Assembly: GCA_009777535.1 (NCBI GenBank)
Contig: WRLP01000027.1
Location: 1 to 35,780, forward strand
DNA length: 35,780 nucleotides
Direction of reading: 5' to 3'
From: Treponema sp.
Lineage (GTDB): Bacteria; Spirochaetota; Spirochaetia; Treponematales; Breznakiellaceae
The notes below the pieces were generated by a model that saw only the letters and a program-made list of their open reading frames with translations, ran no database searches and had not been told where the DNA came from. The translations under genes and the position numbers were made by a program. Position 1 is the first letter of the stretch, and each line of letters begins with the position of its first letter. Positions 1-35,780 of the stretch are shown here, one piece after another.

Positions 1-174
1 TGCAAAGACTCTACTATTTTTGAAGTGGACTGGGGACTGGGGCCTGGGGGCTGGGGACTGGGGACTGGGGACTGGGGACTGGGGACTGGGGACTGGGGAC
101 TGGGGACTGGGGACTGGTCTCTTGCAGTTTACCATACTACCGTCTCCTTTGTCAATAACAATACTGTTTCTCAT
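1..174 (-). CDS. N-terminal part of an unidentified protein with PVPSPQS repeats, running off the left edge
   Basis: On the minus strand an ATG at 174 is preceded by AAGGAG (186-181) with a 6-nt spacer, an excellent ribosome binding site. The frame stays open for 58 codons to the window edge. It begins MRNSIVIDKGDGSMVNCKR, then reads a 7-bp tandem repeat as three perfect PVPSPQS units plus a variant unit, and continues HFKNSRVFA. The gene is therefore partial and its family cannot be recognised from what remains. The start site and leader look genuine; the low-complexity stretch is repeat-derived and resembles the one inside lon in this window. A possible extended -10 lies upstream at 240-232. 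The alternative is that this is a decayed gene whose 5' end alone survives; the missing part would decide this. Confidence 0.55.
   Translation of the reverse strand, partial: MRNSIVIDKGDGSMVNCKRPVPSPQSPVPSPQSPVPSPQSPAPRPQSPVHFKNSRVFA
32..115. repeat. Heptamer tandem repeat (GGGGACT), 12 units
   Basis: Twelve contiguous 7-bp units are visible: GGGGACT (32-38), the variants GGGGCCT (39-45) and GGGGGCT (46-52), then nine perfect GGGGACT copies (53-115). Because 7 is not a multiple of 3, all three frames of one strand read the same seven-residue cycle: PSPQSPV on the minus strand and GDWGLGT on the plus strand, with no stop in any frame. Known heptameric short tandem repeats of cyanobacteria (STRRs) are of the same kind. 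A related array in inverse orientation lies in lon at 16348-16403. Confidence 0.95.
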
Positions 175-231
175 AATTTGCTCCTTTTTATTCGGATAAT
201 CTTTCTAAAACCCAAGCTTCCTCTTATGGCG

Positions 232-240
232 ATTATATCA
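232..240 (-). promoter_or_regulatory. Extended -10 promoter element for the leftward edge gene
   Basis: On the minus strand the sequence reads TGATATAAT, a consensus extended -10 (TGn-TATAAT), about 60 nt upstream of the ATG at 174. No good -35 is seen, which is common for extended -10 promoters. This is a sequence-only call. Confidence 0.4.
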
Positions 241-299
241 CATTTATTTTATAAAATTTAAACCTTTTAACTAAAAATTTACAAAAACTTGAGATTATT

Positions 300-395
300 T
301 TAGCCACGAACTACATAAACAGATAGTGGTAAAAAAAAACTTGTATTCAGCCACGGGCTTCCACAGAAAAATAATCCGCGAAAATCCGTGGATCC
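300..395. repeat. Degraded dispersed repeat (CCACGAACTACA / CGAAAATCCGTGG type)
   Basis: This noncoding stretch between the edge gene and trmB holds CCACGAACTACATAAACAGA near 303 and CCGCGAAAATCCGTGGATCC near 376. It resembles the better preserved copy at 1103-1190 and the short trace at 18959-18977. Intergenic repeats built from CACGAAC/CACGGAT words occur in many bacterial genomes. No coding signal is visible here. Confidence 0.5.
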
Positions 396-405
396 TAATT
401 CTTCT

Positions 406-1059
406 CTACTCCCGGACAAAAAACAATTCCCAAATTGCGTGATTCTTTGCAATTCCCTTTTGTTCAAACCTTGTCTGCGGGCGCCATGGCTGGGGCTCTG
501 CAAACCCGCCGTAAGCATTGCGAAGGGTGGCCGTTGCTTCCAGTTCCGCCAGGGCATAATTCGCGTAATCTTCCCAGTCTGTAACCATATACAGGTACCC
601 GCCGCTTACGAGCTTTCCGGCAAGGGTTTCGGTGAAGGGGCGCTGAACAAGGCGGCGTTTGTTATGTCTTTTCTTGGGCCAGGGATCCGGAAAGAAAATA
701 TGAATTGCTTCAAGCGACATATCCGCAATCATTTTCTCGATTACTTCAACCGCGTCATGTTCAATAATTCTTATATTGGAAAGATTACGTTTTTCGATTT
801 CCCAAAGAAGCCGGCCTATTCCCGGACGATGAACCTCGACACCTAAATAGTTTTTACCAGGGGTTGCTTCGGCGATAATTGCCGTCGCAAGACCTGCGCC
901 AAATCCTACTTCAACTGTTATCGGTTTTGTAACGCCAAATATTTCGCCCGGGTTTATATGCGCATCACAAAAAGGAACGATAAATTTTTCGCCACAAGCA
1001 TAAGCTCTTTTTTGCGCTGCGGTAAAGCGGCCTGCACGAAGCACATAACTTTTATTCAT
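406..1059 (-). CDS. trmB: tRNA (guanine-N7-)-methyltransferase TrmB
   Basis: TrmB transfers a methyl group from S-adenosylmethionine to N7 of G46 in the variable loop of many tRNAs, in the cytoplasm. The sequence shows the class I methyltransferase motif I VEVGFGAGLATAI, the acidic strand end GVEVH, and the diagnostic TrmB stretch FFPDPWPKKRHNKRR followed by TDWEDYA. Length (217 residues) is normal. I place the start at the ATG at 1059; an in-frame TTG at 1080 would add seven residues (MSKVWLV) and neither has a strong Shine-Dalgarno. It is the last gene of a leftward group after iorA and a lipoprotein, separated from the latter by a palindromic repeat, so it is probably transcribed separately. 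Identification is firm. Confidence 0.93.
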   Translation of the reverse strand: MNKSYVLRAGRFTAAQKRAYACGEKFIVPFCDAHINPGEIFGVTKPITVEVGFGAGLATAIIAEATPGKNYLGVEVHRPGIGRLLWEIEKRNLSNIRIIEHDAVEVIEKMIADMSLEAIHIFFPDPWPKKRHNKRRLVQRPFTETLAGKLVSGGYLYMVTDWEDYANYALAELEATATLRNAYGGFAEPQPWRPQTRFEQKGIAKNHAIWELFFVRE

Positions 1060-1102
1060 TACCAACCACACCTTACTCAAAAAATTAAATATTTAAGAAT
1101 TT

Positions 1103-1190
1103 TAACCACGAACCACACGAACAGACACAAAAGAAATTAAAAAGCTTTTCAAACCACGAGTTCGTGTTGGTTAGTGTGGTTAGTGGTAAA
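1103..1190. repeat. Imperfect palindromic intergenic repeat (CCACGAACCACACGAAC type)
   Basis: The left arm begins AACCACGAACCACACGAACA (1104) and the right arm, read on the other strand from 1190, begins ACCACTAACCACACTAACCA. The two arms can pair imperfectly around an A/T-rich centre containing AAAGCTTTT. It fills the trmB-lipoprotein intergenic space and looks like a REP/MITE-like dispersed repeat; a related degraded copy is at 300-395. Confidence 0.6.
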
Positions 1191-1219
1191 AAACAAAGAA
1201 GCATGCTTTACATGAATTA

Positions 1220-1879
1220 CTAACGCAGGGGAACCGCGTTTGTAAAAGCGGAGCAGGAATATTCGGAATCTTCGACCCACAGGGCGGCGGTTCTGGCGCT
1301 GGTCGGAAGATTTAGTGTTCCAACAGCCCCCGAAAGAACACGAACCGTAGCCGTGGAAATATAATTGCCTTCGGCATCATAATAAATAAGGTGATTATTG
1401 GGCCACCTTGAATCTATTATGTACCTGCCGCCGCTTATATCAAGCGTGGGAAAAGGAAAGCGCATATTCCCGTCGAAACTGAAATTCCGTTCCGTCGATT
1501 CGCCGCCCTTGTTTACCAGAACTGCGCGAAACTGCCCCCTGGGAAGGCTTTCATTATCCTGAATGGCGATGCTCCTGGTTCCAATCCAGATTGTTTCATC
1601 CTGGGCGTAGCTAACCCAGTCTTCACTTTTAATATGCCAGCGCAGCTGTTCGCGATCATGGTACAAATAGAGTTCCCCCAGATTTTCGATTCCATCTTCA
1701 TCGTTTGGAATGATAAAAAAAGAAAAACGTTCGAGGGGTTTTGTATCGCCTTCATAATAAACAAGCTCGATAAAACCATAGGTAATTTCCGGTTTTGCAC
1801 GGGAACAGGAAGAAAAGACCGACGCCAGCGCACAGACCACGAGGACAAAAATCTGTAATTTTCCAAAACCGGATTTCAT
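1220..1879 (-). CDS. Putative lipoprotein of unknown function
   Basis: I do not recognise the family. The protein (219 residues) begins with a basic stretch, a hydrophobic segment and the lipobox SVFSSC near residue 25, so it should be exported, lipidated at that Cys and anchored in a membrane. The rest is mixed and beta-rich in appearance, without repeats or catalytic motifs I can name. The ATG at 1879 is chosen because AGAGGAAG lies just upstream and because a longer in-frame start would put ten extra residues before the signal peptide. The stop codon of iorA and this start are arranged TAATATG, so the two genes are almost certainly cotranscribed and translationally coupled. Whether it works with IorA is unknown; the coupling may only reflect compact packing. 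Confidence 0.8.
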   Translation of the reverse strand: MKSGFGKLQIFVLVVCALASVFSSCSRAKPEITYGFIELVYYEGDTKPLERFSFFIIPNDEDGIENLGELYLYHDREQLRWHIKSEDWVSYAQDETIWIGTRSIAIQDNESLPRGQFRAVLVNKGGESTERNFSFDGNMRFPFPTLDISGGRYIIDSRWPNNHLIYYDAEGNYISTATVRVLSGAVGTLNLPTSARTAALWVEDSEYSCSAFTNAVPLR

Positions 1880-1880
1880 A

Positions 1881-3503
1881 TTACTTCCTCTTTCTAAGCG
1901 ATTCCACACATTCCCTCTTGAAAATTATAACAGAAACGCCGCGGTACTCAATTTCCTTTTTTAATATTGCCGCGTTTTCTTCCGCAAACTGCTTTTTTGC
2001 TTCCAGTTCAAAAATATGCTCGCTGTTTACTCCAAGACCAAGAATCAGGTTTTTTAATTGATCAGGTTGCATAATGGTAGGCTGGCAGCCTGTCATGGCA
2101 ACAACAGAATTATCAAGAATGATGAGTGTTATGGGAATATTCGATGTTACAGCATCGATCAGACCGGATATGCCTGAATGTAAAAATGTGGAATCGCCGA
2201 TAACGGCCAGGCTGTATTTAAGGCCCGACTGCGAAGCGCCCCCCGCCATTCCTATAGAGGCGCCCATGCAGACGATGCTTTCCACTGCCGAGTACGGCGG
2301 CAGCGCTCCAAGCGAGTAACAGCCGATATCTGAATTGATCCCTACATCGGGGTGACCGGGGCGCGGATCAATGGCCTGAACTGCCGTTCTTATGGCGTCA
2401 TAACTTTCGATGTGGGGGCAGCCCCGGCATAACTGCGGCGGCCTTGGCGGCAATGGCAAGCTGCCCGAAACCGCCAGGGTTTTCCTCATACCTAAACCAA
2501 GCGCTTGCCGCACATTGTCAGGATCAAGTTCCCCGGCCTGCATTACCGGTTTCAGGCTGCCTCCTGCGATGCCGAAAAGCCTTTGGGCTATAAACGGCTG
2601 GCCTTCTTCAAAAACAAGAATCTCCTCCGCCGCGCCGCAAAGTTTTTGAATCAATTTTTCCGGCAGGGGATACGCGCCGATGTGCAGATGGGCCGGCTCC
2701 TTTTTGCCGCGCTTCTTTCGCATTGCAAGCAGGTCTTCAAGGTTTTCTTCGTAATAATTCCCGCCAAGCCCCGAAGTGATAATTGCAAGATCGCTTTTGG
2801 AATCTTTCGGCAGCCTTAATCTGTTTGCCGGATGCTTTTCAGCCCATGCGGCAATAACCTTCTGCTTTTCAAGAAGCGCAGCATAATTTTTTCTTGCATA
2901 GGCCGGAAGCAGTATCCATTTTTCCCTTTCAGTTGTTTTGGAAACCGGATTTTGCAAGCGGGCCTTCTTCGCTTTTATACCGGAGCGTGCGTGAGACAGG
3001 CGTGTGGCAAGGCGCAGCAATACCGGCACCTGGAAACGCTCCGAAACATCGAATGCTTCGCGCGTCATATCGTAGGCTTCCTGCTGGCTGCGCGGTTCAA
3101 GACATGGAACCAGTGCAAAATCAGCGTAAAAGCGGGAATCCTGCTCATTCTGCGAACTGTGCATTCCCGGATCGTCGGCAATGGCGATAACAAGGCCGCC
3201 CTTTATCCCGACAAGCGCGCTGTTAATAAATGGGTCTGCGGCGACATTAAGCCCGACATGTTTCATTGTAACAAGGGCCCTGCATCCGGCAAAGGAAGCG
3301 CCAAGGGCAGCTTCCAGGGCCGTCTTCTCGTTGGAACACCAACGGGCGGCCAGAGAGCCGTTTTTTTTGGATTCATCGATAAGAAACTGTAAAATTTCCG
3401 TGGACGGTGTGCCCGGATATCCGTAGGCGGCGCTGATTCCGGCGTGGATTGCACCTAACGCAACGGCCTCATCGCCCAGTAGTGCTAACTTTTCGTTACT
3501 CAT
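1881..3503 (-). CDS. iorA: Indolepyruvate ferredoxin oxidoreductase alpha subunit-like protein, without the C-terminal ferredoxin domain
   Basis: IorA uses thiamine diphosphate to decarboxylate aryl-pyruvates oxidatively to acyl-CoA, passing electrons to ferredoxin. The N-terminal POR-type domain is visible in GYPGTPSTEIL and in FAGCRALVTMKHVGLNVAADP. RPPQLCRGCPHIESYD is the conserved CxxCPH region, and GDSTFLHSGISGLIDAV followed by ILDNSVVAMTG is the thiamine diphosphate/Mg binding core. Family members typically continue into a two-[4Fe-4S] ferredoxin domain. Here the protein ends soon after VSVIIFKRECVESLRKRK, so that domain is absent, and no iorB lies nearby. The start at 3503 (MSNEKLALLG) fits family N-termini; an ATG at 3530 adds nine residues, and neither has a clear Shine-Dalgarno. 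Function as an electron-transferring enzyme would need separate partners. Confidence 0.85.
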   Translation of the reverse strand: MSNEKLALLGDEAVALGAIHAGISAAYGYPGTPSTEILQFLIDESKKNGSLAARWCSNEKTALEAALGASFAGCRALVTMKHVGLNVAADPFINSALVGIKGGLVIAIADDPGMHSSQNEQDSRFYADFALVPCLEPRSQQEAYDMTREAFDVSERFQVPVLLRLATRLSHARSGIKAKKARLQNPVSKTTEREKWILLPAYARKNYAALLEKQKVIAAWAEKHPANRLRLPKDSKSDLAIITSGLGGNYYEENLEDLLAMRKKRGKKEPAHLHIGAYPLPEKLIQKLCGAAEEILVFEEGQPFIAQRLFGIAGGSLKPVMQAGELDPDNVRQALGLGMRKTLAVSGSLPLPPRPPQLCRGCPHIESYDAIRTAVQAIDPRPGHPDVGINSDIGCYSLGALPPYSAVESIVCMGASIGMAGGASQSGLKYSLAVIGDSTFLHSGISGLIDAVTSNIPITLIILDNSVVAMTGCQPTIMQPDQLKNLILGLGVNSEHIFELEAKKQFAEENAAILKKEIEYRGVSVIIFKRECVESLRKRK

Positions 3504-3628
3504 TGTTAAACAATAGCAGATTCTTGGCATTTTTGTCTACATGAACGCCCTCCGGCGGCATTGACAAAAATATAAATAAAATGTACTGTTTTTTCAGTTC
3601 ATGGATGAACAAAGCGAGGATTTTTTTC

Positions 3629-5179
3629 ATGGTCATCAAGTTAGGTCTGTTGGTAATGTTTTTCGCGGTTACGATTTTTGTCGGAATTTATTTCCGTAAA
3701 AAAGCCGCAAGCGTCAACGATTTCGTGCTGGGCGGGCGGGCGGTCGGCCCATGGCTTACAGCTTTCGCTTACGGAACAACATATTTTTCCGCCGTTGTTT
3801 TTGTAGGGTACGCAGGTCAGTTCGGCTGGAGGTTCGGCACGGCAGCCGTGTGGATTGGCCTTGGCAACGCCTTTGTCGGTTCATTAATGCCGTGGTTCGT
3901 TCTCGGCCGCCGCACGCGCATCATGACAAATCACTTAAAAAGCGCGACAATGCCGGAATTTTTCGGTTCACGTTATATGTCTACAGCGCTGAAAATCGGC
4001 GCATCAATTATCGTTTTTATATTTCTTATTCCGTATACCGCATCTTTGTACAATGGTCTTTCGCGTCTCTTCGCCATGGCGTTTAACGCGGATTTTATAT
4101 ACTGCATTCTGGCGATGGCGATCCTTACCGCCATTTTTGTAGTCGCCGGCGGTTACTTTGCCACTGCAGCAAACAACTTCATACAGGGCTTTATCATGCT
4201 GGCCGGCATTGTCGTTATTATCGCCACGGTTCTGAAAGACAATGGCGGTTTTACGGCGGCCATACACTCACTTGCCCGCATCAATGTTGATGAAGGGGCA
4301 TCGGTACCCGGTGTGTTTGCTTCCTTTTTCGGACCCGACCCGGTATCTTTACTGGGCGTCGTACTTCTTACATCAATCGGCACCTGGGGGTTGCCGCAGA
4401 TGGTAGCCCGCTTCTACTCCATAAACAGTGAAAAAATGATAACCAAGGGAGCGATTGTATCCACCGTCTTCGCCCTTTTTGTAGCGGGCGGCAGTTATTT
4501 TCTCGGCAGCTTCGGCCGCTTGTACGCTAGTGTCGTGGAGCGAAATGCAAATGGCGCGGTCATATTCGATTCCATTGTACCTACAATTATTTCGGGGTTT
4601 TCCGATTTATTGATTGGCATAGTTATACTCCTGGTGTTTGCAGCGTCCATATCAACGCTTGCCTCCCTTGTCATGGCTTCGGCCACTACACTTACGCTGG
4701 ATTTTTTGAAAGGCCATGTGATAAAGAAGATGGACGATAAGAAACAGCTTGTTATCATTCGTTTTTTAATCGTGGTATTTATCATTATTTCATCAATAAT
4801 AGCTATTTTCCAATACAGAGGGGGAATAACATTTATCGCCCAGCTTATGGGGATATCGTGGGGCGCCCTTGCCGGCTCCTTCCTTGCACCCTTCCTGTAT
4901 GGACTTTACTGGAGGCGGACGAGCAGGCTGTCAGTTTGGTGCTGCTTCCTGTTCAGTACCACTCTGATGATCCTGAATATCTTTTTCAGAAGTTCTTTCC
5001 CGGCAATTTTACAGTCGCCAATCAATGCCGGAGCGTTTGCCATGCTTGCAGGGCTTGTTATCGTACCGGCGGTAAGCATGCTTTCCAAAGCGCCTGAAAA
5101 AACAGTCGTGGATAATTGCTTCTCCTGCTACGAGGAAATTGTCAGCGTAAAAGTAAGGGACGATCTGGGAAATAAATAA
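3629..5179 (+). CDS. Sodium:solute symporter (SSS family)
   Basis: This is an integral inner-membrane transporter of the SSS/PutP superfamily, which couples uptake of small solutes (proline, pantothenate, sugars, carboxylates) to Na+. The 516-residue protein has roughly 13 hydrophobic segments. It carries the family start pattern of a first membrane helix followed by FVLGGRAVGPWLTAFAYGTT with FSAVVFVGYAG, and later GTWGLPQMVARFYS, a typical SSS stretch. I choose ATG 3629 because GCGAGGA lies 8 nt upstream; starts at 3581 and 3605 would add residues before the first helix without better signals. It stands alone, divergent from iorA and 72 nt before the next gene. The substrate cannot be told from the sequence. 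Confidence 0.88.
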   Translation: MVIKLGLLVMFFAVTIFVGIYFRKKAASVNDFVLGGRAVGPWLTAFAYGTTYFSAVVFVGYAGQFGWRFGTAAVWIGLGNAFVGSLMPWFVLGRRTRIMTNHLKSATMPEFFGSRYMSTALKIGASIIVFIFLIPYTASLYNGLSRLFAMAFNADFIYCILAMAILTAIFVVAGGYFATAANNFIQGFIMLAGIVVIIATVLKDNGGFTAAIHSLARINVDEGASVPGVFASFFGPDPVSLLGVVLLTSIGTWGLPQMVARFYSINSEKMITKGAIVSTVFALFVAGGSYFLGSFGRLYASVVERNANGAVIFDSIVPTIISGFSDLLIGIVILLVFAASISTLASLVMASATTLTLDFLKGHVIKKMDDKKQLVIIRFLIVVFIIISSIIAIFQYRGGITFIAQLMGISWGALAGSFLAPFLYGLYWRRTSRLSVWCCFLFSTTLMILNIFFRSSFPAILQSPINAGAFAMLAGLVIVPAVSMLSKAPEKTVVDNCFSCYEEIVSVKVRDDLGNK

Positions 5180-5190
5180 GGCTTCGGCTA

Positions 5191-5225
5191 TTGACCTTTT
5201 CCCGGCGGTTCTGCATACTTATAAT
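5191..5225 (+). promoter_or_regulatory. Promoter before the small basic ribosomal-type protein gene
   Basis: TTGACC (5191-5196) is followed after 17 nt by CATACT (5214-5219), overlapped by a perfect TATAAT at 5220-5225. Either hexamer could serve as the -10. It lies about 30 nt before the GTG start at 5252 and could drive the whole dxs-cdaA run. Confidence 0.5.
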
Positions 5226-5251
5226 TATTCTATCACTATAGGAGAGTAACA

Positions 5252-5341
5252 GTGCCCTGCGGACGAAAACGCAAACTACGGAAGATTGCCACACACAAAC
5301 GCAAGAAGAAACTGCGGAAAAACAGACATAAGAACAAGTAG
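5252..5341 (+). CDS. Very small basic protein of the AURKAIP1/COX24 (bS22/mS38-like) type
   Basis: A 29-codon gene starts at GTG 5252, with GGAGAG (5241-5246) 5 nt upstream. It reads PCGRKRKLRKIATHKRKK followed by KLRKNRHKNK, with over half of the residues Lys or Arg. The pattern matches the short C-terminal AURKAIP1/COX24 domain proteins that many bacteria carry and that bind the small ribosomal subunit (bS22 in mycobacteria, mS38 in mitochondria). It should be a ribosome-associated protein. Its own promoter at 5191-5225, its strong ribosome binding site and its clear composition make it a real gene although it is easily missed by gene callers. The following dxs start is 45 nt downstream with a small hairpin between them. 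Confidence 0.8.
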   Translation: MPCGRKRKLRKIATHKRKKKLRKNRHKNK

Positions 5342-5362
5342 TTAAGGCCTGGCTCTTACATA

Positions 5363-5381
5363 ACCTTAACCGTTTTAAGGT
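5363..5381 (+). promoter_or_regulatory. Small hairpin covering the dxs ribosome binding site
   Basis: ACCTTAA (5363-5369) pairs with TTAAGGT (5375-5381) around a 5-nt loop. The only plausible Shine-Dalgarno for dxs, AAGG at 5377-5380, is inside the 3' arm. The stem is A/U-rich and weak, so it may modulate translation or serve only as a processing or pausing site. Confidence 0.4.
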
Positions 5382-5386
5382 AAACC

Positions 5387-7315
5387 TTGACTAATATGCA
5401 AAATAATGAATCCCTTTTATCCCGAATAAATTCCCCCGGTGATCTAAAAGCCCTAAAGTCCGGGGAACTGGGCGCCCTGGCGGAAGAAATCCGGCGGCTC
5501 ATTGTCTCTACTGTCGCAAAAAACGGCGGGCATCTTGCCTCGAATTTGGGCGTGGTGGAACTGACTATTGCCCTTCACCGGGCATTCAATTCACCCGAAG
5601 ACAGAATTATTTGGGATGTTGGCCATCAGTGTTATGCTCATAAGCTGTTAACAGGGCGTTTCGATTCTTTTCCCTCATTGCGCAAAGCCGGCGGCGTTTC
5701 CGGTTTTCCCAAGCGAAGCGAAAGCACTCACGATGTTTTTAACACCGGTCATGCGTCTACTTCCATCTCGGCCGCCCTGGGAATCCTTGCGGCGGAACGC
5801 CTGCTTGGAGGCAAGGGGTATATAATAGCAGTTATCGGCGACGGCGCCCTCACAGGCGGGCTTGCATACGAAGCGCTTTCACATGCCGGACACCTTGGCC
5901 TTCCCCTGATCGTAATACTCAACGACAACAAAATGTCGATAAGCCCGAATGTGGGGGGGCTTTCCAAGTATTTAAGCCGCCTGTCCATGAAGGCAAAATA
6001 TCAAACTTTTCGCAGACATTTTGATGCCATGGCAAAGCGGATACCCTTTATCGGGGATATGTTTTTTGATTTGGTGTTAAGGCTGAAGCGGGCGGTTAAG
6101 GCGGTTTTCTACACCGACAATTTTTTTGTAGATTTGGGGTTCGAGTATGTGGGGCCAATCGAAGGCCATCATTTGGAGACGCTGAGCGGTGTTTTTACCG
6201 ATGTAAAAAAACTTGGCCGGCCGGTTGTAATCCATGTTATAACACGCAAGGGCAAGGGGTATGGTTATGCTGAAGATGATCCCGGCTCATACCATGGCGT
6301 CGACTCATTTTCTGTTGAAGGCGGCATTGAAGGCCGGAGCGTCGAGGAAAAAAGGCCGGCTTTTACAGAGGTTTTCGGCAGGGCAATGCTCGATCTGGCG
6401 GCGCGGGATAACCGGATAACAGCCCTTACAGCCGCTATGGAAAAGGGCACCGGGCTTGCTTCTTTCAAACAGGCTTTTCCTTCACGCCTGTTCGACGTAG
6501 GCATTGCCGAAGAGCACGCGATTACATTTGCCGCAGGGCTTGCGTCCCGCGGCTTAAAGCCGGTAGCAGCCATCTACTCGACTTTTATTCAGCGTTCTGT
6601 GGATCAGGTTATACATGATACAGCCCTGCAAAAACTGCCTGTAATTTTGGCGCTGGACAGGGCCGGCCTTGTCGGCGGTGACGGCGAAACCCATCAGGGT
6701 CTGTTTGACATAGCGCTGTTCCGCTGCGTGCCGAATACCACAATACTCGCGCCCGCCGGAGAAAGTGAAATGCGGATCATGCTGGAGTGGGCATTAAGCC
6801 GCAATGAAGGCCCTGTGATAATCCGTTACCCCAAGGCCCGCTGCCCGCAGGAAACTCCCGCTTTTTCGCTTCCGATAGAAACAGGGCGCGGTGTCTGGCA
6901 TTCCAGGGGAACAAAGGGGCAGCTCTGCCTGGCCTTTACCGGCTCGCTTTACAATGAAGTAACGGAAGCGGCAGAGCTCCTGCGGCAGCGGGGAATTGAG
7001 GCAGACCTTTACAATCTGCGTTTCCTGAAACCGGTTGACGAAGATTTCCTTGCCGGTTTGATGAACAGCTATGAGCTTGTCTGCTTTATAGAAGAAGGGA
7101 TACGCGACGGCGGATTTGGCGAATATGCGGCGGCTCTTGGGCGCAGAAGGGGCTGTGCCGCAAAAGTAGAAGTTCTGGCCGTGGAAAGCGGTTTTGCGGA
7201 AAAAGGGCTGGCCTTGGGGACAAGGGAGCAGCTTCTGGCTGTTAACGCTCTGGACGGCAAGGGTATCGCAAAGCAGATTGAACTGCGGTATGTGGTGCGC
7301 GGCTCTCAAGTGTGA
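5387..7315 (+). CDS. dxs: 1-deoxy-D-xylulose-5-phosphate synthase
   Basis: DXS condenses pyruvate and glyceraldehyde 3-phosphate to 1-deoxyxylulose 5-phosphate, the first step of the MEP isoprenoid pathway, using thiamine diphosphate. Visible motifs are WDVGHQCYAHKLLTGR, GDGALTGGLAYEALSHAG with NDNKMSISPNVGGLS (ThDP/Mg site), DVGIAEEHAITFAAG (general-acid Glu region) and DRAGLVGGDGETHQG. Length (642 residues) is normal. The start is uncertain: TTG 5387 is 6 nt after AAGG, while ATG 5396 sits too far from it; the difference is three residues. The gene begins 45 nt after the small basic gene and is followed by cdaA after 14 nt, so it belongs to a long rightward transcription unit. Confidence 0.96.
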   Translation: MTNMQNNESLLSRINSPGDLKALKSGELGALAEEIRRLIVSTVAKNGGHLASNLGVVELTIALHRAFNSPEDRIIWDVGHQCYAHKLLTGRFDSFPSLRKAGGVSGFPKRSESTHDVFNTGHASTSISAALGILAAERLLGGKGYIIAVIGDGALTGGLAYEALSHAGHLGLPLIVILNDNKMSISPNVGGLSKYLSRLSMKAKYQTFRRHFDAMAKRIPFIGDMFFDLVLRLKRAVKAVFYTDNFFVDLGFEYVGPIEGHHLETLSGVFTDVKKLGRPVVIHVITRKGKGYGYAEDDPGSYHGVDSFSVEGGIEGRSVEEKRPAFTEVFGRAMLDLAARDNRITALTAAMEKGTGLASFKQAFPSRLFDVGIAEEHAITFAAGLASRGLKPVAAIYSTFIQRSVDQVIHDTALQKLPVILALDRAGLVGGDGETHQGLFDIALFRCVPNTTILAPAGESEMRIMLEWALSRNEGPVIIRYPKARCPQETPAFSLPIETGRGVWHSRGTKGQLCLAFTGSLYNEVTEAAELLRQRGIEADLYNLRFLKPVDEDFLAGLMNSYELVCFIEEGIRDGGFGEYAAALGRRRGCAAKVEVLAVESGFAEKGLALGTREQLLAVNALDGKGIAKQIELRYVVRGSQV

Positions 7316-7329
7316 TACATTTATAGTTG

Positions 7330-8112
7330 ATGGCATGGTTTCAGAAATTACTTTCGATATATGATTTAATCCGCCCAATCCTCGATGTAGCCATACTCGC
7401 TTTTCTGCTGTACAAGGGTTATGAACTCTTTGCCAAAACACAGGCCCTGCAGCTTGTTAAAGGCGCAGGGTTTCTCGCCCTGGTTTACGGCGTCGCCTTT
7501 CTTTTCAAACTTACGACAATTCAATGGGTGCTTACCGTTATCGCGCCGGGACTGATTATCGCCATTGCCATTGTTTTTCAGCCTGAACTTCGCAAGATCA
7601 TAATCCGACTGGGACAGACAGAATTTTTTCGCCCGGATACAAAGCCGCGAATAGGGCAGCTGGAAGCCGTCGTTACGGCGGCGGAACTGCTCTCGCGGCA
7701 AAAACGGGGAATGCTGGTAGTCTTTCCCCGTAAAACAAATATAAAGGACATAATCGAAACAGGCACAAGAATAAACGCGGAAATATCTTCCAGCCTGATT
7801 ATCGCAATATTTGAATTTGACGGTCAACTGCACGACGGCGCCATGGTTATACAGAACAATAAAATCGCCGCCGCCGGATGTTTTCTGCCGCTGTCAGAAC
7901 AGCAGGATATTCACAAAAATTTCGGAACAAGGCACAGGGCAAGCCTTGGGGTATCCGAACAGTCAGATGCTGTAACCCTTGTAGTATCCGAAGAAACCGG
8001 AGCCATTTCCCTTGCTTACGACGCAAAACTCTATTACGATCTTTCGCCCATCGAAGTTACGCGCAAACTAAAGGAATTGATGGATCGCGGGGGACGGAAA
8101 GAAAATGAATAG
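7330..8112 (+). CDS. cdaA: Diadenylate cyclase CdaA (membrane-bound c-di-AMP synthase)
   Basis: CdaA joins two ATP molecules into the second messenger cyclic di-AMP, which controls osmolyte and potassium transport and cell-wall balance. Three hydrophobic segments occupy about residues 15-90, followed by the DAC domain, with catalytic DGA at 169-171 (QLHDGAMVI) and RHRAS at 201-205. Length (260 residues) is typical of the CdaA class, not DisA. ATG 7330 is chosen; a TTG directly before it is also possible and no strong Shine-Dalgarno is seen. The next gene encodes the YbbR-domain regulator and overlaps by 8 bp, the conserved cdaA-cdaR pairing, so synthesis and regulation are coupled. Confidence 0.95.
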   Translation: MAWFQKLLSIYDLIRPILDVAILAFLLYKGYELFAKTQALQLVKGAGFLALVYGVAFLFKLTTIQWVLTVIAPGLIIAIAIVFQPELRKIIIRLGQTEFFRPDTKPRIGQLEAVVTAAELLSRQKRGMLVVFPRKTNIKDIIETGTRINAEISSSLIIAIFEFDGQLHDGAMVIQNNKIAAAGCFLPLSEQQDIHKNFGTRHRASLGVSEQSDAVTLVVSEETGAISLAYDAKLYYDLSPIEVTRKLKELMDRGGRKENE

Positions 8113-8827
8113 CAAAAAACTGCTGGCGGCTATAACGGATAAATGGCCCGCCAAGGTACTCTCTGTGGCCGCGGCTCTCTTTCTTATGCTGTTTCACAGA
8201 ATGAGCAATCTTGAAACCCGCTTTTATTCATCTCCTCTTCAGATAGAAACCGGCACGGACCTTATCCCTGCCAGCCCCCATACAAGGGTTATTAAGGTTG
8301 GATTACGCGGCGAGGCAAATGTCATTCGTCCGGTTTTTGATGAAGATATTGAGCCCTACATCGATCTGAAAAAATATACATCGGAGGGCTGGTACCAGGT
8401 GCCCGTGCAGGTACGCAGAAAAGGAAGCGCCGTTGGCATCGAAGGACTGGAAATATCGGTAGATCCGGCGGAGATATCCCTGCGGGTCGAGGAAAAGATC
8501 AGCAGAAGTATTCCAGTAAGACCTGTTTTCAGGGGAACAGTTGCCGATGGTTATGAACTTGCGGGGCAGTCCTTTAGCCCCGCAGGCATTTTTGTCGAGG
8601 GCCCGCGCGGCGCCCTGGAATTAATAACCGGCTTTCAAACCGATTACATCGATCTGGAAGGGCGAAGCGATGATTTTTCCGTGTTTGTATACGTTATTAA
8701 TCATGACCCCTTTGTTGTTATCAGGGGGAACGGAATGACCGAGTTCCGGGGGCATGTGCGCCCACTGCCGCCGGTGGAAGAAGAAATTGAAGAAGAAATA
8801 CAGGAGACTGAAACCGATGACAGATGA
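8105..8827 (+). CDS. ybbR: YbbR-domain protein, CdaA regulator (CdaR-like)
   Basis: YbbR/CdaR proteins are single-pass membrane proteins whose extracytoplasmic YbbR domains bind and regulate CdaA. This 240-residue protein has one N-terminal membrane helix (about residues 16-32, VLSVAAALFLMLFH) and then repeating beta-rich YbbR units, recognisable as VKVGLRGEANVIRPVFDEDI with YIDLKKYTSEGWYQVPVQV, and SIPVRPVFRGTVADGYEL. Most family members have three to four YbbR units; here two or three fit. The tail is acidic (EEEIEEEIQETETDD). The gene overlaps cdaA by 8 bp and the next gene by 11 bp, indicating translational coupling in one operon. Confidence 0.88.
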   Translation: MNSKKLLAAITDKWPAKVLSVAAALFLMLFHRMSNLETRFYSSPLQIETGTDLIPASPHTRVIKVGLRGEANVIRPVFDEDIEPYIDLKKYTSEGWYQVPVQVRRKGSAVGIEGLEISVDPAEISLRVEEKISRSIPVRPVFRGTVADGYELAGQSFSPAGIFVEGPRGALELITGFQTDYIDLEGRSDDFSVFVYVINHDPFVVIRGNGMTEFRGHVRPLPPVEEEIEEEIQETETDDR

Positions 8828-9674
8828 TCATGATCTTAAACTGACTTTCCTTTCAAAAAAAGAGTATGAGTGTCCGGTTTGCGAAACGGCATTTCATAAA
8901 GAAGAACTCTTGTCCGGCGGCGGCAGACTGATAGCAGGCGCTCTTACAGAGGAACTTCACCGCCTTTACGAGCCGTCTGCAAAATACGGCGAAGTGTTCC
9001 CGCTTGTTTACCAGGCGGTAGTGTGCCCCAAATGCTGGTATGCATCGATGGAATCTGATTTTTCACAGATATCTGCTGATATAAAAGAAAAGCTGGAGAA
9101 AGACTGCGATAAGCGAATGGAAGAAACCCTGCTTATTTTTCCAAATCTGGATTTTAATGAAAGCCGTACTCTCATGGAAGGCGCCGCTTCTCAGTATCTT
9201 GCTTTACGCTGTTATGATTTTTTCGGCAAGGAAGCCTCTCCTACAATAAAACAGGGGCTTGCTTCATTGCGGTGTGCATGGCTGCTAGACGAGATACACA
9301 AAAAATATCCCGACCAGCACTATGACTGGCTTGCGGAACTTTTCCGCAGAAAGGCCCAGTACCTTTACAACGAAGCCCTTGCCCGCGAACAGACAGGTAA
9401 GGAAGCCCTTTCGGGCCTGAAGATACTTGGGCCAGACACAGACAAGAACTATTCCTACGAGGGAATGTTATATCTTTGCGCCTATTTACGCTACAAGTAC
9501 GGCCCGTCTCATGATGAAGCGCAGAGAAAAACATCGCTTGAAGATGCCCGAAGGACAATAGCAAAACTCTTCGGCATGGGAAAACGTTCAAAAGAAAAGC
9601 CCGGCGCCTTCCTCGATCTTGCAAGAACAGTCTATGACGCCATTAACAGGGACCTTGGCGGCTATGAAGAATGA
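8817..9674 (+). CDS. DUF2225 zinc-ribbon protein
   Basis: The 285-residue cytoplasmic protein matches the DUF2225 pattern of spirochaetes and clostridia: an early KKEYECPVCETAFHKEEL zinc knuckle, then YQAVVCPKCWYASMESDF, together giving four Cys likely to bind zinc, followed by a helical region resembling TPR-like repeats (about residues 110-285). The molecular role of the family is not established. ATG 8817 is chosen because AGGAG (8802-8806) stands 10 nt upstream; an upstream ATG at 8754 would lie deep inside ybbR in another frame. It overlaps ybbR by 11 bp and truA by 4 bp (ATGA), so it is translated as part of the operon. Confidence 0.82.
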   Translation: MTDDHDLKLTFLSKKEYECPVCETAFHKEELLSGGGRLIAGALTEELHRLYEPSAKYGEVFPLVYQAVVCPKCWYASMESDFSQISADIKEKLEKDCDKRMEETLLIFPNLDFNESRTLMEGAASQYLALRCYDFFGKEASPTIKQGLASLRCAWLLDEIHKKYPDQHYDWLAELFRRKAQYLYNEALAREQTGKEALSGLKILGPDTDKNYSYEGMLYLCAYLRYKYGPSHDEAQRKTSLEDARRTIAKLFGMGKRSKEKPGAFLDLARTVYDAINRDLGGYEE

Positions 9675-10432
9675 CAAACAATGAAAAGACAGACAGCAGA
9701 AATATAAGGCTGCTCATTGCATACGACGGTACCGATTTTTGCGGGTGGCAGAGGCAGGATTCAGGGCGGACAGTGCAGGGCGTCATAGAAGAAGCCCTGG
9801 AAAAGATACACAAACAGCCGGTAAATTTAACCGGCTGCGGACGCACCGACTCCGGCGTCCATGCCGCTGGCCAGGTCGCCAACTTTTACACAAATATCGC
9901 CAGCATGGAAGCGCACCGTTTTGTGCCCGCCCTTAACAGCCTGCTGCCAAAAGATGTGCGCATACTGGATGCACGGCAGGTTCCAAATGAGTTTCACGCC
10001 CGTTTCGACGCCGTTATGCGCACATACCGCTATTTTTTTACCGCCGGCCGCCCCGCCCTGCCCCATGAAAGCCGCTACTGTCTGCAGTTATGGCGTTATC
10101 CGCAAATAGAGCTGCTTAATGCCTATGGCCGGCTGCTGCACGGGGAAAAGGACTGCACAATCTTCGCCGGGGCGGGCGATAAAAGCCGCTCCAAATGCAG
10201 ATACATCTTCGGCTCCCACTTTTATGCCGAGGGCGCTCGCCTTGTTTTCGAAATAAGCGCAAATGCCTTTCTATTGAACATGGTCCGATCCATAGCGGGC
10301 ACTTTTTTGTTCTACGAAGAGAAAAATACGGCTCCCGAAAAACTTGGGGAAATAATCGCCTCGCAGAATCGCAGCCTTGCGGGCCCTACCCTGCCGCCGC
10401 AGGGGCTTTTTCTTTGGAAAGCCGGGTATTAA
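9671..10432 (+). CDS. truA: tRNA pseudouridine(38-40) synthase TruA
   Basis: TruA converts uridines 38, 39 and 40 of the tRNA anticodon stem-loop to pseudouridine. The protein (253 residues) has the N-terminal core LLIAYDGTDFCGWQRQ, the catalytic block GCGRTDSGVHAAGQVANF with the nucleophilic Asp at about residue 60, and the C-terminal FEISANAFLLNMVRSIAG block, all in normal order and spacing. Start ATG 9671 overlaps the DUF2225 stop (ATGA). No oddities are seen, and identification is firm. Confidence 0.96.
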   Translation: MTNNEKTDSRNIRLLIAYDGTDFCGWQRQDSGRTVQGVIEEALEKIHKQPVNLTGCGRTDSGVHAAGQVANFYTNIASMEAHRFVPALNSLLPKDVRILDARQVPNEFHARFDAVMRTYRYFFTAGRPALPHESRYCLQLWRYPQIELLNAYGRLLHGEKDCTIFAGAGDKSRSKCRYIFGSHFYAEGARLVFEISANAFLLNMVRSIAGTFLFYEEKNTAPEKLGEIIASQNRSLAGPTLPPQGLFLWKAGY

Positions 10433-10454
10433 AATACATTGTAAAGGAGAGAAC

Positions 10455-11447
10455 ATGGGCAATTTAATCATAAACGGCGCCAGTGTGCCGAATATCCCCT
10501 GGGAAGACAGGCCGGCTTCAAGCAACCCCAAAAAAGAAATAATGTGGCGGTATTCAAAAAACCCCGTAATCCCCAGGGATTTAACCCTTTATTCAAACAG
10601 TATTTTTAACAGCGCGGTTGTTCCGTTCAACGGCGAGTTTGCCGGGGTTTTCCGCTGTGATGACACCTCCCGCCACATGGACATTAATGCAGGACGCAGC
10701 AAGGACGGCATTAATTGGGTAATAGATGATCATCCGGTTAAATTTATCAAAACAGATCCCCAGCTGCCGGATTCTGAATACAAGTACGACCCGCGCGTGG
10801 TTTTTATAGAGGACCGGTATTATATAATCTGGTGCAACGGCTACAATGGCCCGTGTCTTGGAATGGCATATACGCACGACTTTGAAAAATTTTATCAAAT
10901 GGAAAATCCGTTAATGCCCTACAACCGCAACGGCGTGTTATTTCCGCGAAAGATCGGCGGCAATTACGCAATGTACCACCGCCCAAGCGATGCAGGCCAC
11001 ACGGCATTCGGGGACATTTGGTACTCGCAGAGCCCCAACCTTGTTTACTGGGGAAAACACCGCCATGTAATGTCGCCTAACGCCGGGTGGCAGAGTACAA
11101 AAATCGGTGCCGGCCCCTGTCCAATCGAAACTACCGAAGGCTGGCTTGTCTTCTACCACGGGGTTTTAACAAGCTGCAACGGTTTTGTGTACTCCTTCGG
11201 CGCAGCGCTTACGGACATTGATGAACCCTGGAAGGTAATAGCGCGCGCAAGACCGTACATTATTAACCCGCGCGAAATTTATGAAGTTACAGGCGATGTG
11301 CCCAATGTAACCTTCCCCGTGGCAGCGCTGGCAGACAAAGACACAGGAAGGATTGCGATTTACTACGGCTGCGCCGATACAACGACCGGCCTTGTATTTG
11401 GTTACATCGATGAAATTGTCGCATGGGTAAAGGCAAATAAAATGTGA
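10455..11447 (+). CDS. GH130 family beta-mannoside phosphorylase
   Basis: GH130 enzymes reversibly phosphorolyse beta-mannosides (mannosyl-glucose, beta-1,4- or 1,2-mannooligosaccharides), releasing alpha-mannose 1-phosphate. The protein has 330 residues. It has a five-bladed propeller style sequence with YDPRVVFIEDRYYIIWCNGY, in which the Asp at about residue 112 corresponds to the family's proton-donor Asp. PIETTEGWLVFYHGV and IYYGCADTTTGLVFGYIDE follow, both characteristic. The ATG at 10455 has AAAGGAGAG just upstream, settling the start; there is no signal peptide, so it acts in the cytoplasm. It follows truA by 22 nt but has no sugar transporter or glycosidase beside it. Which mannoside it uses cannot be read from sequence alone. 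Confidence 0.85.
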   Translation: MGNLIINGASVPNIPWEDRPASSNPKKEIMWRYSKNPVIPRDLTLYSNSIFNSAVVPFNGEFAGVFRCDDTSRHMDINAGRSKDGINWVIDDHPVKFIKTDPQLPDSEYKYDPRVVFIEDRYYIIWCNGYNGPCLGMAYTHDFEKFYQMENPLMPYNRNGVLFPRKIGGNYAMYHRPSDAGHTAFGDIWYSQSPNLVYWGKHRHVMSPNAGWQSTKIGAGPCPIETTEGWLVFYHGVLTSCNGFVYSFGAALTDIDEPWKVIARARPYIINPREIYEVTGDVPNVTFPVAALADKDTGRIAIYYGCADTTTGLVFGYIDEIVAWVKANKM

Positions 11448-11496
11448 CAGCCCGGTGTTTTACCGGAAAACAGGGAATTTTGCGCACTCACGCACA

Positions 11497-11525
11497 TTGA
11501 CACAGTTTTTCACGCCTGTTACACT
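11497..11525 (+). promoter_or_regulatory. Promoter for tRNA-Leu
   Basis: A consensus -35 TTGACA (11497-11502) is separated by 17 nt from TACACT (11520-11525), about 60 nt before the mature tRNA 5' end. The preceding bases contain a small hairpin (CCGGTGTTTTACCGG near 11452) that may end the GH130 transcript. Confidence 0.55.
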
Positions 11526-11588
11526 TTATTTGAGCGGGATTCCCCTTAAAACCGCCAATTTACGGCTATTTTGGGGCATACTGCCAGC

Positions 11589-11669
11589 GCGAGAGTGGTG
11601 GAACTGGCAGACACGCCAGACTTAGGATCTGGTGCCTATGGTATATGGGTTCAAGTCCCATCTCTCGCA
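11589..11669 (+). tRNA. tRNA-Leu, anticodon UAG
   Basis: Acceptor stem GCGAGAG (11589-11595) pairs with CTCTCGC (11662-11668), discriminator A at 11669. The anticodon arm is CCAGA-CTTAGGA-TCTGG with anticodon TAG, reading CUA and other CUN codons. A variable region TGCCTATGGTAT precedes the T arm ATGGG-TTCAAGT-CCCAT. CCA is not encoded. The 3' end of this tRNA is duplicated 200 bp downstream. Confidence 0.95.
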
Positions 11670-11882
11670 AACTCCCTAATATATTAACGTGGGAGTTATT
11701 TGGAAATTTCTGGAGAAATTTCTATACGATAGATGGGACTTGAAGGGTTCAGCGCGCCGAGCGAATGCGAAGGTAAGGCGCACAGGACGTGCGCCGCCAG
11801 CGCTGAACCCCGGCCTGGAGACCCGAAGCAGGGACGCTGAGGGTCGGAAGGCAAGTCCCATCTCTCGCAAACTCCCTAATAT
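11652..11882. repeat. 31-bp direct repeats (11652-11682 and 11852-11882) duplicating the tRNA-Leu 3' end
   Basis: The 31 bases starting CAAGTCCCATCTCTCGCAAA at 11652 recur exactly at 11852, a 200-bp period. Each copy holds 18 nt of the tRNA-Leu 3' end (through the discriminator base) and 13 nt of downstream DNA. This is the arrangement left by integration at a tRNA 3' end (attL/attR) or by tandem duplication; the 169 bp between the copies hold no gene for an integrase. Confidence 0.9.
11731..11863. repeat. Nested hairpin element after tRNA-Leu
   Basis: Three stems nest inside one another: AGATGGGACTTG (11731-11742) with CAAGTCCCATCT (11852-11863), GGGTTCAGCGC (11745-11755) with GCGCTGAACCC (11800-11810), and GGCGCAC (11777-11783) with GTGCGCC (11789-11795). 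A side stem GACCC/GGGTC occurs at 11820-11824 and 11841-11845. The outer arm is an inverted copy of the tRNA T-arm 3' strand. It is noncoding and G/C-rich compared with neighbouring intergenic DNA; a structured RNA or a short mobile repeat is possible. Confidence 0.75.
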
Positions 11883-11909
11883 TAAAATGTGTTTATAAAG
11901 AGGAATACT

Positions 11910-13277
11910 GTGGTCGCAGAAAAAGAAATTACCCGTTTGGAAAAATCCAATGTTCGTTTAAGTTTGACCATCCCCAAAGATGATGTCCGCGCCAAATACC
12001 AGGAAATGCTGAAAGAATACGCCGGCAGCGTGCAGCTTCCCGGTTTTAGAAAGGGGAAAGTCCCGCAGCAGGTACTGGAGCGAAAATTCGCTGATGCCCT
12101 TAAAAGCGACGCTGTCAGCCGCATAATTGAATCGGCGCTTACCGATGTTTTCGGTGACGAAAACATGCCGCGCAGCGAGAGGCCTCTACCCTACTCCACC
12201 CCCAGGCTGGATGACGAACCAACCCTCGATTTTGAGCAGGACCTGAAATTCTCGGTTGTTTATGATGTGCTTCCCGAAGTTAAGGTCGGTAAATGGAAAG
12301 GGCTCGAAGCTGAAATTCCAAAATGCGAAGTTGACAAAGAAGATATCGATCGTGAACTGGAAGCAATCCGGGAGCGAAACGCAATTGTTCTGGACAGGGA
12401 TGAAGGGGCAAAGGCTGCCGGCGGTGATGTTGTAACCGTAGATTACCGGATACTCGAAGAAAATGGTGAAGTTTTATCCGGCAACGAGCGAAAGGATTTT
12501 GTTTTTACCCTGGGGTCGAAAGAAAATATTTATCAATTTGATGATGAAATTACCGGAATGAAAAAAGGCGATACAAAAGAATTTGAAAAAACATTCCCGG
12601 CCGATTTTATGGAGCCAAGCCTGGCCGGAAACAAGAAGAAATTCCAGCTGTCCCTTACATCACTAAAAGAAAAGAAGCTGCCGGATCTGGATGATGAGCT
12701 TGCCCAGGATGTAGATGAAAAATATAAAACTCTTGCCGATCTTAAAAACAGCATCACCGAGCGCCTGAATAAAAACCTTGAAAAAAAGATGCGTGATATA
12801 AAAATAGACAGGCTGCTGCAGATAATAACCGGAAATACTCCCGTTGTCCTGCCCGATTCAATGGTGCGCATGGAAATAGAAAACCGATGGCGCAAATTGG
12901 GACGGCTTTACGGCATGAACGCAGATGACATTATGAAACTTATGGCGCAAAGCGGAAAGGGGCCCGGTGAAATCGAAAATGAATGGAGAGCATCGGCCGA
13001 AAAAGCCCTTCATTCCCGCTTAATCGTGGAAACCCTTATGGAAGAACAGAATTTTGAAATAACCGAAGAAGATATGGAGGGAGAATATTCAAGAATAGCA
13101 GCCGATAATGATGTAGACATCGAAGAAATCAAGGAAAGATACCGGGAAGACAATATGAAGGAATACCTTAGGGAAGAAATAAAGGAATATAGGCTTTTTA
13201 ATATAATTTTGGCGGAAAATACGCTAAAAACCGGAAAAAAGGAGAAATATCTAGACCTCATCAGGAATAATGGTTAG
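11910..13277 (+). CDS. tig: Trigger factor
   Basis: Trigger factor is the ribosome-bound chaperone and peptidyl-prolyl isomerase that meets nascent chains. The N-terminal domain carries the ribosome-binding signature [15 protein letters not shown] (about residues 45-60). The FKBP domain follows from about 150 ([10 protein letters not shown], then [20 protein letters not shown]), and the long helical C-terminal substrate-binding arm completes 455 residues. GTG 11910 is chosen because AAGAGGA lies 5 nt upstream; another in-frame GTG at 11889 lacks this. It begins 28 nt after the duplicated tRNA end and leads the tig-clpP-clpX-lon operon. The FKBP loop is divergent, as is common, so isomerase activity is less certain than chaperone activity. 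Confidence 0.95.
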
Positions 13278-13302
13278 ATTGTACTGTACCATGGAAGAAA
13301 AA

Positions 13303-13905
13303 ATGAGCAACCTGGTCCCCATTGTGGTAGAACAAACCAGTACCGGTGAACGTTCTTACGACATATTTTCCCGGCTGTTAAAAGACCGGATTGTATTTCT
13401 GGACGGAGATATTAATGATGTATCCGCAGATTTGGTCGTTGCGCAGCTTCTGTTTCTGGACGGTCAGGATACGGAGAAGGATATTAACCTGTACATCAAC
13501 TCCCCGGGCGGCTCGGTAACCGCCGGGCTTGCCGTATACGATACTATTCAGTACGTAAAATCCGATGTGCAGACCATTTGCCTTGGTCAAGCCGCAAGCA
13601 TGGCCGCCCTCATTTTGTCCGCCGGAACGCACGGCAAACGCATGGTTCTGCCGTCTTCACGGGTGCTGATCCATCAGCCCTGGGGCGGCGCTCATGGGCA
13701 AGCCCGGGACATAGGCATTCAGGCAAGGGAGATACTGCGCCTTAAAAAAATGACAATAAATTATTTCGCTGAACATACAGGTAAAACAACCGAACAAATC
13801 GCCGCGGATATGGAAAGGGATTTTTTCATGTCGGCGGAAGATGCCGTAACATACGGAATAGCAGATTCGGTTTTAAGGAGAGGGAAAAATGGCGAAACTT
13901 CGTAA
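13303..13905 (+). CDS. clpP: ATP-dependent Clp protease proteolytic subunit
   Basis: ClpP forms the double-heptameric serine protease chamber that degrades proteins unfolded by ClpX or ClpA/C. The catalytic triad is visible: Ser99 in [11 protein letters not shown], His124 in HQPWGG and Asp173 in [12 protein letters not shown]. The protein is 200 residues long from ATG 13303, chosen because GGAAG lies 5 nt upstream and the N-terminus [20 protein letters not shown] matches mature ClpP starts. Longer in-frame starts (13270, 13291) are weaker. It is 25 nt after tig and overlaps clpX by 17 bp, so subunit and unfoldase are made together. Confidence 0.97.
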
Positions 13906-15139
13906 TGGCCCGGGGGCTTTTGAGAGAGTCTGCTCATTTTGCGGCAAGAGCGGCGACATGGCGCGCCGGCTTATCGCAGGGCCAAATGATATTTTTATCT
14001 GCGATGAATGCGTAGATGTATGCCGCAAAATTCTCAGCGAGGAAAGCCGCGATCTTTCCACACAGTTTACCGGCGATATACCCACTCCCAGAGAAATTAA
14101 ATCCTATCTGGATCAATTTATTATAGGCCAGGAAAACGCAAAAAAAGTTCTGTCGGTTGCGGTTTACAATCATTACAAGCGAATCGCGAATCCCTCCAAG
14201 GAACCGGAAGAAGTAGAAATAGAAAAATCAAATGTTTTATTGATAGGGCCGACCGGAACAGGCAAAACCCTGCTTGCGAAAATTCTCGCGAAAAAACTTA
14301 AAGTTCCCTTTGCCCTTGTGGACGCCACTACATTAACCGAGGCAGGCTATGTCGGCGAAGACGTTGAAAACATACTGTTAAAACTGATCCAAAGCGCCGG
14401 AGGCAATATTGCCGCCGCAGAACGTGGCATTGTCTACATTGACGAAATCGATAAAATTTCCCGCAAGGGAGAAAATGTTTCCATTACCCGTGATGTTTCC
14501 GGCGAGGGCGTGCAGCAGGCCCTCTTAAAAATAATCGAGGGAACTGTAGCATCTGTTCCGCCGCAGGGCGGCAGAAAGCACCCTAATCAGGAAATGATCC
14601 GCATTGACACCACAAACATTCTTTTTATCTGCGGCGGCGCCTTTGTCGGGCTGGATAAATACATCGCAAGGCGTGTTGTACAGCATCCTCTGGGCTTTGG
14701 GGCGAATACATCAGGCGGCGAAAAAAGCATGAAGGAACTTTTCGATGCCATGCATCCCGACGATTTAATCCAGTACGGCATGATACCGGAATTTATAGGC
14801 AGGCTTCCCATTACCGTAAGCCTGGAGGAGCTTAAACGGGAAGAACTAAGGCGGATAATTACCGAGCCGCGCAATGCTATTGTAAGGCAGTTCCAGGCTT
14901 CCATGGCCATTGATGATGTCAAGCTGGAGTTTACCGAAGCCGCGATTGATGCGATCGCCGATATGGCAATTAAACAAAAAACCGGTGCGCGTGGATTGAG
15001 GGCGATTGTCGAAAAACTCATGACAGACATCATGTTTGACATACCTTCGATCAAGGGCGGCAAGCATGTAGTAATAACACAGAATACAGTGGAAAAAGCC
15101 GAGCCGCCGGAAATTCTTACACTGCAGAAAAGCGCGTAA
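13889..15139 (+). CDS. clpX: ATP-dependent Clp protease ATP-binding subunit ClpX
   Basis: ClpX is the AAA+ unfoldase that recognises tagged proteins and threads them into ClpP. The N-terminal zinc-binding domain has Cys15, Cys18, Cys38 and Cys41 (CSFCGKSG and ICDECVDVC). Walker A GPTGTGKT lies at about 121-128, Walker [11 protein letters not shown] follows, then the pore-loop region and the sensor-2 stretch [12 protein letters not shown]. Length 416 residues is standard. Start ATG 13889 has AAGGAGAGGG upstream inside clpP. The IGF-type loop needed for ClpP docking (GFGANTSG region) appears as LGFGANT. Nothing unusual is seen. Confidence 0.97.
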
Positions 15140-15160
15140 CGCGCTGCGGGCGCTGCCCTT

Positions 15161-17731
15161 ATGAAACCAGGCGGAAAAAAGCCCGGACTGCTTTCCGGTT
15201 TCTTTTCGGGAATAAAGGAAAATGTTTCCCTTTTGCTGGATCCCGTCTCCGCCGGCGCCGCGCTGCAAGCCGAAGACTTTCCCCTGCTTCCGCTGAGGGA
15301 CCTGGTGCTTTTTCCGCAGACCGTCGTGCCGCTTTTTATCACCTATTTACCGGGCATGATCGCCCTGGAACAGGCGATAGCCAGGGACAACCGCCTTTTT
15401 GCCGCATGCCTTAAAAAGCATGAGCGCATAACAGATGAAGACGAGCCGTGCAGTACCGGCACAGTAGTCAGAATTATTCAGCACCTTAAACTCCCCGACA
15501 ACACCTACAGGGTTGTACTTCAGGGTGAATACAGGGGTACGATCACCGCTTTAAATTCTCAAAATGGTCTTTCCATGGTGCGGGTAGAGCCTCTTAAAAT
15601 AACCGGCCTTTCCGATCCACTGAACACGGAAGACCTGGGACTGATGCGCAGCTTGCAGAAGTCATTTGTTCAGTATGCCGAATACTCAAAAAAAATAAAC
15701 ACCGACACTCTTTCTGCCGCCGAAAGAACGGAAAATCCTGAACGCCTTGCCAATCTTATCTGCAACGCTTCCTATCTTAAATCAGGGCAAAAAACAGAAC
15801 TCCTCGGCATGGCCGACACAAGGGAAAGGCTGCTGGCGATTCTTGAAACCCTGGAAAGGGAAAACGAAATATACAGCGTTCAGAAAAATATTTCCGGCAA
15901 GGTAAGGAGCAGGATAGACAGGCATCAGCGTGAATACATTCTTCATGAACAGCTAAAGGAAATCAACAAGGAACTGGGCAAGGATAAAATTGAAGATGAA
16001 TTCGCGCTTTTGGAAAAAAGCATTGCCGAAAAATCGCCGCCCACCGAGGTTATCGCGAAAACAAGCAAGGAAATTGCCAGGCTCCGTAAACTCCAGCCCC
16101 TTTCGCCTGAAGCCGGCGTTTTGCGAGGCTACCTTGAATGGATCTCTGACCTGCCCTGGAGCGGCTCATCTGTTGATTCTGGGGATCTTGCCGAAGCGGG
16201 AAAAATTCTCGATGAGGATCACTTTGGAATGCGCAAAGCAAAGGATCGCATTTTGGAATTTATCGCGGTAAGGCAGTTGTTGAGTTGGGGAATGGGGAAT
16301 GGGGAACAGGGAACAGGGATTGTAGATAAAACTGAGGAGTCCTCAACTCCCAGTCCCCAGTCCCCAGTCCCCAGCCCCCAGTCCCCAGTCCCCAGTCCCC
16401 AATCCATTAAAGGCCCAATCCTGTGCTTTATCGGGCCGCCTGGAACGGGCAAGACCTCGCTTGGCAAATCTGTAGCCCGCGCTCTTGGGCGGCGCTTTGT
16501 CCGCATCTCCCTGGGAGGCGTCAGGGACGAAGCCGAAATACGCGGACACAGAAAAACTTATGTCGGCGCGCTGCCGGGCAAAATTATTCAGTCCATGCGT
16601 AAGGCTGGAACAGTTAACCCTGTCTTCCTTCTTGATGAAATAGACAAACTGTCCAGCGACTTCAGAGGCGATCCGGCTTCGGCGCTTTTGGAGGTACTCG
16701 ATCCCGAACAAAACTCAACTTTTCAGGATCATTATCTGGAAGTGCCCTTCGATCTTTCCAGAGTGCTGTTTATTACCACGGCAAATTCCCTGCATACAAT
16801 CCCCTACCCGCTTTTGGATCGCATGGAAATTATCGAGGTTCCCGGGTACGGGGAAAACGAAAAACTTGCCATTGCCAAACAATTTTTGGTTCCCAAAGAA
16901 CTGCGGGAAAACGGCCTTTCAGAGTCGAAAATAATTTTTAAAGATGATGCAATAAGAGATATTATCCGCTACTGGACAATGGAGTCGGGGGTGCGCGGAC
17001 TGGAACGCGAAATAGCCCGCTGTATCAGGAGAATTGCACGTCACGCGGTAAACAAGGGATATGGCAGTGACAAGCCTGTAACTTCTTTCGGAAAAACACT
17101 CACGCCGAAAATTCTTGAAAAGCTGCTTGGCAGGCGAAAGCACAAAAACGATGTTGTCTACAAGGAAGCTCATATTGGCGTAACATACGGGCTTGCCTGG
17201 ACGGAAACCGGAGGAACCATTCTTCCCGTGGAAACGCTTCGTTATGAGGGCGGCGGAGAGCTTCTTATAACGGGGAATCTCGGCGATGTAATGAAAGAGA
17301 GCGCCAGCATCGCCCTTTCATACCTGCGAAGCGTAAAGGAACGCTATAATTTTGACGTCAAAAACTTAAATAAAACCGACTTTCACATTCATGTACCGGA
17401 AGGCGCCATTCCCAAAGACGGCCCTTCTGCCGGCATCACCCTTGCGTCTTCCCTGCTTTCCACCCTGTGCCGAAAGCCCCCCCTCCCCGGTGTCGCGATG
17501 ACAGGGGAGCTTACCCTTACCGGCCGCATTCTTCCCATCGGCGGCCTAAAGGAAAAACTGTTAGCCGCCGTAAGAAATAAAATGGTAAAGGTGCTGCTTC
17601 CAAAAGATAACAGGGAAGAATGGAACGAACTGGATAAGGATATCCGCGAGGCTATCCAGGTTGAATTTGTTGAAAATGCCGATGAAGTATTTTCCCTTTT
17701 GTTTGACGAAGAAATATCAAAAAAACCCTGA
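15161..17731 (+). CDS. lon: Lon protease (La) with a repeat-derived insertion before Walker A
   Basis: Lon is a homo-oligomeric AAA+ serine protease that removes damaged and regulatory proteins. The N-terminal substrate domain starts near FPLLPLRDLVLFPQ, after an extension of about 40 residues. The ATPase has Walker A GPPGTGKTS (about 424-432) and Walker B PVFLLDEIDKLS. The protease domain has the Ser756/Lys799 dyad (PKDGPSAGIT, GGLKEKLLAA). Length is 856 residues against about 780 in E. coli. Between FIAVRQL and KGPILCFIG, where relatives have about four residues, there are about 43, including PSPQSPVPSPQSPVPSPQS, encoded by heptamer repeats. All catalytic motifs are intact and the frame is kept, so the protein may work with a flexible loop. 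It ends the tig-clpP-clpX-lon group, 21 nt after clpX. Confidence 0.95.
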   Translation: MKPGGKKPGLLSGFFSGIKENVSLLLDPVSAGAALQAEDFPLLPLRDLVLFPQTVVPLFITYLPGMIALEQAIARDNRLFAACLKKHERITDEDEPCSTGTVVRIIQHLKLPDNTYRVVLQGEYRGTITALNSQNGLSMVRVEPLKITGLSDPLNTEDLGLMRSLQKSFVQYAEYSKKINTDTLSAAERTENPERLANLICNASYLKSGQKTELLGMADTRERLLAILETLERENEIYSVQKNISGKVRSRIDRHQREYILHEQLKEINKELGKDKIEDEFALLEKSIAEKSPPTEVIAKTSKEIARLRKLQPLSPEAGVLRGYLEWISDLPWSGSSVDSGDLAEAGKILDEDHFGMRKAKDRILEFIAVRQLLSWGMGNGEQGTGIVDKTEESSTPSPQSPVPSPQSPVPSPQSIKGPILCFIGPPGTGKTSLGKSVARALGRRFVRISLGGVRDEAEIRGHRKTYVGALPGKIIQSMRKAGTVNPVFLLDEIDKLSSDFRGDPASALLEVLDPEQNSTFQDHYLEVPFDLSRVLFITTANSLHTIPYPLLDRMEIIEVPGYGENEKLAIAKQFLVPKELRENGLSESKIIFKDDAIRDIIRYWTMESGVRGLEREIARCIRRIARHAVNKGYGSDKPVTSFGKTLTPKILEKLLGRRKHKNDVVYKEAHIGVTYGLAWTETGGTILPVETLRYEGGGELLITGNLGDVMKESASIALSYLRSVKERYNFDVKNLNKTDFHIHVPEGAIPKDGPSAGITLASSLLSTLCRKPPLPGVAMTGELTLTGRILPIGGLKEKLLAAVRNKMVKVLLPKDNREEWNELDKDIREAIQVEFVENADEVFSLLFDEEISKKP
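16285..16402. repeat. Heptamer-repeat insertion inside lon
   Basis: A stretch of 118 bp carries inverted ends, TTGGGGAATGG (16285-16295) and CCAGTCCCCAA (16392-16402), one mismatch in 11. The left half has GGGGAAT and GGGAACA heptamers. The centre has the palindrome TGAGGAGTCCTCA (16333-16345). The right half has about eight CCCCAGT units, with one CCCCAGC variant, at 16348-16403. The length is close to the 117 bp expected for a net gain of 39 codons. It is the same heptamer family as at 32-115. Confidence 0.9.
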
Positions 17732-17733
17732 CC

Positions 17734-18864
17734 CTACCTGGCCGCCGTCTCGTGTATTATCTGCAAAGTACGTTCCACGCAGCGATCCCACGAAAAGGCC
17801 TGAGCGCGCTCAATACCAAGCAGGCGGCATTCACGGTTAATCTCGTGATTGGTGGTTACGGTTACCATGCGGTCTGCCATATCCTCGGCGTTGAATGGAT
17901 CGAAGTAAAGCGCGGCATGATCCGCCGCCTCGGGCAATGAAGCTGCGCGGGCACAGATAACGGGTACCCCGCAGGCCATGGCTTCCAGTGCCCCCATGCC
18001 GAACCCTTCGTACATGGAAGGGAAAACCGCAAAATCGGCTGCCGAATAAAGCTCGGGCAGGCTTGTGGAGGGAAAGTGTCCGGTAAAAAATATGTCGCCC
18101 CTGTAGGGGGAAGCCGCCGCGGCCTCTTTAACCTTAAAGGCATTGGTCCTGTCTTCACCGGCAATAACGAGGCGATGGGGATACTTCGTCCGTTCCTTAA
18201 AGATGCCGAAGGCCTCAATCAGCCTAACATGATTTTTAACAGGGTGGTCGATGCGGGATACATACAGTACATAGGGCCTGCGAAAACTGAATGGCTGAAT
18301 AAGGAGTACCTCGTCATTGCGGGGCCTTGGATAAAAGGCCGAATGATCTATGCCGTTGGGCACTACCTCTATCCTGTTTTCCCTTACATGGGCGCCTTCC
18401 ACCAGTTCCTGCTTAACCCATTCGCTTACAGCAATAATCCTGTCCAGTCTGCGCAGCGAATTTGGTATCACCATTCTAAGAACCGCTCCCAGTTCTTCCC
18501 TTGTCCGCCTGGTACCCCAGAAAGCGGCCATATCATGCACCACGCCTATGGTCGGACAGGGTGATTTGTATGGGGGCCTTCTGTGGGCAGCCGGAAAAAA
18601 ACAGGCATCAAAAAGCCGCTTCTTCGCAAATTTGGGATACTTAAAAAGGTGCCACAAAGAATTGGCTGTTCTGCCGCTTATTCTGCACCTGGAAATAAAC
18701 TGAAAATTCGGCGCTTCTTCGCTGAAAGCATACCGGTCGTATTCCCAGCCGAAAAGCTCAAAAAGAGCATCCGACGGGGGTATTCTTTTTAAGAACTGGG
18801 ATAAGTAAATGCCCACTCCTGACTTACCGCCATCACAGGCAAAAGTATCTATCCCTATCTTCAT
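17734..18864 (-). CDS. GT4 family glycosyltransferase
   Basis: A retaining GT-B fold glycosyltransferase that moves a sugar from a nucleotide-sugar donor to a glycan or lipid acceptor on the cytoplasmic side of the membrane. The N-terminal half has IGIDTFACDGGKSGVGIYLSQ and VVHDMAAFW. The C-terminal donor domain has YVLYVSRIDHPVKNHVRLIEA, IAGEDR, and the signature PELYSAADFAVFPSMYEGFG followed by ALEAMACGVPVICA. Glu of the EGFG motif and the downstream Glu of the E-x7-E motif are both present. Length 376 is normal. It converges on lon, ending 2 nt past the lon stop, and has no adjacent sugar-synthesis gene, so acceptor and donor are unknown. Confidence 0.88.
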   Translation of the reverse strand: MKIGIDTFACDGGKSGVGIYLSQFLKRIPPSDALFELFGWEYDRYAFSEEAPNFQFISRCRISGRTANSLWHLFKYPKFAKKRLFDACFFPAAHRRPPYKSPCPTIGVVHDMAAFWGTRRTREELGAVLRMVIPNSLRRLDRIIAVSEWVKQELVEGAHVRENRIEVVPNGIDHSAFYPRPRNDEVLLIQPFSFRRPYVLYVSRIDHPVKNHVRLIEAFGIFKERTKYPHRLVIAGEDRTNAFKVKEAAAASPYRGDIFFTGHFPSTSLPELYSAADFAVFPSMYEGFGMGALEAMACGVPVICARAASLPEAADHAALYFDPFNAEDMADRMVTVTTNHEINRECRLLGIERAQAFSWDRCVERTLQIIHETAAR

Positions 18865-18958
18865 TAAATTCTCCTGATACTTGGTAGATTATACCACAAA
18901 TAAGTAGTGATGGGGAGCGACACAAAGGGAAACAACCTGATTATTTCTTCCAATCGCT

Positions 18959-18977
18959 TAATTCGTGAAAATCCGTA
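18959..18977. repeat. Short trace of the CGTGAAAATCCGT dispersed repeat
   Basis: The intergenic sequence between the glycosyltransferase and nrdR contains TTCGTGAAAATCCGTAG, matching the CGAAAATCCGTGG word in the repeat at 300-395. The remaining intergenic bases before 19011 are A/T-rich with no gene visible. Confidence 0.35.
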
Positions 18978-19010
18978 GCCTTTTCGTAAAATATTTCGAA
19001 AAAATTATAC

Positions 19011-19039
19011 TTGCCACACAATATATAGTGTGGTAGAAT
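19011..19039 (+). promoter_or_regulatory. nrdR promoter
   Basis: TTGCCA (19011-19016) and TAGAAT (19034-19039) are separated by exactly 17 nt, a good sigma-70 type promoter. The spacer is filled by a palindromic NrdR box, so bound NrdR would block RNA polymerase. Confidence 0.6.
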
Positions 19040-19111
19040 CAAACAACCGCTATATGTGTTGCGCTATATTTTGCGGCGGATACGCTGTATGTATGGCGCT
19101 ATATATAGTGC
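19016..19111. promoter_or_regulatory. NrdR box cluster
   Basis: Three palindromic boxes fit the known NrdR consensus (acaCwATATaTwGtgt): ACACAATATATAGTGT at 19016-19031, GCGCTATATTTTGCGG at 19061-19076 (right half weaker), and GCGCTATATATAGTGC at 19096-19111. A half box, CTATAT, at 19050-19055 is spaced 31 bp from the first box. All lie upstream of nrdR, which suggests autoregulation. Confidence 0.7.
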
Positions 19112-19133
19112 TTATGTAACAAAAGGACACAAT

Positions 19134-19592
19134 ATGCGCTGCCCGCATTGCGGCACTATCGAAGACAAGGTTGTAGAATCCCGTACCCTGGCCAATGGTG
19201 ATGCCATACGCCGCCGGCGGGAGTGCATAAGCTGCAGTTACAGATTCACGAGTTATGAGCGGATTGATGAAAGACAGTTCATGATTGTAAAGCGGGACGG
19301 CAGAAGGGAGCCGTTCGACCGTCTTAAACTCGAGCGCGGCGTAGAGCGGGCTCTGGAAAAAAGGCCATTTTCACAGATGCAGATCGAAAACCTTATCAAC
19401 GAAATCGAGGATGCCGCCGCAATATTGAGCAAGGGCAGCAGGGAAATATCAAGTTCCATAATCGGAGATCAGGTGCTGGAACGGCTGGAAGCAATGGACA
19501 AGGTTGCCTACGTCCGTTTTGCCTCGGTTTACCGGCACTTCAGCGATTTGGACGAATTTATAAGGGAGATAAACAAAGTAGGACATACCTGA
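19134..19592 (+). CDS. nrdR: Transcriptional repressor NrdR
   Basis: NrdR represses ribonucleotide reductase genes when dATP is high. The 152-residue protein has the N-terminal zinc ribbon MRCPHCGTIEDKVVESR with the second Cys pair CISCSYRFTSYE, followed by the ATP-cone domain starting VKRDGRREPFDRLKLERGV and ending near VAYVRFASVYRHF. ATG 19134 has AAAGGA upstream; a longer in-frame start at 19056 would be translated through the operators and is unlikely. Its promoter contains several NrdR boxes. No ribonucleotide reductase gene is in the window. Confidence 0.95.
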   Translation: MRCPHCGTIEDKVVESRTLANGDAIRRRRECISCSYRFTSYERIDERQFMIVKRDGRREPFDRLKLERGVERALEKRPFSQMQIENLINEIEDAAAILSKGSREISSSIIGDQVLERLEAMDKVAYVRFASVYRHFSDLDEFIREINKVGHT

Positions 19593-19608
19593 CCTTGAGG
19601 CAACATTC

Positions 19609-19651
19609 CTGCCGGCCTTGGGGTGGGGCCCTCGATTGGGAAGGCCGGCAG
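19609..19651 (+). terminator. Hairpin after nrdR
   Basis: CTGCCGGCCTT (19609-19619) pairs perfectly with AAGGCCGGCAG (19641-19651) around a 21-nt loop. It begins 17 nt after the nrdR stop and is followed by a pyrimidine-rich but not U-pure tail, so it is a plausible though imperfect intrinsic terminator. Confidence 0.5.
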
Positions 19652-19687
19652 TGTCCCTCTTCGCCCGCGCGAAGGGGTTCAGCCGGG

Positions 19688-19808
19688 CCGCCTGACCACT
19701 TAATGTGACTGGATTAAGTTAATAAACAGTAATGTAAATCGTTGTTACGAAAAACATTACCAAAGACTTCTTTCCAGTGGCATTAAGTGGTCAGGCGGTC
19801 TTTTTTTC
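19688..19808. repeat. Element with 25-bp inverted repeats and a T run
   Basis: The left arm 19688-19712 starts CCGCCTGACCACTTAATG and the right arm 19774-19798 ends CATTAAGTGGTCAGGCGG. The arms match at 23 of 25 positions and enclose 61 bp, which itself contains GTAATGT (19729-19735) and ACATTAC (19754-19760). A seven-T run follows at 19801-19807. It has no coding capacity. It may be an extended terminator, a structured RNA or a MITE. Confidence 0.75.
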
Positions 19809-19838
19809 TTTGCTATGGCTGTATTCCCATTCCGGCGC
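19796..19838. pseudogene. Orphan copy of the 3' end of the beta-helix lipoprotein gene
   Basis: CTATGGCTGTATTCCCATTCCGG (19813-19835) repeats the last codons of the beta-helix gene at 22151-22173, with the same CGGTC plus T run just before it. On the minus strand it would encode the end AGMGIQP-stop, without the rest of the gene. Together with 22137-22176 it brackets the protease/lipoprotein pair as a direct repeat of about 40 bp with a small indel. Confidence 0.6.
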
Positions 19839-19911
19839 ATTTTTGTTAAATGACATAAAACTATTTTTATTTTTCTGGCTTAAATGCTTGCACTCCTTCA
19901 TATTCTGTATA

Positions 19912-20454
19912 CTAATGCCGTAGGTCTTCAAAGGCGGTTATCCTCGTAGGTGGTAAGCCGCCGCCAGTTCCTGGCACAGGCCTCACAAAAAAGTATTCAG
20001 GGTAATGATAGTCTTTATTGTACACTACTTCGTAAGCTGCAAAATAAGGTGATTCGTGTTGCGGAGGAATACTCTGAATTTCCCATTCCAGGGCTGCGTA
20101 AAGCTGGGATATTGTTAAAGGTATACGAAACATGAAACCCAGCTCCTCAATAAATTCGTCTAGTTGGGCAAGCGATTCTGAATCCACAGGCAATCCATCA
20201 ATTTCCTTAACTTCTGCTTCTCTGTCCGGAAATACCTTAATGGTAAGCAATGGGCCCCATATAGGCGGCCTTACCGGATGTTGCACCGTGTAACAGTAGT
20301 GTGCTAAACCTAAATTTTCCCAAGCGGATTTATTTTCCTGAAATTCTGCGAAGAATGCTTCGAAGTCAAATTTGACGTTCTGTTCATAGTCTCTATTTGG
20401 GCAAGCAGCAAAAAGAGAGGAAAGAGCTGTAATTATCATCAGTGTTCTTCTCAT
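19912..20454 (-). CDS. Small DUF6174-like lipoprotein coupled to the C10 protease
   Basis: The 180-residue protein begins MRRTLMIITALSSLFAAC, a signal peptide with lipobox LFAAC, so it is predicted to be exported and lipidated. The mature part reads NLGLAHYCYTVQHPVRPPIW, then LLTIKVFPDREAEV and IDGLPV. That pattern of YxxYxV, a beta strand and a small turn resembles DUF6174 proteins of unknown function; the resemblance is from pattern only. ATG 20454 is preceded by AAGG and by the protease stop codon in the arrangement TAATATG, so translation is probably coupled. Placement directly after a C10 protease makes an inhibitor, chaperone or processing partner conceivable, but nothing in the sequence proves it. 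Confidence 0.75.
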   Translation of the reverse strand: MRRTLMIITALSSLFAACPNRDYEQNVKFDFEAFFAEFQENKSAWENLGLAHYCYTVQHPVRPPIWGPLLTIKVFPDREAEVKEIDGLPVDSESLAQLDEFIEELGFMFRIPLTISQLYAALEWEIQSIPPQHESPYFAAYEVVYNKDYHYPEYFFVRPVPGTGGGLPPTRITAFEDLRH

Positions 20455-20455
20455 A

Positions 20456-22099
20456 TTACAGCCTTCTGGGTATAACGAGCCATGTCCCTGTTGAATAGTT
20501 TCTATCACCTGATTTTATATCTGTCATGTTCAGATGATTTCTATTGGCTGCTGCATCAAAAATACCATACATATACCATCCGCTGTATCCGTAATTATTT
20601 CCATCCCAGCCCATATTGCAATGCACCATTAAAACATTGTTTAAGGTAATCCTTCTTGTTGTTGTCTGTCCGGTGATTCTATGGCGGTAATATTCCTCGA
20701 TCCACGTTACGGCACCATATCCGTCAATAACCCAGACATGCCCAATATCTCCTGCCGCATTTCCTCCGCGTGCGAGAATCGGTCTATTATTATTTATTGC
20801 ACTTCTAATAATATCCAAGTTTGCATGATATTGGATTGAAAAATTGTTACTTGTTCCTGATAGTGTTGTTGCCGATCCTTCATATAAAATAACATAGCCA
20901 AAATTCCTGAATGCTGGAGCATAAGATCCTGTTTGTGAAACTGTCACTGTTGGCCTGGGATCACTTTTTATCTCCCGAAAGACATGATACATAAGCGCAG
21001 CAACTTGTCCTTTTGCGGCTGCCGAGGATGTATTGGTGATAGTTTGCATGCCTCTAATGGTAGAAAGGTTATACTGTCCATTCCATGTCCCCATGTTCAT
21101 CGTTGATGATGTCGCATCAGTGAATGCAGGTGCTGTTCTTGTTCTAGATGCTGCATTTGGATTCATAAAGTTGTGATACGCAATAATCTGTGCAACAGCA
21201 GTCACACCGCAGCCTGCCAGATATAATTGTCCATTCGGATCGTTTCTGTAATAATGCTTAATGTAATTATTATACGCAAATCCGGTAGCAGTGTAACCTC
21301 GTGATCCTTGTCCCCATTGAGTCTGCAAGATTGGACTTTTTTGAATTTGCAAATTGCTCGAGTGCCCGGTCAATATCCAGTCATTGGGGTTTAGAGTTAT
21401 ACCAGGAGCAACAACTCTTGCAATGCCTGGTATTTCGTCTTCATACAGTGCATTAAGCGCAGCCTCTGCTTCATTATCGGTAATGTCGTTGTATTCATGA
21501 ACAACAGCATCTATGTATTCATTTAAACTTTCACGCAAGAATGCGGCATGCTCACTGTCAGAGTCCGCAAGGGATTCCTGGGTAATTGCCAGTATATGTC
21601 CAATCCGCATATCATCGCTTGCTAGTATAAACCATTCACCGTCAGCCCCATCACCAATAGCAAATTCAAACACTTCAACTACTTCTGTTTCACTGGAAAT
21701 AACGGAACGTCCTCTACTTCCGCCCCCGCCAAATCGTTCTGATATTTCAAATCCGTTTTTGGCGTTTGTAGGAACGCCTCTTGTACCAGTAATTTTGCCT
21801 GCGGTGATAGCTGAACGCCCTGTAGCTTGGTTCGCCATTGTCTGGTTAAACGTATTTAAGACGATTTGGGAGAGGTCGGAGATGTCGATCTGATGTGCCT
21901 CCCGCGTTTTTAACAAAGCCAAGTCTGTACGTCTTGAATGGTTTCCCTCATTATTGGCATGGTCCCCATTGCTTTCGTCAATATCTGAGAGGTGATCTGC
22001 GCCGACAGATGATTCTGGCCCAAATACATGGCAACTTGCAAGTGATATTCCAAAAATCAAAACTAGAACTAATGCAACATACAGTATTACTTTTTTCAT
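20456..22099 (-). CDS. C10 family (streptopain-type) cysteine protease lipoprotein
   Basis: The 547-residue precursor begins MKKVILYVALVLVLIFG with lipobox SLASC, placing it on the cell surface or in the periplasm. An N-terminal prodomain of the Spi_N type is suggested by TREAHQIDISDLSQIV, and a region around residues 120-260 precedes the catalytic domain. The nucleophile is Cys297 in LAGCGVTAVAQIIAYHNF and the catalytic His is His454 in GHVWVIDGY, the C10 pattern. C10 proteases (SpeB, interpain, Bfp) degrade host and bacterial proteins. ATG 22099 starts directly at the signal peptide; a longer start at 22138 is possible and the Shine-Dalgarno is weak. The downstream small lipoprotein is coupled to it. 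Confidence 0.9.
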   Translation of the reverse strand: MKKVILYVALVLVLIFGISLASCHVFGPESSVGADHLSDIDESNGDHANNEGNHSRRTDLALLKTREAHQIDISDLSQIVLNTFNQTMANQATGRSAITAGKITGTRGVPTNAKNGFEISERFGGGGSRGRSVISSETEVVEVFEFAIGDGADGEWFILASDDMRIGHILAITQESLADSDSEHAAFLRESLNEYIDAVVHEYNDITDNEAEAALNALYEDEIPGIARVVAPGITLNPNDWILTGHSSNLQIQKSPILQTQWGQGSRGYTATGFAYNNYIKHYYRNDPNGQLYLAGCGVTAVAQIIAYHNFMNPNAASRTRTAPAFTDATSSTMNMGTWNGQYNLSTIRGMQTITNTSSAAAKGQVAALMYHVFREIKSDPRPTVTVSQTGSYAPAFRNFGYVILYEGSATTLSGTSNNFSIQYHANLDIIRSAINNNRPILARGGNAAGDIGHVWVIDGYGAVTWIEEYYRHRITGQTTTRRITLNNVLMVHCNMGWDGNNYGYSGWYMYGIFDAAANRNHLNMTDIKSGDRNYSTGTWLVIPRRL

Positions 22100-22136
22100 A
22101 TTACTTAATACCCCCATAGCTTTTGATCCGCATAGC

Positions 22137-22176
22137 ACGGTCTTTTTTTACTATGGCTGTATTCCCATTCCGGTGC
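22137..22176. repeat. Second copy of the direct repeat flanking the protease/lipoprotein pair
   Basis: CGGTC, a T run, then CTATGGCTGTATTCCCATTCCGG recur here at the 3' end of the intact beta-helix gene, matching 19796-19838. The 23-bp core is identical; the bases between the T run and the core differ by a short indel. Confidence 0.85.
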
Positions 22177-23647
22177 ACTGTGCGTTAGCCGCCACGTAGT
22201 CGGCGCCGAGGGCGGGGTCAACTTCAATCGAGCTGCTTTCGCCGCTTATATGGGCCCTCCATGCGTCCAGAGGTGCGCTATCTAAAATGCTGCCCGGTCT
22301 GTTATCTGTAAAGGTTGCGTTTTTACCGGCAACATAATAACAGTTATTGTTCATCGTTGGATTACCGGACAGAGCGGAAAGATCATGGGAGTAAACATTG
22401 CCGGCCGGGATATAACGAATATCTATCATTCTGTCGTTGTAGGAAGAAGGCTGGCTTACAATATTATGATGAATACTTGGATTGATATTTGGAGGACAGC
22501 CGGCTGGATTTTCTTCATCCTGGGTCGCAACGCCAAAGTAAATCGGGCTGTGGTACAACCCTGTGCCGTAACTAACGGCGTTGACTATTGTATTGTTATA
22601 AACCTGGGCGTCCATGGAGGCATATAAACCAATGCCCTCCCAGCCCGTATCTATAGTCAGATTATTTCGGACAATACCCCGGACATTTTCATAATATTTC
22701 GGGTTTACAGCAATATCAAAAAACTCCGGGCTGGTATCAAACCCGACCATTATTCCGGCGCCATAAGTACGTTCGATACGGTTGTTTTCGATTAACGCGT
22801 CAACCGCCCCGCCTTTGGCATAGACTCCGTTTGAACAAATATCATGGATATAGTTATTGTGAACATGCATTCTGGCGCCGTTGACATTGTCAATGCCTTC
22901 AGAATTGCGTTCTCCGGAATTAAAATCAGGATGACCGCTGTGTTCCCGTCCGGAATTATATATTTCGTTGTAACGAATGGTAATGTCATCACAGCCCGGC
23001 TTGATTTTGATCACATCGTTTCTGGAATCATGCAGCACGCAGTCTTCAATGATGATATTGGACGCTCCGCTTCGGTCAGCCTGCTCCCAGTCCCATTTAG
23101 TATCAAAACCAACGGCATAAAAACCTCCCATTACTTCGACACTTTGCAATTTACCGCCTGTTACAATACCGTTAGTATCCTCATCTTCGGCATAGAACTC
23201 AACGCCTGAGTGTTCATCATTTCCCGGATTAAAAGTGGTCAGATCAATAATCGCCCATTCGCCCTTTGCGGATTTTATTGTGATGTTTGATCTTCGTACA
23301 CGAACATCACGTCCTTCCCGGTATGTGCCGCCGCGCAGAATTATCGTGGAGCCGGAGGGGGCGCCTTCCAAAGCAGCATTGATGCTCTTATAGGGCGCGC
23401 TGATGGAGCCGTCTGCGATGGAATCATTGCCGTCCGGAGAAACATAGATACCGTCTGCAGGGTCGTTGCCGCCGGTATTTGCTCGCGGCCCGACATCGCC
23501 AAATTGCGAAATTTGGCCGGACCAGGGAGATGTGCCCGTATGTCCCGGCGGATTTGTTCCATTTCCGTCAACATCGCCGCAGCCGCAAAAGACCGCACAC
23601 GATACAACAATCACCGCAATTTTCAACAATAAACACAACTTTTTCAT
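22151..23647 (-). CDS. Secreted parallel beta-helix lipoprotein (DUF1565 / PL9-like)
   Basis: This 498-residue protein starts MKKLCLLLKIAVIVV, with lipobox VFCGC, then a Gly/Pro/Asn-rich linker. IYVSPDGNDSIADGSISAPY marks a DUF1565-type beta-helix start. Repeated coil motifs follow, including NIIIEDCVLHDSRNDVIKIK, ITIRYNEIYNSG, MHVHNNYIHDICSNGVYAKG and VYNNTIVNAV. The fold is that of polysaccharide lyases (PL9 and relatives) and carbohydrate-binding helices. A catalytic site cannot be assigned, so it may cleave or only bind glycans. A GGCGGG Shine-Dalgarno stands before the ATG. It faces the uracil-DNA glycosylase gene divergently, sharing a short promoter region. The last codons are duplicated at 19813-19835. 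Confidence 0.85.
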   Translation of the reverse strand: MKKLCLLLKIAVIVVSCAVFCGCGDVDGNGTNPPGHTGTSPWSGQISQFGDVGPRANTGGNDPADGIYVSPDGNDSIADGSISAPYKSINAALEGAPSGSTIILRGGTYREGRDVRVRRSNITIKSAKGEWAIIDLTTFNPGNDEHSGVEFYAEDEDTNGIVTGGKLQSVEVMGGFYAVGFDTKWDWEQADRSGASNIIIEDCVLHDSRNDVIKIKPGCDDITIRYNEIYNSGREHSGHPDFNSGERNSEGIDNVNGARMHVHNNYIHDICSNGVYAKGGAVDALIENNRIERTYGAGIMVGFDTSPEFFDIAVNPKYYENVRGIVRNNLTIDTGWEGIGLYASMDAQVYNNTIVNAVSYGTGLYHSPIYFGVATQDEENPAGCPPNINPSIHHNIVSQPSSYNDRMIDIRYIPAGNVYSHDLSALSGNPTMNNNCYYVAGKNATFTDNRPGSILDSAPLDAWRAHISGESSSIEVDPALGADYVAANAQCTGMGIQP

Positions 23648-23675
23648 TTTTCCCGCCTTTTTTATCGTGATTTAC

Positions 23676-23683
23676 ATTATAAT
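23676..23683. promoter_or_regulatory. Overlapping divergent -10 elements
   Basis: ATTATAAT contains TATAAT on the plus strand (23678-23683) and TATAAT on the minus strand (23681-23676). One would serve the uracil-DNA glycosylase gene (ATG 23698, implying an almost leaderless mRNA) and the other the beta-helix gene. No convincing -35 hexamers are seen. Confidence 0.35.
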
Positions 23684-23697
23684 ACAGAAGCATCAAT

Positions 23698-24435
23698 ATG
23701 ACACCCGATGAAAAACTAAAAACAGCCCATTTCCTCGATTTGGCCGCGGATTTTCTTGGCTCAGGGTATAAAAGCCAGGCCAAGGATTATCAATTTGATG
23801 AAAACAATGTCCCACAAACACCGGAAAAGACAGCAGATGATACCCTTGAACAAATCGCGGCGGAAATAAAAGTGTGCAGGGCCTGTGCGCTCTGTGAGAA
23901 AAGAACCAATGCGGCTCCCGGCGAGGGGGCGCAAAAACCGCTTGTAATGGTAATCGGCGAAGGGCCCGGCGCGGACGAAGATGCAGCAGGCAGGCCGTTT
24001 GTAGGCAGGGCCGGCCAGCTATTGGACAAAATGCTCGCTTCCATCGGGCTTTCGCGTAACAAAAATTGCTTTATTGCCAATGTGGTTAAATGCAGGCCGC
24101 CGGGCAACCGCGACCCGCTGCCGGAAGAAACCGCAGCCTGCGCCCCCTTCCTAGAAAGGCAGATAAAACTGCTGCAACCTAAATTCATTCTGTGCGCCGG
24201 CAGGATTGCCGCCCGCTCCCTGCTTAAAACAGAAGAAACACTGGGAAAACTAAGGGGAAAATTTCTTGACCTGGAAGCCGCCGGCGCGGCAATTCCCATG
24301 CTTGTTACATATCACCCGAGCGCGCTGCTGCGCAACGAAGAGTACAAGCGGCCTGCCTGGGAGGATCTTAAACTGTTACGCGCCAGGCTTGAAGAAGCGG
24401 GGCTGATTTCCGGTGCATCAAAAGGAGAAGGCTAA
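23698..24435 (+). CDS. udg: Uracil-DNA glycosylase, family 4 (Fe-S)
   Basis: Family 4 UDGs excise uracil from DNA and carry a [4Fe-4S] cluster. An N-terminal extension of about 50 residues (MTPDEKLKTAHFLDLAADFL) precedes the catalytic domain. VCRACALCEKRT contains the first Cys pair; further Cys are in VVKCRPPGNRDPLPEE and ACAPFLERQI. Motif A is GEGPGADEDAAGRPFVGRAG and motif B is TYHPSALLRNEEYKRPAW. Length 245 is usual for bacteria that fuse this extension. It lies 2 nt before priA, so both are transcribed together as DNA repair and restart functions. No good Shine-Dalgarno is seen; the start codon is close to a promoter -10. Confidence 0.92.
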   Translation: MTPDEKLKTAHFLDLAADFLGSGYKSQAKDYQFDENNVPQTPEKTADDTLEQIAAEIKVCRACALCEKRTNAAPGEGAQKPLVMVIGEGPGADEDAAGRPFVGRAGQLLDKMLASIGLSRNKNCFIANVVKCRPPGNRDPLPEETAACAPFLERQIKLLQPKFILCAGRIAARSLLKTEETLGKLRGKFLDLEAAGAAIPMLVTYHPSALLRNEEYKRPAWEDLKLLRARLEEAGLISGASKGEG

Positions 24436-24437
24436 GG

Positions 24438-26429
24438 GTGGCTGCCTTCTTCGATTTGGTTTTTGACATTCCATCAGAACAAAGTTTCAGTTATCGTATT
24501 GATGAAAAGGGCGAGGCATCTGTCGGGAAGCGCGCCATGGTTCCCTTCGGCCTGGGCAACCGCGACACACTGGGTTTTATTACCGCCTGCCGGGAATGTC
24601 CGCCAGAGGGCATCAGCGAATCATCGGTTAAGACAATCCGCCGCGTAGTGGACAAACAGCCCGTATTTGCCGGTGATGAAATAGAGCTGGCACGCTGGAT
24701 GGCATCGTACTACCTGTGCGGCATAGGGCAGGCCCTGGCCGCGATGATCCCCTCCGGCAGGCGGCTTAAGGGTTATCCTGCCATTCCCGGCGATCCGGAG
24801 GATTTTAATCCGGGCAGCCACGATCTTTCCGAAGAGCAGCGCTCTGCGTTAGACGCCATCATTGCCGGCATGCCGAGGCAGGGAAACCTGCCGGAAATGT
24901 TTTATCTGTACGGAATTACCGGATCGGGCAAAACCGAAGTATTCCTGCGCGCCGCCGAACATATTCTTAAAACCGGTAAATCCGCGATTTATCTCGTGCC
25001 GGAAATTTCACTGACCCACCAGACCGCCGGACTAATCGGGGAGCGTTTTGGCGCCCAGGCGGCAACTCTGCATTCGGCGATGAGTCCGAGTTCACGCCTC
25101 GAAGAATGGATGAGGATCCGCAGCGGCGAGGTGCGCATTGTAGTCGGCCCGCGCAGCGCTGTGTTTGCGCCCGTAAAAGATTTGGCCCTGATAATTATTG
25201 ACGAGGAACATGACGGCTCCTACAAATCGGGTAACACCCCCCGCTATCACGCCCGACAGGCGGCGATACACAGATGCTCAATATCAGGTGCAAAACTTGT
25301 TATGGGTTCGGCAACCCCATCTGTGGAATCCTGGAAATTGATGGCAGACGGGTTAATCAAAAGACTTAATCTTTCCCGCCGCCTGTCGGGCGGGAAGATG
25401 CCGTCGATAGAACCGGTTCCGTTGAATCATACAGGCGGCTGCCTTACCAGCGAATTGAAAGATGAAATCCTTAAGAGCGCGCAGATGGGCAGGCAGAGTA
25501 TTCTCTTTTTGAACCGCAGGGGTTTCGCCCATTTTTACCATTGCCGCAGCTGCGGCTGGGAACAGAAGTGCCGCCATTGCTCGGTTTCCCTTACCTGGCA
25601 TAAAAGCCGCGGCAGGGCTGTTTGCCACTACTGCGGCTATACCGAGCCGCCGCCAAAGGCCTGCCCAGGCTGTGGCTCTCTTGAAGCCGGCTGGCGTAAT
25701 TTCGGCACAGAAATGATCGAGGAAGAACTGGGGCGCACCTTTCCCGATTTGCGTATCCGGCGGGCAGATGCAGATTCAACGGCAAAAAAGGGAAGCCTTG
25801 CCGAAACCCTGGATTTATTCAGGGAGGGCAAATTGGATGTGCTTCTTGGCACGCAGATGGTTGCCAAGGGGTTGAATTTCCCGGGCGTGCGGCTGGTAGG
25901 AGTGGTTCTGGCGGATACCGGCCTGCATCTGCCCGATTTCCGTGCCGCAGAGCGAACTTTTTCGTTAATTGTGCAGGTTGCCGGCCGGGCGGGACGTTTT
26001 TTCCCTGACGGCAAGGTCATTGTCCAAACCCTGCGCATGGGCGATCCGGTGATTGCCCGCTCCTGCGCCCTGGACGTGGAAGGCTTTTTCAACGCCGAAC
26101 TGAAACAGCGGCAGGCGCTCAATTTTCCTCCTTATTCGAGGCTTGTCCGCTTTACCATTCGGGCGAAGGACGGGCGCAGGGCGGACGCGGCGATTAACCG
26201 CCTTGCCTCCCTGGCACAGCCCCTGCTGCCGCCGGAAACTGACATGCTCGGCCCGGCGGACTGCCCCATCGCGATAATTGCCGGAAACCACCGGCGGCAG
26301 CTAATTCTGCGCGGCGCTTCGATGGCCGCCCTTCACGCCGCCGCGCGCCGGCTGCTTGCCTGCTACGAAAAAGGCCGCGATGCGAGAGTCTATCTGGAAG
26401 TAGATATTGATCCTGTAAACGTGTTGTAA
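24438..26429 (+). CDS. priA: Primosomal protein N' (replication restart helicase PriA)
   Basis: PriA recognises stalled forks, loads the replisome and unwinds DNA 3'-5'. The N-terminal fork-binding domain is followed by Walker A LYGITGSGKTEVFL (about 157-168), the DEAH-type box IIIDEEHDGSYKS and TPRYHARQAA. The two zinc sites are CRSCGWEQKCRHCSVSLTWH and CHYCGYTEPPPKACPGCGS. The helicase C-terminal lobe reads LLGTQMVAKGLNFPGV and VQVAGRAGRF. Length is 663 residues from GTG 24438, chosen because AAAGGAGAAGG lies just upstream in the uracil-DNA glycosylase 3' end. E. coli PriA has 732 residues; the N-terminal part here is shorter, as in other spirochaetes. Confidence 0.95.
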   Translation: MAAFFDLVFDIPSEQSFSYRIDEKGEASVGKRAMVPFGLGNRDTLGFITACRECPPEGISESSVKTIRRVVDKQPVFAGDEIELARWMASYYLCGIGQALAAMIPSGRRLKGYPAIPGDPEDFNPGSHDLSEEQRSALDAIIAGMPRQGNLPEMFYLYGITGSGKTEVFLRAAEHILKTGKSAIYLVPEISLTHQTAGLIGERFGAQAATLHSAMSPSSRLEEWMRIRSGEVRIVVGPRSAVFAPVKDLALIIIDEEHDGSYKSGNTPRYHARQAAIHRCSISGAKLVMGSATPSVESWKLMADGLIKRLNLSRRLSGGKMPSIEPVPLNHTGGCLTSELKDEILKSAQMGRQSILFLNRRGFAHFYHCRSCGWEQKCRHCSVSLTWHKSRGRAVCHYCGYTEPPPKACPGCGSLEAGWRNFGTEMIEEELGRTFPDLRIRRADADSTAKKGSLAETLDLFREGKLDVLLGTQMVAKGLNFPGVRLVGVVLADTGLHLPDFRAAERTFSLIVQVAGRAGRFFPDGKVIVQTLRMGDPVIARSCALDVEGFFNAELKQRQALNFPPYSRLVRFTIRAKDGRRADAAINRLASLAQPLLPPETDMLGPADCPIAIIAGNHRRQLILRGASMAALHAAARRLLACYEKGRDARVYLEVDIDPVNVL

Positions 26430-26518
26430 AGAAGCTGCGGAACTTTAAGCCTCTGGACAAAAAATTGCTGAAAAGAGATAATTCTTCTATTCGACTTTTT
26501 TTATATTAAGGAGTATTT

Positions 26519-27937
26519 ATGTCGGAAAAATCATCAAGCGGCCGCGCCCAATGGGCCTCCAATTTGGGCTTTATTCTGGCTGCGGCTGGATCGGCAGTCG
26601 GGTTGGGAAACATCTGGAAGTTTCCCGGAAAAGCCTACGAAGGCGGCGGTGCGGCGTTTCTAATCATCTACCTGGCGATAGTCGCCGTAATCGGTACCAC
26701 GGTTATGCTGGCCGAATTCGTTATCGGGCGCCACACACAGAAAGACACCATCGGCTCTTATGCGCAGCTTAAACCAAAATGGAAGGGGTTGGGTATTTTA
26801 GGCGTTGTTACAGCCTTTATCATTCTTGCCTATTATTTCCAGGTTGGCGGCTGGGTCATGTATTACATTTACAGCTACCTGTTTAAGTCCGGTGAAGTCC
26901 TGGCCAATCCCCTGCACTATTTTTATAACATGCTCGGTTACGATGCGGTAGGCGGAACCACTTTCTTCCCGGTAGCCGGCGCCATTGTATTCCCGTTTAT
27001 CTTCATTGCGCTTAACGTTATTATCGTTATCGGCGGTGTGCAAAAGGGTATTGAAAAGTTCAACAAAATCGGCATGCCGGCTCTGTTTGTTCTGCTTGTT
27101 ATCCTTATGGTACGCTCCATGACACTTCCTGGTGCCGGAGCGGGTATAACATATATGCTCACACCCGATTTTTCCAAGGTAACAGGCGAAACCTTCCTGG
27201 TTGCGCTTGGGCAGGCCTTCTTCTCCCTCTCTCTTGGTATGTCAATCATGATCACATACGGCTCTTATCTGAAGAAGGAAGAAAACCTGGCAAAGAATAC
27301 CGCTCTTGTCTGCGGAATGGATACACTCATTGCCTTCCTTGCGGCCTTTATGATCATTCCGGCTGTCTTTGCCACACTGGGCGCGGAAGGCGTCGGTAAG
27401 GGCGGCGGTTTCGCATTCGTGGCGCTGGCCGGAGTTTTCCAGGCTATGCCCGGGGGCGTGTTCTTCGGGGTGTTATTCTATCTGTTGTTGTGGTTCGCAG
27501 CCATGACTTCAGCCATGTCGCTGCTTGAAGGCCAGGTAGCGGCATTGACAGAGCAAAAAAATATGGATCGCAAAAAGGCTACAATTATTCTTGCCGGAAC
27601 CATGTTCCTTGTCGGTATTTTCTACACCATTTCCCAGGCTGCATTTAATATCAAGGGTGTGTGGTTTGACTTTACCAATGGCGTAACCCAACCTGTGATG
27701 GGCGATTTTATGGAATTCCTTACCGACCGCCTGCTTATCCCGATCAATGCTTTAACGGCATGTCTGTTGGCCGGCTGGATCTGGGGCGCCAAAAACGGCG
27801 TTGCGGAAATCGAACAAGGCGGCAAGTTCCCCTTCAAACTGGGCGGAGCCTGGTCGGCATCGGTTAAATTTATCGCTCCGATCGCGATTGCCATTATCAT
27901 TCTGGCCGGAATCATAATGGGCAAAATGATAAGTTAA
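26519..27937 (+). CDS. Neurotransmitter:sodium symporter family transporter
   Basis: NSS (SNF) transporters such as LeuT take up amino acids or related compounds with Na+. The protein has 472 residues and about 11-12 hydrophobic segments. The family start is plain: WASNLGFILAAAGSAVGLGN, then IWKFPGKAYEGGGAAFLIIY, including the unwound TM1 Na+ and substrate site. GQAFFSLSLGMSIMITYGSY is the TM6 region. AAGGAG stands 7 nt before the ATG. A terminator follows. It lies 89 nt after priA and is probably transcribed on its own. Substrate is unknown. Confidence 0.92.
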   Translation: MSEKSSSGRAQWASNLGFILAAAGSAVGLGNIWKFPGKAYEGGGAAFLIIYLAIVAVIGTTVMLAEFVIGRHTQKDTIGSYAQLKPKWKGLGILGVVTAFIILAYYFQVGGWVMYYIYSYLFKSGEVLANPLHYFYNMLGYDAVGGTTFFPVAGAIVFPFIFIALNVIIVIGGVQKGIEKFNKIGMPALFVLLVILMVRSMTLPGAGAGITYMLTPDFSKVTGETFLVALGQAFFSLSLGMSIMITYGSYLKKEENLAKNTALVCGMDTLIAFLAAFMIIPAVFATLGAEGVGKGGGFAFVALAGVFQAMPGGVFFGVLFYLLLWFAAMTSAMSLLEGQVAALTEQKNMDRKKATIILAGTMFLVGIFYTISQAAFNIKGVWFDFTNGVTQPVMGDFMEFLTDRLLIPINALTACLLAGWIWGAKNGVAEIEQGGKFPFKLGGAWSASVKFIAPIAIAIIILAGIIMGKMIS

Positions 27938-27953
27938 CAAAAACTTATATGGT

Positions 27954-27987
27954 AAAGCCGCGGAGTCTGTTCTGCGGCTTTTTTTTT
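27954..27987 (+). terminator. Rho-independent terminator after the NSS transporter
   Basis: AAAGCCGC (27954-27961) pairs with GCGGCTTT (27974-27981), a 12-nt loop between, and nine T (27979-27987) run from the stem into the tail. A textbook intrinsic terminator starting 17 nt after the stop codon. Confidence 0.9.
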
Positions 27988-28028
27988 GCCAAAAGACTAA
28001 TGCACCACAGCATCTGCGCGCCATATAT

Positions 28029-28064
28029 AAAGTAAAAGTTAGAAGATACTTTACCTTTTACTTT
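28029..28064 (+). repeat. Hairpin before the coiled-coil nuclease-like gene
   Basis: AAAGTAAAAG (28029-28038) is the inverse of CTTTTACTTT (28055-28064). The following bases, TTAGAAG, resemble TTAGATG in the hairpin at the other end of the gene (28717-28745), so the gene is framed by related hairpins. Confidence 0.6.
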
Positions 28065-28094
28065 TTAATTATTATCTTTTTATGGAGGGTATAA

Positions 28095-28718
28095 ATGGCT
28101 GTAACATCAACAGAAACACTTAACTTTGAAAAGGTCTGGGCAATGTTCCAGGAAACCAGGGAGCAGATGAAGGAATCATTCCAGAAATCACGGGAAGAAT
28201 TTGACCGGGGAATGAAGGAAACCAGAGAAGAGATGAAAAAAGCGGATATGGAGCTTAAAGAGCAAATGAAAGAAACCGACCGGCAGATCAGCAGGCTTGG
28301 CAACCGTTTTGGGGAACTTGCCGAACATCTGGTTGCTCCAAACATAAAGGAAAAATTCAGGGCTTTGGGCTATAAGTTTGAACAAGTCTCGCTTGACCAT
28401 AATATTTCTGACGAGAATGGGCGCTGTCTGGCGGAGATTGACATACTGCTTGAAAACGGCGACATAGCCATGGTGGTAGAGGTAAAAGCAAAACCGCGCG
28501 AAAATGACGTAGACGATCATGTAAACCGGATTGAGATACTTCGCCAGCGCGCCGATGCCCGCAATGACAGACGCAAGTTTCAGGGCGCCATTGCCGGAGC
28601 GATAATGAGCGATTCTGTGCGCAATTATGCCCACAAGGCGGGCTTCTATGTGATAGAGCAAACCGGGGATACTGTGAAGATAAACAAACCTGACGGCTTC
28701 ATTCCCAGGGAATGGTAA
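28095..28718 (+). CDS. Coiled-coil protein with PD-(D/E)XK nuclease-like domain (DUF3782 type)
   Basis: The 207-residue protein has a charged N-terminal coiled coil (about residues 14-75, full of MKE, REE and KET repeats). A conserved link GNRFGELAEHLVAPNIKEKF follows, then a PD-(D/E)XK-like core, CLAEIDILLENGDIAMVVEV plus KAK, giving the D-x(n)-ExK arrangement of this nuclease superfamily (D near 115, E and K near 131-133). Similar genes occur in many copies in treponemes and cyanobacteria, without an experimentally known role. GGAGGG stands before ATG 28095. It stands alone between two related hairpins and ends in one of them. Nuclease activity is inferred from the motif only. Confidence 0.8.
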   Translation: MAVTSTETLNFEKVWAMFQETREQMKESFQKSREEFDRGMKETREEMKKADMELKEQMKETDRQISRLGNRFGELAEHLVAPNIKEKFRALGYKFEQVSLDHNISDENGRCLAEIDILLENGDIAMVVEVKAKPRENDVDDHVNRIEILRQRADARNDRRKFQGAIAGAIMSDSVRNYAHKAGFYVIEQTGDTVKINKPDGFIPREW

Positions 28719-28745
28719 GGGAAAAGTTAGATGTCCTTTTCCCTT
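28717..28745. terminator. Bidirectional hairpin terminator between converging genes
   Basis: AAGGGAAAAG (28717-28726) and CTTTTCCCTT (28736-28745) form a perfect 10-bp stem with a 9-nt loop. The left arm includes the stop codon of the coiled-coil gene (28716-28718) and the right arm ends next to the stop of the large lipoprotein (28748-28746). On the plus strand two more T follow. Confidence 0.7.
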
Positions 28746-31700
28746 TTAGTCTACTGCACCTGGCGTGCCATTAATCCTTGTTTTCCCTTCAAAGTCCGTG
28801 GTTGGGAAGCCCGCAGGGGGGCTGGTAATAAAATTACCCAACCCAGCCACCGGTACAAAGGTGGTTGTATTGAATGGATCACCGGTAATGCCCAACCCAG
28901 CCGGCGGCGCCCCTTCGAAAGTCCTATCATCTGTATCAAAAACCCAGCCGCAGTCATTAGGCCCGGTACCTGAAGGCCAATCGACCACATTGTAACCGTT
29001 GGAGAAAACTCCGTAATTACGATCACGCACTACAGGGAAATAAGAATCGCCATCATCATCAACAGCGGTATTTCCATAAAAAAGATTCCCTGTCAGTACC
29101 AAATCAGCAAAATAATAATTGTAAATTGCGCCGCCGCCGAAAGAACCTGTATTGTTATTATGAAAAGTACAGCCACTTACGATCAAGGTTCCTGAATTGA
29201 AAATGGCACCTCCTTCTGCGGCACCGCTTGTAGTCTTATTTCCGCTGAAAATACAGGATTCCAGGGTTAAGTCTCCGCTGTTATTAATCGCACCACTATA
29301 GCCACTTGCCAAGCCGTCCTTAAAATGAATGCGGCTTATTATTACATTATCCGCCTCGTTACGCATCAATTGTCCATCATACGTCCAGCTATTATTTTTA
29401 GTCAGGGTTATGCCATTACCCTCAATGGTCACTTCTTTATCTACCATCAGGGTGCTGTTAAGCCGAATCTCGCTTGTGCCAGTCGTAACAACCCCATCTT
29501 TGAACTTTATAACCTCACCATCTTCGGCTATTGACAGAGCATAACGCAGGGTTACATTGGTTATGCTGCCAGCCGAATCACTCAAGGCTGTAACAGGAGG
29601 CAGGGAGAATTTTGCCTCCACCTTGGTGTGACTGCCAATATTCAGCGTCAGTGAATTATTTGTTTCAGGATGGGAACTTCCGTCAACCAGCCATTCTGAA
29701 AAATCACAATCACCATACCCGGTTGCCGTCAGGGTAACAGAACCGGAAACAAGCCCGTCCGCATCAGGTTTGTTGACACTTGTTACTTCTATTCTGCCCC
29801 TAACGTTTTCAACCAGATCCAGATAATAACCGCTTCCTGCAGCCATTGCCTGCACCGCGCCGGCTCTGGCATTGTTTGGAATGTCATTGCCATAAAAATC
29901 CTTTGCCGGGTAATCATTGGCAGGAATATTAACGTCCGCATCATTGGTAAGAAGCCTGAAAGTAATGGGGGAGAAGGGAAGAACGTTTATTAACTTATCT
30001 CCTGTCCCGAAAGTCCAGCCGCAATTGGTAGGTCCGATACCTGAGGGCCAGTCAACCACATTGTAGCTACTGAAATCAACGCTAGAAGTTACCACATTTG
30101 AATTATATTCGCCTAGACCGGTATTTCCATAAAACAAATTCCCTATTAAATGTAAGATTCCATCATTATCAATAGCGCCTCCTAAATCTCCATTACAAAT
30201 GTTTTTATAAAAAGTGCAGCCCTTTATAGTTAAAGTGGATTCGGGGTTATTATATATCGCCCCGCCCCAAAGTCGTGCCACATTACCGCTGAAAATACAG
30301 GACTCCAGGGTTAAAACCCCATTGTTATTAATCGCTCCGCCATCGTCAGCTCTGCCGTCCTTAAAATGTACACGGCGAATTGTAGCTTTAGCTTCGTTAC
30401 GGAGCAGTTGGCTATACCTATCCACTGTTACCCAACTCCCGCTTTTGATAAGGGTTATGCCGTTTCCTTCGATGGTTACATTTTTGTCTATTACCAGGCC
30501 GCTGTTCAACTCAGTTGTGTTCTCGCCCGCTGTTACTCCGCTTAAACTAATAACATCGCCGTCCTCCGCGATCGAAAGAGCATAACGCAGAGTTACATTT
30601 GTCATACTGCCATTCGTGTCGGATAGAGATGTAACAGGAGGCAGGGAGAATACTGCTCTTACCCATGTAGGTTTATTCAGAGTCAGGCTAAGTGTGGAGG
30701 TGCTTACTGTATTGACACCATCAACTTCCCATCCTATAAAACTATTACTGCCTGCTGCATTTGCTTGTAGTATAATTTGCCCTGAAACAAGTCCATCTGT
30801 ATCTCGGCTGCCTGATATTATTATTATTGTACCCTTTGCTGTTTCGGCCAGATCAAGGTAAAAACCACTGCCTGCACTTTCCTGTACTGCGCCGGCAGCC
30901 GCGCCAACGGCAATTACACTGCCGTTGAAATCCTTCTTTGGATAACCGTTAGTTGTCATGAAGACCGTCGGTATATTAACTGTCGCCCCATTGCTAAGGA
31001 GCCGGAAAGTTTTGGGAGATATTGGCAGCTCTGTAACATGAGTGTCACCGGTTAGAAAAGACCAGCCGCATTGGGCAGCGTTGGATCCTTCAGACCGGTC
31101 AACAACATTGTAGCCCATTGATATAGTAGTCCCCGTGCCAGGATAAATCACCGAATAGTTCCCTGAGCCATCTCTGTCAAAATCAGTATTGCCATAGAAA
31201 ATATTACCAGCAAAGAATAATTTGTCTTCATTGCATATAGCACCGCCGCCTTTTTCAGCACTGTTTTTATAAAAAGTACAGCCATTCACCGTCATTGTAC
31301 CATTGTTATAAATGGCGCCGCCGCCGCTTGAGGCCTTATTCCCGCTGAATATGCAGGATTGAAGGGTTAGGGTTTCACCGTTTCTTATTGCGCCTCCATA
31401 ATCAGCCCTACCGTCCTTAAAATAAACGCGGCTAATTTTTACATCTAAGCCTGAAGGATTACCATAAGCCTCCTTCACTACCACCAGTTGGTCGTTTCCA
31501 CCATCGCCTGTAGTCTCAGTCCCATTCAGTGTATTACTAAATGAAGCGCTCCTGGTCAGGGTTACGCCGTTTCCTTCTATGGTGATGCTTTTATCAATCA
31601 TAAGACTGCTTTTTAACTCTATTACACTGCCCGGCCCAAGCATAACCATTATTACCCCTGCTTCGGTGTTTTCCAGAACATGGCGCAGGCTTCCCGGTAT

Positions 31701-32498
31701 CGTCGTGTCTGAAGAATCAGGAGCGTAGTCACGGTCATTTGTTACCACATTGGCGCGAAATTCAGTGGGAACAAAAGTATAATCAACAACAGTGGTCATA
31801 TTTGCATAAATATGCACCACTTCTGTTCTTCCCGCAAAGGCATAATCATCATCGCTTAACAGCACCGTTAGCAGATAAAAGCCGGCTGGAATATTAGTCT
31901 TTTCACCGTCAAAAGGATTTTGTGGGGGATTCGCTAAAAATTCTTCAAGAAGGTTAAACACGCTATCTTCATCCAATATTTTGCCAAGCGTAAATTTTTC
32001 CACTGTAGCATTGGGGGGAAAGCCCAGCCTGAAGTTCAAGGTACCATATCCATCTTCGATTTTGGGTTCAAGAGAAATGGAAACAGAATCGGAATCCCTC
32101 TCTCTTATTGTAAAAGGCTCGCTTTCTCCCTCCGCCGCCAGGCTCCCCTCATCTTCACCTATGTAGGCTTTTACTGTCAGCACATAGGTTCCGGTTTGAA
32201 GCAGAAAAGGGTCAGTAATATTTTCCGGAGACCGGGACTCCTCCAGAACCACCTCGCCTTCTATGGTAAAAATAAACGTTAGATGATCAAAAAGGTCTAT
32301 AGTCCGCCCAGGCACGGCAGTCCGCGCACTGCCGTGGGAAAAGCTTACCCGCAGCAAACCGAAACCGGCGGGTATATAATCTTTATTACCGCCGGAAGAT
32401 TTATTATGATCGGGCTGAAAGATATTCTGACAGCCGGAAAAAATCATTAAACAGGCAAGTAATAACGAACAAATTGTTAAAATCCTTGTTTTTTTCAT
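28746..32498 (-). CDS. Large surface lipoprotein with three Pmp-like beta-helix repeats
   Basis: The 1250-residue protein starts MKKTRILTICSLLLACLMIF with lipobox IFSGC. Residues 45-250 form beta-rich domains, one resembling part of the neighbouring lipoprotein (TYVLTVKAYIGED). Three long repeats follow (about 253-615, 616-962 and 963-1250). Each contains LMIDKSITIEGNGVTLTR-like and FKDGRADYGGAIRNGETLTL-like coils, ESCIFSGNKAS and GCTFYKNS, with GGAI and FxxN motifs typical of Chlamydia Pmp proteins. The first two end in an InlB-like unit (FIGWEVDGVNTVSTSTLSLT); the last lacks it. Pmp-type helices are adhesins or surface proteins; adhesion here is inference. AGGAG precedes the ATG, which is 12 nt after the preceding lipoprotein gene, so they form an operon. 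Confidence 0.85.
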   Translation of the reverse strand: MKKTRILTICSLLLACLMIFSGCQNIFQPDHNKSSGGNKDYIPAGFGLLRVSFSHGSARTAVPGRTIDLFDHLTFIFTIEGEVVLEESRSPENITDPFLLQTGTYVLTVKAYIGEDEGSLAAEGESEPFTIRERDSDSVSISLEPKIEDGYGTLNFRLGFPPNATVEKFTLGKILDEDSVFNLLEEFLANPPQNPFDGEKTNIPAGFYLLTVLLSDDDYAFAGRTEVVHIYANMTTVVDYTFVPTEFRANVVTNDRDYAPDSSDTTIPGSLRHVLENTEAGVIMVMLGPGSVIELKSSLMIDKSITIEGNGVTLTRSASFSNTLNGTETTGDGGNDQLVVVKEAYGNPSGLDVKISRVYFKDGRADYGGAIRNGETLTLQSCIFSGNKASSGGGAIYNNGTMTVNGCTFYKNSAEKGGGAICNEDKLFFAGNIFYGNTDFDRDGSGNYSVIYPGTGTTISMGYNVVDRSEGSNAAQCGWSFLTGDTHVTELPISPKTFRLLSNGATVNIPTVFMTTNGYPKKDFNGSVIAVGAAAGAVQESAGSGFYLDLAETAKGTIIIISGSRDTDGLVSGQIILQANAAGSNSFIGWEVDGVNTVSTSTLSLTLNKPTWVRAVFSLPPVTSLSDTNGSMTNVTLRYALSIAEDGDVISLSGVTAGENTTELNSGLVIDKNVTIEGNGITLIKSGSWVTVDRYSQLLRNEAKATIRRVHFKDGRADDGGAINNNGVLTLESCIFSGNVARLWGGAIYNNPESTLTIKGCTFYKNICNGDLGGAIDNDGILHLIGNLFYGNTGLGEYNSNVVTSSVDFSSYNVVDWPSGIGPTNCGWTFGTGDKLINVLPFSPITFRLLTNDADVNIPANDYPAKDFYGNDIPNNARAGAVQAMAAGSGYYLDLVENVRGRIEVTSVNKPDADGLVSGSVTLTATGYGDCDFSEWLVDGSSHPETNNSLTLNIGSHTKVEAKFSLPPVTALSDSAGSITNVTLRYALSIAEDGEVIKFKDGVVTTGTSEIRLNSTLMVDKEVTIEGNGITLTKNNSWTYDGQLMRNEADNVIISRIHFKDGLASGYSGAINNSGDLTLESCIFSGNKTTSGAAEGGAIFNSGTLIVSGCTFHNNNTGSFGGGAIYNYYFADLVLTGNLFYGNTAVDDDGDSYFPVVRDRNYGVFSNGYNVVDWPSGTGPNDCGWVFDTDDRTFEGAPPAGLGITGDPFNTTTFVPVAGLGNFITSPPAGFPTTDFEGKTRINGTPGAVD

Positions 32499-32510
32499 TT
32501 TTTTCTCCTA

Positions 32511-33221
32511 TTATGGGGTAACTTCAAAGGTAATTTTGGTTGAATACGGTACGTCATCTTTGAATACCGTTACAATAAGCTCAAAGCTGCCTGTATTGTA
32601 TTCCATAGCGTAAATGGTAATTGACCCATTATTATTTCCGCTCATAAGCTGTCCGAACATATAAAATTCTATACTATCGTAATTATCCGGATCCACCACA
32701 GATATCTCCTGAAATTGTTTGGTACCTGTTTTTGATATCTCAAAATTAAGAGCTGAAGAAATCGGGATAACCATTTCTTCATCGCCATCCCAAAAATTAA
32801 ATTCTATTTTGGGTTGTTCGATATCTTCTTCCTCCTCAATCCACTCCATCGTAATCGAAACTGTATTATTCCCTGCCTTTATTCTCACACTTTCTTCTGA
32901 GCCTGCGGCCACTAGAACATTATCATCCGAAAAGGCTTCCACCTTTATGTCATAACGCCCCGGAGTCAGGGTTTCCCGCACTATCATTTCCCCTCGCCGT
33001 GCGTCTCTTTCCCTTACCACCCCGCCCGATGCATCGCTGATTGTTATTTTGTGGTAAAGGTCCTCAGGCTGGAAATTATCCGCGGCACTCCGGCTGCCCG
33101 AGCCGCCCAGATGCAGGGTAAGCGCTGCTTCGTCTCCTTCCCAGGCGCTGAAACACCCGGCAAGGGTAAATACGGCGCAAACCAGCAGCAGGGGGATTTG
33201 TTTTAAGGCTGTTATTTTCAT
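32511..33221 (-). CDS. Putative lipoprotein upstream of the Pmp-like protein
   Basis: The 236-residue protein begins MKITALKQIPLLLVCAVFTL with lipobox TLAGC. ATG 33221 has AAGGAAAG upstream, so the 30 residues of a longer open frame are excluded. LTPGRYDIKVEAFSDDNVLV then ESVRIKAGNNTVSITMEW corresponds to a stretch in the N-terminal part of the next protein, suggesting a shared Ig-like beta domain. A second beta domain fills the C-terminal half, with an acidic linker (EWIEEEEDIEQP) between. No known family is recognised. It is first in an operon with the 1250-residue protein, so the two may be exported and displayed together. Confidence 0.8.
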   Translation of the reverse strand: MKITALKQIPLLLVCAVFTLAGCFSAWEGDEAALTLHLGGSGSRSAADNFQPEDLYHKITISDASGGVVRERDARRGEMIVRETLTPGRYDIKVEAFSDDNVLVAAGSEESVRIKAGNNTVSITMEWIEEEEDIEQPKIEFNFWDGDEEMVIPISSALNFEISKTGTKQFQEISVVDPDNYDSIEFYMFGQLMSGNNNGSITIYAMEYNTGSFELIVTVFKDDVPYSTKITFEVTP

Positions 33222-33307
33222 GGTCTTTCCTTTTTGAATAGGTCTAAATTTCGGTAAAACAAAGGAGGAATTTAATACAAGCAATATATCATAATCCGGG
33301 GCAAATT

Positions 33308-33670
33308 TCAATGGGAAAAAATTATGTGAAGTCGATATGGGTATCCGCCGGTGAATTCAGCAACATCCATATTTGTGATTAGAATACCATTGGGTAAAAA
33401 TACGTCTACCCGATAAATGGGAACAACAGCAACTCCATGAGCACCGCGAATTTTGCCCATTTTAAAAGACTTTAATTGCGCCCCTTCGGCAAAACGGCGG
33501 CTTATACATGAACCAGTTGCGCCAGTATCAACCAAAGCCATTGACTTCATGCCTATTCGCCTATCTTTTGGATAGCCGTCTATGGGAACCGGTACCCCAA
33601 TTTGCATTTCAATTATTACAGCTTGTCTCTGATTTTCTGGCAAGTGAACCGTTACAGCATTAGTTCCCAA
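33308..33670 (-). CDS. Retropepsin-like aspartic protease domain protein, probably truncated at the C-terminus
   Basis: The 120-residue protein carries SMALVDTGATGSCISRRFAE, a DTGA aspartic protease motif of clan AA, in a single retropepsin-type domain that would act as a homodimer. Two strands flank it: AVIIEMQIGVPVPIDGY before, and RGAHGVAVVPIYRVDVFLPN after. Relatives usually continue with a second conserved stretch of the type LIGMDIL. Here the chain ends FTGGYPYRLHIIFSH without it, which suggests a frameshift or truncation. The start appears to be TTG 33670, overlapping the upstream small gene by 11 bp. No signal peptide is present. Protease function is doubtful if the end is missing. 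Confidence 0.6.
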   Translation of the reverse strand: MGTNAVTVHLPENQRQAVIIEMQIGVPVPIDGYPKDRRIGMKSMALVDTGATGSCISRRFAEGAQLKSFKMGKIRGAHGVAVVPIYRVDVFLPNGILITNMDVAEFTGGYPYRLHIIFSH

Positions 33671-33908
33671 AAGACACCGCCTGATTATAATACATCATGG
33701 TATCTTCTTCCTCGGTAATACAGTCTTGTATAATAAAATCACCCATTGAAAATCCGCCCCTTTTTGCGGCTGAAAGAGCGGCATCGGTATTGGGAAAATA
33801 GCCTATCACAGAGTTGTTCTTTATAAGGACACACTCATCTGAATGATTGGCGATAATGGAATCGCGGTTTTCATCAAACCACTTATACAAATCATCTAAA
33901 TTTGCCAT
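33660..33908 (-). CDS. Small DUF5678-like protein paired with the retropepsin-like gene
   Basis: The 82-residue cytoplasmic protein begins MANLDDLYKWFDENRDSIIA. Its core, DECVLIKNNSVIGYFPNTDA, then KRGGFSMGDFIIQDC, follows the pattern of small proteins that accompany retropepsin-like genes in cyanobacteria and treponemes (a short strand, FVLIxxGxVxGFF, a helix with regularly spaced Ala, and FLIQ). The function of the family is unknown. ATG 33908 is preferred over an upstream ATG at 33944 because the first residues of the longer form do not fit the family. Its 3' end overlaps the retropepsin-like gene, so both are expressed together. Confidence 0.6.
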   Translation of the reverse strand: MANLDDLYKWFDENRDSIIANHSDECVLIKNNSVIGYFPNTDAALSAAKRGGFSMGDFIIQDCITEEEDTMMYYNQAVSFGN

Positions 33909-33992
33909 GCGTTTTCCTGTCTGCTTTGAATATAACCCAACCAACCTTTAAATTCAAGGCCTTGTTTTACCGGTGATATACACTGTAATTGA

Positions 33993-34092
33993 GAGAATTA
34001 TGAGTATTACTCTAGAAAAAAGCCGGAAATTCCAGGCGTACTTGCCTACGGAGTAACCCCATTGCAGGCAGGGGCACGAGCATTAGCATTGC
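33993..34092 (+). pseudogene. Decayed HicB-like antitoxin fragment
   Basis: An open frame on the plus strand reads KKPEIPGVLAYGVTPLQAGA then RALALHAINS. This matches the central pattern of small HicB-type antitoxins (PELPGVLAYGxTxxEAxxxxxALALxV). The N-terminal strand and start codon are missing (a TGA is in frame at 33990) and the distal end runs into unrelated sequence, so only a remnant is left. The identification rests on a short pattern and is tentative. Confidence 0.4.
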
Positions 34093-34100
34093 ATGCCATT

Positions 34101-34130
34101 AACAGCACCGCCACGGACGGCGGTGCTGTT
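34101..34130 (-). terminator. Perfect 12-bp hairpin after the InlB-repeat lipoprotein gene
   Basis: AACAGCACCGCC (34101-34112) pairs perfectly with GGCGGTGCTGTT (34119-34130) around a 6-nt loop. It lies 3 nt beyond the minus-strand stop codon at 34134. A U-rich tail is lacking, so it may be a stability or attenuation hairpin instead of a classical terminator. Confidence 0.55.
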
Positions 34131-34133
34131 ACG

Positions 34134-35189
34134 TTAATTCATTATGGGGAGATCGTTAAACCAAGTCATTTCGTTCCAGTTAATGGTTTCCCCTACACCA
34201 TCGGTAAACTGAATAGCAGTTTTAAAACGTCGTTCCGTCTTGTCTGTTGCCGGATTATAGGCCCCGATTTCAACAAAGAATGTTCCGGTCCTGGTAAAGT
34301 CATCTGGATTGGTTCCATTCTTCAAAAGTATTAATTCCGCCCTTATCGGCGATTTCTCTTCTGCAATAGGTAAGGTACCCAAAGGGGCTACATCTGTTAA
34401 ATACTGCATCTGGCTTGTCAGACTGGTCCCGCTCCAATCAAAGACATAAAGGGTTGTGTAGTAATTGGCAAGGCTCATACCAAGATCGGTTAGGGGAAGC
34501 CCTTCTATTGTTATGCTGCCTCCCGTGGGTGCACTGGCTGTAAAAGTTGCGGTCAAAGTTTTATCACTATCCATAACAATGGTAACAGGGTTCGTTGTAC
34601 TGGTTGCCGCACCTGACCACCCTGTAAATGTATAGTTTGAATTAGGAATTGCCGTCACGGTGACCGAACTTCCCGCATCATAACTCTCTTTATCCGGATT
34701 AAGTGAAATGGTACCTCCGGTTATCGGAGAGGCATTAGTCGTAAGAGTGTAAGTTGTACCGCCGTTTTCACTGGCGGGCGTTAATGCAGTCGGAGCGGGA
34801 TCTGTTCCACCGCTGCCATCCCATGTAATCGTACCTGACATGGCGCTGATATTTGCTCCTGCCACTGTCACTGTAAATGTTGAAGCGCTTCCGGTAGATG
34901 GCTGTAGTGTAAGAGTTCCGCCAATACCGGACACCGTACCTGTGCTTTTCTTTGTGTCGCTGCTTCTTGTTAATTCATAAGAATCTCCTTCCCGGGCTGC
35001 ATAGCGGGTGGTGTTTTCAGTTATTTTCAACGTATACCTTACAGTACCAGCATAACCGAAATAACTTACAATTTCAGGATCGCCGCTTGGTGTAGATGAA
35101 TCGCCATTATCACCACACCCAATCAGGATAGAAACAAGTATAACCCCAACAATGAAGATTAACTTTCCAAACTGATTTTTCTTTTTCAT
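34134..35189 (-). CDS. Lipoprotein with an InlB-type (Listeria-Bacteroides) repeat domain
   Basis: The 351-residue protein begins MKKKNQFGKLIFIVGVILVS with lipobox ILIGC followed by a Gly/Asp/Ser linker. Two Ser/Thr-rich beta domains follow (YTLKITENTTRYAAREG; GTLTLQPSTGSASTFTVTVA). Next is a divergent InlB B-repeat, YTFTGWSGAATSTTNPVTIV with DKTLTATFTA, and a C-terminal domain beginning GSITIEGLPLTDLGM. ATG 35189 has AAGGAG 6-7 nt upstream, which settles the start; the longer frame to 35252 is unlikely. Such proteins are surface-exposed and may take part in adhesion or glycan binding; no specific function is recognised. Confidence 0.82.
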   Translation of the reverse strand: MKKKNQFGKLIFIVGVILVSILIGCGDNGDSSTPSGDPEIVSYFGYAGTVRYTLKITENTTRYAAREGDSYELTRSSDTKKSTGTVSGIGGTLTLQPSTGSASTFTVTVAGANISAMSGTITWDGSGGTDPAPTALTPASENGGTTYTLTTNASPITGGTISLNPDKESYDAGSSVTVTAIPNSNYTFTGWSGAATSTTNPVTIVMDSDKTLTATFTASAPTGGSITIEGLPLTDLGMSLANYYTTLYVFDWSGTSLTSQMQYLTDVAPLGTLPIAEEKSPIRAELILLKNGTNPDDFTRTGTFFVEIGAYNPATDKTERRFKTAIQFTDGVGETINWNEMTWFNDLPIMN

Positions 35190-35252
35190 ATAAAACTCCT
35201 TGGTAATTTCCGCCGCAAGACGGTACAAATATTTATAATATGCCAACGGCAC

Positions 35253-35365
35253 ATAAATATTTTTATCTTCATAAAATAAATTACCGGAAGCAAATGTCCG
35301 GCAAACAGCGAATGTGTGAGTAAAAATTCTGAAAAATTATGAGCGTGTGTTAGGTGAAACTTAAT
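35253..35365. other. Upstream intergenic region, no gene seen
   Basis: A/T-rich DNA before the lipoprotein gene with no coding signal. ACCGGAAGCAAATGTCCGG (35282-35300) is a weak inverted repeat. The sequence up to 35365 has bacterial intergenic character, unlike what follows. Confidence 0.4.
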
Positions 35366-35384
35366 GGGGGGGGGGGGGGGGGGG
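35366..35384. repeat. Poly-G run of 19 bases
   Basis: Nineteen consecutive G lie between AACTTAAT and TGATTGG. Runs of this length are either slippage-prone tracts or sequencing/assembly artefacts. Sequence character changes across it, which favours a junction. Confidence 0.95.
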
Positions 35385-35780
35385 TGATTGGGGTAGCTAA
35401 GAATCTGCCAACTTCTTATAAAGGAATGTATTCCATGGAGTCACTCGTGGAAATGCCTTAGGACATAATGGTATAAGATCTTCACTCTTCTGGGATGTTA
35501 CGCAACATATATTTCTAGCTAGTTATCCAACGTTTCGGTACAATATATCGGTCCCACTTTCAAGAATACAGCAGTCCATTGAAGATGGGACCGATATGTT
35601 GTCCCGAAACGTCGGGTACCTAACTACGAATCTACGCTACGTAACATCTCAGAAGAGCAAAGATGCCATTCACAAAGTGGCGGAAGCCTGAGGTCATGTT
35701 ATAAACTGATGTGTTTACCGTATTGTGTATATGGCGTGACGTCGGTCAAGATTAAGATAGATATGCTATTAAAAATATTA
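35385..35780. other. Probably non-bacterial (insect repeat-like) DNA, no gene
   Basis: No bacterial gene, ribosome binding site or promoter is apparent. Short stretches such as CGAAACGTCGGG, CGTAACATCTCAGAAGAG and the inverted counterpart CGTAACATCCCAGAAGAG resemble a repeat family that, from memory, is common in insect genomes (encoding words like SETLVNFY and RRNIPEDS when intact). That resemblance is by recollection, not by a search. The segment contains the palindrome at 35480-35662. Confidence 0.45.
35480..35662. repeat. 183-bp imperfect palindrome
   Basis: The left arm contains CTCTTCTGGGATGTTACG, then CCAACGTTTCGGTACAATAT, then ATCGGTCCCA. The right arm, read on the other strand, contains CTCTTCTGAGATGTTACG, then CCGACGTTTCGGGACAACAT, then ATCGGTCCCA. 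The loop is about 15 nt (35564-35578), bordered by TTCAA/TTGAA. The two arms look like diverged inverted copies of one repeat. Confidence 0.85.

Follow-up and report, generated by a model that had tools for sequence, protein, structure and literature searches.

The Rickettsia palindromic elements (RPE; Ogata et al. 2000) and their Wolbachia equivalents are small, dispersed, hairpin-forming elements that lie in frame in conserved genes whose protein products tolerate them, and they have been described as possible selfish DNA (PMC2229807). Dispersed tandem repeats of a 7-base unit are found in Nostoc and Xanthomonas as heptameric G-quadruplex repeats or STRR, with the units GGGGA(C/T)T and GGGAATC (PMC4692102). 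These repeats are mostly intergenic in cyanobacteria and Xanthomonas and avoid coding sequence, the intragenic share being 11% in X. campestris and 7% in X. axonopodis (PMC4692102).

The locus described here is a heptamer-repeat insert in the lon gene of a Treponema genome, from a clade in which most named relatives are Treponema metagenome-assembled genomes with sample codes that we take to denote termite gut. The window, that is the whole 35,780-nucleotide stretch of DNA analysed, is contig 27 of this 2.77 Mb genome (G000). The lon open reading frame (15161-17731, plus strand), the final gene of tig-clpP-clpX-lon, encodes an 856-residue ATP-dependent protease La, which scored 865 bits against the NCBIfam endopeptidase La model TIGR00763 (cut-off 608) and matched the Pfam families LON_substr_bdg, AAA, Lon_lid and Lon_C. 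The clade-specific variable linker between VRQL (last base 16279) and GPILCF (first base 16412) occupies 16280-16411 on the plus strand and is made of 44 codons versus 5 in outgroup Lons, confirming the 39 extra codons before Walker A that an initial annotation of this DNA had counted. The Walker A motif itself (GPPGTGKTS, 16433-16459, plus strand), located by translation and Lon alignment, follows shortly 3' of the linker. The reading frame is uninterrupted and retains the Walker A, Walker B and protease motifs, as that annotation had also stated.

Tandem repeat detection resolved two arms in the linker, both described here on the plus strand. The purine heptamer arm (16286-16319) starts with TGGGGAA x3 (16286-16306) and continues with GGGAACA x2.6 (16302-16319). 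A core of 29 bases (16320-16348), the hairpin loop between the arms in the RNA fold, has the palindrome TGAGGAGTCCTCA inside it. The pyrimidine heptamer arm (16349-16405), detected by Tandem Repeats Finder and by its periodicity, consists of CCCAGTC x8.1 with 94% matches and codes for PSPQSPVPSPQSPVPSPQS. Complementarity between the inverted arms was 73-90%, and the RNA fold of 16279-16412 was predicted at -66.7 kcal/mol (z = -7.45), as stable as this in 0 of 200 shuffles. Lag-7 identity within the insert was 0.68 where 0.26 was expected (z = 10.5 against codon shuffles). The inverted ends and CCCCAGT repeats described in the initial annotation were recovered, and so was the location; the element covers approximately 16286-16405 and extends slightly past the 16402 at which the annotated interval, 16285-16402, had ended. 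Rfam scanning of the window returned tRNA only, with no known RNA family at the lon insert.

In the AlphaFold model of Lon, residues 380-417 had a pLDDT below 50 and were placed between the final helix ahead of the ATPase core (358-379) and the first strand of that core (421-424), which agrees with the flexible loop adjoining the nucleotide site that had been suggested. The model was similar to solved Lons, with uncertain domain packing (pTM 0.47). As modelled, the insert is a disordered Gly/Pro/Ser-rich surface loop, and its effect on Lon is most likely neutral or mildly modulating. The same genome encodes a second Lon paralogue of approximately 787 residues, which carries no insert (G000:C11:21300-23603).

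Comparison of lon across the clade, using one genome per species, mostly metagenome-assembled, indicated that the insert is not particular to this genome. An insert of 12-112 residues was present at this point in 32 of the 32 clade rows on the tree, versus 5 residues in L052 and the remaining outgroup rows. The near-constant length that the initial annotation had assumed for Lon at this position was thus found outside the genus but not inside it, where every lon carried an insert of variable length. Heptamer periodicity was assessed in 26 of these inserts: the lag-7 signal was significant against codon shuffles in 15 (Fisher p ~1e-18), and in 0 of 26 neighbouring coding segments of equal length used as a control. 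In approximately 11 inserts no heptamer signal was detectable; these may have decayed or may have originated in another way. The repeat state changed at least 9 times on the lon tree. Collectively, an insert has occupied this lon loop since the base of the clade, and its repeat content is species-specific. All clade lons, sampled as one genome per species, were open through the insert, and none was frameshifted. In one relative (G007), a TAA found within lon proved to be at the edge of the gene, outside the insert. The lon of another relative (G009:C83:4420-6930, L387) seemed to be near insert-free at the Walker A site; its alignment was broken near residues 636-641, which suggests an insert in a different loop.

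Heptamer arrays were also found away from lon. A search of the own genome with CCCCAGTCCCCAGTCCCCA, a CCCCAGT trimer, gave 37 matches in approximately 11 places and none with the reversed control. Sampling 832 kb of the same genome, with gene calls made by simple ORF rules, gave 32 arrays with a period of 7, versus 0-10 at periods of 5, 6, 8, 10, 11 and 13. When an initial 436 kb sample was Markov-shuffled, 0-2 period-7 arrays resulted, and a 200 kb sample of the outgroup family contained 1; other members of the genus also showed the period-7 excess. In the samples from the clade as a whole, ORFs called by the same simple rules contained 29 of the 60 arrays. Clearly AT-rich heptamers tended to contain stops and were mostly intergenic; a TTTACTT array of 4.6 copies at 28050-28082 of the window is one example. 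Another AT-rich array (G000:C4:16427-16483) codes for the hydrophobic core of an apparent lipoprotein signal peptide (HFLSVIFYLISVTCYLLFATVAC). Within the window, Tandem Repeats Finder also detected a second array of the CCCCAGT type at the contig start (27-117, minus strand; GGACTGG x13 as read on the plus strand). A shorter array with flanks near-identical to those of 27-117 is present at G000:C1:108443, just upstream of a lipoprotein signal region. A run of 19 G lies near the contig end (35366-35384).

The arrays formed a dispersed family with a hairpin architecture and species-private arms. CCCCAGT was used in the own genome and in G009, GATCAGG had 35 of its 38 matches in a third relative, G016, and CAGTGAG was mostly confined to G007 (129 matches). 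Where two arrays were close to each other, a purine array was followed by a pyrimidine array in 12 pairs, the reverse order was never seen, and one pair was purine-purine; the order is the same on either strand. Some copies were single-armed. In six G016 genes (lon, ileS, oppCD, aat, a histidine kinase and a response regulator) one common core separated the arms and was translated in the same frame in all six (..SGLSPGSPNTEPQSP..), and a second core was common to four other G016 genes. The core shared by the six genes implies that lon, at least in G016, carries a copy of a dispersed unit. No clear second copy of the core of the lon element was found in the own genome; its arms do belong to the family. 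The own genome's units CCCCAGT, GGGGAAT and GGGAACA contain no stop in any frame, and CCCCAGT arrays code for PQSPVPS forward and TGDWGLG in reverse. This stop-free property is not universal among relatives, as reversed GATCAGG and CAGTGAG both contain TGA. Neither a target-site duplication nor a mobilising enzyme was identified for the heptamer elements, and no insertion or excision event within a species was seen in the sample of one genome per species.

Copies were carried in frame by housekeeping genes, identified by reading the surroundings of the arrays and with family models. In the own genome, in-frame arrays were found in the genes for TruB, PrmC (two), QueA, IleS, the dihydrolipoamide acyltransferase E2 (two), a CopA-like ATPase, an RlmL-like methyltransferase, an ECF-type ATPase and an OppC-OppD fusion. 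Those of G016 were in valS, ileS, metH, rimO, HisA-HisI, a histidine kinase and others, and family scans confirmed that ordinary genes were interrupted in frame, for instance ValS within its catalytic domain, MetH, RimO and the histidine kinase. With hosts such as ileS, valS, prmC, truB, queA, E2 and metH, the arrays were not concentrated in dispensable or surface genes. The same loops were reused across species with different heptamers: both PrmC loops were occupied in the own genome and in G007, the same IleS loop was occupied in the own genome, G009 and G016, and the same QueA loop in the own genome and G009. Some in-gene arrays, as in ileS, brought a net gain of only approximately 4 residues relative to relatives, which local replacement or growth by slippage would fit as well as insertion.

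Elements were also observed at gene-fusion joints. These were the OppC-OppD joint of the own genome (L115, G000:C3:27006-27156), found in G016 as well, together with HisA-HisI and a possible QueH-TcdA fusion in G016 (L394, L406 and L393), in which the QueH part was judged by eye. It may be that the elements joined adjacent genes into single reading frames. Heptamer arrays have been reported in the RNase P RNA of cyanobacteria. None was found in RNase P RNA here, but other hairpins were: the RNase P RNA gene of the own genome (G000:C2:103700-104284, L374) measures 585 nt versus approximately 410 in several relatives, and has three hairpin-like inserts, each flanked by CTGACCACTTAA and TTAAGTGGTCAG. 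These inserts are a second, MITE-like palindromic family in an essential RNA.

We propose that termite-gut treponemes carry a dispersed, hairpin-forming repeat element and that the insert in lon is one of its copies, a reading to which we assign a probability of about 0.77. Copying or insertion would place copies in loops that tolerate extra residues. An array of a stop-free 7-base unit is open whatever its phase, since the unit reads as a single 7-residue cycle in all three frames. Selection would then retain a copy only where its length adds up to a multiple of three. The elements could be seen as genomic parasites that the host tolerates and that give its proteins additional floppy loops, and the lon array as a slippage risk that selection purges, rather than a switch in use. 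A wider proposal is put forward tentatively and with more doubt than conviction: the elements might represent an undescribed, proliferating class of hairpin element with species-private purine-then-pyrimidine arms, possibly written by a telomere-like or break-end heptamer-adding activity, that continually remodels loops proteome-wide through in-frame copies in essential genes.

The initial annotation had read the lon array as a switch, in which slippage of the 8-unit CCCCAGT array would toggle Lon in subpopulations. Its frame arithmetic held: a change of -1, -2, +1 or +2 units brings a stop at residues 412-443, before Walker A, and a change of three units either way keeps Lon. The array is long and nearly perfect, and given the insert-free paralogue, loss of Lon might be survivable. 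However, the same arrays lie in frame in ileS, prmC and truB, and in valS in relatives, genes in which an off state would be lethal or very costly, so that switching is not supported. In addition, several clade linkers had no detectable heptamer signal, the clade sample of one genome per species included no off-state lon, and the insert is widespread in the clade, which the annotation itself had taken to argue against switching. We regard a phase-variable lon as very improbable; some slippage within a species may still occur. The loop may instead have been retained for a function in Lon regulation, through substrate access or hexamer dynamics, a suggestion for which its place beside the nucleotide site in the AlphaFold model and its presence in all sampled clade members can be cited; with its sequence, composition and length (12-112 residues) unconstrained, and with the same loops in unrelated enzymes, the chance that this is the explanation appears slim.

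Two further readings concern how the repeats arose. The heptamers could be of local origin, generated by polymerase slippage in a relaxed, disordered loop with no mobile or dispersed element involved. A bias of bacterial slippage towards 7 bases, proposed in PMC4679880, which cites earlier work, would fit, as would the small net gain in ileS and the variable loop length of many clade members even where heptamers are missing. Local slippage does not account for the use of one private heptamer genome-wide in each species, the 12:0 pairing of purine with pyrimidine arrays or the G016 cores common to unrelated genes, and we consider it unlikely. The pairing would follow if the elements were end-addition scars: were both 3' ends of a DNA break extended with purine-rich heptamers, by telomere-like or slippage synthesis, and then rejoined, a strict purine-core-pyrimidine order would result. 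The invariable order, the species-private unit, the variable cores and the small sequence constraint on the site are all consistent with such scars, but the enzyme and template RNA behind them would be hypothetical, and the core common to six G016 genes favours copying of whole elements; this origin is improbable. The dispersed hairpin element remained the preferred reading.

If this reading is true, tandem-repeat hairpins keep invading housekeeping genes in frame throughout a whole bacterial clade that tolerates them, and the RPE idea then covers an additional phylum and an element of a different kind. The copies would amount to many natural experiments on where essential enzymes accept extra loops, and the machinery that writes species-private 7-base repeats would become a testable question. 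The case would also caution against inferring phase variation from an intragenic repeat alone.

The elements were compared with four described systems, and a search of the open-access literature, with subscription papers outside its scope, returned no description of heptamer elements in termite treponemes. Like phase-variable genes with simple sequence repeats, lon contains a tandem unit that is not divisible by three and whose slippage shifts the frame; unlike them, the Treponema hosts are housekeeping genes, the arrays are always in frame in our data, and no on/off alleles were seen. REP/BIME sequences associated with RAYT (Y1) transposases are likewise short palindromic repeats dispersed in the genome. 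REPs are mainly extragenic. Mobilisation by RAYT was ruled out on the absence of PF01797 from the own genome, where no match was found (assembly 93% complete). The STRR/G-quadruplex repeats share with the Treponema arrays a tandem, dispersed 7-base unit, and CCCCAGT is a rotation of the complement of GGGGACT. Approximately half of the Treponema arrays are in ORFs, however, and many form pairs of inverted arms with a core between them; as the intergenic preference was not observed, the arrays do not belong to the standard STRR/G-quadruplex class. The closest likeness is to the RPE, with which the Treponema elements share all three of a dispersed multi-copy distribution, hairpin formation and in-frame location in conserved genes. 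They differ in that their arms are species-private tandem 7-base repeats, their cores vary, the same loops are hit again across species, and their host is a termite-gut Treponema clade. By analogy of architecture rather than sequence homology, the Treponema element appears to work like an RPE, although we do not class it as one.
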